Shown here: piece by piece, positions 1 to 64,000 of the stretch
Layout: each line of letters starts with the position of its first letter
Numbering within the stretch: position 1 is the stretch's first letter
NCBI RefSeq assembly: GCF_002252635.1
Contig: NZ_NQKX01000008.1
Span: forward strand, 1 to 64,000
Length of the DNA stretch: 64,000 bases
Reading direction: 5' to 3'
Source: Synechococcus sp. MW101C3
GTDB lineage: Bacteria > Cyanobacteriota > Cyanobacteriia > PCC-6307 > Cyanobiaceae
Program-made: the position numbers and the translations under genes
The notes under the pieces: model-generated
What the model was told of the DNA's origin: nothing
Database searches by the model: none
Seen by the model: only the letters and a program-made list of their open reading frames with translations

Positions 1-96
1 CCAGCCGACAAACACGAAGCGGTCGCGCTTGAGCCAGTCATCGAGGACGTCGAACCATCCCCGAGCCGAAGGCGCGCGCCCTACAGCAATCGTCAT
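1..96 (-). CDS. psbD: Photosystem II D2 protein, N-terminal 32 residues (partial)
   Basis: The minus strand reads [20 protein letters not shown], then a [12 protein letters not shown] segment, before running off the window edge. This matches the conserved N-terminus of the D2 reaction-centre protein of photosystem II. D2 pairs with D1 in the thylakoid membrane and binds P680 chlorophyll, pheophytin and the QA plastoquinone. The ATG is at 96-94. No good Shine-Dalgarno is visible upstream. The gene is divergent from ycf4 on the plus strand. Only the N-terminus is present, so completeness of the gene cannot be judged. Confidence 0.95.
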
Positions 97-355
97 GGGA
101 AGAAAAAGTGCGGAAATCCCGCCAAGCTGAGGGATACCGCAGGATCGTAACAACGAAACCCACCGCTGCGAGGAAGCCCGAAATGGGCTGACACCCTTGC
201 CGCAGCCAGCGTTCTTAAGCAATTCTTCTGATTGCCCAGCGGCGGCTGCATGGTGCCGAACCCAGCAACCTTTTCGCTGGTCCCCTCTTCGCTTTTCCAC
301 AGCCTCGCGGCACGGAGGCGAGGATGGCAAGTCTTCCGCCACCACCCCCGCTCCC
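97..355. promoter_or_regulatory. Divergent intergenic region psbD / ycf4
   Basis: This stretch separates two divergent photosynthesis genes and should carry both promoters. On the minus strand a TACGAT hexamer at 144-149 could be a -10 box for psbD, leaving a leader of about 45-50 bases. I see no convincing -35 box. The ycf4 frame stays open back to a TTG at 197, but that part (Cys, Trp, Ser-rich) does not resemble Ycf4, so I treat it as leader. The assignment is weak and positional. Confidence 0.3.
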
Positions 356-967
356 ATGCCCCCGGCTTCTTCCTCCGCCGGCACTCCGCCGCGCCCCGAC
401 CCGGCCACCAGTCCAGCTCCCCGCGCCAGCGATCCCGCCGATGTGCTTGAGCAGTCGGTGCAGGGATCCCGGCGCCTCTCCAACCTGCTGGTGGCCTCGG
501 CCGTGAGTGCTGGAGGCGCTGGCTTCCTGCTCACCAGCCTCTCGAGCCGGCTGGGGATCGATCTGCTGCCGATCGGGCACCCCGCCAGCCTTGCCTGGGT
601 TCCACAGGGCTTGGTGATGGGGGCCTATGGCGTGGCAGCCCTGTTGCTCGCCCTCTATCTCTGGAGCGTGATCAGCATCGACGTGGGCGCCGGTGCCAAC
701 CGCTTCGATCGCAGCAGCGGCACGGCCACGATCAGCCGCCGCGGCTTCCGCAGCCTGATCAGCTTCGAGCTGCCCCTGCGCGAGATTCAGGCCGTCAAGG
801 TGGACGTGCGCGACGGCCTTAACCCGCGCCGTCGTCTTGCCCTGCGTGTGCAGGGGCGCCGCGACCTGCCCCTCACCCGGGTGGGCGAACCGCTGCCTCT
901 GGCCGAGCTGGAGCAGAGCGGCGCGGAACTCGCCCGCTTCCTCAAGGTGCCTCTCGAGGGCGTATGA
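356..967 (+). CDS. ycf4: Photosystem I assembly protein Ycf4
   Basis: Ycf4 is a thylakoid membrane protein that helps assemble photosystem I. The sequence shows a variable N-terminus, then a region [20 protein letters not shown] (about residues 38-57), a first membrane segment, a conserved [19 protein letters not shown] block, a second membrane segment (about 95-112), and a soluble C-terminal domain with [19 protein letters not shown] and [20 protein letters not shown], ending in [11 protein letters not shown]. All are Ycf4 hallmarks. From the ATG at 356 the protein has 203 residues, near the usual 185. The last four bases overlap the start of the cyclophilin gene (ATGA), implying co-translation. 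Confidence 0.93.
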
Positions 968-1683
968 ACACGATGGCGTTCTCGCTCACCCGCACCCTTC
1001 TGGTGAGCCTGCTGCTGTTCACACCCTTCGGCCTCAGCGCTTGCGGCAGCGATCAGAGCCAGGCCGCTCTCGGTTGTGCCTCTGCCGCCAGCCCCTGCCT
1101 GAGCGGCAAGGCCGTGGTGTCGCTCCAGACCAGCCGCGGCGATGTGGTCGTGGAGCTCAATGGCGCCGATGCCCCGCTCACCGCCGGCAATTTCGTCGAC
1201 CTGGTGCGCCGCGGTACCTACAACAACACTGTCTTTCACCGGGTGGTGAACCAGCCCACACCGTTCGTGGTGCAGGGCGGTGACCCCCAGAGCGCCACCC
1301 CCGGCGTGAGTCCCGAGCTGTTCGGCACCGGCAGCTTCGTGGACCCCAGCACCGGTCAGCCCCGCTTCATTCCGCTGGAACTGGGCATGAAGGGCAAGGC
1401 CACTCCCCGCTACGGCGAGCAGCTCACCGATCCGGCGGATGCAGCGCAGCTGCGGCTCGTGCACGAGCGCGGTGCCATCGCCATGGCCCGCTCCGAGGAC
1501 CCCAACTCCGCCAGTGCGCAGTTCTACGTGGCTCTGCGGCCGCTTCCCGAGCTCGACGGCCGCTACGCCGTGTTCGGCCGCGTGGTGAAGGGCATGGACG
1601 TGGTGGACCGCATCCAGCAGGGAGACAAGCTGGTGAAGGCCAGCGTGATCGAGGGCGGCACCCTGGTGAAGGGTCAGCCCTGA
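964..1683 (+). CDS. Cyclophilin-type peptidyl-prolyl cis-trans isomerase, probable lipoprotein
   Basis: 239 residues. The N-terminus has a hydrophobic signal segment ending in a lipobox LSAC (Cys about residue 27), so the protein is probably lipid-anchored outside the cytoplasmic or thylakoid membrane. The cyclophilin core follows: [62 protein letters not shown] and [14 protein letters not shown], with the FHRV and GGDP active-site motifs. Cyclophilins catalyse proline isomerisation during folding. The ATG overlaps the ycf4 stop by four bases, so it may be co-expressed with the PSI assembly factor, perhaps as a lumenal folding helper; that role is inference. Confidence 0.9.
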
Positions 1684-1689
1684 GGCGCC

Positions 1690-2220
1690 TCAGGCCGGCA
1701 CCCGTTTCTCTGAGGCGGTGGTCTTGAGGTAGGCGGTGTTCACACCGGAGGCCCGCTCTAGGGCCACTTTTCCGGTGCGCACGATTTCGAGGATTCCGTA
1801 GCTCTCGAGGATCTGCTCGAGAGCCACCAGCTTGCCCGGGTCGCCCACCACCTCAAGGATCAGGGCGTTGTCGGCCACGTCCACCACGTTGGCGCGGAAC
1901 ACCTGCACCAGATCCAGGATGGCGGCTCGGCTCTCGGCCGGCGCCGCCACCTTGAGCAGCATCAGTTCGCGCTCCACCGCAGGAATCGTGGAGAGGTCGA
2001 TCACGTTGAGCACGTTGACCAGCTTGTTGAGGTGCTTGGTCATCTGCTCGAGCGTGCGATCGTCGCCCTCCACCACCATGGTGAGGCGCGAGACGCCCCG
2101 CTGCTCGGCCGGGCCCACCGCCAGGCTCTCGATGTTGAAGCCGCGGCGGGCGAACAATCCAGAAATCCGGCTGAGGGCACCGGATTGGTCCTCCACCAGC
2201 ACCGAGAGGGTGTGCTTCAT
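1690..2220 (-). CDS. ilvN: Acetolactate synthase regulatory (small) subunit
   Basis: 176 residues. IlvN (IlvH type) activates the catalytic IlvB subunit and confers valine feedback inhibition in branched-chain amino acid synthesis. The N-terminal ACT domain is clear ([20 protein letters not shown], then [17 protein letters not shown]). A second domain follows (about 80-165) with [29 protein letters not shown] and [20 protein letters not shown]. Length is normal. It converges on the cyclophilin gene with only six bases between the stops. ilvB is not in the window; ilvD of the same pathway is at 44926-46596. Confidence 0.95.
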
Positions 2221-2291
2221 TCCCGGCGGGCACAGCAGGCGATCAGCTTCCCAAATTACGCGCTGGCCTCACGGCCCTCAGGGCCGGGTGC

Positions 2292-3263
2292 TCAGCGGGG
2301 ATCCTCGGGCCGGGGTGGCAGACGGCGAAGCCAGGCCTGCAGCAGGCGATCGACCGTGGCGGGATCTTCGTCGTGTGGGCAATGGCCCACCCCCTCCAGC
2401 TTGTGCAGTTCGAGGTCGGGCCGGAGCTTCCGCATCTCGGCGGCCACCTCGATCGGCACCAACCGATCGGCTTCCCCCCACAGCACCAGCAGCGGCCGGC
2501 GCAGGCGCTGCAGCAGCACCGCTGCGGTGGCTCCACGGGGGCGCAGCGCCATACCGATGCTCATGCCGCGTAGGGCCCAGGCGGCGGTGGGGCGACGTGC
2601 CGGACGGGCGATGAGCTGGTGCAGGGCGCTGTCGCCGATCACCGGCGAGTTGTAGGCCGACTGGATGCCCAGATCCAGCAGCGGCGTGCGGGCGATCAGG
2701 GGCACCAGCAGCTCCAGCGGCAGCAGCCGGCAGAGCCACACCACCGCCCGGCGTTGCAGCCAGCGCAGCCATGGCGCCCGCCGCGCCGGCACGGGCATCA
2801 GCAAAGTGGGATCCGGCAGCGGTGCGGCCACCACCCCCCGCACCCAGGCGGGAAAGAACACCCCGCAGCTGAGTGCCACCAGCCCTCCCAGCGAGTGCCC
2901 GATCAGCACGGCCGGCTGTTGCACCACCTGTTCAAGAAACCTTTGGGCCTGACGGGCCCAGAGCCGGTTGTCGAGGCGCATCGCCGGCTGGGCCGAGGCG
3001 CCGAAGCCGATCAGATCGAGGCCATAGACGCACCAGCCTGCGGCTGCCAGTGGGCCGGCGGTGGCCCGCCAGTGGCCGCTGCCGGCGGCGAAGCCATGCA
3101 GCAGCAGCAGTGGTGGCCCGTCCGGATCGCCCAGCACGCGCCAGTGGCAGTCGAGCCCGCGCCATCGCCACACCGCCGCGCGGCCCCAGTCGGGTCCGGC
3201 CGTTGCGACAGGCTGGCCCAGGGATGTCACCAACGGAGCGGGTTCACGCAAGACACCTCTCAC
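2292..3263 (-). CDS. Alpha/beta hydrolase
   Basis: Up to 323 residues from a GTG at 3263. The alpha/beta-hydrolase fold is shown by LLLLHGFAAGSGHWR (oxyanion region), the nucleophile elbow LIGHSLGGLVAL with catalytic Ser, the late-strand acid region VLWGEADRLVP, and the catalytic His in EGVGHCPHDEDP. Such single-domain enzymes in cyanobacteria are often annotated as hydrolase or acyltransferase; the substrate cannot be told. The N-terminus is uncertain: internal GTG codons downstream (for example in the LVTSL segment) are plausible starts. A later start would free space for the trm1 start on the opposite strand. Confidence 0.82.
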   Translation of the reverse strand: MRGVLREPAPLVTSLGQPVATAGPDWGRAAVWRWRGLDCHWRVLGDPDGPPLLLLHGFAAGSGHWRATAGPLAAAGWCVYGLDLIGFGASAQPAMRLDNRLWARQAQRFLEQVVQQPAVLIGHSLGGLVALSCGVFFPAWVRGVVAAPLPDPTLLMPVPARRAPWLRWLQRRAVVWLCRLLPLELLVPLIARTPLLDLGIQSAYNSPVIGDSALHQLIARPARRPTAAWALRGMSIGMALRPRGATAAVLLQRLRRPLLVLWGEADRLVPIEVAAEMRKLRPDLELHKLEGVGHCPHDEDPATVDRLLQAWLRRLPPRPEDPR

Positions 3264-4376
3264 TATTGCGAAGCTTCAGCAGCGCTGTGCACGGGTCAGG
3301 GGTTCTTCCGGCCGGAATCCCGGCCCTCCCGTGATCTGGGGGTGCTGCTGGCGCGCCAGCTCAGCCTGGCGGGCCCCCTGCGGGTGCTCGACCTCATGAC
3401 AGGCTGCGGCATCCGGGCGTTGCGCTACGGCCAGGAGAGCCCGGCCCAGCTGGTGTGGGCCAACGACGCCGATCCCGACCGTCAGCCGCTGCTGCACGCC
3501 AACCTTGCCCCCCTGGCGGATCGCCCGGGGCTGGAGTTGTGCTGCTCCGCCCTCACCGCCCAGCAGCTGCTAGCGGGTTGCCTGCAGCGGCAGGAGCGCT
3601 TCGAGCTCGTTGATCTTGACGCCTTCGGCTGTCCCACTCCCCTGTTGCCGCTGGCGCTGGAGGCGGTGGCTTTCGGCGGTGTGCTCTACGTGGCCAGCAC
3701 TGATGGCCGCTCCCCCACCGGCCACGACCGTTCTGCCGCCGTGCGCACCCTGGGGGCTGCGGCGCGGGCCCACCCGGCCAGCTGGGAGCTGGCGCTGCGC
3801 CTGCAGCTGGGGGTGATCGCCCGCACGGCCTGGGCCATGGGGCGGGGCCTGCAGCCGGTGTTCAGCTTTAGTGAGGGCCGCACGTTCCGCACGGCGGTGC
3901 GGATCCTGCGCCGGCCCTTGGCGGGCGAGGAACGGCAGCTCGGCCTGCTGGCGCACTGCCACCACTGCGGTGAGCAGCAGGTGCAGAGCCTGCTGCGCCT
4001 GCGCCAGTGGCAGGTGTGCTGCGAGCCTGCGGCCGCGCTGGCGGTGAGTGGCCCGCTCTGGATCGGTCCGCTGCAGGATCCCGCCACGCTCACGGCGATC
4101 CGTGCTGCCACTGCGGCGGAGGATGCTTCGCTCTGCCGTGCTGCCGCCCGCCTGTTGGGCAGCCTCGCCGCCGACGCGGGCCTGCCCGCGCGCTGCTGGC
4201 CCCTGGCCGAGCTGGGCCGGCGCCTGGGGGGCGGTCCGCCGCGGTTGCAGGTACTGCTCGCAGACCTGAACAACCAGGGATGGGAGGCCTGCGCCAGTGG
4301 GGTGATGCCCGGCCAGTTCCGGACCGATGCCCCCTGGCCACTGGTGCTCGAACGGGCCGGGGCGCTAAATAGGTAG
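3264..4376 (+). CDS. trm1: tRNA (guanine-26,N2) dimethyltransferase, Trm1 family (start unresolved)
   Basis: Trm1 makes N2,N2-dimethylguanosine in tRNA using SAM; among bacteria it is known from Aquifex and cyanobacteria. Visible motifs: GFFRPESRPSRDLGVLLARQ near the N-terminus, the SAM-binding LRVLDLMTGCGIRALRYG, a catalytic-type DLDAFGCPTPLLP, and a C-terminal domain with HCHHCGE, a CxxC-like metal site. The conserved region begins at about 3264 (HYCEASAAL), but the frame has no ATG, GTG or TTG between about 3141 and there. An ATG at 3224 lies in a neighbouring frame; a single base change in 3250-3262 would join it to the conserved protein. The coordinate marks the start of recognisable homology, not a proven start codon. 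Confidence 0.8.
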   Translation, partial: YCEASAALCTGQGFFRPESRPSRDLGVLLARQLSLAGPLRVLDLMTGCGIRALRYGQESPAQLVWANDADPDRQPLLHANLAPLADRPGLELCCSALTAQQLLAGCLQRQERFELVDLDAFGCPTPLLPLALEAVAFGGVLYVASTDGRSPTGHDRSAAVRTLGAAARAHPASWELALRLQLGVIARTAWAMGRGLQPVFSFSEGRTFRTAVRILRRPLAGEERQLGLLAHCHHCGEQQVQSLLRLRQWQVCCEPAAALAVSGPLWIGPLQDPATLTAIRAATAAEDASLCRAAARLLGSLAADAGLPARCWPLAELGRRLGGGPPRLQVLLADLNNQGWEACASGVMPGQFRTDAPWPLVLERAGALNR

Positions 4377-4394
4377 CCGTTTTCCCAATGGGCC

Positions 4395-4493
4395 ATGGCC
4401 TCTGAAATCTTCGGCATCGCGGCGATCTTCTGGGTGCTCATCCCCGTGGGTCTGGCCGGCGGTGCCCTGCTGCTCAAGCTGCAGAAAGACTGA
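4395..4493 (+). CDS. petM: Cytochrome b6f complex subunit VII (PetM)
   Basis: A 32-residue single-span membrane protein starting [20 protein letters not shown] and ending LLLKLQKD, which is the canonical PetM sequence and length. PetM is one of the four small subunits on the periphery of the cytochrome b6f complex in the thylakoid membrane. It lies 18 bases after trm1 and 64 bases before ycf39 on the same strand, a neighbourhood common in cyanobacteria. I see no strong Shine-Dalgarno directly upstream. Confidence 0.96.
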
Positions 4494-4557
4494 GCCGCCT
4501 GCGGCGCGTCGCCCCCTGCCTCAGCTTTAGGCTCAGCGCCCTATCCACCGGTGGTTC

Positions 4558-5520
4558 ATGCAGGTTCTGGTCGTCGGCGCCACAGGAACTCTCGGCCGCC
4601 AGATCGCCCGGCACGCGCTGGAGCAGGGGCATCAGGTGCGTTGCATGGTGCGCTCCCCTCGCAAGGCCTCGTTCCTGCAGGAATGGGGCTGCGAGCTCAC
4701 CCGTGGTGACCTGCTGGAACCCGACAGCCTCGCCTACGCCCTTGAGGGCCAGGAAGCGGTGATCGATGCGGCCACCGCCCGCCCCACCGACAGTGCCGGC
4801 ATCTACACGATCGACTGGCAGGGAAAGCTCAATCTGGTGCGGGCCTGCGAAGCGGCCAACGTGAAGCGCTTCGTGTTCGTGTCGCTGCTGGAGGCGGCGC
4901 AGCACCGCAACGTGCCGCTGATGGATATCAAATACTGCACCGAGCAGTTGCTGGCGGCCTCCCAACTGGATTACACGATCCTGCGCTGCGTGGCCTTCAT
5001 GCAGGGGGTGATCGGTCAGTTCGCCATCCCGGTGCTCGAAAGCCAGACGGTGTGGGTGAGCGGAACGCCCACGCCGATCGCCTACATGAACACCCAGGAC
5101 GTAGCCCGATTTTCGGTGGCGGCCCTGAGCCATGACGAAACGATCCGCCAGTCCTTTCCTGTGGTGGGGCCGAAGGCCTGGAACACCGGGGAAGTCACCC
5201 AGCTGTGCGAGCGCTACAGCGGGCGATCGGCTCGCGTGTTCCGTGTGCGGCCCTTCCTGATCCGTCTGATGCAGGGTCTGGCGTCGTTCTTCGAGCCCGG
5301 GGTGCAGGTGGCTGAACGGCTGGCTTTCGCCGACGTGACAGGGGGAGGCCAGAGCCTGGAGGCACCGATGGAGGAGAGCTATGCCGCCTTCGGGCTGGAC
5401 CCGGCCGCTACCACCCGCCTGGAGGACTACCTCAAGGAGTATTACGACACGATCCTGCGGCGTCTGCGCGAGATGGAGGCCGATCTCGACAAGAGCGCCA
5501 AGAAGAAGCTTCCCTTCTGA
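4558..5520 (+). CDS. ycf39: Ycf39-type NAD(P)-binding protein (atypical SDR, NmrA-like)
   Basis: 320 residues. The N-terminal Rossmann motif MQVLVVGATGTLGRQIARHA is followed by GHQVRCMVRSPRKASFL, the GDLLEPDSL segment and KRFVFVSLLEA, all matching Ycf39. In Synechocystis, Ycf39 associates with high-light-inducible proteins and chlorophyll synthase and helps deliver chlorophyll to newly made photosystem II subunits. The C-terminal half (VTQLCERYSGRSARVFRVRP) also fits, and the length matches the family. Location downstream of petM supports a photosynthetic role. Confidence 0.93.
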   Translation: MQVLVVGATGTLGRQIARHALEQGHQVRCMVRSPRKASFLQEWGCELTRGDLLEPDSLAYALEGQEAVIDAATARPTDSAGIYTIDWQGKLNLVRACEAANVKRFVFVSLLEAAQHRNVPLMDIKYCTEQLLAASQLDYTILRCVAFMQGVIGQFAIPVLESQTVWVSGTPTPIAYMNTQDVARFSVAALSHDETIRQSFPVVGPKAWNTGEVTQLCERYSGRSARVFRVRPFLIRLMQGLASFFEPGVQVAERLAFADVTGGGQSLEAPMEESYAAFGLDPAATTRLEDYLKEYYDTILRRLREMEADLDKSAKKKLPF

Positions 5521-5695
5521 GCTTCAGGCGATTGGCCGCACCTGACTGTCTGGCCGCGTCTTTCTGACTTTCCTGTCTGTCCTGTCTGTACATGGCCCGT
5601 CCATGGCTGCGGTTGGAATTGTTCCCAGGCTTTGGCCACATCGCAGACCCGGAAGCCTGGCTGGGTGATACAGCTGGGGTAAGTTCATCTGTACT
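5521..5695. other. Intergenic, short direct repeats, no gene seen
   Basis: No convincing coding region. The segment contains short direct repeats of the type TCCTGTCTG (two perfect tandem copies at 5571-5588, plus related CTGTCTG and TCTGAC words around 5543-5570). It precedes a small ORF beginning at 5696. Confidence 0.5.
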
Positions 5696-5833
5696 ATGGC
5701 AGGAGAATTGGGGAGGCCGTTTGAAGGGCTGGAGGAGCCCCAGTGGTTGAAGCAGGAAGTCCAGTGGCTGAATCAGGCGGCCCAGTGGTTGTGTGAGTGG
5801 GCCAGTGGTGGAGTGAGGCGGCGCAGTGGCTGA
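5696..5833 (+). CDS. Candidate small ORF, 45 residues, Trp-rich heptad repeat
   Basis: An ATG at 5696 opens a 45-codon frame to TGA at 5831-5833. After a short leader (MAGELGRPFEGLEEP) it encodes three near-identical heptads, QWLKQEV, QWLNQAA and QWLCEWA, then a basic tail (VRRRSG). A helical plot would put Trp and Leu on one face and Gln/Lys/Glu on the other, so an amphipathic or membrane-surface helix is plausible. The heptads follow a 21-base DNA repeat, so the reading frame survives repeat copying. I do not recognise a family. No clear ribosome-binding site is seen, and the repeat continues slightly beyond the stop, so it may be chance. Confidence 0.35.
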   Translation: MAGELGRPFEGLEEPQWLKQEVQWLNQAAQWLCEWASGGVRRRSG

Positions 5834-5845
5834 TGGGGCGGACAT
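5740..5845. repeat. Imperfect 20-21 bp tandem repeat (CCAGTGG units)
   Basis: Five imperfect units beginning CCAGTGG or GCAGTGG start near 5740, 5761, 5782, 5802 and 5823. Spacing is 20-21 bases. Units commonly continue TTGA or CTGA and contain a GCAGG or CAGGCGG core. The first three keep a multiple-of-three period and encode the heptads of the 5696-5833 frame. Confidence 0.75.
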
Positions 5846-6084
5846 TGGCTGAGGGGGCTGGTCCGCTGACGCTGGCTCCAGTTCGCCCCCTTTCACTTCC
5901 TGCGTCTTTTCCCCCAGTCGCTTCCCTGCTGCCCATCCGCTGCAAGGCTGCTCCCTGTCCACTGGGCTCCTCCTCCCCAGGCCTCTCCCTCGTCACTTCT
6001 CAGTTCCTGCCGCGCCTCTCCGGCGCCCCTGCTGGGTCTCTCCCCCGCTTCCTGCCTCTTTCACCCCCCGGCCCTGTTCGCCCC
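5834..6084. other. Intergenic, pyrimidine-rich leader, no gene seen
   Basis: The region is C/T-rich on the plus strand from about 5880 to 6080 and reads open into the next gene, but the predicted extension is Pro/Leu/Ser low-complexity and lacks the character of the conserved small protein starting at 6085. I therefore call it untranslated leader. Confidence 0.5.
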
Positions 6085-6300
6085 ATGTCGATTGCTCAGA
6101 TCAAGAACCTGCAGCGGCGTCTCGCCAACCTGGAGCAGGAATCGGTGCAGGAGTTGAATCGTGCCTGCGGCCATGAGCTGTGGCAGAGCCTGGGATTTGA
6201 TGCCCTCGACGCGCTGGAGGATCCCGATCGGCGCTCCAGAGCGAACTACTACTACGGCCAACTGCAAACGGTGCGGGAGCTGCAACAGGTGATCGGCTGA
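6085..6300 (+). CDS. Small conserved-type helical protein, function unknown
   Basis: 71 residues starting MSIAQIKNLQRRLANLEQES. The sequence is strongly helical with regular Leu spacing (LQRRLANLEQESVQELNRA), followed by LWQSLGFDALDALED and a C-terminal helix with YYYGQLQTVRELQQ. It looks like a compact alpha-helical protein rather than a chance frame. The frame is open upstream for nearly 290 bases, but that part is low-complexity, so I use the ATG at 6085. I do not recognise a named family. It converges with the pseudouridine synthase (23 bases between ends). Confidence 0.7.
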   Translation: MSIAQIKNLQRRLANLEQESVQELNRACGHELWQSLGFDALDALEDPDRRSRANYYYGQLQTVRELQQVIG

Positions 6301-6322
6301 GCGGCATGGATGCCAAGCCTCC

Positions 6323-7003
6323 CTATCCGCCACCGCCGTTGCGCCCGGATTTCCCGCCACCGGCCCGTCCGCCTCGCCCTCGGACGGGACCGTCGCTCTG
6401 GGCGGAAGCAAGCAGGAGCAGCCGCTGCAAGCGTTCCTCCTCCGCCTGGCTCACCGGGCGCCACTGGCCGGCCGGCAGGTCGATCAGATCAAGCGGCGGC
6501 TGACCGTCCATCAGGTCGATGGCGGTGCGGATCAGCCGCAGGGTGGGCCATCCCACTGCCGCGGTCATGCGGCGCACCTGCCGATTGCGCCCCTCGCGCA
6601 GCTCCAGTTCCAGCCAGCTGGTGGGAATGGCGCGCCGCTCACGGATCGGTGGATCCCGTGGCGGCAGGCCGGGATCCGCCAGCAGCCGGGCCCGGGCGGG
6701 CAGGGTGCGCTGGCCCTGGATGGTCACCCCCGCTTGCAGGGCGGCCAGCCCGGCCGGGGTGGGCTCCCCTTCCACCTGTACCCAGTAGCGGCGCCAGTGT
6801 CCCCAGCGGGGATCGGTGAGCCGTTGCTGCAGGCGGCCCACGCTCGTGAGCAGCAGCAGTCCCTCACTGTCGGCATCCAGCCGTCCGGCGGCGTAGACCT
6901 CCCGCACCGGGATGAACTCTGCCAGGTGCACCCATGGGCTGCCCGGTTCTGCCGTGAACTGGCTGAGCACGCCGTAGGGCTTGTGGAACAGCAGGGTGGG
7001 CAC
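6323..7003 (-). CDS. Pseudouridine synthase, RsuA/RluE-like
   Basis: 226 residues from a GTG at 7003. The start [14 protein letters not shown] and the catalytic motif [19 protein letters not shown] (Asp nucleophile in GRLDADSEG) identify the RsuA/RluB/RluE group, which isomerises uridine in ribosomal [23 protein letters not shown] is the conserved C-terminal element. There is no N-terminal S4 RNA-binding domain, as in RluE. The last 30 residues are Gly/Arg-rich and probably disordered. The exact target uridine cannot be assigned. Confidence 0.88.
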
Positions 7004-7099
7004 GGTCGTTGCTCGTTAGCTGTTGGTGGCGGTGGTTGGAGTGGAATGGTGTGCGTCGCCCTCTGGCCTCAGGCACCAGCATGGAGCCCACCGCACGAA

Positions 7100-7140
7100 G
7101 GCCACAGCAGATCGGCCACAGCAGAACGGCCACAGCATGG
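7100..7140. repeat. 14-bp tandem repeat, about three copies
   Basis: Units GGCCACAGCAGATC (7100-7113), GGCCACAGCAGAAC (7114-7127) and GGCCACAGCA (7128-7137) are head to tail. The period is not a multiple of three and no frame benefits from it. Confidence 0.75.
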
Positions 7141-7215
7141 AGTCCATCGCCATGGACCTCCGCAGGAAGGCCATGGCTTGCAGATCAAAGCTGGTAGGGG
7201 ACAGTTTGGAGCCCT

Positions 7216-7280
7216 CTGCTTGATGACAACTGCTTGATGGCCACTGCAGGAAGGCGACAGCTTGATGGAGACAGCTTCCA
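7216..7280. repeat. Interspersed CTGCTTGATG / CAGCTTGATG repeats
   Basis: Copies begin at 7216, 7230 and 7258 with a truncated CAGCTTCC copy after 7270. Spacing is irregular (14 and 28 bases, multiples of 14), the same period as the 7100-7140 array, suggesting a common origin. Confidence 0.55.
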
Positions 7281-8076
7281 GTCTTCAGCTCCAAGGCTTG
7301 CGGGCAGCAGACGGAAGCTCAAAGCCGGTAGGCAGTGCCTCACAGGCTCCTGAGCTGGCTTGAACCAGCTGGCTGATGCCGCCAGGCAAGCCATGGCACT
7401 GGCCCCCATCTGGCGCAACCTGCCGGAGTTCATTTCTGGTTTCGGAACTCAATCAGATCGGGCCCGCGAGCCAAACCCTGACCGGGCCCCGGCGGCTGTG
7501 ATCCACCCAGAGGAGCCCAGTCCCATGTGGCTCCACCCCGTTCAGCCAGCCTTCCGATGCGGAACCAGCCCAGTCATTGGCCTGAGGCAGATCCAGGCAG
7601 CAAGCTGGATTGCGCAGGCAGGCTCATCGCCACTCAGCTGGCGCTGCGGCGTGCGCGCCAAAGGTTCACTGCGCCGATGGAAATCAGCAGCAAGCCCAGA
7701 TCGAGGGACAGGGAAGGAACGATCAAGGCTTGGCCCCGGAGCGATCGCAGACCCTAGGGGTTGGGGGGCGACAGCGTTGTGGTAGCAGGTCGGCGGGGTT
7801 TCGGCCTGCGTGCCACTGAGGTTTGGGTCTGATGCTGCTGGGGGTAGGGCCTGTTGCCGGTGTGGCTTGCTCGGGGCGTCACTGGGCCAGTGGTCCGCTG
7901 GCTCGGGGGCACTGCTCAGCTGGCGCAGGGCGGGCACTCTGCTGGCTCAGGCGTGATGCTCAGCTTGTGGTTCAGGAGTTGCGCTGCTTACCGGTGTGGA
8001 GAGGGGCCGGCCTGGAGGGGGGGAGAGGCGCCAATTTAAGCTGTGCCTTCTCCTACAGATTGAGCACCCGCTCCGC

Positions 8077-8346
8077 ATGATCGAAACCTCGGGCGTGATC
8101 GAGAAGGAACAGGGCAATGGTTTCTACCTGGTGACCCTCGATCAGCCCGCTGGCCACCAGTGCCTGTGCCGTGCTGCAGGCAAGCTCACCAAGTTCCGCA
8201 TCAAGCTGCTGGCCGGTGACAAGGTGCTGGTCGAGATCAGCCCTTATGACCTCACCCGTGGCCGCATCACCTACCGGGAACGCAACGCCGGTGCCACGGG
8301 CCCGCGCCCGGGTGGCAACCGTCCGGGCGGCCCGCGCCGCCGCTGA
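8077..8346 (+). CDS. infA: Translation initiation factor IF-1
   Basis: 89 residues. The protein MIETSGVIEKEQGNGFYLVT, with GKLTKFRIKLLAGDKVLVEI and SPYDLTRGRITYRER, is the single S1/OB-fold IF-1, which binds the ribosomal A site during initiation. A Gly/Pro/Arg-rich tail (about 20 residues) extends past the usual end, as in marine picocyanobacteria. The ATG at 8077 gives the standard N-terminus; the upstream open frame is not IF-1. The gene stands alone, not next to secY, adk or rpmJ. Confidence 0.95.
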   Translation: MIETSGVIEKEQGNGFYLVTLDQPAGHQCLCRAAGKLTKFRIKLLAGDKVLVEISPYDLTRGRITYRERNAGATGPRPGGNRPGGPRRR

Positions 8347-8385
8347 AACCCCTGCGCTGACACGCCACCCTGCGTGCCCACCGCT

Positions 8386-9978
8386 TCAGGCGCGCTGACG
8401 GGTGTGCAGGAAGCCGGGCAGCTGGGGCCCGCGCAGCCGGATCACCTCGCCGGCTTCATCGCGCAGGGCCTCCAGTGGCAACCCAGGCGCGCGTCCACCC
8501 GCCGCGGCCCCGGGCTCCTCCGGCATGGGCTTCGGCTGGATCAGATAGGGCTCTGCCACCGACCAGGTGCGCGCATAGCTGACCAGCAAAGGGTCGGCGG
8601 GCGCATACACATAGGAGGGGTGCCTTGGGATCGTTTCCTGTTCCGCCCGCTGGCCATCGACGCGGACGGCCCGCGTAATCGCCTGCACGAAGCGGCTGCG
8701 GGTGACCACGGTGGTCAGGTAGGCCACCACCCGCACGCGGGGGGCATCGAAACCTTCGGCGCACATGTCGATGCTCACCAGCCAGTCGGCGCCACCGGCG
8801 CGAAAGTCCGCCAGCCGCTGGGCCGCCTCCGGATCCTGCGAATGCACCAGCAGCACCTGGTCGCCCTGTTCCTCCAGCAGTCCGGAGAGGCCGCGGGCAT
8901 GGGCGATGTCGCGGGCGATCACCAGGCCGCCGGCCTCGGGATGGTCGGTGTTGCGAAGTGTTTCGAGCTTGCGCCTCGCCTGAAGCAGCACCCGCAGGGC
9001 AATGCTGCTGGGATCCCCCAGGCGGATCGCCCGACGCAGGTTGCGGGCGCGCCAGCTCTCCCGGTGCTCGGCGGAAAGGGGCGAACGCTCCAGTTCAATT
9101 GCCGCCAGCGCCCCATCGGCGCTGGCCTGGCCGTGGTCGACCCAACCGTCCTGGAAGCGGAACTCCAGCGGCCGCACGTCCCCCTGATCAATCAACTGGC
9201 GCGGTTCCACGCTCAGGTCGGGGGCGATCTCCTCGACGATCACGCCCTCCTGCCGCCGGGCGATGCGGCGGGAGGCGCTGAAACCGAGGTTGTCGGCGCG
9301 GAACGGAGTGCCGCTCAGCCCCAGGCGCATCACGCAGTTCCGGCTGAGGCGGCCGAAGGCATGGCTCCAGGCGGTGGCTTCCGGATCGTCGGGATCGAGG
9401 CCGAGGTGGTGCACCTCATCGGCGATCGCCAGCACCTTGCCGGCCTGAAGGCCCGCCAGCTCGCGCTCCAATTGCAGCCGGTGCCGGGCCGCGCTCTGGT
9501 AGCTGATCAGCAGCCCCTGGCCGGGGACCATCCCACTCCAGCCGCTACTGCCACTGCCTTCGCCTGCAGCGCTCGCTTCGAGATCGAGCTCCCCCAGCTC
9601 CAGGCCCAGGCGTGCGGCGGAGGAGCGCCATTGGCTGGCGATCGACTGGCGATGGCAGAACACCAGGAAATGGCTCAGCCGCCCTTCCGCCAGCAGGCGC
9701 TGGAACCCCAGCAGCGCCCCCAGGGTCTTGCCGGCTCCGGGCCCGGCATGCACCAGCACGTCTTCGCCCTCCGGCCCGGCGCGCACCAGCCGCCGCCGCA
9801 TCAGGTCGATCAGCTGGCGTTGCCACTGGCGCGGCCTGAGCCCGCCGCCGGTGGCCGGGCCGGACGCCGCTTCCGACGCTGCTCCTGACGCCGCTCCGGA
9901 TGCGGCTGTGGCGGTGCCTGGGGCACGCCTGCCAAGATCGAAGGAGGGTGCGGCCACGGTTCCCTGCGGTGGCGCCAT
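8386..9978 (-). CDS. Superfamily 2 DEAD/DEAH-box helicase-like ATPase
   Basis: 530 residues. After a disordered Ala/Ser/Gly N-terminus (residues 1-45) comes a Q-type LRPRQWQRQLIDLMRRR, Walker A HAGPGAGKTLGALLGF, a DEVH box (IADEVHHLG), motif III LGLSGTPFR, and C-terminal helicase motifs VSIDMCAEGFDAPRVRVVAY and RSRFVQAITRAVRVD (motif VI). This resembles the helicase part of type III restriction and UvrB/SSL2-like enzymes. No nuclease or methylase domain is visible in it or nearby, so it is probably a stand-alone nucleic-acid helicase. Its specific role is unknown. Confidence 0.85.
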   Translation of the reverse strand: MAPPQGTVAAPSFDLGRRAPGTATAASGAASGAASEAASGPATGGGLRPRQWQRQLIDLMRRRLVRAGPEGEDVLVHAGPGAGKTLGALLGFQRLLAEGRLSHFLVFCHRQSIASQWRSSAARLGLELGELDLEASAAGEGSGSSGWSGMVPGQGLLISYQSAARHRLQLERELAGLQAGKVLAIADEVHHLGLDPDDPEATAWSHAFGRLSRNCVMRLGLSGTPFRADNLGFSASRRIARRQEGVIVEEIAPDLSVEPRQLIDQGDVRPLEFRFQDGWVDHGQASADGALAAIELERSPLSAEHRESWRARNLRRAIRLGDPSSIALRVLLQARRKLETLRNTDHPEAGGLVIARDIAHARGLSGLLEEQGDQVLLVHSQDPEAAQRLADFRAGGADWLVSIDMCAEGFDAPRVRVVAYLTTVVTRSRFVQAITRAVRVDGQRAEQETIPRHPSYVYAPADPLLVSYARTWSVAEPYLIQPKPMPEEPGAAAGGRAPGLPLEALRDEAGEVIRLRGPQLPGFLHTRQRA

Positions 9979-10117
9979 TGTGCCGCCCCTCGCTGTGGCT
10001 GCCTGAGCGGAAAGAATGGGGGTTTGTTCCCAGGGTTTTTCCCGCTTCCGCCCCTACGTTCAGGCCATCCCCCCAGGACCTGCAGCCCCCGCTGTTCTCC
10101 GCGCCGATGAGGCACCG

Positions 10118-10294
10118 ATGAGAGAGTTCCCCGAGTCCGGTCTGCCGGAACCCCTCCTCCGTGAGCACCTTGAGGGTTGTTTCCAGCAGGAGTGCGACAT
10201 CGACCCCGTGATCCTGCGGGTCCGTCTGCTGCGCCATCTCGGCTCGGTGGTGCAGGCCCGCTGCCTGGAACAGGAATTGCTGCCGTTGTTCTGA
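10118..10294 (+). CDS. Small protein of unknown function, 58 residues
   Basis: MREFPESGLPEPLLREHLEG, then CFQQECDIDPVILRVRLLRH, ending VQARCLEQELLPLF. It is an acidic, Leu-rich helical protein without a membrane segment. Its stop codon shares one base with the ATG of the following SDR gene (TGATG), which supports it being truly translated and co-expressed. An ATG at 10107 lies in another frame and ends at once. I do not recognise the family. Confidence 0.65.
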   Translation: MREFPESGLPEPLLREHLEGCFQQECDIDPVILRVRLLRHLGSVVQARCLEQELLPLF

Positions 10295-11001
10295 TGCCCT
10301 TCCCTTCCACTCCGACACTGCTGGCCGTCACTGGTGCCTCCGGCAAGACCGGCTGGCGGGTCGTACAGGAAGCGCGCCGCCGTGGTTATTCGGTGCGGGC
10401 GATCCTGCGGCCGGGCTCGAACGTCCCTGAAGGACTGGAAGGGGCGGAGCTGATCCGGCTGGAACTGTCCGACCAGAGCGCCCTGCAGCAGGCGCTCGCC
10501 GGCGTGGAGGCGCTGGTGATCGCCACCGGCGCGCGCCCGTCGATCGACCTGACCGGTCCGCTGCAGGTGGATGCGCTGGCGATCCGCAGCCAGATCGCCG
10601 CCTGCCGTGCCGCCGGGGTCAAGCGCGTGGTGCTGGTGAGCTCGCTCTGCAGCGGCCGGCTGTTTCACCCGCTCAACCTGTTCGGCCTGATCCTGATCTG
10701 GAAGCGCGTCGGCGAGCGTTGGCTGGAGAGCAGCGGCCTGGATTGGACCGTGATCCGCCCCGGTGGGCTGCGCGAAAGCGAGGAGGGTCTCGAGCGCGAA
10801 GGGCTGCGCTTCAGCGGTCCGGACCAGCAGGAGAGCAACAGCATTCCCCGCCGCCTGGTGGCGCGCGTCTGCCTCGATGCCGTCGAAGCGCCCGCCTCCA
10901 TCGGTCGCCTCATCGAAATCACCAGCAGCCAGGACCTGCTGCCCAGCTCCCTGGCCCAGTGGCTGGAGGGGGCGGCCGGCGCCAGCCCCGCGCGCGCCTG
11001 A
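10294..11001 (+). CDS. NAD(P)-binding protein, atypical SDR (NmrA/Ycf39-like)
   Basis: 235 residues. The Rossmann motif LLAVTGASGKTGWRVVQEA is followed by RGYSVRAILRPGS (NADP-type), LVIATGARPSIDL and VKRVVLVSSLCSG. It belongs to the same broad family as Ycf39 but is shorter, like the plant/cyanobacterial proteins annotated as NAD-dependent epimerase or Tic62-like. The start overlaps the stop of the 58-residue gene by one base. The next gene, a YheT-like hydrolase, begins eight bases after its stop, so the three form an operon. Substrate unknown. Confidence 0.85.
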   Translation: MPFPSTPTLLAVTGASGKTGWRVVQEARRRGYSVRAILRPGSNVPEGLEGAELIRLELSDQSALQQALAGVEALVIATGARPSIDLTGPLQVDALAIRSQIAACRAAGVKRVVLVSSLCSGRLFHPLNLFGLILIWKRVGERWLESSGLDWTVIRPGGLRESEEGLEREGLRFSGPDQQESNSIPRRLVARVCLDAVEAPASIGRLIEITSSQDLLPSSLAQWLEGAAGASPARA

Positions 11002-11009
11002 TCGCTCCG

Positions 11010-12059
11010 TTGACGTTGACTGCTGCGGCTTTGCTGGATCACCTGGGCGTGCCGCCCTTCCAGCCCCGGGCGCCCTGGTGGGGCGCCGATCTCCAGACCC
11101 TGCGCGACACGCTGCGTCCAGAGCGCTTACCGGCGGAGTCGGCCCAGGCGGTGCCGCTGGCGCTGCCCGGAGGCGAAGCCCTGCTCGGCTGCCTCGATGC
11201 CCCCGCTGCTGGCCCCGACGGCTCCGCCGCCAGCCCCCACGCCCTCGTGCTGCTGCTGCATGGGCTGGGCGGCTCCAGCCGCAGCATCGGCCTGCTGCGG
11301 CTGGCGCATGTCCTGCGGCAGGCGGGGTTTGCCGTGCTGCGGCTGAACCTGCGCGGCGCGGGAGCGGGCCGGAGCCTGGCGCGGGGCACCTACGCCGCCC
11401 ACTGCAACCGCGATCTGATCCCGGCGCTGCGGCAGGCCCGCAGCCTCGCCGCCGGCCGCCCTCTGCTGGGGGTGGGGCTGTCGCTCGGCGGCACCGTGCT
11501 GCTCAATGGCCTGCTCGACGCCTCCGCCCCGGGATTGCTGGACGGCCTGGTGGTCGTGAGTTCCCCGATCGATCTGGCCAGCAGTTCGGCCGCCATCGGC
11601 CGGCCCCGCAACCGCCTGTACGAGCGCTGGCTGCTGCAGCGCCTGCGCCAGCAGACCCTGGCCGATCCCGGTGGCCTGCAGGACGGGCAGCGCAGCCAGC
11701 TGCAGGCGGTGGAGTCGATCCGCGCCTTCGACGCCCTGATCACCGCGCCGCGCTGGGGATTCGAGTCTGTGGAGGCCTACTACGCGGGCGCCAGTCCGCT
11801 CTGGCTGCTGCAGGGCTGCCTGGCGGGAGAACCTCCAGCGCGGCCTTTGCCCCCTCTGCTGCTGGTGCATGCCCTCGACGATCCATGGGTGCCCGCTGCC
11901 CCCGCGGTGGCGTTGCAGGAGCGGCTCACGCCGGCCTCACCGCTGCAGATCGTGCTCAGTCAGGCGGGCGGCCACAACGGCTTCCACGGCTCGGGGGGCA
12001 GCTGGTCGGATCTGCTGGTGACGCGCTGGCTGCTGGATCAGGTGCAGGGGAGCCCCTGA
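11010..12059 (+). CDS. Alpha/beta hydrolase, YheT/EMB8-like
   Basis: 349 residues from a TTG at 11010 (MTLTAAALLDHLG). The N-terminal block FQPRAPWWGADLQTL is the typical YheT/EMB8 feature, followed by LVLLLHGLGGSSRS, RLNLRGAGAGRSL, the nucleophile elbow LLGVGLSLGGTVLLN (Ser), the acid region VHALDDPWVP and the final His in SQAGGHNGF. These enzymes are predicted esterases or lipases. It ends tail-to-tail with the ferredoxin gene, overlapping 22 bases. A second TTG at 11016 is an alternative start. Confidence 0.86.
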   Translation: MTLTAAALLDHLGVPPFQPRAPWWGADLQTLRDTLRPERLPAESAQAVPLALPGGEALLGCLDAPAAGPDGSAASPHALVLLLHGLGGSSRSIGLLRLAHVLRQAGFAVLRLNLRGAGAGRSLARGTYAAHCNRDLIPALRQARSLAAGRPLLGVGLSLGGTVLLNGLLDASAPGLLDGLVVVSSPIDLASSSAAIGRPRNRLYERWLLQRLRQQTLADPGGLQDGQRSQLQAVESIRAFDALITAPRWGFESVEAYYAGASPLWLLQGCLAGEPPARPLPPLLLVHALDDPWVPAAPAVALQERLTPASPLQIVLSQAGGHNGFHGSGGSWSDLLVTRWLLDQVQGSP

Positions 12060-12430
12060 ACGCCGGTGGCGGTGGGGGCGAACGGCGTGCGGCGAATCAC
12101 CCAGTCGTCGATGGGACGGCCGGCAATCAGGTGGTCGTCCACGATCCGCTCGATCCGCTCCGGCGTCACACCGCCGTACCAGAGGCCTTCCGGCCAGATC
12201 AGCAGGATCGGCCCGCCTTCGCACACGCGCAGGCAGTCGGCCTTGGAGCGCAGCACCACCCCCTGGGGGCGCCCCGGGTCCTCCAGGCCGCGCTCGCGCA
12301 GCAGGCGCTTGAGCAGGGCCCAACTGGCGGCTCCCACCGCCGGATCACCGCACAGGGCCTTGGTGGGGGTGGCGCAGAGCAGCAGGTGGCGCTCGACGCC
12401 GGCTGACGCCGGCAGGATGCCGCTGCTCAT
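12038..12430 (-). CDS. Thioredoxin-like [2Fe-2S] ferredoxin
   Basis: 130 residues. Cysteines in [16 protein letters not shown] and [20 protein letters not shown] give the C-x8-C ... C-x3-C pattern of thioredoxin-fold [2Fe-2S] ferredoxins (Aquifex Fd4/NuoE-like). [19 protein letters not shown] is the usual C-terminal part. The role is electron transfer, partner unknown. Translation starts four bases inside dxr's end (ATGA), so it follows dxr in the same transcript. An electron carrier next to the isoprenoid gene dxr might serve the iron-sulfur enzymes IspG/IspH, but that is inference. Confidence 0.88.
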
Positions 12431-13668
12431 GCGGTCAGCAGGGTGCGGCCGGTGGCCGCGGCGGCCTCCCGCACGGCCTGGCGCGCCCAGGCATCAACGG
12501 CCAGCACGTCAGCGAGCGAGGGGGCGGCGCTGAGGTCGGCCCGGTGGCGGTCGCAGACCTGTTCGATCAGTTTCGGAATGTCGAGGAAGTGCACCCGTTC
12601 CTCCAGGAACAGGGCCACCGCCTGCTCGTTGGCGGCATTCATCACCGCCGGCATCGTGCCGCCGGCGCGGCCGGCCGCGTAGGCCAGGGCCATGCACGGA
12701 TACTTGGCGCCGTCGGGGGCGCGGAAGCTGAGCGTGCCCACCTCGGTGAGATCGAGGCGGCGCCAGGGGGTTTCCAGCCGCTCCGGCCAGCTGAGGCAGT
12801 AGAGAATCGGCAGCTTCATGTCGGGCCAGCCCAGCTGCGCCAGCACCGACGAATCCACCAGCTCCACCATCGAGTGGATGATGCTCTGGGGATGGATCAC
12901 GATCTCGATGTGGTCGAAATCGAGGCCGAAGAGGTAGTGGGCTTCGATCACCTCCAGCCCCTTGTTCATCAAGGTGGCGGAATCCACCGTGATCTTCCGC
13001 CCCATGCTCCAGTTGGGGTGGCTGGTGGCATCGGCCACGGTGGCCTTGGCCAGATCGGCGGCCGGCCAGTCGCGGAAGGCACCGCCCGAGGCGGTGAGCT
13101 GGAGGCGGCGTAGCCCCGGGGTGGGAACGCCGGTGGAGAGGCGGGCGGTGTCGGCCCAGGGGGTGCCCTGCAGGCACTGGAAGATGGCGGAATGCTCCGA
13201 ATCGGCCGGCAGCAGGCGACTGCCGCTGCGCTTCAGCGCCGGCAGCACGACCGGCCCTGCGGCGATCAGGGTTTCCTTGTTGGCAAGGGCCAGATCCTTG
13301 CCCGCCTCCACCGCCGCCAGGGTCGGCAGCAGCCCGGCGCAGCCCACGATGCCGGTCACCACCAGATCGGCGCTGGCCCAGGAGGCAACGGCGCAGAGCC
13401 CTTCGTTGCCGCCCAGCAGCTCAGGGCGCCGCAGCGGTTGCTGCTCCTTCGGCAGGGCATCGAGCCGTGCGCTCAGCTCAGCCAGCAGCTCCCCCTCGGC
13501 CAACGCCACCACTTCGGGGCTGTGGCGCACGATCTGCTCCACCAGCAAGGGCAGGTTGCGTCCGGCGGTGAGCCCCACCACCTTGAAGCGATCGGGGAAT
13601 TCCTCGGCCAGCTCCAGGGTCTGGGTGCCGATCGAGCCGGTGGAGCCCAGCACGCTGATCGCTTTCAT
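12427..13668 (-). CDS. dxr: 1-deoxy-D-xylulose 5-phosphate reductoisomerase
   Basis: 413 residues. Dxr (IspC) converts DXP to 2-C-methylerythritol 4-phosphate using NADPH, the committed step of plastid-type isoprenoid synthesis, needed for carotenoids, phytol and quinones. Motifs: [20 protein letters not shown] (NADPH binding), [44 protein letters not shown] (metal site), LTASGGAFR and [19 protein letters not shown]. Length is slightly above the usual 390-400. The downstream ferredoxin overlaps by four bases. Confidence 0.97.
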
Positions 13669-13773
13669 CAGAACGGCCCGACGCTGCAGGGCGCCAGTCT
13701 CCCATTGCCGGCTGCAGGGCAGACGGCCTGGGTCTGCAGCGCGTCACACTGAACGCACTTGCCGCGGTGTTCC

Positions 13774-13992
13774 GTGCTCTGGCTCAAGCGCTGGAACTTC
13801 ATCGAGCGGGCCCGCCTGGAGCGGGAGCTCTGGGACGCCTTCGAGCGCCAGGAGGACATCGAGGCGCTGGTGGCCGCCTGCCCGGCCGACGACCCCTTCC
13901 GTCAGGAGGTGTGGCAGACCACCCTGGGGCGGATCCGCAAGATCGAGAAGCTGATGGTGGGCAAAGGGCCCACACCGCCAGCTGATTCCTGA
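13774..13992 (+). CDS. Small conserved-type protein, function unknown
   Basis: 72 residues from a GTG at 13774: VLWLKRWNFIERARLERELW, then DAFERQEDIEALVAACPADD and RQEVWQTTLGRIRKIEKLMV. The composition is helical and charged, unlike shadow frames nearby, and the protein looks well formed. A TTG at 13759 would add five residues (LPRCS). It lies between dxr and cysS, which are both on the minus strand. I do not recognise a characterised family. Confidence 0.65.
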   Translation: MLWLKRWNFIERARLERELWDAFERQEDIEALVAACPADDPFRQEVWQTTLGRIRKIEKLMVGKGPTPPADS

Positions 13993-14085
13993 GCCGCTCC
14001 AGCTGACCATGGAGCCGGGCCAGCCGATCCCAAGCGGGCCCATTTCAAGCCTGCCGATTCCGATGCCGTAGGCGTTCGGGGCCGC

Positions 14086-15582
14086 TTACTTCCGGATCCA
14101 CTCGGTGAGGCCGGTGGGGCGGTCGATCAGCTCGATGCCGGCACGGCGCAACTGGTCGCGCAGGCCGTCGGCGGTGGCGTAATCCTTACTGGCCTTGGCC
14201 AGCCGGCGGGCCTCGATCACCGCCTGGATTTCGGTTTCGCTGGGTCCGTCCGCGCCGGGTGCTGTCGCCCCTGCGGCGGGCCGCTCCGCCACCAGGCCCA
14301 GGACGGTGCTGAGCTCCTGCAGCAGCAGCCAACGCTCTCGCAGGTCGTCCGGGGCGGCGGCGGCATCCCCTCGCTCCAGCCGATTGGCGAGCGAGCGCAG
14401 GGGCCGCGCCAGCTCGAACAGCACCGCCAGGGCGGCGGACGTGTTCAGGTCGTCGTCCATCGCGTCGATGAAGCGCTGGCGGGCCTCTCCCAGCGGAGCG
14501 GCAGGGTCGGCGTCGGCTTGGGGGGCCATCCCCGTGGCAGCGGTTGCCGGGGCGGCGGCAGCCCAGCCGAGCGAGGCGGCGTGCTGATCCCCCACCAGCA
14601 GGGCCGCATTGAGCCCCTTCCAGCCGGTGGCCGCCGCTTCCAGCGCGGCGGCGGTGAAGTCGAGCGGCTTGCGGTAGTGGGCCTGCAGCACGAACAGGCG
14701 CAGGGTCATCGGCGTGGTGCCGCCGTCCAGCAGGGCCCGGATCGTGGTGAAGTTGCCGAGCGACTTGCTCATCTTCTCGCCGCCCACGTTCACCATGCCG
14801 TTGTGCAGCCAGAAGCGCGCCAGCGCCTGGCCGGTGGCCACTTCCGACTGGGCAATTTCGTTTTCGTGGTGGGGAAAGATCAGATCGGCTCCGCCCAGAT
14901 GGATGTCGATCGTGTCGCCCAGCTCCTGGCGCACCATCGCGGAGCATTCGATGTGCCAGCCGGGCCGCCCCGGCCCCCAGGGGGAAGGGAAGCTGGGCTC
15001 CTCCGGCTTGGCTCCTTTCCAGAGGGCGAAGTCGAAGGGGTGCTGCTTGCGGGCCTCTTCCGCTTCGCCCATGCGGCCGCTGGCCCCCTCCTGCTGCTCG
15101 TCGAGGCTGCGGCCACTGAGCTTGCCGTAGTCGGCCTTCTTCAGCACCGAGAAATACACGTCGCCATCGGCGGAATAGGCCGCGCCGCTGGCCTCCAGCT
15201 CCGCGATCATCCGGCGGATGCCGTCAAGGCAGCGGGTGGCCCGGGGCAGACGGTCGGGCGGCAGGATCCCCAGGGCAGCCATGTCCACCTGAAACTCGCG
15301 GATGTTGCGCTCGCTCACCGCCTCCATCGAGCTGCCTTCGGCGGCGGCGCGGGCCAGGATCTTGTCGTCAATGTCGGTCACGTTCTGCACGAAGGTGACC
15401 GCATAACCCCGCCACTGCAGATAGCGGCGCAGCACATCCCAGGCGATATAGCTGCGGGCGTGCCCCAGGTGGCAGAGGTCGTAGACCGTGACTCCGCAGC
15501 AGTAGATCGACACCTGACCCGGCACCAGGGGCTCGAAGGCCTCAAGGCGGCGGGTGAGGGTGTTGGTGAGCCGCAGGGTCAA
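14086..15582 (-). CDS. cysS: Cysteinyl-tRNA synthetase
   Basis: 498 residues from a TTG at 15582 ([19 protein letters not shown]). Class I aminoacyl-tRNA synthetase that charges tRNA-Cys. Visible: the zinc/active-site [20 protein letters not shown] with the HIGH-like [40 protein letters not shown] and the KMSKS loop [14 protein letters not shown]. The C-terminal part carries an Ala-rich insertion (around residues 345-370). No ATG is available in frame upstream, so the TTG start is likely. Confidence 0.96.
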
Positions 15583-15687
15583 GAGGCATGCCGGCCCGGG
15601 GCCGGAGGAGAAAGGCAGAGGGTGGCCAGGGGCCGTGTGCGCGAACCTAGGCCGCCGACTGTGTGGAGCTGTTCGCCCCGCCCTCGC

Positions 15688-18600
15688 CTACTTCGCTTCC
15701 ATCCAGTTCGGACCCCAGCCGGTGTCCACCACCAGGGGCACGCTCAGTTGAATCGCCTGCTCCATGGTGGCCTTCACGGTGGCGACCACCTGCTCGCGTG
15801 CGTCAGGGGCCGCTTCGAGCACCAGTTCGTCATGCACCTGCAACAGCAGCCGGGCCGGCAGGGCCTGCTGCTCCAAGGTGCGCTGCAGCGTCACCATCGC
15901 CAGCTTGATGATGTCGGCGCTGGAGCCCTGGATCGGCGCATTGGCCGCGGCTCGCAACTGCTGGGCCTCCATGCCGCCCCGCCGCGCCACCTCCAGATCG
16001 ATCTCGAAGGGATCCTTGCCCAGCAAGCGGCCCAGCCCATTGCGATCGAACGGGAAGGGCCGCCGCCGTCCCAGGATCGTTTCCACGTATCCCTGGCTGA
16101 GGGCGAGCCGCTCCTGAAGCTCCAGGAAAGCGAACACCTTCGGATAGCGCTGCTTGTACTTGCCGAGAAACTCCTTGGCCTGGCTGGGGCTGAGCTCGGT
16201 CTCCCGGGCCAGCCGCTGGGAACCCATGCCGTAGATCACGCCGAAGTTGATCGTTTTGCCCAGTCGCCGCTCTGCGGCACTCACCTCGGTGGTGTCCAGC
16301 AACAGGCGGGCGGTGAGGGCATGCACGTCATCGCCGTTGCGGAAGGCCTCCACCAGCACCTCCTCACCGGAGAGGTGGGTGAGGATGCGCAGCTCGATCT
16401 GGGAGTAATCGGCGCTGATCAAGTGCCAGCCCTCCTGGGGCAGGAAGGCCTTGCGGATCCGTCGGCTGTACTCGGTGCGGATCGGGATGTTCTGCAGGTT
16501 GGGGTTGCTGCTCGACAGGCGGCCGGTGGCGGTTACCGCCTGGTTGAAATCGGTGTGCACACGGCCCGTTTCCGCCTCCACCAACAGGGGCAGGGCATCC
16601 ACGTAGGTGCTCTTGAGCTTGCTGAGGGTGCGGTGCTCCAGCACCAGCGGCACCACCGCATGGTCGTCTTCGAGCTTCTCGAGCACGGCGGCATCGGTGC
16701 TCCAGCCGGTCTTGGTCTTTCGGGACTTTTTCCGGTCGAGCCCGAGCGTGTCGAACAGCAGTTCCCCCAGTTGCTTGGGGGAGGCCAGGTTGAAATCAAC
16801 GCCGGCCGCCGCCTTGGCCTCACCATCGAGGCGGTGCAACTGCTCGCCCAGCTCCGCGCTGAGTTCGGCCAGGTAGGCGGTGTCGATGCGGATGCCGGTG
16901 GCCTCCATCTGGGCCAGCACAGGTTCCAGGGGCAGCTCCACCTGGGCGAGCAGGGGCAGGAGCCGGGGGCCCATGGCCTCCAGCTGCTCGTGCAGCAGCC
17001 GGCCCAGGCGCCAGGTGAGGTGCACGTCCATGCCGCAATAGAGCGCGGCTGCGGCGATCGGCACCGAGGCGAAGGTCTGCCCCTTCGCCACCAGGTCGGT
17101 GTAGCCGGTGGGGCTGAAGCCGAACTCCCGCAGGGCCATGGCCTCCAGGCCATGTTTGGCGTTGGCGTCGCGCAGGTAATCGGCCAGCAGGGTGTCCATC
17201 ACCACGCCGCCCAGCTCCAGCCCGTGGCGCATCAGCACCAGCCGGTCGTACTTGGCGTTCTGCAGGGCCTTGGGATGGGCCGTGCTGGCCAGCCAGGGAG
17301 CCAGCGCGGTGAGCACCGCCGCCAGCGGCAGCTGGGCAGGGGCGTCGGTCGCTGGTTCCGCTGCCGTGAGCAGATCGGCGGCGGGTTCGGCCACTGCGGG
17401 TTGGTGTCCGATCGGGATGTAGGCCAGATCGGCAGGCCCGTCTCCCCAGCACAGCCCCACCCCAACGAGCTCCGCCTGAAAGGGGTTGAGTGCGGTGGTT
17501 TCGGTGTCGAGCGCGATCGGTGCCGTTGGATCTGTGGCTGCCAGAAGCCGCTCCACCAGGGCCGCCAGCGCGCTGGTGGTGGCGATCAGCTGGGGCTCCA
17601 GCACCGGCAAGAGGGAGCCAGCGAGAGATTCAGGCCCCCCGGCGCCGGCAGGCGGGTGGTCGCCTGAAGCCGAGCTGCTGCTCCGTGGCTCCTGGCCGTG
17701 GCCGCCTCTTTCCGCTGGTTCACCGGCGAATGCTGAGGGGGTGGCCGCGGCGGGTTCTGCGCTGGCCGTTCCGCTGGCTTTGCTGCTGGGTGTTGTGGTC
17801 TGAGCCTTCGCGCGGCCGCTGGCTGCAGCTCCGGAGAACACCCGTTCGAAGGCCTCCAGCTGGCGGGCCAGGCTGTGCAGCTCCAGCTCTTCGAGCCGCT
17901 GGGCCAGGGCGTCCCGGTCGAGGGACCCGAGGGCCAGGCGTGGTTCGCTCGGCAGCGGGATGTCCACGAGGATCTCGGCCAGCATGCGCGAGCGGAAAGC
18001 GTTGTCCCGGTCGGCCTCCAGCTTGGCTCTGAGCGCTCCCTTCTGCTGGTCGAGGGCGGCATAGATGCCATCGAGGGTGTTATGGGCCTGCAGCAACACG
18101 ATGGCTGTCTTGGGGCCCACACCCTTGACGCCGGGGATGTTGTCGCTGGCGTCGCCGGTGAGCGCTTTGAGATCCACCACCTCCTCCGGCGTCACCCCGA
18201 GCTTGCTGATCACCCCCTCCCGGCGGATCACCTGCGGGCCGGCGTTGCGGGCGTAAGGTCCTCCCCCCATGTAAAGGATGGCGATGTCCCGCTCGTCATC
18301 CACCAGCTGAAACAGATCGCGATCGCCACTCAGGATCCTCACCCGCCAGCCGTCGTTTGCGGCCCGGTTGGCGAGGGTGCCGAGGACATCATCGGCTTCG
18401 TAGCCGGGCGCCATACACAGCGGCAGATCCATGGCGCCGGCAAGGATCTCCTGCAGGTTGGCCAGGTCGGTGAAGAAGTGCTCGGGCGCTTCGTCGCGGT
18501 GTGCCTTGTAGGCGGCGTCTGCGTTGTGGCGGAAGGTGGGCTCAGCGGTGTCGAAGGCGATCACAACGCCCTGGGGGGTGAGGCCCTTCACGTTGTCGAG

Positions 18601-18891
18601 CAGAGCCTTGAGAAAGCCATAGGTGACGCTGGTGGGCACACCATCGCGGGTGGCCAGGCCCCCTTCACCGCCTTTGGCGAAGGCATAGAAGCTGCGGAAG
18701 GCCAGCGAGTGGCCGTCCACGAGCAGCAGCAGGGGCCGCTGCTCCCCCACCGACCGGTGATCGGCCGGAGCGTTCGGGGCTGGGCCGGCCCCAGGCAAAC
18801 CATTCTCTGGTGAACCACTCCCAGGCAAACCTGCTTCAGCCGGACCACTCTCAGCCGAATTCTTCGTTGCCTTGGCCACGTCCTGCCCCAC
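15688..18891 (-). CDS. polA: DNA polymerase I with 5'-3' and 3'-5' exonuclease domains
   Basis: About 1067 residues from a GTG at 18891; a GTG at 18879 is an alternative. After a low-complexity Ser/Gly/Pro N-terminus (repeated GLPGSG/GLPGAG) the 5'-nuclease domain begins near residue 52 (RPLLLLVDGHSLAFRSFYAF) and contains GYEADDVLGT and LTGDASDNIPGVKGVGPKTA. A variable linker is followed by a 3'-5' exonuclease domain (IALDTETTALNP, NAKYDR, YCGMDVH) that keeps DEDD residues, so proofreading is probably active. The polymerase domain has SADYSQIELRILTHLSGEE, RLGKTINFGVIYGMG and LLQVHDELVLE. It functions in repair and Okazaki fragment processing. It is longer than usual because of the N-terminus and linker. 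Confidence 0.96.
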   Translation of the reverse strand: MGQDVAKATKNSAESGPAEAGLPGSGSPENGLPGAGPAPNAPADHRSVGEQRPLLLLVDGHSLAFRSFYAFAKGGEGGLATRDGVPTSVTYGFLKALLDNVKGLTPQGVVIAFDTAEPTFRHNADAAYKAHRDEAPEHFFTDLANLQEILAGAMDLPLCMAPGYEADDVLGTLANRAANDGWRVRILSGDRDLFQLVDDERDIAILYMGGGPYARNAGPQVIRREGVISKLGVTPEEVVDLKALTGDASDNIPGVKGVGPKTAIVLLQAHNTLDGIYAALDQQKGALRAKLEADRDNAFRSRMLAEILVDIPLPSEPRLALGSLDRDALAQRLEELELHSLARQLEAFERVFSGAAASGRAKAQTTTPSSKASGTASAEPAAATPSAFAGEPAERGGHGQEPRSSSSASGDHPPAGAGGPESLAGSLLPVLEPQLIATTSALAALVERLLAATDPTAPIALDTETTALNPFQAELVGVGLCWGDGPADLAYIPIGHQPAVAEPAADLLTAAEPATDAPAQLPLAAVLTALAPWLASTAHPKALQNAKYDRLVLMRHGLELGGVVMDTLLADYLRDANAKHGLEAMALREFGFSPTGYTDLVAKGQTFASVPIAAAALYCGMDVHLTWRLGRLLHEQLEAMGPRLLPLLAQVELPLEPVLAQMEATGIRIDTAYLAELSAELGEQLHRLDGEAKAAAGVDFNLASPKQLGELLFDTLGLDRKKSRKTKTGWSTDAAVLEKLEDDHAVVPLVLEHRTLSKLKSTYVDALPLLVEAETGRVHTDFNQAVTATGRLSSSNPNLQNIPIRTEYSRRIRKAFLPQEGWHLISADYSQIELRILTHLSGEEVLVEAFRNGDDVHALTARLLLDTTEVSAAERRLGKTINFGVIYGMGSQRLARETELSPSQAKEFLGKYKQRYPKVFAFLELQERLALSQGYVETILGRRRPFPFDRNGLGRLLGKDPFEIDLEVARRGGMEAQQLRAAANAPIQGSSADIIKLAMVTLQRTLEQQALPARLLLQVHDELVLEAAPDAREQVVATVKATMEQAIQLSVPLVVDTGWGPNWMEAK

Positions 18892-19111
18892 CCTCAGCTG
18901 CGCCTCAGCCTGCCATCTGGAACCACCACAGGGCGGCCTGCCGGACCCGATCCTCCCAATCGCCCACCGCTTGCGGTGACCCGTCGTCTGCACGTGCGAT
19001 GCATCCAGGAGTGATGCTTCGTCGGGCGCTTTAGATTTCCGCCAGCCCCCGGGGCTGTGGCCCACGGCCGTCTCCTGCGGAGCCACCGGTCGCTTCCCGC
19101 ACGCGCACGCC
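18892..19111. other. Divergent intergenic region polA / small gene
   Basis: This 220-base gap between divergent genes should hold promoters for both. The polA-side frame remains open through it but encodes Arg/Gly/His-rich sequence unlike PolA. I see no clear -10/-35 pair. Confidence 0.35.
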
Positions 19112-19360
19112 ATGGACTCCCAATCCCAACGCCAACCCCGCCGCTACACCATTCATCTGCTGCTGCTCGGCGGTCACCAGCAGATCATCCATTTCGCCAC
19201 GCTCGACGCGTTCCAGCAGTGGTACGGCGGCGTGCTCAACGGCAGCAACGGCGATGCCTTCGTGAATGTGCCGATCAACGACCTTGAAGGGGAATACCTG
19301 GTGCTGCGTCCCAGCTCTGTGGTGGGGATCCGCATCGTGCCGGAATTCGCTTCCCGATGA
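19112..19360 (+). CDS. Small protein of unknown function, 82 residues
   Basis: MDSQSQRQPRRYTIHLLLLG, then HQQIIHFATLDAFQQWYGGV and YLVLRPSSVVGIRIVPEFAS. It has a beta-alpha pattern and a hydrophobic HLLLLG strand but no membrane span. The composition and ordered layout suggest a genuine small folded protein. It lies between divergent polA and a CPA1 antiporter. I do not recognise a named family. Confidence 0.7.
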   Translation: MDSQSQRQPRRYTIHLLLLGGHQQIIHFATLDAFQQWYGGVLNGSNGDAFVNVPINDLEGEYLVLRPSSVVGIRIVPEFASR

Positions 19361-19508
19361 TCCCCATGGTTGCAGCGCGTCCCAGCCCGCCTGAACAGGC
19401 CCGGGGCCTCCCGCACCGGAGGTCTGCAGTCGCCACCGCGCTCACGCCGCGCAGAGCCACTGTGATCACGCCGCCCAAGGCCATCGCTCTCCTTCTGTCC
19501 GGGGCCGC
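19361..19508. other. Intergenic, no feature recognised
   Basis: 148 bases between the 82-residue gene and the antiporter. I see no hairpin with a T-run and no convincing promoter. Confidence 0.3.
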
Positions 19509-20744
19509 TTGAGCAGGCTGGAGCTGATCTGGGGTGAGGCCTTCTTCGCCGGGGCGATGGCCCAGTTGCTGGCCCAGCTCAGCCGTTTGCCGGCGGTGGT
19601 GCTGCTCCTGGCGGTGGGCCTGATGATCGGCAGGGCCGGCTTCGACCTGGTCGACACCGAGGCGCTGGGGCCGGTGCTGGAGCCACTGGTCAGCCTGTTG
19701 GTGGGTCTGATCCTGTTCGATGGCGGCCTCAATCTGAGGCTGGCGGGCCGCGACCTGCAGCGCACCGTTGTGCAGGTGGTGCTGGTGCGGGCCGTGCTGG
19801 GCTTCCTGGCGGCGGTGCTGCTGGCCCACCTGCTGGCCGGTCTGTCCTGGCCGCTGGCTCTGGTGTTCGGGGCGATCGCGCTCGCCACCGGCCCCACCGT
19901 GGTCACACCGATGGTGCAGCAGATGCGCCTGTTGCCCTCGCTCGCCAATGTGCTCGAAGCCGAAGGGCTCGCGCTCGAACCGCTGGGCGCCGTGCTGGCG
20001 CTGCTGCTGCTGCAGCTCGCCATCGGTGATCTCGGCAGCTGGCAGGAGGTGGCCAGTCGGCTGGTGCTGCGGCTGGGTGGCGGTGTGCTGATCGGCAGCC
20101 TGGCGGGGTGGCTGCTCTCTGAGCTGCTGCGCCGTCTGCTGCAAGGCTCCGAGGTGCTCGATGCCCTGGCGCTGCAGCTCAGCCTCGGCGTGCTGTTCCT
20201 GCTGGTGGGAGGCTGCGAAACCCTGTTGCCCGAATCCGGATTACCGGCTGCCGTGAGTGCCGGGGTGGTGGTGGGGCTGAGGCTCGAGGGTGGGGCCAGT
20301 CAGCTCGATGAGCTGATCCGGCAACTCGCCTTGCTGGCCATCACCGTGCTGTTCCCGCTGCTGGCCGCCGATCTGTCCTGGTCGGAGTTGAGCCCGCTGG
20401 GGCTGGGTGGCGTGGCCTGCGTGCTGGTGCTGATGCTCTGCCGCTGGCCGGTGATCCAGGTGGCGGGCCTGGGGTTGCCCGGGCTCGGCTGGCGCGAAAA
20501 GCTCATGCTCAGCTGGATCGCCCCGCGCGGCATCGTCACCGCCGCCGTGGCCAGCCTGTTCGCCCTCCGGCTCGACGAAGCCGGAGTTCCGGGCGGCGGC
20601 GCTCTCAAGGGCCTCGTGTTCCTCACGATCCTCCTCACGGTGGGGATTCAGGGGTTCACCGCCGCAGCCCTGGCCCGGCGGCTTGGCCTGGTGGAGCCGG
20701 CAGGTGATCGGGTGGCTGATTCTGATGAAGCGTTGGCTGAGTAG
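19509..20744 (+). CDS. Na+/H+ antiporter, CPA1 (NhaP-like) family
   Basis: 411 residues from a TTG at 19509; an ATG at 19557 is possible. About 12 hydrophobic segments. LPAVVLLLAVGLMIGRAGF, LVSLLVGLILFDGGLNLRL and GAIALATGPTVVTPMVQQM (the TGP unwound helix) are typical of cation:proton antiporters in the cytoplasmic membrane, used for pH and sodium homeostasis. WIAPRGIVTAAVASLFAL is another hallmark. In the helix after LEAEG the usual DPxG ion-site appears as EPLG, so the acidic residue is Glu rather than Asp. Ion specificity cannot be read from sequence. Confidence 0.88.
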   Translation: MSRLELIWGEAFFAGAMAQLLAQLSRLPAVVLLLAVGLMIGRAGFDLVDTEALGPVLEPLVSLLVGLILFDGGLNLRLAGRDLQRTVVQVVLVRAVLGFLAAVLLAHLLAGLSWPLALVFGAIALATGPTVVTPMVQQMRLLPSLANVLEAEGLALEPLGAVLALLLLQLAIGDLGSWQEVASRLVLRLGGGVLIGSLAGWLLSELLRRLLQGSEVLDALALQLSLGVLFLLVGGCETLLPESGLPAAVSAGVVVGLRLEGGASQLDELIRQLALLAITVLFPLLAADLSWSELSPLGLGGVACVLVLMLCRWPVIQVAGLGLPGLGWREKLMLSWIAPRGIVTAAVASLFALRLDEAGVPGGGALKGLVFLTILLTVGIQGFTAAALARRLGLVEPAGDRVADSDEALAE

Positions 20745-20834
20745 CAGCTGAGCCGGGTGGAGCCGGAGGCTGAGGGCGCTGGCTGGCCCCTCGGTCTGAG
20801 CGGGCCTGGTCGTGAGAGCCGCTGCTGGCCAATT

Positions 20835-22286
20835 TCAGAGGCTGCGCTGCAGTCGAGCGACGGCCTCGCCGCCGGGCTGGAGCAGCAGCAGGGTGGCCAC
20901 GAGATCGGGGCCCTGAAGGCTGCCGAGCAGGGCTGCCCGCAGGCTCTTCATCACCACGCCCTTCTTCACGCTGGCTGTCTTGGCGGCCTCCCCCAGCAGG
21001 GTCTTGGCCTGATCGGCATCAAGTGCTTGGTGGGCCAGCTGGGCGAGATCCGCAGGTTCCAGTGCCTGCAGCACTGCCGCCAGGGCCGCCCTGGCCCCTT
21101 CGCTCTCGATCTGCTGGCGGGCTTCGTCGTTGAGGCTGGGACGCTCGAAGAAGGGCCGGGCCTGCTCGACGCCGTCCTGCAGCGTGACCAGGGAGGGGCC
21201 CAGCAAGGCGGCTAGCTCCAGCTCCCAGCCGGCCTCCCCTGAGGGGGCGCTCCACCCCTGGGCCCGCCAGCGCGGCGCCAGCAGAGCCAGCAGCTGCTCG
21301 GCCGGCAAGCCATGCAGCACCTGGGCGTTCAGCCAGTTGAGCTTGTCCCAGTCGAAGCGGGCGCCGGCGCGATTGACCCGCTCGAAGCCGAAGACCGGTG
21401 CCGCCTCGGCCAGGCTGAAGCGCTCCCCCATGACCTCCGGCGGCGACCAGCCGAGCAGGGTCATGTAGTTGGCCAGCGCATCGGCGGTGTAGCCCAGCTC
21501 TCGGAACTCGCTCAGCGACGTGACCCCATCGCGCTTCGAGAGCTTGCGGCCTTCGCCGTTGAGGATCAGGGGCGTGTGGGCAAACTCCGGTGCGGCCAGG
21601 CCCAGCGCGTCGTAGAGCAGCAACTGCTTGGCGGTGTTGGCGATGTGGTCTTCGCCGCGGATCACGTGGCTGATCGCCATGGCGGCGTCGTCGACGACCA
21701 CCACCAGGTTGTAGAGGGGGTCGCCGATGGCATCAGCCGGGGCGCGCCGGGCGATCACCATGTCGCCGCCCAGGTCGCTGCCGCTCCAGCGCATCTCGCC
21801 GCGCACCAGATCGTTCCAGACGATCGTGGCGCCGTCATCGATGCGGAAACGGACCACCGCTTCACGCCCTTCGGCGATGAAGGCCTGCTCCTGCTCCGGG
21901 CTGAGGTTGCGGTGGCGGTTGTCGTAGCGGGGGGCCTCCTTGGCGGCGGCCTGAGCCTCCCGCATCTCCGCCAGCTCCGCTTCGCTGGCGTAGCAGCGGT
22001 AGGCGTGCCCACTGGCGAGTAGCTGCTGGATCGCGGCGCGATGCGCCTCGATGCGCTCGCTCTGGATCACCGGCTCCTCGTCCCAGTCCAGGCCCAGCCA
22101 GCGCAGGCCGTCGAGGATGTTGGCGGTGTATTCGGGCCTGGAGCGCTCGCGATCGGTGTCCTCGATGCGGAGCAGGAAGGCACCGCCGAGGTGGCGCGCG
22201 AAGAGCCAGTTGAACACCGCCGTGCGGGCTGTGCCGATGTGAAGCGTGCCGGTAGGGCTGGGAGCGAGACGAACCCTCACCGTCAA
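20835..22286 (-). CDS. gltX: Glutamyl-tRNA synthetase
   Basis: 483 residues. Class I synthetase that charges tRNA-Glu; in cyanobacteria Glu-tRNA also feeds 5-aminolevulinate synthesis through HemA (51254-52564). Motifs: [20 protein letters not shown] with HIGH-type [38 protein letters not shown] and the KMSKS-type [16 protein letters not shown] use the TTG at 22286, which gives the canonical [13 protein letters not shown] and has AGGAG eight bases upstream. A GTG at 22295 overlaps that Shine-Dalgarno. Confidence 0.96.
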
Positions 22287-22304
22287 TGCGTTCACTCCTG
22301 GTGG
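22284..22304 (-). promoter_or_regulatory. Shine-Dalgarno deciding the gltX start
   Basis: Reading the minus strand, CCAGGAG is followed by TGAACGCA and then TTG. The AGGAG to TTG spacing is eight bases, ideal for initiation, whereas the upstream GTG would overlap the AGGAG. Confidence 0.6.
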
Positions 22305-22321
22305 ATGAGATGAATTGAAAA

Positions 22322-22395
22322 CGGGACTGACGGGGCTCGAACCCGCAACTTCCGCCGTGACAGGGCGGTGCTCTAACCGATTGAACTACAGTCCC
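22322..22395 (-). tRNA. trnD: tRNA-Asp (GUC)
   Basis: Read on the minus strand from 22395: acceptor GGGACTG pairs with CAGTCCC at 22323-22329, discriminator G at 22322. The D-arm contains TTCAATCGGTTAGAG, the anticodon loop is CTGTCAC with GTC, and the T-arm has GGGTTCGAGCCCC. The 74 bases form a complete cloverleaf. CCA is not encoded. It lies 36 bases upstream of the gltX start on the same strand. Confidence 0.97.
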
Positions 22396-22494
22396 AGTTC
22401 ATCCGTACTGGTGGCTCGGCTGGGCCGGGCTCCCGTGCGGGGTGCGCTGTCGCGTCGGCGACCTCGGCAGTATCAGTTGCCGCCGGTCCCGTCG

Positions 22495-23013
22495 TCAACC
22501 AGCCGATGCGATGGCAGGCGCCAGACGGTGCAACTCTGCAACCATCGCGCTGATGGAGGCAGGGTTGGCGGGCTTCTGGCCGGTGCTCAGCAGCTCCCGC
22601 CCCAGCACTGAGCAGCCGAGATGGGCGAACTGCAGGCGCATGGCGCTCAGCACCTTCTGACCGCCACCGCCGCTGTGGGTGGCCAGAGCCACAGGAAGGC
22701 CGTTGAACAGCTCGCGAAAATCATCGCTGCTTCGTGACAGCCAGGCGAGGGCGTTGTTGAGCGTGGGCGGCAGGGAGCCGTTGTATTCGGGCGCGCACAC
22801 CCACAGCCGCCCCAGGGAGCGCAGCTGGTGGGCCAGCGCATCTACCCCAGGGTGGGCGCCGCTGCCGGCCACCTCGGCCGCTGGGCTGTAGAGCGGCAGG
22901 CCGAGATCGACCAGATCCATCACATGAAAAGCGTGGCCCTGAAGCTCTGCTTCCTGGGCCACACGTGTAGCGAGAGTGAGATTGTGGCCATTGCTGGCCG
23001 CAAGAATCAGCAT
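22495..23013 (-). CDS. NAD(P)H-dependent FMN reductase family protein
   Basis: 172 residues. A flavodoxin-like fold is shown by MLILAASNGHNLTLATRVAQ (phosphate-binding first loop), VMDLVDLGLPLYSP, and the diagnostic VCAPEYNGSLPPTLNNALAW, matching the APEYNGSxPxxLKNAxDW motif of NADPH-dependent FMN or azo/chromate reductases. LPVALATHSGGGGQKVLSAM is the next conserved strand. Typical roles are quinone or flavin reduction. It is upstream of and co-oriented with tRNA-Asp. Substrate unknown. Confidence 0.88.
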   Translation of the reverse strand: MLILAASNGHNLTLATRVAQEAELQGHAFHVMDLVDLGLPLYSPAAEVAGSGAHPGVDALAHQLRSLGRLWVCAPEYNGSLPPTLNNALAWLSRSSDDFRELFNGLPVALATHSGGGGQKVLSAMRLQFAHLGCSVLGRELLSTGQKPANPASISAMVAELHRLAPAIASAG

Positions 23014-23061
23014 GGCCGGCGGCTTGAAGCAATCAGCGGCGCACGAAAAAGATCCGCGCGC

Positions 23062-23250
23062 TCAGGGGCGAAAGCCAGCAGGTTCAATGAGACGGACCTG
23101 GTTGCCACGGGCGGTGAATTCCCGACCTTGGTCGCTCTGAACCACCACACGGCCTCCGGATTTGACCCGGATCACCCGAGCTCGTACCCAGCCCAGTGCG
23201 GCCGACTCAAGAACCTTGACCACATCACCGGGTTGTAGATCCAACTCCAT
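23062..23250 (-). CDS. Small SH3-like protein of unknown function
   Basis: 62 residues: MELDLQPGDVVKVLESAALG, then WVRARVIRVKSGGRVVVQSD and REFTARGNQVRLIEPAGFRP. The alternating hydrophobic strands and LQPGDVVKV start suggest a small beta-barrel (SH3 or KOW-like). The frame is open further upstream, but that part overlaps tRNA-Trp, so I use the ATG at 23250, 37 bases after the tRNA end. It sits where secE often follows trnW in cyanobacteria, but it is not SecE. No named family recognised. Confidence 0.65.
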   Translation of the reverse strand: MELDLQPGDVVKVLESAALGWVRARVIRVKSGGRVVVQSDQGREFTARGNQVRLIEPAGFRP

Positions 23251-23286
23251 GTCCGGAACCAGAAAAGTGCAGGAAGGGTCATCGAG

Positions 23287-23359
23287 CGCGCCGTGGAGGA
23301 CTTGAACCCCCGACATCAGGTTTTGGAGACCTGCGTTCTACCAACTGAACTAACGGCGC
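23287..23359 (-). tRNA. trnW: tRNA-Trp (CCA)
   Basis: Read on the minus strand from 23359: acceptor GCGCCGT pairs with ACGGCGC across 23288-23294 and 23353-23359, discriminator G at 23287. The anticodon loop is CTCCAAA with anticodon CCA, and the T-arm has GGGTTCAAGTCC. 73 bases, complete cloverleaf, no encoded CCA tail. It lies between rplS and the small SH3-like gene on the same strand. Confidence 0.97.
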
Positions 23360-23422
23360 AAGGCGATGACCCTCAGAAGGTGCCGCAGGGCGACACCTGG
23401 ATAGACGATGGGAATCGCGGGA

Positions 23423-23872
23423 TCAGCGGTCGAAGCGTTGCTTGACCCTGGTGGCCTTGCCCACCCGATCGCGCAGGTAAAAGAGCTTGGCACGACGCAC
23501 CTTACCCCGGCGTTCCACCTTGATCGTGGCCACCTGAGGGCTGTGCAGCATGAACACACGCTCCACGCCGATGCCCTGGAAGATCCGGCGCACGGTGATG
23601 GTTTCGTTGAGGCCGCCGTGGCGCTTGGCGATCACCACACCCTCGTAGGGCTGGATGCGCTCCTTGTTGCCCTCGCTGATGCGCACGCCCACACGGACGG
23701 TGTCGCCCACGTAGATCTCGGGAAGGTCGCTCTTGAGCTGCTCCGCCTCGAATGTGCGCATCAGCTCGTAGGCGCTGAGCTTGCCGGTGCGGACCGCAGG
23801 CGCTGCCGCAGCGGTGCCCGCTTCGGGAGTGCTCGTCTCGCTGGTGCTGTCTTCGATGAGTTCCGCTGCCAT
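23423..23872 (-). CDS. rplS: 50S ribosomal protein L19
   Basis: 149 residues. L19 sits at the 30S-50S interface. The core [20 protein letters not shown], then [38 protein letters not shown] and [20 protein letters not shown] is unmistakable. An acidic, Ala/Thr-rich N-terminal extension of about 35 residues precedes it, as in other picocyanobacteria. I use the ATG at 23872, preceded by AAGGA at good spacing, rather than a GTG five codons upstream. tRNA-Trp follows 63 bases downstream. Confidence 0.97.
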
Positions 23873-23914
23873 CCCGGCTTCCTTCACGCCTGAGCAAACA
23901 GCGACTTTACCGGG

Positions 23915-24265
23915 TCATCCGCCCCCCTCGGAAGCGTCGCCGCCGGTGCGGTTGGTGGCAGCGGGCCCGGCGGGGCGCCGGGCGGCAGTGGCGCGCTGCC
24001 ATTTGCCGGCCACCATGGCGCCTCCGCTGACCAGCATCCACAGCAATCCCAGGCCGTTGAGGGCCACATAAAAGGTCTTGCCGGTGCTGCCCAACCATTC
24101 GCCTTCATGCAGCACCATCAAGAGGTGGGCCTGATCGCGGCTCAGGCCGCCCCAGTCACGCAGCAGCCGGTACCCCATGCCGGTGGTCGCTGTGAGAAGC
24201 ATGGGGGCGAGCACGAACGGGGCTGCCTGCGCATGCCAGCGCCGCAACGCCGCCAGGGTCTGCAT
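23915..24265 (-). CDS. PepSY-associated-type membrane protein, 116 residues
   Basis: Two membrane segments are visible: APFVLAPMLLTATTGMGYRL (about 16-35) and FYVALNGLGLLWMLVSGGAM (about 64-83), joined by a loop with LLMVLHEGEWLGSTGKT. A His in the first amphipathic helix (RRWHAQ) and one in LHEGEW resemble the PepSY-associated transmembrane family, which can bind heme or act in iron reduction. The C-terminus is Arg/Gly/Thr-rich and soluble. Divergent from map. The function is not established. Confidence 0.7.
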   Translation of the reverse strand: MQTLAALRRWHAQAAPFVLAPMLLTATTGMGYRLLRDWGGLSRDQAHLLMVLHEGEWLGSTGKTFYVALNGLGLLWMLVSGGAMVAGKWQRATAARRPAGPAATNRTGGDASEGGG

Positions 24266-24318
24266 AGGTGCCGGGTTGAAATTGGTAGCTTGGAGTCTGA
24301 GATGTCAAGGATCCGTCG

Positions 24319-25218
24319 ATGAATCTGTTCGCCGATCTGCTGGCCGCCACCCAAGGATCGAGCGCACAGGGCGGCGGAGGGGCGGCCGTGGGAATGGCGG
24401 CGGCGTCGCCCGCTTCTGTGGTCACCCAGGCCGGTCCCCGCATTCAGAAAAGCCGTCGCGGCGTGGAGATCAAGTCGGCGCGCGAGATCGGCATCATGCG
24501 GCGCTCCAGCCGGATCGTGGCCACCGTGCTGCGCGAACTGCTGGAACTGGCCGCCCCCGGCATGACCACCGCCGACCTCGATCGCCACGCCGAACGGCGC
24601 ATCCGTGAACTGGGCGCCACCCCCAGCTTCAAGGGCTACCACGGCTTCCCCGCCAGCATCTGCGCGAGCATCAACAACGAAGTGGTGCACGGCATCCCCA
24701 GCAGCAAGCGTGTGATCCGCGAGGGCGATTTGCTCAAGATCGACACCGGCGCCTACTTCGAGGGCTACCACGGCGACAGCTGCGTGTCCCTTTGCGTGGG
24801 TGCCAGCAGCGACGACGCCTGCCGACTCAGCCGCGTGGCCCAGGAGTCGCTGATGCAGGGCCTGGCCAAGGTGAAGGCAGGCAACACCCTGCTCGACATC
24901 GCCGGCGCCGTCCAGGACCACGTCGAAGCCCATGGCTACAGCGTGGTGGAGGACTACACGGGCCACGGCGTGGGCCGCAACCTGCACGAAGAGCCCTCGG
25001 TGTTCAACTTCCGCACCAAGGATCTGCCCAACGTGAAGCTCCGCCCCGGCATGACCCTCGCCGTGGAGCCGATCCTCAACGGCGGCAGCAAGCACTGCCG
25101 CACCCTGCGCGACCGCTGGACGGTCGTGACGGTGGACGGAAGCCTTTCGGCCCAGTGGGAGCACACGATCGCCGTCACCTCCGACGGTTGCGAGATCCTC
25201 ACCGACCGCGACTTCTGA
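24319..25218 (+). CDS. map: Methionine aminopeptidase type I
   Basis: 299 residues. Removes the initiator Met from new proteins, using two divalent metals. Core motifs: [60 protein letters not shown] (metal Asp residues), [20 protein letters not shown] (metal His) and [10 protein letters not shown] (Glu). A variable, Gly/Ala-rich N-terminal extension of about 45 residues precedes the catalytic domain, without the CxxC zinc motifs of plant-type MetAP1. Divergent from the PepSY-type protein. Confidence 0.95.
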
Positions 25219-25267
25219 GCGGCCTCGCCGTGCGCCAGGCCACGCAGCCGCGGTGCGCTCCGGCCAC

Positions 25268-26008
25268 TCAGATGCTGCGGCTTGTGAGCCCGAAGTAGAG
25301 CCTTCGCATCAGCACCGCCAACGGGAACAGCAGATAGGTGAGTGGGTTGGGGGTCACGATCACCAGCCCCATGCCTCTGCGTACCTGGGCGATCACCTGA
25401 CCGGCCACGAAGTCGGCACTCATCACACCGATCGGATTGAGGGCGGAGCGGAAGGGGCCGAGCACCAGGCGCCGGATCCGGCAGGCCCGGGGCCCCTGCT
25501 GATCGAGGCTGCGCAGGCTGAGCAGCTGACCCAGCAGGCGCTTGCTGAGCTCATAGAGCGGGCTCACCGCCGGCATCAGTTCGGCTTCCGACGTGTTCAC
25601 CCACAGCTCGCGGCGGGGGCGATCAGCCGCTGGCTCGGGCAGAGACAGAAACAGCTCCACCAGACGCCAGCTGCTCAGCGCGTTCACCTCGAGGCTGCGC
25701 TCCACGGCGGCAGGACTGCGATCCCCATGCACGTTCACGCCATGGTTGATCACCAGGATGTCCACATCCAGCAGCTGATCACGCAGCGCCGCCTCTCCGC
25801 CGCAGCCCCAGCAGAGACTGGACAACGGAATCGGTTGCCCGCTGGCATCGCTGAGTTCTACGGCGGTGGGCCGGGAGGTGAGCGCCAGCAGCCTGGCCCC
25901 CTGGCCATGGAGGCGGCGGAGCAGGGCGCTGCCGAAAGCGCCACCGGCGCCGGTGACCGCCACATGCCGGCCCTGCAGTGGCAGCAAGGCGGACCTCATG
26001 GCATTCAT
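25268..26008 (-). CDS. Short-chain dehydrogenase/reductase
   Basis: 246 residues. The nucleotide motif VAVTGAGGAFGSALLRRLHG is a variant of TGxxxGxG; VNHG-like ILVINHGVNV, a Ser in ELWVNTSEAEL and the catalytic YELSK (YxxxK) make a plausible active site. The C-terminal helix (YLLFPLAVLMRRLYF) is hydrophobic and basic and may contact a membrane. It resembles cyanobacterial SDRs of unknown substrate. It starts 88 bases from a divergent hypothetical gene. ATG 26008 is used; ATG 25999 is also possible. Confidence 0.82.
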   Translation of the reverse strand: MNAMRSALLPLQGRHVAVTGAGGAFGSALLRRLHGQGARLLALTSRPTAVELSDASGQPIPLSSLCWGCGGEAALRDQLLDVDILVINHGVNVHGDRSPAAVERSLEVNALSSWRLVELFLSLPEPAADRPRRELWVNTSEAELMPAVSPLYELSKRLLGQLLSLRSLDQQGPRACRIRRLVLGPFRSALNPIGVMSADFVAGQVIAQVRRGMGLVIVTPNPLTYLLFPLAVLMRRLYFGLTSRSI

Positions 26009-26096
26009 CGCTGCGCGGTGGTGGGCGAACCACTGTTACAGCCGGTACGATCAGGTGAGGACATTCTTTTTGTTCTAAGGACAGGCAACATCCAAC

Positions 26097-26510
26097 GTGT
26101 TTAGTGAGGGCCCAGCACAAGGATCATCCACCCTGTCCCAGGAAGCTGCACAGGTGGCCTTGTTCGCCCCCTATTGCGGTGGACTGAGCCGTGAAGGCTG
26201 GTTGCAACGCGGTCTCGATCAGCTCGCCCTCCGGCGGGTGAGTGGGCTGCGCCCGCTGCATCCGAACGGGGCCCATCGCTTCGAGCTCAGCTGGACCTCC
26301 GGTGTAGCCCCGCAACAGCCGAGCCAGTGTGAGCTCGCCTTCCCTGACCAACCGGACATCCGCTACAGCTTCACTGTGCCCACCCACCACCTGGTGGGCT
26401 GGTTGATGGATCTGCTGGAAGACCGCGCCGTGAGCGGTGGTGGCGACCTTCCCGAATCGTTCTGGCGCTGGCTGATCCTCGGCGAGGCCCCGCCACCGGT
26501 CTCCTCGTAG
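26097..26510 (+). CDS. Protein of unknown function, 137 residues
   Basis: Starts at GTG 26097. Sequence features: VALFAPYCGGLSREGWLQRG, then HRFELSWTSGVAPQQPSQCE, IRYSFTVPTHHLVGWLMDLL and LPESFWRWLILGE. It is soluble and rich in aromatic residues; a helix with WLMDLLEDR and a beta-rich centre are predicted. It lies 37 bases upstream of the DRTGG gene on the same strand, so they may be co-transcribed. No family recognised. Confidence 0.65.
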   Translation: MFSEGPAQGSSTLSQEAAQVALFAPYCGGLSREGWLQRGLDQLALRRVSGLRPLHPNGAHRFELSWTSGVAPQQPSQCELAFPDQPDIRYSFTVPTHHLVGWLMDLLEDRAVSGGGDLPESFWRWLILGEAPPPVSS

Positions 26511-26547
26511 GCTGCTGCCTGACCCTGGCCCCGGCGAACCCATCCCC

Positions 26548-27657
26548 ATGAGCAGCACTCTGCTGATCGGTTCGTGCCACCCCTTCAGCGGAAAATCAGC
26601 GCTGGTGCTCGGCCTGGCAAGGCAGGCCGCCCGCATGGGTGTGCCGGTGCGTTTCGGCAAACCCCTGGCCACCAGTCTGCGGCTGGATCGCAGGCCCTTA
26701 CCCGGTGGCGATGGTCCATCGGCCCCCCTGATCGATGACGACGTGCGTTTCGTCGGCGGCATCCTCGGCCTGGCGCCAGACTGCCTGCTGCCTTCGCTGC
26801 AGCTGCTGGAGCCGGCCACGGCGCGGCAGCGACTCCTGCAGGGCGAACTGGGCGCCGGTGATGGATTCGGGGCTCTGCGCGACCACCTCAGCGCCCCCAA
26901 TGATGGGCTCACGCTGCTGGAGGCCTCCGGCAGCCTCAGCGAAGGTCTGCTCTATGGGCTGAGCCTGGTGCAGCTGGCGCACGGGCTGGAAGCCCCGGTG
27001 GTCCTGGTGCACCACTGGCTCGACAGCTGCAGCATTGATCCCCTGCTGCAGGCCCGCGACCTGCTCGGCGAGCGCCTGGCCGGCGTGGTGCTGAACGCTG
27101 TGGATCCCGATGCCGTCGAGACCCTCCTGCAGGAGGAGGTGCCCGCCATGGAGCGTCTGGGGCTGCAGGTCTTCGGCGTGCTGCCCCGCAGCCCACTGCT
27201 GCGCAGCGTCACCGTGGAAGAGCTGGCCGAGCGGCTGGGCGCGAAGGTGCTCTGTTGCCCCGAGCGGCTCGATCTGCTGGTGGAAACACTCTCGATCGGG
27301 GCGATGAACGTCAACTCCGCGATGGAATTCTTCCGTCGTCGGCGCAACATGGCCGTGGTCACCGGTGCCGACCGCACTGACATCCAGCTGGCGGCCCTGG
27401 AGGCCTCCACCCAGTGCCTGATCCTCACCGGCGCAGGCGATCCGCTCTCCCAGCTCATCAATCGCGCCGAAGAACTCGACGTGCCCCTGCTCAAGGTGGA
27501 GCACGACACACTCACCACCGTGGAGGTGATCGAGCGGGCCTTCGGCAACGTGCGTTTGCACGAATCCGTCAAAGCCACCTACGCCATCCGGCTGGTGGAG
27601 GAACACTGCCGCTTCGACCGCCTGTTCGATCGCCTGCGGCTGCCGATCAGCGCCTGA
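26548..27657 (+). CDS. P-loop/DRTGG-domain protein (BioD-like N-terminus, Pta N-terminal-like)
   Basis: 369 residues. The N-terminal half is a BioD-like P-loop domain: STLLIGSCHPFSGKSALVLG (Walker A SGKS), LLEASGSLSEGLLYG and PVVLVHHWLDSCSIDPLLQA. The second half is a DRTGG domain (about 215-330) with LSIGAMNVNSAMEFFRRRRN and NMAVVTGADRTDIQLAALEA. This architecture equals the N-terminal regulatory part of long phosphotransacetylases but lacks the catalytic acetyltransferase domain, as in cyanobacterial stand-alone versions. The role is unknown; nucleotide or adenosine-ligand sensing is suggested by the family. Confidence 0.88.
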   Translation: MSSTLLIGSCHPFSGKSALVLGLARQAARMGVPVRFGKPLATSLRLDRRPLPGGDGPSAPLIDDDVRFVGGILGLAPDCLLPSLQLLEPATARQRLLQGELGAGDGFGALRDHLSAPNDGLTLLEASGSLSEGLLYGLSLVQLAHGLEAPVVLVHHWLDSCSIDPLLQARDLLGERLAGVVLNAVDPDAVETLLQEEVPAMERLGLQVFGVLPRSPLLRSVTVEELAERLGAKVLCCPERLDLLVETLSIGAMNVNSAMEFFRRRRNMAVVTGADRTDIQLAALEASTQCLILTGAGDPLSQLINRAEELDVPLLKVEHDTLTTVEVIERAFGNVRLHESVKATYAIRLVEEHCRFDRLFDRLRLPISA

Positions 27658-27707
27658 AGCTCCTGCAGGGGCGCTGCTAGTTTCGTGCCATCGGCTGCAC
27701 GTGCTCG

Positions 27708-28220
27708 GTGACGCGGTCCCTTGATCTGCCCCCTCTGGACCGGATTGACACCCTGGCTCAGGAACTGGCCCTGCTGCAGGACACGGGCAAGCGACGCATC
27801 GCCATCCTCGGCAGCCGCCACGTGCCGGTGGTGTCGATCCATCTGGTGGAGCTGGTAGCTCGCTCCCTGGCCCAGGAGGGGCACAGCCTCGTCACCTCCG
27901 GCTCCCAGGGGGTCAACGCCGCCGTGATCCGCGGCGTGCTCGGCGTCGACCCCTCGCGCCTCACCGTGCTGCTGCCCCAGAGCCTCGAGCGTCAGCCGCT
28001 GGAATCGCGCCAGCAGCTGGAGAAGGTGCTGCACCTGGTGGAGAAGCCCGACCACGACGATCTGACCCTGCCGATGGCCAGCACCCTCTGCAACCAGGAG
28101 ATCATCGGCCGCTGCGACCAGCTGATCTGCTTCGCCTTCCACGACAGCGAAACCCTGCTGGCCAGCTGCCGCACCGCCGAAGACATGGGCAAGGTGGTCA
28201 CCCTGCTGTTCTTCGACTGA
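27708..28220 (+). CDS. DprA/Smf-like Rossmann-fold protein, short form
   Basis: 170 residues from GTG 27708. RRIAILGSRHVPVVSIHLVE and LVTSGSQGVNAAVIRGVLGV match the GSR and SGxAxGxD motifs of the DprA/LOG superfamily. TVLLPQSLERQPLESRQQLE and LCNQEIIGRCDQLICFAFHD follow. It is shorter than DprA and lacks its C-terminal winged helix. The family is common in cyanobacteria and annotated as DNA recombination-mediator protein A. It lies 50 bases after the DRTGG gene. Binding of a nucleotide or single-stranded DNA is possible but unproven. Confidence 0.78.
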   Translation: MTRSLDLPPLDRIDTLAQELALLQDTGKRRIAILGSRHVPVVSIHLVELVARSLAQEGHSLVTSGSQGVNAAVIRGVLGVDPSRLTVLLPQSLERQPLESRQQLEKVLHLVEKPDHDDLTLPMASTLCNQEIIGRCDQLICFAFHDSETLLASCRTAEDMGKVVTLLFFD

Positions 28221-28237
28221 GCGCTGGGGAGCACCTC

Positions 28238-28657
28238 TCAGCGCCCATCGGCCAGCACTTCCAGCTTGGTTCCCACGCGGCGCATCACCACCACCGCGGC
28301 GCCCGGCAGCAACCGTTCCCCTTCCAGACTTTCTGCGGCCCAGCTCTGCCCCTGCCAGCGCACGCGGCCGCGCCCCTGGGCATCGAAGCCATCGATCACC
28401 ACGGCCCGGTCGCTCGTTTCGATCCGATCGCGGGCCGGCCGTTGCCGCTTCGACCAGGCCCAGATCGCCGCGCTCCCCGCCACGGTGAGCAGCGCGAACA
28501 GCCCCAGCTGCAGCGGCAGGGCCAGCCCCAGCAGCGCCGTGAGCGACGAGACCACCAACGCCGCCATGGCGGCGATCAGAAAGCCGCCGAAGCCCGGCAC
28601 GCTTACCTCCACCAGGAACAGCACCGCCGCCACCGCCAGCCAGATCAGGGATGCCAT
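28238..28657 (-). CDS. NfeD-like membrane protein
   Basis: 139 residues. Two or three membrane segments in residues 1-70 (IWLAVAAVLFLVEVSVPGFG, then LGLFALLTVAGSAAIWAWSK) and a C-terminal OB-fold domain (RAVVIDGFDAQGRGRVRWQG, WAAESLEGERLLPGAAVVVM). NfeD proteins pair with SPFH/stomatin proteins in membrane microdomains. The SPFH gene is directly adjacent and divergent here, supporting that partnership. Confidence 0.88.
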   Translation of the reverse strand: MASLIWLAVAAVLFLVEVSVPGFGGFLIAAMAALVVSSLTALLGLALPLQLGLFALLTVAGSAAIWAWSKRQRPARDRIETSDRAVVIDGFDAQGRGRVRWQGQSWAAESLEGERLLPGAAVVVMRRVGTKLEVLADGR

Positions 28658-28744
28658 GACGGGGAGTCTCGAATCGGCCCCAGTCTGCTGGCTGGGCCCG
28701 GGCGGGCTGCGTACTGTGATGGCACCCCGTTCTCTGCCGCCTTC

Positions 28745-29662
28745 ATGGAGGTCCTGTTTTCCTTGCCCGCGCTGGCGCTGCTGGCGGTGCTCGGAGTGAG
28801 CAGCGTCAAGATCACCAATGGCGGCCGCTCGATGCTGGTGGAGCGCCTCGGCAAGTACGACCGCCAGCTCACCCCCGGCATGTCGCTGGTGCTGCCGGTG
28901 GTGGAGCGCATCGTCAGCAACGAGTCACTGAAGGAGCGGGTGCTGGACATTCCCCCGCAGCAGTGCATCACCCGCGACAACGTTTCGATCGAGGTGGATG
29001 CGGTGGTGTACTGGCAACTGCTTGAGCATGCCAAGGCCTACTACGCCCTCGACAACCTCAAGTCGGCGATGGTGAACCTGGTGCTCACCCAGATTCGCTC
29101 GGAGATGGGCAAGCTCGACCTCGACCAGACCTTCTCCACCCGCTCCGAGGTGAACGAGGTGCTGCTGCGCGAGCTCGATCAGGCCACCGATCCCTGGGGC
29201 GTGAAGGTGACCCGCGTGGAACTGCGTGACATTCAGCCCTCCAAGGGGGTGCAGCAGGCGATGGAGATGCAGATGAGTGCGGAGCGAGAGAAGCGGGCGG
29301 CCGTTCTTCGTTCCGAGGGGGAGCGAGAGGCCCAGGTGAATGCCGCCAAGGGGCGGGCCGAAGCACTGGTGCTTGATGCCAAGGCCAAGCAGGAGGCGGT
29401 GCTGCTTGATGCCGATGCCCAGGCCAAGCAGCAGTTGCTGCTGGCCAGGGCCAGGGCCGAATCTGCCGCCCAGCTGGCCGCCGTGATCGACTCCCATCCC
29501 GCTGCCGCCGAGAGCCTGAGGCTGCTGCTCGCCAAGGACTGGATGGCGATGGGCCAGGCGATGGCAGCGAGCAAGGGGGGATCGGTGCTGATGGTGGATC
29601 CCCAGAGCCCCGCCTCCCTGCTGGCCGCGCTCAAGGGGCTGCAGGAGAAGGGCGGCAGCTGA
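28745..29662 (+). CDS. SPFH/band-7 (stomatin-like) protein
   Basis: 305 residues. An N-terminal membrane anchor (VLFSLPALALLAVLGVSSVK) is followed by the SPFH domain: GGRSMLVERLGKYDRQLTPG, ERVLDIPPQQCITRDNVSIE, VDAVVYWQLLEHAKAYYALD and DPWGVKVTRVELRDIQPSKG. Then comes a charged Ala-rich coiled coil (residues about 195-270) and a short C-terminus. These proteins oligomerise into membrane scaffolds and regulate membrane proteases. The ATG at 28745 gives a standard start. It is divergent from the NfeD partner. Confidence 0.93.
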   Translation: MEVLFSLPALALLAVLGVSSVKITNGGRSMLVERLGKYDRQLTPGMSLVLPVVERIVSNESLKERVLDIPPQQCITRDNVSIEVDAVVYWQLLEHAKAYYALDNLKSAMVNLVLTQIRSEMGKLDLDQTFSTRSEVNEVLLRELDQATDPWGVKVTRVELRDIQPSKGVQQAMEMQMSAEREKRAAVLRSEGEREAQVNAAKGRAEALVLDAKAKQEAVLLDADAQAKQQLLLARARAESAAQLAAVIDSHPAAAESLRLLLAKDWMAMGQAMAASKGGSVLMVDPQSPASLLAALKGLQEKGGS

Positions 29663-29687
29663 GCGCTGGCCCGGGCTGGCAGCGCGC

Positions 29688-29742
29688 ACTTCAGGCGACC
29701 AGCCCGGACGGTACTTCAGGCGAGCATCCCGGACTTCAGGCG
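29688..29742. repeat. Three copies of ACTTCAGGCG
   Basis: Copies at 29688-29697, 29713-29722 and 29733-29742 (spacing 25 and 20), with CCCGGAC between copies. The last copy runs into the 3' end of the MAPEG gene, so that gene's terminal codons are part of the repeat. Confidence 0.6.
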
Positions 29743-30209
29743 TGCAACAGTGCCTTGAGCCCTTCCGTGTAGAGCAGGGCGGTGCAGAGCAGGGCACCGA
29801 CCCAGCTCAGGCTGCGCAGCAGCGGCTGGTTGGCCAGGTAGGCGCCGATGTAGGCCAGCCGCAGCGCCGGGTGCAGCAGGGCCGCCAGGGCCAGCAGCGG
29901 CGACGCTGCCAGCATCGCCGGCCCCGCCAGCAGGCAGAGCAGGCAGGCGGGCGCATGCAGCGTGAAGGCCTCGAAACAGTTCTGGTGGGCCCAGCTGGCC
30001 CTTTGCCCCCAGGCCGGCAGCCGCTCGAACATGGCCCGCGGGGCGGCCAGATCGGCGGGGGTGAAATCCGCGCTGGCCCGCCCGGCCCCCAGTGGCACCA
30101 GGCTGAGGATCACCACCGCCCCCGACAGCACCAGCGACCAGGCCAGGGGGGCCTTCGGTTCGCCCGTCAGCAGCAACGGCAGGTCCATGAACAGCAGTGG
30201 CAGGTCCAT
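29736..30209 (-). CDS. MAPEG-family membrane protein
   Basis: 157 residues with four hydrophobic segments: PLAWSLVLSGAVVILSLVPL, APACLLCLLAGPAMLAASPL, LLALAALLHPALRLAYIGAY and LLRSLSWVGALLCTALLYTE. The loop RLPAWGQRASWAHQNCFEAF with the R-x-x-x-A-H-x-N-x-x-E signature marks MAPEG (membrane-associated eicosanoid/glutathione metabolism) proteins. Cyanobacterial members may be glutathione transferases or peroxidases. The first 14 residues are a direct duplication (MDLPLLF, MDLPLLL), so a second in-frame ATG lies at 30188 and could be the true start. Confidence 0.84.
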   Translation of the reverse strand: MDLPLLFMDLPLLLTGEPKAPLAWSLVLSGAVVILSLVPLGAGRASADFTPADLAAPRAMFERLPAWGQRASWAHQNCFEAFTLHAPACLLCLLAGPAMLAASPLLALAALLHPALRLAYIGAYLANQPLLRSLSWVGALLCTALLYTEGLKALLHA

Positions 30210-30249
30210 GGGAGGGGCGCATGGGGGAGGTTCTGTTCTACCGGGCGGC

Positions 30250-31308
30250 TCAGCCTGAGAAGAACCCTGCCGCAGCCCGAAAGATGCCCGCGATCGTGTC
30301 GATGAAGGTTTGAATGGTGGCCTTGGCGGCCGCAGGATCGGTGTCCTTCCAGTTCTGCTGGAAGGAGAAAGTGATCCAGCGGCCGTTGCACAGCCGCATG
30401 CCGCCGGCCAGCGACATCACATAGTCGGGGGCGAAATCCAGGCTTCCGCCCTTGAGGAACAGATGGGCGCGGGGCAGATCCAGCACGGTGATCGCTGGCG
30501 GCAACCCCAGGATGCGCCTGAACTCCTTCAGGGAACTGCTGGTGCGGAACAGCTCTCCCTGCAAGGCCCTGGAATAGAAGCGGACGAAATCCGCGGGAGA
30601 TCCCACCATCGTCTCCTGGTCGTTGATGATCGGCCGCGTCTGCGTTCCGCTGGCCTCCAGTGCTTTGTTGACCCCTTGCCAGCCCAGATCCACGCCGGCG
30701 GGGGCTCCCAGCAGGTAGGAGAAGAACTGACGCGTGCTGGTGGGGATCCGGGTATCAGGCAGGCCGAGAGAGGCGATCAAGCCCCGCACGTTGTCCGCGC
30801 CGATCCGCTTGAGCACCATGTCGGTGGCGGTGTTGTCGCTGTGCATGATCATGGCTTCCAGGGCCACCGAAGCCGGAATCGTGCCGCTGACGTTCTCCAG
30901 CACCAGGCTGCTGAGAAACCGCACCGAATCATTCACCGGTAACTGTTCCTGCAGGCTGACCTTGCCGCTCTCCAGCTGCCGCAGGAATTCAGCCAGCACG
31001 TACGCCTTGAAGCTGCTGCCGCAGAACAGGGGCTGGCTTGGATTCAGCCCCTGTTGCCAGGCAGCCGTCGTCTGGGCTCCCGATGCCGAGGCGCTGAATG
31101 CCGGCGAACGCATCAGGAACGCCTTCTCTCCTCTCAGGGCGCTGAAGGAGGAACGAATGGTCTGATTCAGAGCGTCAAGGCTGCGCGGTTGGGCAGGGGC
31201 CGTTGCAGCCCGGGAGCGTCCGCTCTGGAGGAACAACGACAGGGTGGAGCCCAGGGCCACCCCCCCGATGGAATCCAGCACGCGGCGCCGGGACGTAGAC
31301 ATCACCAT
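30250..31308 (-). CDS. Tat-exported class A beta-lactamase-like serine hydrolase
   Basis: 352 residues. The N-terminus has a twin-arginine signal (STSRRRVLDSIGGVALGSTL). The mature part has a penicilloyl-serine-transferase fold: SxxK motif CGSSFKAY (Ser98, Lys101), the SDN loop MIMHSDNTATDMVL (157-159) and a KxG motif in HLFLKGGSLDF. No glutamate occurs between residues 152 and 217, so the Glu166 deacylation site of true class A beta-lactamases is missing. It may therefore be a DD-peptidase or esterase acting in the periplasm. The much longer upstream frame is antisense to yajQ and is not coding. ATG 31302 is an alternative start. Confidence 0.82.
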   Translation of the reverse strand: MVMSTSRRRVLDSIGGVALGSTLSLFLQSGRSRAATAPAQPRSLDALNQTIRSSFSALRGEKAFLMRSPAFSASASGAQTTAAWQQGLNPSQPLFCGSSFKAYVLAEFLRQLESGKVSLQEQLPVNDSVRFLSSLVLENVSGTIPASVALEAMIMHSDNTATDMVLKRIGADNVRGLIASLGLPDTRIPTSTRQFFSYLLGAPAGVDLGWQGVNKALEASGTQTRPIINDQETMVGSPADFVRFYSRALQGELFRTSSSLKEFRRILGLPPAITVLDLPRAHLFLKGGSLDFAPDYVMSLAGGMRLCNGRWITFSFQQNWKDTDPAAAKATIQTFIDTIAGIFRAAAGFFSG

Positions 31309-31425
31309 CAGCTCAGGGAGTTCGGGGAGGGGCGCAGCCCTCCTCCCCGGTCCATCCTCACCCTGGCCATGGGACGCCCGGAAGCACTTTCCTAAAGTCA
31401 GGTCTTCAGCTCCGAGCACCTGCCC

Positions 31426-31917
31426 ATGGCCGACACCTTTTCTTTCGACGTGGTGTCGGATTTCGATCGGCAGGAGCTGGTGAATGCGCTGGACCAGGTG
31501 CGCCGTGAGGTGGGTCAGCGCTACGACCTCAAGGACTCCAAGACCGAGATCGATCTGGAGGAGAACAGCCTCACGATCACCACCGCCAGCGACATGACCC
31601 TGGAAGCCGTGGCCGATGTGCTGCGCCAGAAGGCCGTCAAGCGTGAGCTCTCGCTCAAGATCTTCGATTTCCAGCCGGCGGAGCCGGTGGGCGGCAACCG
31701 CGTGCAACAGGTGGTGAAGCTGCGCAAAGGCCTCAGCCAGGAGCTGGCCAAGCGGCTCAGCAAAACGGTGCGCGATCAGGTCAAGAAGGTCACCGTGGCG
31801 ATTCAGGGCGAGAGCCTGCGGGTCACGGGCAAGAACAAGGACGATCTGCAGCAGGTGATCCAGCTGCTGCGCGCTGAAGATCTCGAGCTGCCGCTGCAGT
31901 TCGAGAATTACCGCTGA
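31426..31917 (+). CDS. YajQ-family nucleotide-binding protein
   Basis: 163 residues. MADTFSFDVVSDFDRQELVN, then QRYDLKDSKTEIDLEENSLT, KRELSLKIFDFQPAEPVGGN and VKKVTVAIQGESLRVTGKNK DDLQQ are canonical for YajQ (two ferredoxin-like RNP domains). Xanthomonas homologues bind cyclic di-GMP; E. coli YajQ binds RNA or nucleotides. The function in cyanobacteria is open. ATG start is clear. oplA begins eight bases after its stop. Confidence 0.94.
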   Translation: MADTFSFDVVSDFDRQELVNALDQVRREVGQRYDLKDSKTEIDLEENSLTITTASDMTLEAVADVLRQKAVKRELSLKIFDFQPAEPVGGNRVQQVVKLRKGLSQELAKRLSKTVRDQVKKVTVAIQGESLRVTGKNKDDLQQVIQLLRAEDLELPLQFENYR

Positions 31918-31924
31918 GCGGGCG

Positions 31925-35801
<3,877 letters not shown>

Positions 35802-35815
<14 letters not shown>

Positions 35816-37679
35816 GCAGCGGCTGTTGCGGCTGCTGGTGGGGCTGGCGGCCGGCGCGCCGTTGCTGGTGCCGTTCTGGCCGCTGACGCTGTCGTTAGCA
35901 CTGCCCTTTCCGTTGCAGTTGTCGGGGCGGGCCCAGGGGTTGCCGGTTGGTGCGGCGCCATCGGCGGTGCCCGCCAATGTGTTGCAGGAGGCCGGCCAGC
36001 GCTTTCACCCCGTCGTGTCGGCAGGGGGCATGGTGGCCACCCAGGAGGCGCACGCCAGCCGGGTAGGCCGTGACGTGTTGCGGGACGGCGGCAACGCGGT
36101 GGATGCGGCGGTGGCGGCCTCCTTCGCCCTGGCGGTGACCCTGCCCCAGGCCGGCAACCTCGGCGGTGGTGGCTTCCTCGTGCTCTGGCGCCCGGAACCG
36201 GCCAGGGCGGGCACGCCGCTGCTGGAGGGAGAGCGGCGGGTGGGCCGAGGCCGGGCGGTCACGATCAACTTCCGCGAAACCGCACCCGCCGCCGCCCGGG
36301 CCGACCTCTTCCTCGATGCCAGCGGCCAGGTGGATCGCCAACGGGCCACCCGCAGCCTGCAGAGCACGGGCGTGCCCGGCACGGTGGCGGGCCTGCTGCT
36401 GGTCCAGCGCCGCTACGGCCGCTGGCCGCTGGCGCGGGTGATGGCGCCGGCGATCCGCCTGGCGGCAGAGGGGTTCCCGGTGAGTCGGGATCTGTCCCGC
36501 TCCCTGGAGAGCGCCGCCCCCCTGCTGCGCGCCGATCCCACCTCCGCGGCGCTGTTCTTCCGCCCGGACGGGCAGCCCTATCGCCCCGGCGAGCTCTGGC
36601 GTCAGCCCCAGCTGGCCGCCACGCTCACCGGCATCGCCCGGCGCGGCGAGGCGGGCTTCTACGAGGGGCCGGTGGCCGAGAGTCTGGCCGCGCTGATGGG
36701 CCGCCAGGGCGGGCTGATCACCCTTGCCGACCTGGCCGCCTACCGCGCCCAGGCGCTGCCGCCATTGATCGGCAGCTGGCGAGGGCAACCGGTGATCACC
36801 ATGCCGCCGCCCAGCTCCGGCGGGGTCACGCTGATTCAGCTGCTCGGGATGCTGGAGGGGTTCCCGCTGGCGGCCATGGGGCTGAACAGCGCCGCCACGA
36901 TCCACGTGATGACCGAGGCCATGAACCTGGCCTACCGGGATCGGAACACCTATCTGGGCGACCCTCGCTTCGTGACGATGCCGCTGCAGCGTCTGCTCAG
37001 CCCGGCCTATGCGGCCGCCCAGCGCCGCCGCCTCCGCACCGACCGCCACACGCCCGCCGCCGAACTGGCGCCGCCACCGCCGGGCCGGCCGGAGGGCCCC
37101 AACACCACCCACCTCTCAATGATCGACCGCGACGGCCTGATGGTGGCCACCACCACCACGCTCAACTTTGCCTACGGCAACGGTGTGAGCGTGCCGGCTG
37201 CCGGCTTCCTGCTCAACAACGAGATGGACGATTTCACCGCCAAGCCGGGTGTGCCGAATGCCTACGGGTTGGTGCAGGGGGAAGCCAACGCCATCGCTCC
37301 GGGCAAGCAGCCGCTCAGTTCGATGAGCCCCACCCTGGTGCTTGATCGCAGCGGCGGCCCACTGCTGGCCACCGGCAGCCCGGGCGGGAGCCGCATCATC
37401 ACCACCGTGCTGCAGGTGCTGCTCAACCGGCTGGAACACGGCCTCAACCTGGCCACGGCCGTGAGTGCACCGCGCTTTCACAGCCAGCTCTGGCCGGATG
37501 AAGTGGCGATCGAGCAGGGCTTCAGCTCCGACACGCTCGTCCTGCTGGAGGCGATGGGCCACCGGCTCCGGCCAGCCCGGGCGATGGGCTCGGCCCAGTC
37601 GGTGGAGGCTCTGCCGGGCGGAGGCAGCCTGGGGGTCGCCGATCAGCGCCGCCCCGACGCCCTCGCTGCCGGGGAGTGA
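35802..37679 (+). CDS. ggt: Gamma-glutamyltransferase (glutathione hydrolase)
   Basis: 625 residues. Exported enzyme that cleaves glutathione and other gamma-glutamyl compounds. A signal-like N-terminus (LLRLLVGLAAGAPLLVPFWP) is followed by the large subunit: GGMVATQEAHASRVGRDVLR, DGGNAVDAAVAASFAL, LPQAGNLGGGGFLVLW. The self-cleavage and nucleophile site NTTHLSMIDRDG has Thr435, and MPPPSSGGVTLIQLLGMLEG, LNNEMDDFTAKPG and ATGSPGGSRIITTVLQV follow. The ATG lies inside the oplA end, in another frame. Glutamate released here and 5-oxoproline recycling by OplA connect the two genes. Confidence 0.93.
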
Positions 37680-37743
37680 GCCCGCGCCCTGCGCCACGGC
37701 AGGACGGGCGCCGAAGCCTCACAATCAGGCCCGACCGCCACTG

Positions 37744-37759
37744 ACCGGCTGAAGCCGGT
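37744..37759 (+). other. 6-bp inverted repeat before a small gene
   Basis: ACCGGC (37744-37749), loop TGAA, GCCGGT (37754-37759), ending eight bases before the ATG at 37768. There is no T-run, so a rho-independent terminator is unlikely. A hairpin that masks or sets the ribosome-binding site is possible. Confidence 0.4.
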
Positions 37760-37767
37760 GAACCCCC

Positions 37768-37908
37768 ATGGCTCTGTTGCTTCCGGTTCCGCTTGCTCCC
37801 GCAGTGTTCACCTTCCGCGACTGGCTCTGGAGTGGCGGGCTGATCGAGCTGTCCCTGGTGATGGCGGCGTTTCTGGTGGCTGCCTGGTTCGTCAAACGTT
37901 CCCGCTGA
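37768..37908 (+). CDS. Small single-span membrane protein, 46 residues
   Basis: Reads MALLLPVPLAPAVFTFRDWL, then WSGGLIELSLVMAAFLVAAW and FVKRSR. One hydrophobic helix (about residues 24-41) followed by a basic end suggests an inside-positive C-terminus, like small photosynthetic or respiratory subunits. It is below usual gene-calling length. The last 17 bases overlap the 3' end of the HdeD-like gene on the other strand. The family is not recognised. It lies just upstream of, but apart from, the oxidase operon. Confidence 0.6.
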   Translation: MALLLPVPLAPAVFTFRDWLWSGGLIELSLVMAAFLVAAWFVKRSR

Positions 37909-38419
37909 CGGCGCCGGGATCAGGCGCGGTGAGCAGGTTGACGCCGGAGAAGGCCAGCGCCACGCCGAACAGGGTGCCGATCACCCAGAGACTGTCGCTG
38001 GGCCATTCCGCGATCAGCAGACCGCCAAGGATCGCGGTCACCAGACCGTCGGCGATCACCAGGCCCCGGGCCTGGCCATCGGCAGCGGCACCGGCGGCCA
38101 GTTCCATCACCCCTTCGAAGGCCATGAGCAGGCCGACGAACAGGGTGAGGCTCACCTCACTGCTCACCGGAAACACCAGAATCCAGAGGCCACCGCCCAC
38201 ATACAGCAGCCCGCTGAGGCCGCGAAACAGCTTGGTGTTGAGGTCGCCGCCGCCGGTGAGACGCAGCAGCTGGGAGATCCCGCCTGCCACCGCCACCCCG
38301 CCCAGCACGATCGTCAGCAGCGTGGCTGACACGAATGGCAGGGCGATCGACAGGCCGGCAGCAGCGAAGACCAGGGCGGCAGCCAGCCAGCGCAACGGCT
38401 TGGACGCAGGAATCGACAT
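37892..38419 (-). CDS. HdeD-family (DUF308) membrane protein
   Basis: 175 residues from ATG 38419; a TTG at 38443 would add eight. Six hydrophobic segments arranged as repeats: LRWLAAALVFAAAGLSIALP, LLTIVLGGVAVAGGISQLLR, LSGLLYVGGGLWILVFPVSS, LTLFVGLLMAFEGVMELAAG, LVTAILGGLLIAEWPSDSLW and VIGTLFGVALAFSGVNLLTA. HdeD proteins are acid-stress-linked in E. coli; their cyanobacterial role is open. The spacing to the divergent oxidase operon (about 180 bases) makes a shared control region possible. Confidence 0.86.
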   Translation of the reverse strand: MSIPASKPLRWLAAALVFAAAGLSIALPFVSATLLTIVLGGVAVAGGISQLLRLTGGGDLNTKLFRGLSGLLYVGGGLWILVFPVSSEVSLTLFVGLLMAFEGVMELAAGAAADGQARGLVIADGLVTAILGGLLIAEWPSDSLWVIGTLFGVALAFSGVNLLTAPDPGAVSGNV

Positions 38420-38536
38420 CGGGCACGGTCTCGCGAAAGCCAACGCTAAAGGCAGAACCTGGACTGGCCTTCTCCCCCTGGATGACCCGCACGCTCCGAT
38501 GTGTCGGGTTGCACAAACGCACTAGCTTTATTTCTT

Positions 38537-38542
38537 GATAAT
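38537..38542 (+). promoter_or_regulatory. Candidate -10 box of the oxidase operon
   Basis: GATAAT in the context TTGATAATG, in the only AT-rich stretch (38523-38545) of the otherwise GC-rich gap before the operon. TTGCAC at 38509-38514 resembles a -35 but the 22-base spacer is too long. The first gene's ATG is 58 bases downstream. Confidence 0.35.
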
Positions 38543-38599
38543 GACGCACCCGCCCGAAGCCAAGCTTCAAGGTGGGGCCAGCCATTCCCCTCTGCGGCC

Positions 38600-39097
38600 A
38601 TGCTCGAGCTGTTGCCCCAGCTCAACGATCGCAACCTTCCCTGGATGGACACGATCCATCCGATCGTCGTCCACTTCGTGATCGCCATGGCCCTGATCGC
38701 GTTCCTGTTCGACGTGATCGGCCGCCTGGCCGGCAAGCCTGAGCTCTATGAGGTGAGCTTCTGGAACCTGCTGTTCGCCACCGCGGCGATCTTCGTGGCG
38801 ATCATCTTCGGCCAGGTGGAAGCGGGCCTGGCCAACCCCTATGGCGAATCGCGCGAGATCCTCAACCTGCACAGCACGATCGGCTGGGCGCTGGCCGGCA
38901 TCCTCTCGGTGCTCACGGCCTGGCGTTACGTGATCCGCAGCAAGGATCCGCGCCGCCTGCCGCTGGCCTTCCTCGGCGCCGGCTCGGTGCTGAGCGTGCT
39001 GGTGGTGGTGCAGGTGCTGCTGGGTAGCGAGCTGGTCTGGATCTACGGCCTTCACACCGTCAAGGTGGTGGAAGCGATGCGCGAGGGATTGGTGTGA
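38600..39097 (+). CDS. DUF2231 membrane protein, first of pair in oxidase operon
   Basis: 165 residues from ATG 38600. Four hydrophobic segments. The start MDTIHPIVVHFVIAMALIAF is the DUF2231 signature, with His20 and His25. His91 (ILNLHSTIGW) and His152 (YGLHTVKVV) also lie at or in membrane segments. Such paired histidines could bind heme b, but this is inference. The next gene starts one base inside its stop (TGATG). DUF2231 genes are known to sit beside cyanobacterial alternative oxidase genes. No enzymatic motif is seen. Confidence 0.85.
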   Translation: MLELLPQLNDRNLPWMDTIHPIVVHFVIAMALIAFLFDVIGRLAGKPELYEVSFWNLLFATAAIFVAIIFGQVEAGLANPYGESREILNLHSTIGWALAGILSVLTAWRYVIRSKDPRRLPLAFLGAGSVLSVLVVVQVLLGSELVWIYGLHTVKVVEAMREGLV

Positions 39098-39672
39098 TGG
39101 CCCTCGGTCCGAATGGCCTCCCCTACAGCCTGCCGATTCACCCGAACCTGGTGCATCTCACCATCGGCCTGTTCATCATCGCCATCGCCTTTGATATCGC
39201 CGGGGCCCTGTTCCCGCTGGAGCGGCGTGTGTTCCGCTTTCTGGCGCTGCCGGTGACCCGCTCCGCCCTGCACGATGTGGGCTGGTACAACCTGCTGGCC
39301 TGCAGCGTGGTGAGCTTCTTCACCGTCACCGCCGGCTTTTTCGAGATGCAGCTGGCCGTGCCTCTGCCCGGCATCACCAGCAGCTTCGGCCTCAGCAGCA
39401 CCGGCAGCATGCTCTGGCACGGCGCCGGTGGTCTGCTGCTGCTGCTGGTGATCGTGCTGATGACCGTGTGGCGGGGCTTTCAGCGCTATGCCTGGCGCCG
39501 CGAGATGGGGCGGCAGGTGCAGTGGAGCTACCTGGCCCTCGGCATTGTGATGTTCGCCCTGCTGGGGGTGCATGGCACCATCGGCGCCCAGCTGGCTGTC
39601 GAATTCGGCGTGCACGTCACCGCCAACCAGTTGCTGGCCGCCGGCGCCGATCTCCGTGAGGCTCTGCCATGA
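39097..39672 (+). CDS. DUF2231 membrane protein, second of pair
   Basis: 191 residues from ATG 39097, overlapping the previous stop by one base. Four or five hydrophobic segments with the DUF2231 start LPIHPNLVHLTIGLFIIAIA (His15, His20). Other histidines are His60 (LHDVGW), His108 (LWHGAGG), His159 (LGVHGTIGA) and His173. The protein differs clearly from its upstream neighbour, so the pair may form a heterodimer. The last four bases overlap ctaC (ATGA), indicating translational coupling to the oxidase. Confidence 0.85.
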   Translation: MALGPNGLPYSLPIHPNLVHLTIGLFIIAIAFDIAGALFPLERRVFRFLALPVTRSALHDVGWYNLLACSVVSFFTVTAGFFEMQLAVPLPGITSSFGLSSTGSMLWHGAGGLLLLLVIVLMTVWRGFQRYAWRREMGRQVQWSYLALGIVMFALLGVHGTIGAQLAVEFGVHVTANQLLAAGADLREALP

Positions 39673-40598
39673 CCAGCTCACCGCCCGCGCCCGCCTCTGT
39701 CAATCGGGCCGCGGTGGCCGCCGTCAGCGTCTGGGTGGGGCTGCTGGTGCTGCTGTCGCACTGGCTGGGGCAGCAGGCCTACCGCTGGCTGCCAGTGCAG
39801 GCCTCCAGCGCCGCCCCACTGGTCGATGACCTCTTCAGCCTCGAAACCGCGATCGCCTGCTTTGTGTTCGCCGGTGTGGTGTCGGTGATGGCGTACGTGC
39901 TGCTGTTCAACCGGGCCGAGAAATACGACATGGACGATGCCGCTCCGGTGGAGGGCAACACCGTGCTGGAGATCATCTGGACGGCGATTCCCCTGATGCT
40001 GGTCATGGCGATCGCCTGGACGACCATCGGCGTCAACCGTGAGATCGGCGCCATCGGCCCCATGGACCACAGCCACGGCGACACCGCCGAGGCGATGGCC
40101 GGCGCCCCCACCGCCGAGATCCAGGTGATCGCCCGTCAGTGGTCGTGGGAGTTCCGCTACCCGGATGCGGCTGCGTCGAGCACCGAGCTGCACCTGCCGG
40201 TGGGTCGTCGCGTGAGCCTGCAGCTGGAGAGCGCCGATGTGATCCACGGCTTCTACGTGCCCGCCTTCCGCCTCAAGCAGCAGGTGATCCCCGGCCGCTC
40301 GATCGCCTTCTTCATCACCCCCACCCGCGAGGGTCGCTACCGCCTGCGCGATTCCGAATACAGCGGCACCTGGTTCGCCGCCAACCAGGTGGATGTGGTG
40401 GTGCAGAGCGAGGAGGCCTACCAGGACTGGCTCACCCGGGCGGCGGCCCAGCCCCTGCGGCCCGGCATCAGCGATGCCTCCCGGGAATACGCCCAGCAGC
40501 AATCCCGGCTGCGCGCCTCCGGCTATCCCACCGTGCCCCCGGCTCCCCCCCCAATGGTCAACGTGCCCGGCTCGAACACCCTTCCCCACGCAGGTTGA
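39669..40598 (+). CDS. ctaCII: ARTO-type heme-copper oxidase subunit II lacking CuA ligands
   Basis: 309 residues. Two membrane helices: about 13-31 and 60-80 (ACFVFAGVVSVMAYVLLF is part), then LEIIWTAIPLMLVMAIAWTT (100-119). The cupredoxin domain has RQWSWEFRYPD (WxW motif) and ADVIHGFYVPAFR with His193. Where normal subunit II has CxExCxxxHxxM, this protein has D228-S-E-Y-S232-G-T-W-F236-A-A-N239. Four CuA-ligand side chains are therefore missing, so CuA is not expected. This fits cyanobacterial ARTO (CtaCII), thought to oxidise quinol rather than cytochrome c. The C-terminal 60 residues are Pro/Ala-rich. Confidence 0.9.
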   Translation: MTSSPPAPASVNRAAVAAVSVWVGLLVLLSHWLGQQAYRWLPVQASSAAPLVDDLFSLETAIACFVFAGVVSVMAYVLLFNRAEKYDMDDAAPVEGNTVLEIIWTAIPLMLVMAIAWTTIGVNREIGAIGPMDHSHGDTAEAMAGAPTAEIQVIARQWSWEFRYPDAAASSTELHLPVGRRVSLQLESADVIHGFYVPAFRLKQQVIPGRSIAFFITPTREGRYRLRDSEYSGTWFAANQVDVVVQSEEAYQDWLTRAAAQPLRPGISDASREYAQQQSRLRASGYPTVPPAPPPMVNVPGSNTLPHAG

Positions 40599-40603
40599 CC
40601 CCC

Positions 40604-42292
40604 ATGACCCTCACCTCTCTTGATCCCGGCATCCTCAAGGCCGCCCACCCGGTGCCGGGGGCACCGAACAACTGGAAGCGCTTTTTCAGCTTCAACACCG
40701 ATGCCAAGGTGATCGGCATCCAATACATCGTGACCTCGCTGTTCTTCCTGTTGGTGGGAGGGCTGCTGGCGATGATCATGCGTGGCGAGCTGATCACGCC
40801 TGAGGCGGATCTGGTGGATCGCACCGTGTACAACGCGCTCTACACGATGCACGGCACGATCATGCTGTTTCTGTTCATGTTTCCGGTTCTCAACGGCCTC
40901 AACAACCTGTTGATCCCCTGCATGATCGGCGCCCCTGACATGGCCTTTCCGCGCCTCAATGCCGCTGCCTTCTGGCTTGTGCCTGTGTTCGGCGTGATCC
41001 TGATGGCCAGCTTCCTGGTGCCCGGTGGTCCGGCGGCCTCCGGCTGGTGGTCGTATCCACCGGTGAGCCTGCAGAACCCCCTGGGCCATCTGATCAATGG
41101 CGAAGCGCTGTGGATCACGGCGGTGGCCCTTTCCGGCGTGTCGTCGATCATGGGAGCGGTGAACTTCGTGACCACGATCCTGCGCATGCGCGCTCCCGGC
41201 ATGACGTTCTTCCGGATGCCGATCTTCTGCTGGACCGCCCTCTCCGCCCAGACGATTCAGCTGATCGGCCTGCCCGCTCTCACCGGCGGCGCTGTGATGC
41301 TGCTGTTCGATCTGGTGGTGGGCACGTCCTTCTATCGCCCGGAAGGGGGCGGCGACCCTGTGCTCTATCAGCACTTCTTCTGGTTCTATTCCCACCCGGC
41401 GGTGTATGTGATCATCCTGCCGGTGTTCGGCATCTTCTCCGAACTGTTTCCCGTGCACGCCCGCAAGCCCCTGTTCGGCTACGTGTTCGTGGCGATGGCT
41501 TCGCTGGTGATCGTGGGCCTCAGCCTGGTGGTGTGGGTGCACCACATGTTCCCCAGCGGGGTGCCCCAGTGGATGCGGGATCTGTTCATGGTGTCCACGA
41601 TGCTGATCGCGGTACCCACCGGCATCAAGGTGTTCGCCTGGCTGGGCACCCTGTGGGGGGGCAAGATCCAGCTGAACACACCGATGCTGTTTTCCCTCGG
41701 TGGCCTGTTCAACTTCGTGTTCGCCGGTGTGACCGGCATCATGCTGGCCACGGTGCCGGTGGACATCCACGTCAACAACACCTACTTCGTGGTGGGCCAT
41801 TTTCACTACGTGATCTACGGCGCTGCCACCATGGGGGTGTATGCGGCGATCTATCACTGGTTCCCTAAATTCACTGGCCATATGTATTTCGAAGGGCTGG
41901 GCAAGCTCCATTTTTTGCTCACCTTTGTAGGCACTAATCTCAACTTCTTCCCGATGCATCCGCTCGGGTTGATGGGCATGCCTCGGCGCGTGTCGTCGTA
42001 CGACCCGGAATTCGCCTTCTGGAACGTGATCGCCAGCCTCGGCGGCTTTCTGCTGGGGGTGTCGATCATTCCCTTCCTGCTCAACCTGGTGAGCTCCTGG
42101 GTGTGGGGGCCCAAGGCGCCGGCCAATCCCTGGAAAGCCATCGGCCTGGAGTGGCTGCTCCCCTCCCCTCCTCCGGCCGAGAACTTTGAAGACAACGTTC
42201 CCACCGTGATCAGCGGCCCCTACGGCTACGGCACGGGCAAACCCCTGGTGGAGCACCAGGAGGCCTATGAACGCGCCCTGCAGGAGGCCTGA
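40604..42292 (+). CDS. ctaDII: Heme-copper oxidase subunit I, ARTO type
   Basis: 562 residues, 12 membrane helices. Catalytic subunit that reduces O2 to water. His83 (TMHGTIMLFLFMFPV) and His401 bind the low-spin heme, His399 (VGHFHYVIYG) the high-spin heme. CuB ligands are His264 (FYSHPAVYVIILP), His313 and His314 (VWVHHMFPSG); Tyr268 is the cross-linkable Tyr. Helix VI has YSHPAVY instead of GHPEVY: the D-channel Glu is absent, placing it in the A2 group. K-channel residues are kept (STMLIAVPTGIKVFAWLGTL). It follows subunit II by five bases and precedes subunit III by three. Confidence 0.95.
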   Translation: MTLTSLDPGILKAAHPVPGAPNNWKRFFSFNTDAKVIGIQYIVTSLFFLLVGGLLAMIMRGELITPEADLVDRTVYNALYTMHGTIMLFLFMFPVLNGLNNLLIPCMIGAPDMAFPRLNAAAFWLVPVFGVILMASFLVPGGPAASGWWSYPPVSLQNPLGHLINGEALWITAVALSGVSSIMGAVNFVTTILRMRAPGMTFFRMPIFCWTALSAQTIQLIGLPALTGGAVMLLFDLVVGTSFYRPEGGGDPVLYQHFFWFYSHPAVYVIILPVFGIFSELFPVHARKPLFGYVFVAMASLVIVGLSLVVWVHHMFPSGVPQWMRDLFMVSTMLIAVPTGIKVFAWLGTLWGGKIQLNTPMLFSLGGLFNFVFAGVTGIMLATVPVDIHVNNTYFVVGHFHYVIYGAATMGVYAAIYHWFPKFTGHMYFEGLGKLHFLLTFVGTNLNFFPMHPLGLMGMPRRVSSYDPEFAFWNVIASLGGFLLGVSIIPFLLNLVSSWVWGPKAPANPWKAIGLEWLLPSPPPAENFEDNVPTVISGPYGYGTGKPLVEHQEAYERALQEA

Positions 42293-42295
42293 ACC

Positions 42296-42907
42296 ATGAC
42301 CACCCTTCCCTCAGCGGCGCCCACCGGCCCCGGCCCGGCCCATGGCGAAGGCCACGCCAGCCATCCCAGCTACACACTCACCGGCTTCATCATTTTCCTC
42401 TGCTCCGAGAGCGTCATCTTTCTGGCGTTCTTCGCCGCCTATGCGCTGCTGAAATCCACCGCCACCAGCTGGTTGCCGCCGGGGGTGGAGGGGCTGGAGT
42501 GGCGCACCCCGCTGCAGTTCACAGTGGTGCTTGTGTCGAGCAGCGGCACGATCGCCGTGGCTGAGCACTTCCTCGGCCAGAAACGCCTGTGGGCCTTCCG
42601 CGCCTTCCTGCTGCTCACGATGGCGATGGGCTCCGTCTTTCTTTATGGCCAGGCGAGTGAATGGAGCGGCCTTTCGTTCGGCTTCACCAGCGGCACCTTC
42701 GGCGGTCTTTTCTATCTGCTCACCGGCTTTCACGGCCTGCATGTGGCCACCGGCATCCTGCTGATGGGCCTGATGCTGGGGCGCTCGTTCTATCCAGGCA
42801 ACTACGACAACGGTGAACAGGGTGTCATCGCTGTTTCCCTGTTCTGGCACTTCGTGGATGTGATCTGGGTGCTGCTCTTTCTGCTTCTCTACGCCTGGCA
42901 AGCATGA
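42296..42907 (+). CDS. ctaEII: Heme-copper oxidase subunit III, ARTO type
   Basis: 203 residues with five hydrophobic segments, the short five-helix form. LTGFIIFLCSESVIFLAFFA contains the conserved SE motif; LLTGFHGLHVATGILLMGLM and SLFWHFVDVIWVLLFLLLYA (HFVDxVW signature) confirm subunit III. It stabilises subunit I and may channel oxygen. The ATG follows the subunit I stop by three bases, and its last four bases overlap the GMC oxidoreductase start (ATGA). Confidence 0.95.
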   Translation: MTTLPSAAPTGPGPAHGEGHASHPSYTLTGFIIFLCSESVIFLAFFAAYALLKSTATSWLPPGVEGLEWRTPLQFTVVLVSSSGTIAVAEHFLGQKRLWAFRAFLLLTMAMGSVFLYGQASEWSGLSFGFTSGTFGGLFYLLTGFHGLHVATGILLMGLMLGRSFYPGNYDNGEQGVIAVSLFWHFVDVIWVLLFLLLYAWQA

Positions 42908-44418
42908 TCATTGATGACACCCACTACGACGTGATCGTCGTCGGCAGCGGCGCCGGAGGCGCCACCCTGGCCAGCGATCTGGCGGCGAAGGGCCGCTCGG
43001 TGCTGCTGCTGGAGCGGGGCGCCGCCTTGCCCCGAGAAGACCAGAACGTCGCGGATGTGGACCTGTTCCGCAAAGACCGCTACCACCCTGGCGAGCAGTG
43101 GTTCGGCACCGATGGCGATCCCTTCTCCCCCCAGGCGGTGTATGCCCTCGGCGGCAACACCAAGATCTGGGGGGCGGTGCTGGAGCGGATGCGGGAGCAG
43201 GAGTTCGGCCCGTTGCGCTATCAGGAAGCCACCGCACCCTCCTGGGGTCTCCCCTACAACCACTTTGCCCCCTGGTACGACCGGGCTGAAGCCCTCTACC
43301 GCGTGCATGGCCGCCAGGGGGTGGATCCCACCGAGCCCAGCCGTTTCGCCGCCTACGCCCGGTCGCCGCGGCCGCTTGATCCCTTGCTGGAGGAGCTGCG
43401 TGAAGGCCTCCGTCGCCAGTCGTGCCATCCCTACGACCTGCCGCTCAGCTGGTCGGAGGATCCGGCAGACCCAAGCGGCGATGCGGAGCTGTTCGGTGTC
43501 ACCCCGGCGCTTGCAGGCGCCGGCACCTGCCTGCGCACCAACGCCAGGGTTAACCGCCTGCATGTGAATCCCGGCGGCACGGAGGTGCGCGGAGTGGAGG
43601 CGGAGATCGACGGCCAGAACTGGCTCTTTCGTGGTGATCAGGTGGTGCTGGCCGCTGGAGCCGTGAACACGGCGGTGATTCTGCTGCGCTCTGTCTCAGA
43701 TCCCCATCCCGCCGGCCTGGCCAACGGCTCCGGCCAGGTGGGCCGCAACCTGATGCGGCCCCAGCTCACGGCGATCCTGCAGCTGGCGGCCCGGGCCAAC
43801 TCCGGCGCTTACCCCCGCAGCCTCGGCGTCAACGACTACTACTGGGGTGACAAGAACGTGAGCTTCCCGCTCGGCCACATCGAGAGCGGCGGCGGCGTGC
43901 TGCAGGACGCCCTGTTCGCCGAATCCCCGCCGGTGCTTTCGCTGGTGACCCGGCTGCTCCCCAACGCGGCGTTGCGGCAGCTGGCGGCCCGCTCGGTGTG
44001 CTGGTGGGCGATGAGTGCGGTGCTGCCCGATCCGGACAATGCGATCACCCTGCGGCGTGACCGCATCCGCATCCACTACCTGCCCAACAATCTCGAAGCC
44101 CACGACCGGCTCGTCTACCGCTGGATCGACACCCTGCGGCGCACCGAAAAGGACCCTCTCACCCAGGTGGTGCGTCCCTCGCTGGTGCATCCCCGCGGCG
44201 AAGCGCCGCTGGCGGTGATGGGCTACGCCTGCGGCACCTGCCGCATGGGCAGTGATCCGGCCAGCTCCGTGGTGGATCTGGCGGGGCGCAGCCATGAAGT
44301 GGCCAACCTCTGGATCGCCGATGCCAGCGTCTTCCCCAGCTGTCCATCGGTGTCGCCCGGCCTCACGGTGATCGCCAATGCCCTGCGCGTGGCGGATGCC
44401 TTGATGCACGCCTTCTAG
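42904..44418 (+). CDS. GMC-family FAD oxidoreductase coupled to the oxidase operon
   Basis: 504 residues. N-terminal FAD motif DVIVVGSGAGGATLASDLAA, then SVLLLERGAALPRED, and GGNTKIWGAVLERM, the flavin-attachment region. The C-terminal GMC pattern is GYACGTCRMGSDPASSVVDL, with LWIADASVFPSCPSVSPGLT. The catalytic His before GTCRMG appears as Tyr, and the Asn of the usual NPxLT appears as Ser, so the reaction may differ from typical alcohol or sugar oxidation. No signal peptide or membrane span, so it acts in the cytoplasm or at the membrane surface. Its start overlaps ctaEII by four bases. It may feed electrons to the quinone pool or the oxidase; that is inference. Confidence 0.85.
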   Translation: MIIDDTHYDVIVVGSGAGGATLASDLAAKGRSVLLLERGAALPREDQNVADVDLFRKDRYHPGEQWFGTDGDPFSPQAVYALGGNTKIWGAVLERMREQEFGPLRYQEATAPSWGLPYNHFAPWYDRAEALYRVHGRQGVDPTEPSRFAAYARSPRPLDPLLEELREGLRRQSCHPYDLPLSWSEDPADPSGDAELFGVTPALAGAGTCLRTNARVNRLHVNPGGTEVRGVEAEIDGQNWLFRGDQVVLAAGAVNTAVILLRSVSDPHPAGLANGSGQVGRNLMRPQLTAILQLAARANSGAYPRSLGVNDYYWGDKNVSFPLGHIESGGGVLQDALFAESPPVLSLVTRLLPNAALRQLAARSVCWWAMSAVLPDPDNAITLRRDRIRIHYLPNNLEAHDRLVYRWIDTLRRTEKDPLTQVVRPSLVHPRGEAPLAVMGYACGTCRMGSDPASSVVDLAGRSHEVANLWIADASVFPSCPSVSPGLTVIANALRVADALMHAF

Positions 44419-44453
44419 GCTGTGTCAATGGGCTTTTGGATCGGAGCCACCTG

Positions 44454-44756
44454 ATGGCAGGACACAACGGGTCAACGCGCGGCGGCAGCACCATCCTGGC
44501 CAGCGCTATCGCCGGGGCCGTGGTGGGAGCGGCCGGGCTGGCCTGGTGGCTGCTCGACGCCGCTGAGCGCCGCCGGCTGGCCGAGCGCCAGCGCCGTCGC
44601 CTCACCCTGTCGCGCTTTCAGGATGGCCCCAGCGAGGGAGAGGGCTACATCCGTCGCCCGCTGCTCGAAAAGGAGCTGCAGCACAAGGTTCAGGAGCTCA
44701 ACCAGGCCATCGAGGATGTGCGCCGCCAGCTGGAGTGCCTAACCCCGGACAACTGA
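44454..44756 (+). CDS. Membrane-anchored coiled-coil protein of unknown function
   Basis: 100 residues from ATG 44454. An N-terminal membrane segment ([20 protein letters not shown], residues 13-32) leads to a basic region ([19 protein letters not shown]) and a C-terminal coiled coil ([20 protein letters not shown]). It looks like an inner-membrane protein with a cytosolic tail. It lies 35 bases after the GMC gene and may be part of its transcript. No family recognised. Confidence 0.65.
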
Positions 44757-44925
44757 TCCGCCCGCTGGCCCAACAGCTTTCAGCCCAGGCGCAAGCCAAA
44801 GGCCTGCCTCACGGCTCCTCCGGCTTGGAACCCTTCCCGCCGCACGCTGTGTTCTGCGGACTCTCCTGACGCGGAGGCTTTTCCTGCGGATCGGTAGGTT
44901 GATCTCCGGTGTTCCCCTGCCTTCC
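44757..44925. other. Intergenic upstream of ilvD
   Basis: A weak stem CTCC/GGAG (44863-44866 with 44873-44876, six-base loop) followed by GCTTTTCC could be a poor terminator for the upstream unit. Nothing else is recognisable; the ilvD promoter should lie here. Confidence 0.3.
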
Positions 44926-46596
44926 ATGCTCCGCTCCGCCGCCATCACCGCAGGTGTCCAGCGTTCCCCCAACCGCGCCATGTTGCGGGCGGTGGGCTTC
45001 GGCGACGGCGACTTCGACAAGCCGATCATCGGCATCGCCAACGGCTACAGCACGATCACGCCCTGCAACATCGGCCTGAACGACCTGGCCCGGCGCGCTG
45101 AGCAGTCCGCCCACAGCGCCGGTGCCATGCCCCAGATGTTCGGCACCATCACCGTCAGCGACGGCATCTCGATGGGCACCGAGGGAATGAAGTATTCGCT
45201 CGTGTCGCGGGAGGTGATCGCCGATTCGATCGAAACCGCCTGCAACGCCCAGAGCATGGACGGCCTGCTGGCGATCGGCGGCTGCGACAAGAACATGCCC
45301 GGCGCCATGCTCGCCATGGCCCGCATGAACATCCCGGCGATCTTCGTCTATGGCGGCACGATCAAGCCCGGCCGGCTTGGTCCCTGTGATCTCACCGTGG
45401 TGAGCGCCTTCGAGGCGGTGGGTCAGTTTTCGGGGGGTCGCATCGATGAGGCGGAGCTGCTGGCGATCGAGAAGAACGCCTGCCCCGGTGCCGGCAGCTG
45501 CGGCGGCATGTTCACCGCCAACACGATGAGCTCGGCCTTCGAAGCGATGGGGCTCAGCCTGCCGGGCAGTTCCACCATGGCGGCGGAAGATCCGGAGAAG
45601 GCGGAGAGCGCCGCCCGTTCGGCGGAGGTGCTGGTGCGTGCCATCGAGGCGAACATCCGCCCCCGCGACCTGATCACCCGCGAGGCGATCGAAAACGCGA
45701 TCAGCGTGATCATGGCCGTCGGCGGCTCCACCAACTCGGTGCTGCACCTGCTGGCGATCGCCCGCACCGCCGAGGTGCCGCTCACCATCGACGATTTCGA
45801 AACCATCCGCCAGCGGGTGCCGGTGATCTGTGACCTCAAGCCCAGCGGCCGCTACGTGACGGTGGATCTGCACCGGGCCGGCGGCATCCCGCAGGTGATG
45901 AAGCTGCTGCTCGATGCGGGCCTGCTGCACGGCGACTGCGGCACGATCGAGGGTCGCACCCTGCGTGAGGTGCTTGCCGATGTGCCCAGCGAGCCCCCGG
46001 CCGGTCAGGACGTGATCCGGCCCCTCTCCAATCCGCTCTATGCCAAGGGGCACCTGGCCATCCTCAAGGGCAACCTGGCGGAAGAGGGGGCGGTGGCCAA
46101 GATCAGCGGCGTCAAGACCCCCGTGATCACCGGCCCGGCCCGCGTGTTCGAGAGCGAGGAAAGTGCCCTGGAGGCGATCCTGGCCGGAGCTGTGGGGGCC
46201 GGCGATGTGGTGGTGGTGCGTTACGAGGGTCCCGTGGGTGGCCCCGGCATGCGCGAGATGCTCTCCCCCACCGCCGCGATCGTGGGCCAGGGGCTGGGCG
46301 AATCGGTGGCGTTGATCACCGATGGCCGCTTCAGTGGTGGCTCCTACGGCATGGTCGTGGGACACGTGGCACCGGAGGCGGCCGTGGGCGGCACCATCGC
46401 GCTGGTGGAAGAAGGCGACAGCATCACCGTGGACGCCCACCAGCTGCTGATTCAGCTGAATGTTGACGCGGCCGAGCTGGAGCGCCGGCGCGCTGCCTGG
46501 GTGGCCCCCGCCCCCCGCTACCGCACCGGCGTGCTGGGCAAGTACGCCCGTCTGGTGAGCAGCAGCAGTCTGGGTGCCGTCACCGATCCGGTCTAG
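44926..46596 (+). CDS. ilvD: Dihydroxy-acid dehydratase
   Basis: 556 residues from ATG 44926 ([20 protein letters not shown]), the family-typical start and length. Iron-sulfur lyase that makes 2-oxo acids for valine, leucine, isoleucine and pantothenate. [20 protein letters not shown] contains a cluster Cys; [18 protein letters not shown] and [20 protein letters not shown] hold the others; [17 protein letters not shown] and [20 protein letters not shown] complete it. Its TAG stop and the stop of the opposite-strand gene share one CTAG palindrome at 46593-46596. Confidence 0.97.
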
Positions 46597-47069
46597 GCCT
46601 GCCAGGGAGGCTCGCCCGCAGGGCCTGCAGCCTCTGCAGGGTCCTCTCCGTGTGCATCGGAGGGGAGGCTGAGCAAGGCGCGCAGACGCCGGGCCAGGGC
46701 TTCCAGCGGGGCGCCGGCCGGCGGCCGCTCGGTGCGCAGCCCCGTCTCCCCATCCATCCAGACGGGGTGCTGGCCGTGCCAGAGCATCGGTTGCTCCGGT
46801 TGCTCCGGCCAGCTGAGCATCATGTGGAGGTCGTTGCCGCTGCGGTAGAGCTCCAGCTCGATGTCCTGCTGCGGCAGCCGCTCCCCGTCGATCCCCCGTG
46901 GCTGCAGGCGCAGGCAGCAGTCGCCAGGCCCGCCCGAGCTTTCGCTGGCGGAGCCTTCACAGCCGGAGGCCCCGCTGGCCATGGCTCCCACCACCGCATG
47001 GCGGTGCGGTTTGAGGCAGAGATCGGCCGCGGCGGCGATCCGCCGGCTGAGCTCATCGGCGGCGCTCAC
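46593..47069 (-). CDS. Protein of unknown function, 158 residues
   Basis: Starts at GTG 47069, four bases inside the CIA30 gene end (GTGA). The sequence has [20 protein letters not shown], then [40 protein letters not shown] and [13 protein letters not shown]. The middle is Gly/Ser-rich (ASESSGGPG). It appears soluble and beta-rich with a helical end. It forms the last gene of the glpX to CIA30 block. I do not recognise a family. Confidence 0.65.
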
Positions 47070-47644
47070 GGCACCGCTCGCACCGCCACCAGAGACAACT
47101 GCAGCGGGCCGGCCTGGAAGCCTGCGTTCAGCTGGCCGTCGTCGCCGAACTTGGAATGCAGCACCTGCAGCCGCGTGACCCGGCCGGGATCGAAGCGCAG
47201 TGGCAGGTTCAGCGGGCGGGCCCGCACCGAGGCCCGCAGCTGAGCGAAGGGAATCTCCACCCGTTGGGGCGGCTGGTCAGGCGCGCTGACGCTGGTGTCG
47301 AACTCCGCCACCCAGCGCAGCCCGCCGGGGATCAGCTCGGTGAGCCCGGCGACGCCATCGGCGCAGGCCACGGCCAGCTTGTAGCGGCGGCCGTCGCCAC
47401 GCAACTCCAGCTGCAGGGCGCGGTAGTCGCCCAGGTTCAGGGGCGGGGAGAACAGCGGCGAGCGGCAACTCACGAAGCCACCGCCCTGCTCCACCACATC
47501 GGCCTCCAGCACCAGCCCCTCCGGGCCGATGCGGCAGACGCCGCTGCTGCGTCCTCCCATGATCGTGTCGTTCAGGGCCAGCCAGCCGCTGAACCCGTCG
47601 CCGCTCACCACCACCAGCGGTGCCACCATGCCAGCCGGCTCCAT
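47066..47644 (-). CDS. CIA30-family protein
   Basis: 192 residues. The galactose-binding-like CIA30 fold is indicated by WLALNDTIMGGRSSGVCRIG (typical WxxVNDxVMGGxS), GLVLEADVVEQGGGFVSCRS, LGDYRALQLELRGDGRRYKL and VEIPFAQLRASVRARPL. In mitochondria CIA30 (NDUFAF1) assists complex I assembly; in cyanobacteria a role in NDH-1 or thylakoid complexes is possible but unproven. The ATG overlaps the pgl stop by one base (TGATG). Confidence 0.85.
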   Translation of the reverse strand: MEPAGMVAPLVVVSGDGFSGWLALNDTIMGGRSSGVCRIGPEGLVLEADVVEQGGGFVSCRSPLFSPPLNLGDYRALQLELRGDGRRYKLAVACADGVAGLTELIPGGLRWVAEFDTSVSAPDQPPQRVEIPFAQLRASVRARPLNLPLRFDPGRVTRLQVLHSKFGDDGQLNAGFQAGPLQLSLVAVRAVP

Positions 47645-48378
47645 CAAGGCTCCAAGCCTGCCGCAGCGGCGGGATCGGCGAGGATCAGCACCGGAGTGAG
47701 GGGCTTCACCAGCCGGGCCGGGGTGCGCACGGCCGGCTCGTTCGGATCAAGCAGGCGTTGCAGGGCCTGGCGCTTGCCTGCCCCGCTCACCAGAAACACC
47801 ACCTGGCGCGCGGCACTCAGCACCGGTGCGGTGAGGGTCACGCGGGGCAGGCCCTTGCCCTCGCTGATCGTCACCGGGCGATCCACAACCGTGGTGGCTG
47901 CCGTGCCTGGAAACAGCGAGGCGGTGTGGCCGTCTTCCCCCAGACCCAGCAGCACCACATCCAGCACCGGCGGATCGCCGGCGCAGAGGCGAGCCAGCAT
48001 GGCCGCGAAGGCGGCGGCGCTGGCTTCCGGCGTGTCCTGATCGGTGGGGACGGGATGAAAGCAGGCCTCCCGGCCGGGGCCGGCGGCCAGCAGGGAGCGG
48101 CTCAGCAGCAGCGCATTGCTGGAGGGGTCGTCGGCCGGCACCCAGCGCTCATCCCCGAGCAGCACGTCCACCCGGTTCCAGGGCAGATGGGCCGCGCCGA
48201 GATGGCGATAGGCGGCCTCCGGGGTGGTGCCACCGGCGAGGGCGATCTGGGCCCGCTCCCGCTCCGCCAGCGCAAGGTCGATGGCAGAGGCGATCGTGGT
48301 GGCGGCGCACTCGGCCAGATGCTCCTGCCCCCCGGCTACCACCTTCAGCTGATAGGTGGGCGATGGGGTGTGCTCCAT
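47644..48378 (-). CDS. pgl: 6-phosphogluconolactonase
   Basis: 244 residues. Hydrolyses 6-phosphogluconolactone in the oxidative pentose phosphate pathway. Motifs: IALAGGTTPEAAYRHLG, WNRVDVLLGDERWVPADDPS, NALLLSRSLL, FHPVPTD, DVVLLGLGEDGHTASLFPGT and VFLVSGAGKRQALQRLL. The ATG at 48378 coincides with the gnd stop (TGATG), giving the standard N-terminus; a longer frame upstream lies inside gnd. Adjacent gnd catalyses the next step. Confidence 0.95.
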   Translation of the reverse strand: MEHTPSPTYQLKVVAGGQEHLAECAATTIASAIDLALAERERAQIALAGGTTPEAAYRHLGAAHLPWNRVDVLLGDERWVPADDPSSNALLLSRSLLAAGPGREACFHPVPTDQDTPEASAAAFAAMLARLCAGDPPVLDVVLLGLGEDGHTASLFPGTAATTVVDRPVTISEGKGLPRVTLTAPVLSAARQVVFLVSGAGKRQALQRLLDPNEPAVRTPARLVKPLTPVLILADPAAAAGLEP

Positions 48379-49793
48379 CAGAGCCACTCGGTGTGGAAGG
48401 CACCGTCGCGGTCCACCCGTTGATAGGTGTGGGCGCCGAAGCAATCGCGCATGGCCTGCAGCAGGTTCTGGGGCAGGCGGGCGGTGCGGTAGCTGTCGAT
48501 GTAATCGAGCGTGCTGCTCAGGCAGGGCACGGGAATGCCGGCCTGGGCCGCATCTGCCACCACCTGGCGCAGGCCGGGCAGCCGGCGGTTGATCTGTTCG
48601 GCGAACCAGGGGTCCACCATCAGGTTCGCCAGACCCGGATTGACGTCGTAGGCGTCCTGGATGCGCTGCAGCAGGCGGGCGCGGATGATGCAGCCCCCCT
48701 TCCAGATCTGGGCGATCGCGGACAGGTGGAGGTTGTAGTCGTGCAGCTTGGAGGCTTCCACCAGCAGGGCCATGCCTTGGGCGTAGCTGGCGATGCAGGC
48801 AAGGATCACCGCATCCCGCAGCGGTGGCAGGCCTTCGGTGGGCTCGCCGAGCTGCACGGGGTGGGGCGCCGGACCCGGCAGCACCGATTCAGCGGCCACC
48901 CGCTCGGATTTCATCGAGCTCATCACCCGCCCGTTCAGGGAGGCGTAGATGGTGGGCACGGGCACCCCCATTTCCAGCGCGCTGATCACGGTCCAGAGGC
49001 CGGTGCCTTTCTGGCCGGCCACGTCGAGGATCTTTTCGACCAGGTCGCCGCCATCCTCGGGATCGCGGGTGCGCAGGCACACCTCGGTGATCTCCACCAG
49101 ATAGGAGGAGAGCTCCTCCAGCTGGTTCCAGCCGTCGAACACATCGGCCATGGCGATGCCATCGAGGCCGGCGCCGCGCTTCATCAGGTCGTAGGCCTCC
49201 ACCAGGATCTGCTCGATCCCGTACTCGATGCCGTTGTGCACCGTCTTGACGAAATGGCCGGCGCCACCGGGGCCGATGTAGGTGACGCAGGGGCCGTCCT
49301 CCACCTGGGCGGCCATCTTGGTCACCAGGCTCTCAATGGCGTCGTAGGCCGCCTTGGTGCCGCCGGGCATCATGCTCGGCCCCTCCAGGGCGCCCTTGGC
49401 GCCACCGGACACCCCCATGCCGATGTAGCCGAAGCTCTTGCTCTCCAGCTCCTTAACCCGCCGCTCGGTGTCGGTGTAGAGAGAGTTGCCGCCGTCGATC
49501 AGCAGATCGCCATCCTCCAGGTACGGGGAGATGGCGGCGATGGTGTCGTCGATCGGCTGGCCCGCCTTGATCATCATCAGGATGCGGCGGGGGCGCTCCA
49601 GGCTGGCCACGAACTCCTCAAGGGAGTGGGCGCCGATGATCTGAAGGCCGGCGCCGCGGCCGTTGAGGAACTCTTCCGTCTTGGCCCAGGTGCGGTTGTA
49701 GACGACGCTGGAGAAGCCGTTGCGCTCAGCGTTGAGGACCAGGTTTTCGCCCATCACGCCCAGGCCGATCAGGCCGAAGTGCGCTTTGCTCAT
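48378..49793 (-). CDS. gnd: 6-phosphogluconate dehydrogenase (decarboxylating)
   Basis: 471 residues, full length. Makes ribulose 5-phosphate, CO2 and NADPH. FGLIGLGVMGENLVLNAERN (NADP binding), LIDGGNSLYTDTERRVKELE, GYIGMGVSGGAKGALEGPSM, GPGGAGHFVKTVHNGIEYGI (catalytic Lys) and RDCFGAHTYQRVDRDGAFHTEW are visible. It is followed without a gap by pgl. Its product can enter the Calvin cycle or be returned by Rpe (53766-54449). Confidence 0.97.
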   Translation of the reverse strand: MSKAHFGLIGLGVMGENLVLNAERNGFSSVVYNRTWAKTEEFLNGRGAGLQIIGAHSLEEFVASLERPRRILMMIKAGQPIDDTIAAISPYLEDGDLLIDGGNSLYTDTERRVKELESKSFGYIGMGVSGGAKGALEGPSMMPGGTKAAYDAIESLVTKMAAQVEDGPCVTYIGPGGAGHFVKTVHNGIEYGIEQILVEAYDLMKRGAGLDGIAMADVFDGWNQLEELSSYLVEITEVCLRTRDPEDGGDLVEKILDVAGQKGTGLWTVISALEMGVPVPTIYASLNGRVMSSMKSERVAAESVLPGPAPHPVQLGEPTEGLPPLRDAVILACIASYAQGMALLVEASKLHDYNLHLSAIAQIWKGGCIIRARLLQRIQDAYDVNPGLANLMVDPWFAEQINRRLPGLRQVVADAAQAGIPVPCLSSTLDYIDSYRTARLPQNLLQAMRDCFGAHTYQRVDRDGAFHTEWL

Positions 49794-49879
49794 GTGGGTT
49801 GGGCTGCAAACCTTTCTGAGCCAGTGTGCCCCTGCGGCCCGCCCGACGCCGCCGCCTGCGCGGCTGTGTCAGCAACCGC

Positions 49880-51175
49880 TCAGATCACGGTGCCGTCAGC
49901 GATGGTGGCGTTCTTCTCCACCACCACGATGCCGTTGCGGATGTAAAAGCCCAGCTCCGGCCGGTCGGCTTCCTCGATGTGGTCCTTGTTCACGATCGTG
50001 ACGTTGCGGCCGATGCGCACGTTCTTGTCGAGGATCGAGCGCCGCACGGTGGTGCCATTGCCCACGCCCAGTGGGATGCCGCCCCGCTCGCGCAGCACGG
50101 CCCGCTCTTCCGCCGATTCGAAGTAGTCGGCGCCCATCACCAGGGTGTCCTGAAGCACCACTTCGGCCTCGATGCGCGAGCGCACGCCGAGCACGCAGTG
50201 GTGGATGCTGCAGGCCTGCAGCAGGGAGCCTTCACCGATGATCGACTGCGTGACCTGGGTGTCCAGCAACTTGCTGGGGGGCAGGTAACGGGGCCGCGTG
50301 TAGATGGGGAATTTCTCGTCGTAGAAAGAGAAGGCCGGGCTGGGTTGGTCGGTGAGCGCCAGGTTGGCCTCGTAGAACGCCCCGATCGTGCCGATGTCCT
50401 CCCAGTAGTCGTTGAAGACGAAGCTGCTGAGCTTGTCGCCCCGCGCCAGGGAGGTGGGGATGATCTCCTTGCCGAAGTCGGTGGCTTCGGGATTGCTCAC
50501 CAGCAGGTCGAACAGGGTGTCGCGGCTGAACACATAGATGCCCATCGACGCCAGGTAGGGGCGCTTGAGGGCCTCGTCGGCCGAGAGGCCGTGGCGGGAG
50601 GTGTCGACCGCCATCGCTTCCAGGGCGGCGCCCTTCGGCTTCTCGCTGAACTCGCGGATCCACCCCTGGGGATCGGTAAGCATCAGGCCGAAGCCCTCGG
50701 CCTGGGCTGCATCCACCGGCAGCGCCGCCACGCTCAGGTCGGAGCCGGTGTCGATGTGGTGGCGCACGAAGCTGCTGTAATCCATCCGGTAGAGCTGGTC
50801 GCCGGAGAGAATCAGGTAGTGGTCCACGTCCCATTCGTGGAACAGCCACTGGTATTTGCGCACGGCGTCCGCAGTGCCTTCAAACCAGCTGGGGCTGTCA
50901 GGGGTCTGCTGAGCCGCGAGCACCTCCACGAACCCCTGCCCGAAGCCGGCGGAGAGGTTGTAGGTCTGGGTGAGGTGGCGGTTGAGCGACGCGCTGTTGA
51001 ACTGCGTCAGCACGTAGATCTTGTTGACCCCGGAGTTGATGCAGTTGCTCACCGGGATGTCGATGAGCCGGTATTTACCGGCCAGCGGCACCGCCGGCTT
51101 GGCCCGCATCTTTGTGAGCGGGTAGAGCCGGGTGCCCGCTCCGCCGCCGAGGATGATCGCCAGAACCCGCTTCAT
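49880..51175 (-). CDS. glgC: Glucose-1-phosphate adenylyltransferase
   Basis: 431 residues from ATG 51175, the standard length. Makes ADP-glucose for glycogen and is the regulated step (3-phosphoglycerate activation in cyanobacteria). [98 protein letters not shown] and the C-terminal beta-helix with [20 protein letters not shown] are all present. A GTG four codons upstream is less likely. Confidence 0.97.
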
Positions 51176-51253
51176 CACTGCCCCCAAGGACTGCTGTTGT
51201 CAGCATTCGAGCACCGTACCGGAGCACGTGACCCCCGGTCGGTGGTCTGGAAT

Positions 51254-52564
51254 TCAGCCCTCACCGCTGGACTCATCGAGCGCGAAAAGTTCATGGAGCA
51301 CTTTCATGGATTGATGGCGTTGCTGGCGTGGCTGGGGCGCCCGCAGGTGGGTGACCGGGCTGTGCAGGATCTTGTTGACGATGCCTTTGGTGAGGGCTTC
51401 CACCACCTTGCGCTCCCGCGCTGAAAGGTCGGGGCCCATGCGGCTGAGCGCTTTCTGCAGCTCCTGTTCGCGGATCAGCTCCAGCTGCTGGCGGAGCCGG
51501 TTGAGGGTGGGCACGGCTTCCAGGCCGTCCCACCAGTCGAGGAACTGGCGAGCTTCCTCCTGCAGCAGCCCTTCGGCTTCGGCGGCGATCTCACGGCGGG
51601 CCTCCTGATTGCGAGCCACCACCTCCTGCAGATCGTCCACATCGAAGGCCTCCACCCCACCCAGGGCAGCGACGTCGGAGCTGATGTTGCGGGGCACGCC
51701 GATGTCGATCAGCTTCAGCGAGGAGCGGCGGTTGAGACCCTGCAGCCGGGCTGCGTCGATGATCGGCTCATCGGCTGCCGTGCTGGTGAACACCAGCGAG
51801 CAGGTGCTGAGGCAATGGTCCAGGTCTTCGAGCGGCCGGCATTGCACCGGCAGCTCGGGAAAATCAGCCGCCAGGGCCTCCGCCCGTGACACGGTGCGAT
51901 TGAGCAGCACAAGAGCGCGGCAGCCCTTGGCCTGCAGGTGCTGCAGCAGCAACCGGGACATGCGCCCCGCTCCCACCACCGCCACCTGCTCCCCCTCGAG
52001 CGACACGAGGTCGTCGACGCCGCGGCTCTGGCCCACCTTGAGCTGGGCCAGCTCCACCGCCGCCGAGCTGATCGACACGGCGCCAGTGCCGAGATTGGTT
52101 TCGGTGCGCACCCGCTTGCCGGTGCTCACCGCCTGGGTGAGCAGCCGGTTGAGGATCGGGCCGATCGAGCCATGCTCCTGGCCCAGCCGCACCATCTTCT
52201 TCACCTGGGAGAGGATCTGCCCTTCCCCAAGCACCAGGCTGTCGAGCCCTGCCGCCACCCGCAGCAGATGACCCACCGCCTCTTCATGGTGATACGTGAA
52301 GAGGTGGGGGGTGAGTTCGCCGAAATCAAGGCCCGAGTGCTGGCTCAGGAAGGAGCCCACGGCCGTGATGCCCTGCTCCGGATGGCGCAGCAGCGTGTAG
52401 ATCTCAAGCCGGTTGCAGGTGCTGAGGATGGAGGCCTCGAGCACCTGGGCATCGCCGCGCAGGATCTGGAGGGATTCCTCCATCGTCTGTTCCGGGATGC
52501 TGAGGCGCTCCCGGATTTCGACTGGAGCCGTGCGATGGCTGAGCCCGACGACGGCGATGTGCAT
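51254..52564 (-). CDS. hemA: Glutamyl-tRNA reductase
   Basis: 436 residues. Reduces glutamyl-tRNA to glutamate semialdehyde, the first committed step of heme and chlorophyll synthesis. [40 protein letters not shown] (nucleophile Cys), [17 protein letters not shown] and the NADPH domain [20 protein letters not shown] are clear; the dimerisation helix is at the C-terminus. It follows glpX by 10 bases, so Calvin-cycle and pigment genes are co-transcribed. Confidence 0.97.
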
Positions 52565-52574
52565 GGGGTGGGAC

Positions 52575-53579
52575 TCAGCGCAGCGCGACGCTTTGAGCGC
52601 CGGGCTTGATGTGGATGGTGTCCGTGAAGCGGGCGCTGGAATCGAGCGAGGAAATGATCAGGCTGCTGGTGCGGGTGCAGTCGCGCTCGAACTTGACGCC
52701 CTTGAACAGCAGGCCATCGGTGATGCCGCTGCCTGCGAAGACCACGTTTTCGCCGGAGGCCAACTCCTCGGCCTCGTACACCTTGTCGATGTCGGTGATG
52801 CCCATTTCATTGAGGCGAGCGATGTTGCCTTCCTTGGTGTAATCGGCCCACTCGGAGGTCTGGGCGACCGCGGGGTCATACACGAGCTGACCCTGGAAGT
52901 GGCCACCCAGGCAGCGCAGGGCTGCAGCGGAGATCACCCCTTCCGGAGCAGCGCCGATGCCCATCAGGCAATGGGTGCCGGTGCCGGAGAAGCCACAGGC
53001 GATGGCCGCCTGCACGTCACCGTCGCTGATGGGCTTCACCCGGGCGCCGGTGGCGCGGATCTCGGCAATCAGATCCTTGTGGCGGGCGCGGTCCATCACC
53101 ACGATCACCAGCTCGTTGGCGGGCAGGCCGAGGCACTCGCTGAGGATGGCGATGTTTTCCGTGGCGCTCTTGCGGATGTCCACCTTGCCTTTGGCGGCCG
53201 GCGGTGCCGCCAGCTTCTTCATGTAGAAGTCGGGCGCATTGAAAAGGCCACCGCGGTCGGAAGCGGCCAGCACGGCCATCGAGCCGTCTTGGGCGTTGGC
53301 GCAGAGGTTGGTGCCTTCGCAGGGGTCGACGGCGAAATCCACGCCGGGACCGGTGCCGCTGCCCACTTCCTCGCCGATGTAGAGCATCGGGGCTTCGTCG
53401 CGCTCCCCTTCGCCGATCACGATCCGGCCCTGCATGGCGATGCTGCCCATCCGCAGGCGCATGGCCTCCACGGCAGCAGCGTCGGCTTCATCTTTCTTGC
53501 CGAGGCCGGTCAGGTGCGCAGAGGCGATGGCGGCCTGCTCGACGACTTCAAGCAGTTCCTGAATGAGGGTGCGATCCAC
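52575..53579 (-). CDS. glpX: Class II fructose-1,6-/sedoheptulose-1,7-bisphosphatase
   Basis: 334 residues from GTG 53579. The cyanobacterial bifunctional phosphatase acting in the Calvin cycle. [40 protein letters not shown] (metal site), [20 protein letters not shown] and GGAAPEG-like [20 protein letters not shown] match. Length is usual. It is the first gene of the minus-strand carbon block, divergent from rpe across 186 bases. Confidence 0.96.
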
Positions 53580-53765
53580 AAAAGTCCGGCAGGGGGAGGG
53601 AGCGGCGGTGCCGAAGCAAGAACCGGCAGACCAGCTGCAGCAGGTTTGTTTCGGTCTCTGGCCGTGGCGACTGTATCAGCGCCCCATGGGGCGGCCAGCG
53701 GCTGGGGGGCCGGTACCGGCCTCTTCCTACAATGGTGTGGATCTCTTGCCCCGGTGGCCCCAGCC
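53580..53765. promoter_or_regulatory. Divergent control region glpX / rpe
   Basis: 186 bases between two divergent Calvin-cycle genes. A TACAAT hexamer at 53728-53733 on the plus strand is a fair -10 for rpe, giving a leader of about 25-30 bases; no good -35 precedes it. A C/G-rich inverted segment (GGCCGGTACCGGCC, 53709-53722) lies just upstream and might bind a regulator. Confidence 0.4.
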
Positions 53766-54449
53766 ATGAGCACCAAGCCTCTGGTGATCGCCCCGTCGAT
53801 CCTGTCTGCAGATTTTGCCCGTCTCGGCGACGAAGTGCGGGCCGTTGACGAGGCGGGGGCCGATTGGATCCATGTGGATGTGATGGACGGACGCTTCGTC
53901 CCCAACATCACCATCGGCCCACTGATCGTCGAAGCCCTGCGCCCCGTCACGCAGAAACCGCTCGATGTGCACCTGATGATCGTGGAGCCCGAGCGTTATG
54001 TGGGCGATTTCGCCAAGGCGGGCGCCGATCACATCTATGTACAGGTGGAAGCCTGCCCTCACCTCCACCGCAACCTCGGCCAGATCAAGGATCTGGGCAA
54101 GAAGGCCGGTGCGGTGCTCAACCCCGGCACACCGCTGGAAACCCTCGAGTACTGCCTCGAGCTCTGTGACCTGGTGCTGATCATGAGCGTGAACCCCGGC
54201 TTCGGCGGCCAGAGCTTCATCCCCTCAGCCGTGGAAAAGGTACGCCGCCTGCGACGTATGTGCGACGAGCGGGGCCTCGATCCCTGGATCGAAGTGGATG
54301 GCGGTCTCAAGGCCAACAACACCTGGCAGGTGGTGGAAGCCGGTGCCAACGCGATCGTGGCCGGTTCGGCCGTGTTCAACGCGCCTGATTACCGCGAAGC
54401 GATCGCCGGCATTCGCCATAGCCGCCGGACCGAGACCGTGCTGGTCTGA
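53766..54449 (+). CDS. rpe: Ribulose-phosphate 3-epimerase
   Basis: 227 residues from ATG 53766. Interconverts ribulose 5-phosphate and xylulose 5-phosphate in the Calvin and pentose phosphate cycles. [40 protein letters not shown] (metal His/Asp), [34 protein letters not shown] and [11 protein letters not shown] are all present. The open frame extends far upstream but is antisense to hemA/glpX. Confidence 0.97.
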
Positions 54450-54477
54450 CGCTTCTTGAGGGCCGGTATGGAAGCCG

Positions 54478-56043
54478 TTACGGGAGCCTCTCCGGTGCCG
54501 AATTGGGACCGTAACGACGGGGCCAAGGGCTGGGCAAGGGGCCAAAACGGCTGAATTCCAACTGCAAAGCCGGGCGGCCAGCGCGGTGAATCTCAACGGT
54601 CCCCAGGGGCTCCACCTTCCCCAGCTGAGGCAGCCAGGCTTCTCGCACCAGGGGATTGCCGGGATCCACGATGCCGAACAGCACCCCACTGGCACCCCGG
54701 TAGCCAGTGGGCGGTTGCCACCAGGCGAATCCCCTGGAATCGTTGTTGAAGGTGGTGTAGTCGGCATTCAGCTGCGAACCCAGCGCCAGAGCCAGAAAGC
54801 CCGGCAGGTCGTAGCGGTTGCCGGCGATCAGGCTGGCTTCTTGCAGGGCCTTCCAGACGACGGGGTTGCGGCGGAGGTCCCTCCGCAGGCTGTCGGCAGG
54901 CATCAACTGGGTCGAGGGGTCGAGCCCCGGGGGCAACCAGGCGTCGAGCACTCCCCAGCGCACCTGTAGGGCCAGGGTGAGCAGCAGCGCTGGCAAGATC
55001 AGGGCCGTGCCCCAGGCTCCCGCCACGATCCAGCCCCGCCACCGCCGATCGTGGGGCCCGGCCAGCCAGTCTCCTGCCAGCGGCAGCAGCATCCACCAGG
55101 CCGGCACCAACCAGCTGGAGAGCACCTGCATGCGACCAGCAAGCAAAAGGAAGACCACCAGTTGCGGCACCACCAGCCAGCGCAGAAGCTGCCGGTAAAC
55201 GGCGGCGCCATCACGGCGGGATCGGGGCCGCAACGCCACCAGCAGCACCACCCCGACCGTGGGGAAGAGCAGCACCAGTTGGGAGAGGAGAAACAGGGGC
55301 GGGGCCGCCAGGTCATAGCCCCCCCCTGCGCCGATCCGGCCACCCTGGAACAGGAAGGTGACCCAGCCGTTGTTGAGGTTCCAGAGCCAAAGCGGCGCCG
55401 ACACCAGCAGCCAGACCAGCAGGGCCAGGCCGGGCCAGAAGCTGCGGAAGTGGCGCCGGCGTTCCCCGTTGGCCAGGCACCAGGCCAGCAGGGAGAGCAA
55501 CAACAGCAGGCCCTGGTACTTGCCAAGGGTGACCAACCCCAGCAGAACACCGAGGACGATCGCCTCCCGGGGTGAAACGGGCACCACCCGGGGGTGTCGT
55601 GACAGCCACCAGAGCAGGGCCGCGAGGGCCAGCACCAGGGGGCTGTCCGGCAGCAACAGCAGGCCGCCGCAGAGGAACAGGACCGGAGCGACGCTGCCCA
55701 GCACGGCGCTGAGCAGGGCCGCGCGCCGGCCGAACCAGCGCTCGGTCGCGCCGATTAGCAGGGCGAGTGCAAGGGTGTAGCTCAGCAGGGAAGGCAGCCG
55801 CAGAGCCAGAATTGAACCGCCGAGCCGGGTTCCCACCCAGGCCCATAGCCCCACCGCGGCGGGATGGTCGAAGTAGCTCAGGGCCGGATGGCGGCCGTAG
55901 AAGAGGTAATAGGCCTCGTCGTAGCCGGGCGGCAGCACCATGGCCAGTGCCAGCCGAACCACCAACCCGCCGAGCAGCACCAGGGGCAGCAGGAGCGCTG
56001 GGGGGAGCGTTCTTGGCCGCCGAAAAGGCTGAGACTCAGTCAC
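54478..56043 (-). CDS. Glycosyltransferase family 39 (ArnT/PMT-like) membrane protein
   Basis: 521 residues from GTG 56043. About 10-12 hydrophobic segments in the first 380 residues and a C-terminal soluble part. The first loop has [20 protein letters not shown] with the DE catalytic pair, then [19 protein letters not shown], as in ArnT/PMT transferases that use polyprenyl-phosphate sugars. It probably modifies lipid A, glycan or a protein on the outer side of the membrane. The start overlaps ccsA by eight bases and the gene follows the lpt genes, consistent with an envelope role. Confidence 0.85.
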
Positions 56044-56977
56044 CGAGGAACCAGCCGTAGCTGTGCAGGCCGATGCCCAGCAGGTTCACGCCGATGTAGC
56101 AGACGACGATCACCACCAGCCCGGCAGAGGCCACCAGGGCCGGTCGCCTGCCCTGCCAGCCGCGGCTTAGCCGGGTGTGCAGATAGGCGGCATAGACGAG
56201 CCAGCAGATCAGGGCCCAGGTTTCCTTCGGGTCCCAGCTCCACCAGCTGCCCCAGGCCTCATTGGCCCACACGGCGCCGCTCACCAGACCGACCGAGAGC
56301 AGCAGGAAGCCCACCGTGATCGTGCGGTAGCTGAGGCTGTCGAGCTGTTCGCTCACGCCGATGGCCACGCTGCTCAGCTCCAGGCCCTGGCCGCTGCTGG
56401 CCTCGCCGCCCCCCGGCACCGCGGCCAGCTGGGCGCGGCGGAAGCCGCCGCTGCCGATCGAACTGCTGCGCAGCTCCAGCTGGCGGCCCCGCTCGGTGAA
56501 CAGCACGGCCACCGATAGGAGTGAACCCACCAGCAAGGCGGCGTAGCTCACCATGATCACGCTCACATGCATCACCAACCAGCTGGAGCGGAGGGCCGGC
56601 ACCAGTGGGGAGGCCGCCTGCAGGCGGTCGGGCAGGGCGAAGCTGGCAAAGGCCACACAGCCAAGACCCATTGGTGTCGCTGCCGCCGCCACCAGCGGGG
56701 AAGCCCAGGAGCGCTCCACCAGCAGCTGGGTGAGCGTGCAGGCCCAGGCCAGGAAGCAGAGCGATTCGTAGAGATTGCTGATCGGGAAGTGTCCCGATTC
56801 CCACCAGCGCAGTGTGAGTTGGGCGGTGAGGCTCACGTTGGCGCCGGCCACCAGCAGGCGCACCACCGTGCTCGAACGGCCGCCGCTCAAACTCCAGAAG
56901 GCCAGCGGCAGAGCGACCAGCAGCAGGCCGAAGGCGATCAGGGCGAGGGTCAGAACCGGATCGGTCACAGAAAGCAC
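56036..56977 (-). CDS. ccsA: Cytochrome c biogenesis protein CcsA (System II)
   Basis: 313 residues, eight or so membrane segments. CcsA with Ccs1 carries heme to the lumen side and ligates it to apocytochromes c. The WWD heme-handling motif [20 protein letters not shown] and flanking His residues ([38 protein letters not shown]) are diagnostic. The region [16 protein letters not shown] is also typical. A variable Gly/Ser loop lies in the middle. It is 45 bases after the lptF-like gene. Confidence 0.95.
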
Positions 56978-57022
56978 GATTCCCAGAAGCGGTTGGGTCA
57001 GTCTGCCTGGCGGGCAGGGAGA

Positions 57023-58222
57023 TCAGCGGCTGGCCTGTCGGAGCAGCACAAGGCCACCCGCCAGACCGATGAACACCGGCATCCAGGCTGCCAGGAAGGG
57101 GGCCAGGGTGCCCTTCACCCCCAGCGAACTGAAGATGAAGGACATCAGGTAGTAGGAGAAAATCAGCAGGACGCTGATGCCGAACCCCTGGCTGCGGCTG
57201 GTGCGGGCATCCGGGCGCACGCCCAGGCTGCTGCCGATCAGCCCGAACACCAGGCAGATGGTGGGGAAGGCGAATTTCTCCTGAATGCGCACCCGCATCC
57301 GGCGGGCCTCCTTCTGGTCGCCGGCCTCTCTGAGCAACTGCTCGGCCCGCAGGGCTTCGGCCACGGACATGCTGGCGGCATCTTTGGGCAGGGCAGCCAG
57401 TTTCAGCGGCCCCTGATCGAGCGGATAGAGGTAGCGGTCGAACCTGGCGGATGTGGTGGAGCCCTCAGCCCCTCCCACCAGCACCACCTGGCCGTCCCTG
57501 AATTCCCACATGCCCTGCTCCGCGTTCCAGATTCCCTGCTTGGCCTGCAGGATCTGGGTGCCGTTCTCGCGGGTGAAATCGAGCACCGTCACATCCTGCA
57601 TCTCCCCTTTCTCGAACCTGCGCGCATAGAAGAGCTGAGAGAGGTAGCGGTCGGCGCCGGAATCATCCTTGGCGGGCCGCAGGCTGAAGCGTGAGTAAAT
57701 GATGTTGCTGCCCTTCTCCGTGGCCACCGACCTGCCCAGGGCCTCGTTGAGTGTGTCGGCCGCCTGGAGGTTGGCAGCGGGCACGATCAGGTCGTTGAAC
57801 GTGAAGGTGAGCAGGCTCATCAGCAGCGCCACGCCCAGGGCCGGCATCACCATGCGGCTGGTGCTCACGCCGATGCTGCGCAGAGCCGTGAGCTCACTGT
57901 TGCCCGACAGCCTGCTGTAGGCCAGCAGTGTGGCCATCAAGGTGGCCATCGGAAACGACAGCACCAGGAATCCCGGCAGGCGCAGGCCCAGCACCTGCAT
58001 CGCCGCCGTCACCGGCAAGCCCGATTCCGCCACCCGGCGCACCAGCTCGAACACCACCCCCACCGACAGGGACACCGTGGTGAAGGCCGCCACGCCGAAC
58101 AGCAGCGGGCCGAGTAGTTCACCGCTCAGCCAACGGTCCATCAGCGGCAGGCGCTCCCAGAGCAGCAGTACGGGGCGCAGCAGCCGCTTGGGCGCCATCA
58201 CGGATTCATGAGCAAGTGTCAC
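57023..58222 (-). CDS. LptF/LptG-type permease (YjgP/YjgQ family)
   Basis: 399 residues from GTG 58222, overlapping lptB by four bases (GTGA); an ATG at 58198 is an alternative. Membrane part of the LPS export ABC transporter. Three helices in the N-terminal part (ELLGPLLFGVAAFTTVSLSV, LGLRLPGFLVLSFPMATLMA with the coupling-helix region SGNSELTALRSIGVS), a periplasmic beta-jellyroll (about 165-290, IWNAEQGMWEFRDGQVVL), and three C-terminal helices (FAFPTICLVFGLIGSSLGV). One subunit only is seen, so it may work as a homodimer. Confidence 0.92.
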   Translation of the reverse strand: MTLAHESVMAPKRLLRPVLLLWERLPLMDRWLSGELLGPLLFGVAAFTTVSLSVGVVFELVRRVAESGLPVTAAMQVLGLRLPGFLVLSFPMATLMATLLAYSRLSGNSELTALRSIGVSTSRMVMPALGVALLMSLLTFTFNDLIVPAANLQAADTLNEALGRSVATEKGSNIIYSRFSLRPAKDDSGADRYLSQLFYARRFEKGEMQDVTVLDFTRENGTQILQAKQGIWNAEQGMWEFRDGQVVLVGGAEGSTTSARFDRYLYPLDQGPLKLAALPKDAASMSVAEALRAEQLLREAGDQKEARRMRVRIQEKFAFPTICLVFGLIGSSLGVRPDARTSRSQGFGISVLLIFSYYLMSFIFSSLGVKGTLAPFLAAWMPVFIGLAGGLVLLRQASR

Positions 58223-58947
58223 AGCTGGAAGCCCTCCCCCAGGTAGTGCTGGCGCACAAGCGGGTTGCTGGCCACCTCAGCCGAAGGCCCGGAGGCCAGC
58301 AGGCTGCCTTCCGTGAGGATGTAGGCGCGGTCGGTGATGGAGAGGGTCTCCCGGACGTTGTGATCGGTGATCAGCAGACCCATGTTGCGATCCCGCAGAG
58401 TGCCGATCAGGGTCTGGAGGTCGGCAACGGCGAGCGGATCGACGCCGGCGAAGGGTTCATCCAGCAGCAGGTAGCGCGGGCCCGCTTCGCCCACCGCCAG
58501 GGCGCGCGCCACTTCGCAGCGGCGCCGCTCTCCTCCAGACAGCTGGAAGCCACGGCGGTGCTGAAAGTTGGTCAGGTGGAACTCCTCTACCAACTGCTCG
58601 ACGCGCTCCCGCCGCCCCGCCACCGGAGCGCCGCTCTGTTGCAGGGCGAGCTGCAGGTTCTGGCGCACGCTCAGCTGCCGGAAAACGCTCGGCTCCTGGG
58701 GCAGGTAGCCGATGCCCAGACGGGCACGCTCCGGCATGGCCAGCCGCTCCACCCGCTTCCCATCGAGCACGACCCGGCCCCGATCCGGTTTGAGCAAGCC
58801 GGTGACGAGGTTGAAGGTGGTGGTCTTGCCGGCGCCGTTGGGGCCCAGCAGGCCGACCACTTCGCCGGGCTCCAGGGCGAGGGTCACCCCCTTGACCAGG
58901 GGGCGGCCTCCGATGCTCAGGGCCACCCCTTCCAACACAAGGCTCAT
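58219..58947 (-). CDS. lptB: LPS export ABC transporter ATP-binding protein
   Basis: 242 residues. Walker A GLLGPNGAGKTTTFNLVTGL, Q-loop region IGYLPQEPSVFRQLSVRQNL, signature LSGGERRRCEVARALA, Walker B YLLLDEPFAGVDPLAVADLQ and H-loop LLITDHNVRETLSITDRAYI are intact; the PSVFRxLxV segment is specific to LptB. It powers LPS export with the permease next door. It overlaps lptA-like by four bases on one side and the permease by four on the other. Confidence 0.97.
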   Translation of the reverse strand: MSLVLEGVALSIGGRPLVKGVTLALEPGEVVGLLGPNGAGKTTTFNLVTGLLKPDRGRVVLDGKRVERLAMPERARLGIGYLPQEPSVFRQLSVRQNLQLALQQSGAPVAGRRERVEQLVEEFHLTNFQHRRGFQLSGGERRRCEVARALAVGEAGPRYLLLDEPFAGVDPLAVADLQTLIGTLRDRNMGLLITDHNVRETLSITDRAYILTEGSLLASGPSAEVASNPLVRQHYLGEGFQL

Positions 58948-59507
58948 GGCACTGCTGGCCCAGCAGGCTGAGCGTTCTGCTGGATCCTTAGCTGGCTGAA
59001 CACCTGCTTGCCATCGGTGGGTTGGGCCAGCACCCGTTCGGTGTCCACCAGGTAGACCACCCGTTCGGCGCGCAGCAGGTTGCCGCCTTCCTGCACCACG
59101 TCCACATCGCCGGTGAGCACGATGCGCCCCTCCCGGGTGAAGTACTGGGCCTGGCGGGCGGTGGCGGCCAGGCGCCGATCGGGGTAAAGAATCCTCACGT
59201 TGCCGGTGGCGGTCACGATGCCGGTGCTGTTGTCAGCGCGCTGCGTGTCCGATTCGATCGTCACCAGGCCGGTGGGCGTGATCGGTGCCTGCGGCGTGAG
59301 CACCGTTCCTTCAGGGGCTGACGTCGAGGTGGGCATCGGGGCCCCCGGTGCGGCGCCCGCCGGCCGCGGCAACTGGGGCGCTTCGGGCACCTGCGACCCC
59401 AGCGGCAGCGCCCGCGCCAGGGGGGAATGGAGGCTCCAGAGCGCGAGCATTAGTGCCGCCCCTGCGGTAGCGAGGGGGGGGCGACGGCGTCGGTGCATCT
59501 CAGGCAT
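58944..59507 (-). CDS. LptA/OstA-like periplasmic LPS transport protein
   Basis: 187 residues from ATG 59507; ATG 59498 and 59552 are also possible. An N-terminal signal (LATAGAALMLALWSLHSPLA) and a Pro/Ala/Thr linker precede an OstA domain: VTIESDTQRADNSTGIVTAT, GNVRILYPDRRLAATARQAQ, YFTREGRIVLTGDVDVVQEG and RAERVVYLVDTERV. OstA domains form a beta-jellyroll bridge for LPS between membranes. Its end overlaps lptB by four bases, supporting the role. Confidence 0.9.
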   Translation of the reverse strand: MPEMHRRRRPPLATAGAALMLALWSLHSPLARALPLGSQVPEAPQLPRPAGAAPGAPMPTSTSAPEGTVLTPQAPITPTGLVTIESDTQRADNSTGIVTATGNVRILYPDRRLAATARQAQYFTREGRIVLTGDVDVVQEGGNLLRAERVVYLVDTERVLAQPTDGKQVFSQLRIQQNAQPAGPAVP

Positions 59508-59592
59508 GGTTCCGGCAGGGGCAGGAAGGGGGCGGGCGTGGGAGTCCCGCATCCGTCTCAGGGAGCGAGCTTCGCGGCAGGGGGTCTGCGGG

Positions 59593-60000
59593 TCAGGCAG
59601 CTGGCGTCAACACTGGCAGGGGGAGGGCCCCTGGGTCATTCCCCTGTTGCAGACAGTGCAGCCGGTCAGCCACCCGGGCGCGCAGCAGGGTGAGGTTGAA
59701 GCCGAGGGCGTCGGCCGGAAACGGTGCCAGCCGGCCCAGCCCTTCACCCAGCAGCAGCGTGGCTCCACGCTGGTTGCCGCGCTGCAGATGCAGGTGGGCC
59801 ACGGCGATCTGCAGAAATCCCTGAAGCGCGGCTCGGTCGGGCCCCTGGGTTTCGTGCCAGATCTCCTCGAACACGTCGTGACAGGCGTACCACTCACCCG
59901 CGTTGAACAGCCCTGCGGCCATCTGCAGACGGGGGTCTGCGGTCAGGTCGTCGGCGGGGGGCACTGGGCCGGGGTGGCGGGACGCCATCCCCTGGCTCAT
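59593..60000 (-). CDS. DUF309 family protein
   Basis: 135 residues. The signature LFNAGEWYACHDVFEEIWHE, then TQGPDRAALQGFLQIAVAHL and HLQRGNQRGATLLLGEGL identify DUF309, a small helical family with conserved His/Glu residues that may bind a metal. The ATG at 60000 overlaps the typA stop by four bases (ATGA), so it is translationally coupled to typA. Function is unknown. Confidence 0.9.
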   Translation of the reverse strand: MSQGMASRHPGPVPPADDLTADPRLQMAAGLFNAGEWYACHDVFEEIWHETQGPDRAALQGFLQIAVAHLHLQRGNQRGATLLLGEGLGRLAPFPADALGFNLTLLRARVADRLHCLQQGNDPGALPLPVLTPAA

Positions 60001-61805
60001 CGCTTGGCGGCCTTCTTCACTGGCAGCTTGCGCAGCCGGATCGATTCCGGGGTCACTTCCAGCATTTCGTCCGGCCCGATGTACTCAAGCGCGCGCTCAA
60101 GCGTCATCTGGATCGGGGATTGAAGCGTGTCGAGCACTTCAGCGCCAGCCGAGCGGATGTTGGTGACCTGCTTGGCCTTGCAGACGTTCAGCTCAAGATC
60201 GGGCGGCCGGTTGTGTTCGCCCACGATCATGCCCTTGTAGACCTTGGTGCCAGGCGTGATGAAGAACTGGCCCCGATCCTCCGCGCCCTTGAGCGCGTAG
60301 AAGGTGGCGGTGCCTTCTTCGAAAGCCACCAGTACGCCGTTCCGGCGGGCATCGAAATCCCCCTGCATGGGGCGGTATTCGAAGAAGGAGTGGCTCATGA
60401 TTCCTTCGCCGCGGGTGGCGCGCACGAACTCACCACGGAAACCGATCAGGCCGCGGGCCGGCACCACGAATTCCAGCTGGGTGCGGCCGTCGTTGCCGGT
60501 TTCCATGTTCTGCATCTCGCCCTTGCGGGTGCCGAGCTTCTCGATGCAGGAGCCCACCGCATCTTCGGGAACGTCCATCACCAGGGTTTCCACCGGCTCG
60601 CACGGTGTGCCGTCGATCGTGCGGAAAATCACCTGCGGCTGGGACACCTGGAACTCATAGCCTTCGCGGCGCATGGTTTCGATCAGGATGCCCAGGTGCA
60701 GCTCACCACGGCCGCTCACGGAGAAGCGATCAGGGGAGTCGGTGTCCTCCACCCGCAGCGCCACGTTGGTGAGCAGCTCCTTCTGAAGGCGGTCACGCAG
60801 CTGGCGGCTGGTGACGAACTTGCCTTCCTTGCCGGCGAAGGGGGAATCGTTGACCACGAAGGTCATCTGGAGGGTTGGTTCATCCACCCGGATCAAGGGC
60901 AGCGCTTCGGGGTGATCGGGGCAGGCGATCGTTTCGCCGATGTTCACTTCATCGAAGCCCGCCACGGCCACCAGATCGCCGGCGCTGGCCTGCTCAATCT
61001 CCACCCGCTGCAGGCCCTGGAAGCCGAGCAGCTTGCTGATCCGGCCGCGCTTGATGCTGCCGTCGTCGCGGATCAGTGCGGCGCTCTGGCCGGCCTTGAT
61101 GGTGCCGTTGTGGATGCGGCCGATCATGATCCGACCCAGGAAGTCGGAGTAGTCGAGCGTGGTGACCTGCATCTGCAGGGGCTTTTCAGGGTCTCCGACC
61201 GGCGGCGGCACATGGCGCAGGATGGCGTCGAAGAGCGGCTTCATCGTTTCGCTTTCGGTGGCCATGTCGGGCTTGGCGTAGCCCCCCATGCCGCTGCCGA
61301 ACAGGTAGGTGAAGTCGCACTGGTCGTCGTCGGCGCCGAGCTCCAGGAACAGATCCAGCACCTTGTCGACCGCCTGTTCCGGGTCGACGCGGGCGCGGTC
61401 AATCTTGTTGACGAACACGATCGGCCGCAGGCCCTGCTCGAGCGCCTTCTTGAGCACGAAGCGGGTCTGGGGCATGGGCCCCTCGTTGGCGTCCACGATC
61501 AGCAGGGCACCATCCACCATGCCGAGCACCCGCTCCACCTCGCCGCCGAAATCGGCGTGTCCGGGGGTATCGACGATGTTGATGCGTACGCCGGCGTAAT
61601 CAACCGCGGTGTTCTTGGAGAGGATCGTGATGCCGCGCTCGCGCTCCAGGTCGTTCGAGTCCATCACGCAGGTGGGCACAGCCTCGCCGTCCCGGAAGAT
61701 CCCCGACTGCTGAAGCAGGGCATCCACGAGCGTGGTCTTGCCGTGGTCAACGTGGGCGATGATCGCGATATTGCGAATCGGTGCGCTCTGGGAAGCGGCG
61801 CTCAT
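59997..61805 (-). CDS. typA: Translational GTPase TypA/BipA
   Basis: 602 residues from ATG 61805, preceded by AAGGAGAG at good spacing. Ribosome-associated GTPase needed under stress and for 50S assembly. [20 protein letters not shown] (G1), [16 protein letters not shown] (G2), [20 protein letters not shown] (G3), [19 protein letters not shown] (G4) and the BipA C-terminal [20 protein letters not shown] match. The frame extends 11 codons upstream but lacks such a ribosome-binding site. Confidence 0.97.
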
Positions 61806-61866
61806 GCGTGATCTCTCCTTCAATCCTTTCTGACGCAACCACTACCGGTTGCAATGAACCTTCACC

Positions 61867-62610
61867 CTATCCCAGCCCGCTCCGCTCAGATCCCTGCAGC
61901 TGTCGGGCCGGTTCGAACATCCGCAGCGCCTCCGCTGATCCCTCGAAGCGCCAGTGCCATGGCTCGTAGGTCACGCCCTGGGCATTGCCGCGCGGAAACG
62001 AGAGTTTGAAGTGGTAGCGGTTGGCATTCTCCTGCAGCCAGCGGAAGGCGGGAGTGCGCTCGAAGTCGACACTCAGGTTGGCGGCGGGCCGGCCGCCATC
62101 GCCGAGATCGACGGCGTAGCCGGTGCTGTGCTCGGAAAAACCCGGTGGGGCGCTCACCTGGGCGCGCTCCTCGGCGCTCTGGTTGCGCTCCGATTTGACA
62201 CCAAAGAAAATCTGCTGCTGCAGATCCACTGAGCGGAAACCGCTCAGCAAGCGCAGATCCACCCCATCGGCGGCCGCTTCCCGCTGCATGGCGAGCAGCT
62301 CGACGGCAGCCTCTGTATGCAGCATCAGGCCCGGCGACACGTTGGTGAGCTGGTCCGTCGGCGCTTCCGCATAGGGGAAGTGGCCCAGCAGCCGCCCATC
62401 GCTGCCCAGCCGTGCATCGATCCCGGGGACGGGGGGAGGGGTGAGCAACTGGACCAGCGGCTCGCGGAAGCGAAAACCCAGCGCGCCACCGCCCACCACC
62501 AGCACCATCACGGTGCCGAGCACCGCGCGCAGCGATCGTCCCCGGGGTGGTCCGGGGCGCAGCGAGCGCTGAGCCACCGGGATGTCGTCGCCCTGATGAC
62601 GCGCGGACAT
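61867..62610 (-). CDS. M15-family D-alanyl-D-alanine carboxypeptidase (VanY-like)
   Basis: 247 residues from ATG 62610. An N-terminal membrane anchor (LRAVLGTVMVLVVGGGALGF) leads to the peptidase domain: LRLLSGFRSVDLQQQIFFGV, the zinc motif SEHSTGYAVDLGDGG (HxxGxAxD), and the last His/Trp in YEPWHWRFEG. These enzymes trim the D-Ala end of peptidoglycan stem peptides in the periplasm. It is divergent from chlP across 128 bases. Confidence 0.93.
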   Translation of the reverse strand: MSARHQGDDIPVAQRSLRPGPPRGRSLRAVLGTVMVLVVGGGALGFRFREPLVQLLTPPPVPGIDARLGSDGRLLGHFPYAEAPTDQLTNVSPGLMLHTEAAVELLAMQREAAADGVDLRLLSGFRSVDLQQQIFFGVKSERNQSAEERAQVSAPPGFSEHSTGYAVDLGDGGRPAANLSVDFERTPAFRWLQENANRYHFKLSFPRGNAQGVTYEPWHWRFEGSAEALRMFEPARQLQGSERSGLG

Positions 62611-62738
62611 TCGCGGGGGCAAAGGACGGGGCTACAAGCTTGAAACAATCGTAGGGGCCAGGCCCTTCAGCGCCTCAAAAGCCGGAACAGGAGTGTTAGC
62701 TTCCAGCCCAGGATCGTTCCAGCGGAGCAGGTTTCAAG
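62611..62738. other. Divergent intergenic region VanY-like / chlP
   Basis: 128 bases that should hold the promoters of both genes. AGCGGAGCAGG at about 62721-62731 can serve as ribosome-binding site for chlP. No clear -10/-35 pair. Confidence 0.35.
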
Positions 62739-64000
62739 ATGTTGCGAGTCGCAGTGGTGGGTGGCGGCCCAAGCGGTTCCTGTGCTGCGGAGGTCCTCGC
62801 CAAGGCGGGCATCGAAACCTGGTTGTTTGAGCGAAAGCTTGATAATGCCAAGCCCTGCGGTGGTGCGATTCCGCTCTGCATGGTTGATGAATTCGACCTG
62901 CCGGAGTCGATCATCGACCGCAAGGTGCGCAACATGAAGATGATCTCGCCCTCCAATCGTGAGGTGGATATCCATCTGGACAACGCCGATGAATACATCG
63001 GCATGTGCCGCCGCGAAGTGCTTGATGGCTTCCTGCGCAATCGGGCCGCCGAGCTTGGCACCCACCTCGTCAACGGGCTGGTTCAGAGCATCGACACCGG
63101 CAAGAACCGCCAGGGCCCTTATACCCTCAAGTATGCCGATTATTCCTCCGGTGGCCCTACCGGTGAGATCAAGACTCTCGAAGTGGATCTGATCGTCGGC
63201 GCCGATGGGGCCAACAGCCGCGTTGCCAAGGCGATGGATGCTGGCGACTACAACGTCGCCATTGCCTTTCAGGAGCGCATCCGTCTTCCCAAGGAGGAGA
63301 TGTCCTACTACGAAGACCTCGCAGAAATGTATGTGGGCACCGATGTGTCCCCGGACTTCTACGCCTGGGTCTTCCCCAAGTTCGACCACGTGGCCGTTGG
63401 AACCGGCACCATGCAGGTCAACCAGGCCTTGATCAAGGGGCTCCAGAAGGGCATTCGGGAACGGGCCTCCGCCCGCCTGCTCAATGGTGAGGTGATCAAG
63501 GTGGAAGCTCACCCGATCCCTGAGCATCCCCGCCCGCGTCGGGTGGTGGGTCGCATGGCCTTGGTGGGCGATGCCGCCGGCTACGTGACCAAGAGTTCCG
63601 GTGAAGGAATCTATTTCGCCGCCAAGAGTGGCCGCATGTGCGCCGAACAGATCGTGGCAGCCAGCAGCTCTGGAGCAACGATTCCCACCGAAAAAGATCT
63701 CAAGGTCTACATCAAGAAGTGGGACCGCAAATACGGTGCCACCTACAAAGTTCTTGAGCTTCTGCAAAACATCTTCTATCGCAACGACGCTGCCCGCGAG
63801 GCCTTCGTTGAAATGTGCGATGACAAAGATGTGCAGCGTCTCACCTTCGACAGCTACCTCTACAAGCGGGTGGTGATGATGAACCCGTGGCAGCAGATCA
63901 AGCTCACCCTGCTCACCCTCGGCTCCGTGCTTCGCGGCCAGGCGCTGGCCCCCGCCGGCTACCAGCCGGTGAAGAGCGCTGTCCGCACCCAGGCAGAGAT
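62739..64000 (+). CDS. chlP: Geranylgeranyl reductase (partial, 3' end beyond window)
   Basis: 420 codons are visible without a stop. ChlP reduces geranylgeranyl groups to phytyl for chlorophyll and tocopherol, at the thylakoid membrane. The FAD motif LRVAVVGGGPSGSCAAEVLA, KPCGGAIPLCMVDEFDLPES, VDLIVGADGANSRVAKAM, YYEDLAEMYVGTDVSPDFYA, VAVGTGTM and GRMALVGDAAGYVTKSSGEG are all conserved. The known protein is about 405-450 residues, so only a short tail is missing. ATG 62739 gives the canonical N-terminus. Confidence 0.96.
   Translation, partial: MLRVAVVGGGPSGSCAAEVLAKAGIETWLFERKLDNAKPCGGAIPLCMVDEFDLPESIIDRKVRNMKMISPSNREVDIHLDNADEYIGMCRREVLDGFLRNRAAELGTHLVNGLVQSIDTGKNRQGPYTLKYADYSSGGPTGEIKTLEVDLIVGADGANSRVAKAMDAGDYNVAIAFQERIRLPKEEMSYYEDLAEMYVGTDVSPDFYAWVFPKFDHVAVGTGTMQVNQALIKGLQKGIRERASARLLNGEVIKVEAHPIPEHPRPRRVVGRMALVGDAAGYVTKSSGEGIYFAAKSGRMCAEQIVAASSSGATIPTEKDLKVYIKKWDRKYGATYKVLELLQNIFYRNDAAREAFVEMCDDKDVQRLTFDSYLYKRVVMMNPWQQIKLTLLTLGSVLRGQALAPAGYQPVKSAVRTQAE

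Follow-up and report, generated by a model that had tools for sequence, protein, structure and literature searches.

The window, a stretch of 64,000 nucleotides from Synechococcus sp. MW101C3, carries on its + strand (38600-44418) a type-1 ARTO/Qox operon, which encodes a known cyanobacterial respiratory oxidase. Its six genes specify two DUF2231 membrane proteins, the CtaC-CtaD-CtaE subunits of a CuA-less heme-copper oxidase and a GMC-fold flavoprotein. We place the odds at about even (probability near 0.5) that these constitute a type-1 ARTO with dedicated partners, namely a DUF2231 heterodimer on the oxidase and a non-classical, FAD-holding GMC accessory.

A compact operon for a CuA-less oxidase

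The description of this locus in the initial annotation as six same-strand genes with junctions of, in order, -1, -4, +5, +3 and -4 bases is confirmed, and the genes form a compact unit. The features are as follows (Pfam gathering scores: 26.4 for PF09990 and 23 for GMC_oxred_N):

38600..39097, + strand: DUF2231-A, four-TM protein of 165 aa, ATG at 38600 (PF09990, 126 bits)
39097..39672, + strand: DUF2231-B, ATG start, with an in-frame GTG at 39094 as another possible start (PF09990, 128 bits)
39669..40598, + strand: CtaC, subunit II of the oxidase, lacking CuA ligands (COX2 and COX2_TM)
40604..42292, + strand: CtaD, oxidase subunit I (COX1, 514 bits)
42296..42907, + strand: CtaE, oxidase subunit III (COX3, 97.7 bits)
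42904..44418, + strand: flavoprotein of the GMC fold in which Tyr441 and Ser484 stand in place of the catalytic dyad; its gene and that of CtaE share 4 bases (GMC_oxred_C, 68.5 bits; GMC_oxred_N, 26.8 bits)

As judged from its sequence, the oxidase combines heme/CuB motifs in subunit I with the absence of CuA from subunit II, the two features that define the ARTO/CuA-less type. CtaD contains His83, His264-Tyr268, His313-His314, His399 and His401, which we take to be the heme and CuB ligand motifs. An alignment upheld the earlier claim that CuA is lacking: CtaC has D-S-E-Y-S-G-T-W-F-A-A-N at the position of C-x-x-x-C-G-x-x-H-x-x-M in CuA subunits. The same absence is seen in 31 of the 34 aligned subunit II rows (window counted; L088, for which no CtaC was obtained, is not in the count), while the control, the L004 subunit II from the second oxidase of this genome, retains the ligands. 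In a CtaD tree built without the cbb3-like row L100, all 29 CuA-less rows lie on one side of a single branch (support 100/99); the genome's own COX sits there on a long branch of unsure placement. The best curated model for CtaD by score is CtaD_CoxA (664 of 671 bits). Cytochrome bo3/aa3 quinol oxidases, whose subunit II is likewise devoid of CuA, have a similar subunit I (matches to TIGR02843 and TIGR02882), but the window CtaD scores far under the curated cut-offs of both models. Type-1 ARTO is a proposed plastoquinol:O2 oxidoreductase: CtaD would carry the heme and CuB sites and, as CtaC is without CuA, electrons should enter from quinol rather than from a soluble cytochrome, as in other CuA-less oxidases.

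A closely comparable system is the five-gene Qox operon of Anabaena PCC 7120 (alr2729-alr2730-coxB3-coxA3-coxC3), which has been called essential for diazotrophic growth (PMC6616624). Both systems have a subunit II without CuA, two genes upstream and the order II-I-III; however, the Anabaena operon as printed is without a GMC gene, which is the sixth gene of the window unit. The products of alr2729 and alr2730 are presumably DUF2231 proteins.

Linkage of the flanking genes to ARTO

The six-gene order is intact in 65/65 of the named DUF2231-A loci that extend 1.6 kb past CtaE, and hence the arrangement is not due to chance. These derive from 80 fetched loci. Of the rest, 14 end short of that point, and L152, on a MAG contig, is interrupted inside DUF2231-B and continues into other sequence without CtaC, CtaD, CtaE or GMC. 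A search of 251 genomes of the family recovered the ARTO CtaD in 117 and the GMC in 119. All 117 genomes with CtaD carry the GMC, which bears out the co-occurrence that the initial annotation had proposed to look for, and in 114 genomes the GMC starts ~0.6-0.74 kb past CtaD. The two genomes counted for GMC alone are both incomplete (74% and 86%), and one of them has CtaE and a CtaD fragment at a contig end. Five genera (g2, g4, g5, g6 and g123) each include some genomes with CtaD and GMC and others with neither, and two small genomes (G401 and G345, of 1.7 and 2.0 Mb) retain all six genes.

Of 87 ARTO loci across the class, 82 have DUF2231-A upstream and the remaining five are at contig ends; 71 have the GMC at most 2 kb downstream. 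The GMC is missing from all nine loci with DUF2231-A and CtaD in f32, presumably the family with the heterocyst formers, and likewise from G038; in G133, G142 and G189 it is located away from the operon. Thus, ARTO can exist without an adjacent GMC. In the four loci fetched from the GMC-less set (L075-L078) the other five genes are present in order, the f32 loci L075-L077 having the five-gene form DUF2231-A, DUF2231-B, CtaC, CtaD, CtaE. The initial annotation had named the routine lack of GMC or DUF2231 genes from homologous operons as evidence against its scheme, and these counts bear that out in part, for the GMC in certain lineages. In a phylum sample of 146 genomes, the 10 that profile A1 listed at E <= 1e-150 belong without exception to this class; the threshold also admits one dyad-bearing paralogue of the window's own genome. 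Taken together, the GMC-ARTO linkage across the family and the class is real.

The DUF2231 pair

Profile comparison of DUF2231-A with DUF2231-B (99.6%, E 6e-25) places four His of each in register, indicating that they are paralogues. The invariant residues are His20, His25, His91, His152 and Glu74 in DUF2231-A (35/35 aligned rows, and again in alignment A2 with 34 rows) and His16, His21, His109, His174 and Glu84 in DUF2231-B (35/35 rows; numbered from the GTG at 39094). The AlphaFold model of DUF2231-A (pLDDT 90) has helices at 19-44, 48-77, 82-115 and 122-148 and a short one at 154-161. When the predicted topology was inspected by eye, the invariant His of each protein all fell near one membrane face, probably the outer one. 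We infer that these four-helix proteins most likely pair as a heterodimer associated with the oxidase, in which the four His and one Glu of each, on a probably periplasmic/lumenal face, would make a likely b-type heme or metal site serving either electron entry or oxidase maturation.

Foldseek with the DUF2231-A model gave no match at E <= 0.001, and its profile gave no rows at E <= 10 against PDB sequences. Fold-search rows include cytochrome b561, cytochrome bd, CcmF/CcmC and COX3 chains; their VIA-align Z values are those commonly seen among helix bundles, none exceeding unrelated bundles, so these rows tie DUF2231 neither to heme nor to a known subunit. That these proteins might be a piece of COX1 was suggested by a Pfam COX1 score of 21.8 bits for DUF2231-A (cut-off 34.8) and a PDB COX1 row for DUF2231-B (E 0.94), and was rejected upon profile comparison with CtaD (0.2 and 0.3% probability).

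The pair is likewise found at the start of operons for CuA-bearing oxidases and adjoins cbb3-like subunits, with no GMC next to it. Hence, its role as an electron-input module exclusive to ARTO does not hold, contrary to the earlier proposal that it is dedicated to connecting the GMC to ARTO. CuA-less, CuA-bearing and cbb3-like oxidases differ in their electron donors and have the heme-CuB centre in common. This distribution, together with the predicted placement of the invariant His on one face and the failure to find a Cox11 match in the window's own genome, is consistent with a possible though rather unlikely alternative, wherein the pair, and perhaps the GMC too, act in maturation, either by inserting CuB or heme into the oxidase or by stabilizing it. 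However, the only two DUF2231 genes found in this genome are both in the window operon, leaving its second oxidase with none of its own. Furthermore, a CtaD match is present in 192 of 194 genomes of the class as against a DUF2231-A match in 97, implying that other COX manage without DUF2231. In our more general reading, the two DUF2231 proteins are partners of the oxidase and carry a His cluster that, by the predicted topology, probably faces outward.

A GMC flavoprotein without its catalytic dyad

The product of the sixth gene has the GMC N and C domains and the GxGxxG FAD motif that mark the GMC fold; the motif is seen in 80/80 ARTO-clade rows covering that stretch (two partial rows, L250 and L251, fall short of it). 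Its nearest solved relatives are the large subunits of FAD-dependent glucose and fructose dehydrogenases of the same GMC family (PDB 8hdd, 6a2u, 7w2j; profile A1, E 4e-47 to 9e-35). The fructose dehydrogenase His1147 and the Asn before its last helix align with Tyr441 and Ser484 of the window protein, which therefore departs from the canonical catalytic pair (His plus His/Asn); also, unlike in those dehydrogenases, there is no cytochrome c gene beside the GMC in the window operon. Dyad loss is read from alignments; the AlphaFold model of this protein is poor (mean pLDDT 54). The Asn is absent from 82/82 ARTO-clade sequences and the His from 60/82, while 21/21 paralogues, a fetched subset of those listed, retain both; in the picocyanobacterial set the Asn occurs in 0/65 and the His in 8/65. 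On the GMC tree, built with both dyad columns included, the loss of Asn maps to one change (SH-aLRT 100).

Among 63 sequences (42 from the clade and 21 paralogues), the two groups share 109 conserved positions and a further 10 are conserved only within the clade, so the ARTO-clade GMC is under constraint. The only paralogue-conserved positions kept by <20% of the 42-sequence clade set are Trp49, Lys191, His441 and Asn484, although on the 82-sequence set His441 is kept in 27%, above that mark. Mutation of the Asn to Ala in a GMC dehydrogenase abolished flavin reduction by substrate (PMC3565318). With the Asn lost throughout and the His from most of the clade, the role of an ordinary GMC substrate dehydrogenase is unlikely, even as the His surviving in 22/82 means that part of the dyad is kept in some lineages, where some activity may remain. 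The protein keeps its FAD-binding fold but has lost the residue that is the substrate proton acceptor in a studied GMC dehydrogenase. Its most likely role is therefore that of an ARTO accessory that resides in the cytoplasm and holds FAD, whether to relay electrons, to sense redox state or to take part in assembly.

This weakens the view of the GMC as a substrate-oxidizing input. The initial annotation had envisaged a closed substrate:oxygen chain, with the GMC oxidizing a substrate and electrons passing via DUF2231 heme or quinone to ARTO. The tight GMC-ARTO linkage, the kinship to sugar dehydrogenases and the His retained in 22 sequences are in its favor, as is the best NCBIfam match, MftG (TIGR03970), a GMC protein that is reported to feed electrons into respiration (PMC11778925). 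Like the window GMC, MftG is bound to one redox system, which it is proposed to link to respiration, but it reportedly retains its active-site His (PMC11778925), where the window protein has Tyr441, and the match (75 bits against a cut-off of 387) falls outside that family. Given the dyad losses, the GMC-less ARTO loci and the occurrence of the DUF2231 pair with other oxidases where no GMC is adjacent, we regard such a chain as improbable: the gene unit, the CuA-less oxidase and the tracking of ARTO by the GMC stand, whereas the self-contained mechanism is weakened.

Published work connects ARTO with the acquisition of iron and with low-iron Prochlorococcus, the MIT9201 region being drawn in figure 7C of the same paper (PMC10119275). 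A ferric (or cupric) reductase branch made of the DUF2231 pair and the GMC with ARTO would explain the reported impairment of Fe reduction and uptake in the Synechocystis ctaD2/ctaE2 mutant (PMC10119275), would accord with ARTO being named as a suggested participant (PMC7982531) and with predicted outward-facing His clusters suited to a metal site, and could use the flavin as reductant, but it is the least probable alternative, as Pfam and NCBIfam searches matched no metal-reductase family and a short upstream alignment of 11 rows, in which the window's upstream sequence is common to its nearest relative only, displayed no conserved operator from which an iron box could be claimed.

Returning to the dedicated-partner reading, the sequence comparisons suggest that the window GMC is probably a dedicated accessory flavoprotein of ARTO and not a fuel-burning dehydrogenase. 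A review describes it as unclear whether ARTO exceeds three subunits (PMC6616624); our comparison names three candidate partners, DUF2231-A, DUF2231-B and the GMC. In literature searches covering mostly freely available journals, no GMC-ARTO link appears among the matches listed; the combined search matched one paper, on Thaumarchaeota, and DUF2231 matched one, a database paper. Across the sampled picocyanobacterial genomes, including two streamlined ones, the GMC is present or absent together with ARTO, and the prediction is that it would not be an ordinary dehydrogenase. We tentatively propose, as a bolder scenario that we hold to be somewhat less probable than not, that, in a single event within cyanobacteria, a GMC flavoenzyme became a dedicated FAD subunit for a quinol oxidase of the heme-copper type, losing the substrate-activating Asn, keeping the FAD fold, gaining conserved residues of its own and becoming inseparable from the oxidase in picocyanobacteria. 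To our knowledge, no described heme-copper oxidase has a flavin-bearing partner of this type. If true, the GMC so changed would be attached to a terminal oxidase and serve it, through its flavin, as an electron relay, as a redox sensor or as a metal reductase.

The six-gene unit, its oxidase and its conservation

Six ORFs lie on the forward strand at 38600-44418 with junctions of -1, -4, +5, +3 and -4 bases, and a family profile search assigns them, in order, to DUF2231, DUF2231, COX2, COX1, COX3 and GMC (DUF2231-A, DUF2231-B, CtaC, CtaD, CtaE and the GMC flavoprotein), all as the initial annotation had described. The unit is flanked by:

37892-38443, minus strand, DUF308 ORF, the upstream neighbour
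44436-44756, plus strand, small ORF directly downstream, whose ssl2009 thylakoid family match scores under the cut-off

The genome (3.03 Mb, 18 contigs, 99.99% complete) contains two subunit-I matches, namely the CtaD of the unit and one at C1:315179 (52% identity), one CydA match and two DUF2231 matches, both within the unit; a search of this genome for Cox11 gave no match. By DUF2231-A comparison across the 80 loci retained, Synechococcus sp. ATX 2A4 is the nearest named relative (98%).

In the subunit II alignment the CuA ligands are all missing from the window CtaC but present in the control, the corresponding subunit of the second oxidase in this genome (L004). The alignment comprises the window sequence and 33 fetched ones; 31 of these 34 subunits II lack CuA and three (L089, L090, L091) keep it. 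A CtaD tree of 35 rows places the 29 CuA-less rows on one side of a single branch (100/99) against the four CuA rows; the remaining two, of unknown CuA state, are not counted in this split. The metal-ligand motifs of subunit I are present in the window CtaD; together, the CuA-less subunit II and these intact motifs fit a type-1 ARTO, the CuA-less cyanobacterial terminal oxidase. Both this oxidase and the five-gene form of the operon are already known: the published Anabaena operon is alr2729-alr2730-coxB3-coxA3-coxC3, and the review that gives it calls it unclear whether such enzymes have further subunits (PMC6616624).

Across a class sample of 194 genomes, ARTO-like CtaD (loci listed at at least 68% identity) occurs at 87 listed loci in 85 genomes. 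DUF2231-A lies within 5 kb upstream at 82 of these, and the other five (in genomes G003, G109, G151, G159 and G045) are all at contig ends, judged from locus coordinates and the lengths of the contigs. A GMC gene follows within 2 kb at 71 loci, leaving 16 without. All nine ARTO loci of one family (f32) have no downstream GMC, with no genomic match above 43% identity among the matches listed; weaker ones, not above that value, are listed for G107 and G136. G038 has an ARTO locus without GMC and no GMC match in its genome at E <= 1e-40. In G142, G133 and G189 the GMC sits elsewhere in the genome, away from the ARTO CtaD; G145 has a second ARTO copy without GMC within 2 kb, and G163 a second copy without a downstream GMC that stops at a contig end. 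G028 is counted among the 16, and the end of its fetched contig carries a GMC start. Three genomes of the class sample have a GMC (at least 48%) without ARTO-like CtaD: G007, where CtaD is split in two frames, G086 (93% complete) and G059 (88% complete).

Among 251 genomes of the window's family, CtaD (E <= 1e-230) is found in 117 and GMC (E <= 1e-100) in 119, with all 117 CtaD genomes also carrying GMC; the gap between the two is 597-742 bases in 114 genomes, two others have gaps of 3.0 and 4.8 kb, and in one the genes lie on different contigs. Both genes occur in 98 of the 167 genomes at least 90% complete, and five genera (g2, g4, g5, g6 and g123) each include carriers of both genes alongside genomes that have neither. 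Of 80 named loci fetched by DUF2231-A, 65 extend 1.6 kb past CtaE, and GMC is next in every one; 14 stop too early for GMC, three of these showing its start. In L152, a MAG contig, the unit is interrupted within DUF2231-B, with other sequence from about 7750 and the remaining genes absent, reflecting either a deletion or a misassembly. The linkage is stronger than could have been known from the window. As separate observations, one contig (L209, G415:C63) has a broken second operon copy located some 10 kb from the complete copy, with pieces of DUF2231-A, DUF2231-B and CtaD followed by CtaE and most of GMC, and three loci of family f23 (L079 4417-7503, L080 3977-5757, L078 6659-7728) have a split operon with other genes between CtaC and CtaD, one of which, in L079, has a Pilin_GH match.

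The DUF2231 pair

DUF2231-A and DUF2231-B are paralogues (hhalign 99.6%), each with four invariant histidines and one glutamate in register between the two (35/35 rows). The AlphaFold model of DUF2231-A has four long helices (pLDDT 90), whose order, read by eye, puts all five residues on one predicted face. Basic TM3-TM4 loops, taken with the positive-inside rule, suggest that this face is the outer one.

The pair also precedes the CuA-bearing oxidases of L089-L091. At two further loci it adjoins a ccoN-like subunit I, the ccoN matches being under the curated cut-off: in L098 (3581-8657, G011) with a pyridine nucleotide-disulphide oxidoreductase downstream, and in L100 (6534-10401, G142) with a FixO-like protein. 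The pair apparently accompanies a third oxidase type, and fits better as a shared partner of several heme-copper oxidases than as an input module for ARTO alone.

The GMC flavoprotein

The nearest solved relatives of the window GMC are the large subunits of FAD-glucose and fructose dehydrogenases. His1147 of the latter, mutated in a deposited structure, aligns with Tyr441, and the asparagine before the last helix with Ser484. Among 103 class sequences, the 82 of the ARTO-linked clade (two of them partial, and some away from their oxidase, e.g. L096, L097, L117, L119 and L120) all have the catalytic asparagine replaced by Ser, Gly or Pro, and 60 have the histidine replaced (Asn 37, Tyr 20, Ser 2, Gly 1); the dyad is intact in all 21 paralogues. 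The tree needs one change (SH-aLRT 100). In the picocyanobacterial proteins (the window and 64 named loci) the asparagine is kept in 0/65, the histidine in 8/65 and the FAD motif in 65/65. For 63 of the class sequences, conservation is shared by clade and paralogues at 109 positions and restricted to the clade at 10; therefore the clade is under constraint, which from the alignments appears absent on the asparagine and partial on the histidine.

Paralogues that keep the dyad occur near CuA-less oxidases of lower similarity (58-67% CtaD), at distances of 1.6 to 8 kb, in L084, L085, L086 and L087. In L085 and L086 the GMC gene follows a second kind of CuA-less oxidase at a distance of 7-8 kb, within similar gene groups that include a 708 aa GDE_N_bis protein (family assignment from L085 only). 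The window's own genome has a paralogue (L104, G000:C7:216111-217646; 39% identity) that keeps both catalytic residues.

In the results reported for one GMC dehydrogenase, changing Asn to Ala abolished activity and substrate-driven flavin reduction, and kcat fell to about 1/20 when His was changed to Ala (PMC3565318). Ordinary alcohol oxidation by the ARTO-linked proteins would accordingly be expected to be lost or very slow, which falls short of proof. The initial annotation had proposed a closed chain in which the GMC oxidises a substrate and electrons pass by DUF2231 heme or quinone to the oxidase. The gene linkage on which it built stands, but the mechanism is probably different, given the clade-wide loss of the asparagine and the presence of the DUF2231 pair beside other oxidases, and we consider this chain improbable.

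Among the literature matches listed, we found no description of GMC-ARTO co-occurrence or of the dyad loss. Our preferred reading, a single joint statement to which we give a probability of about one half, is that the unit would comprise an ARTO with an eight-helix DUF2231 partner and an FAD accessory that lacks the dyad.
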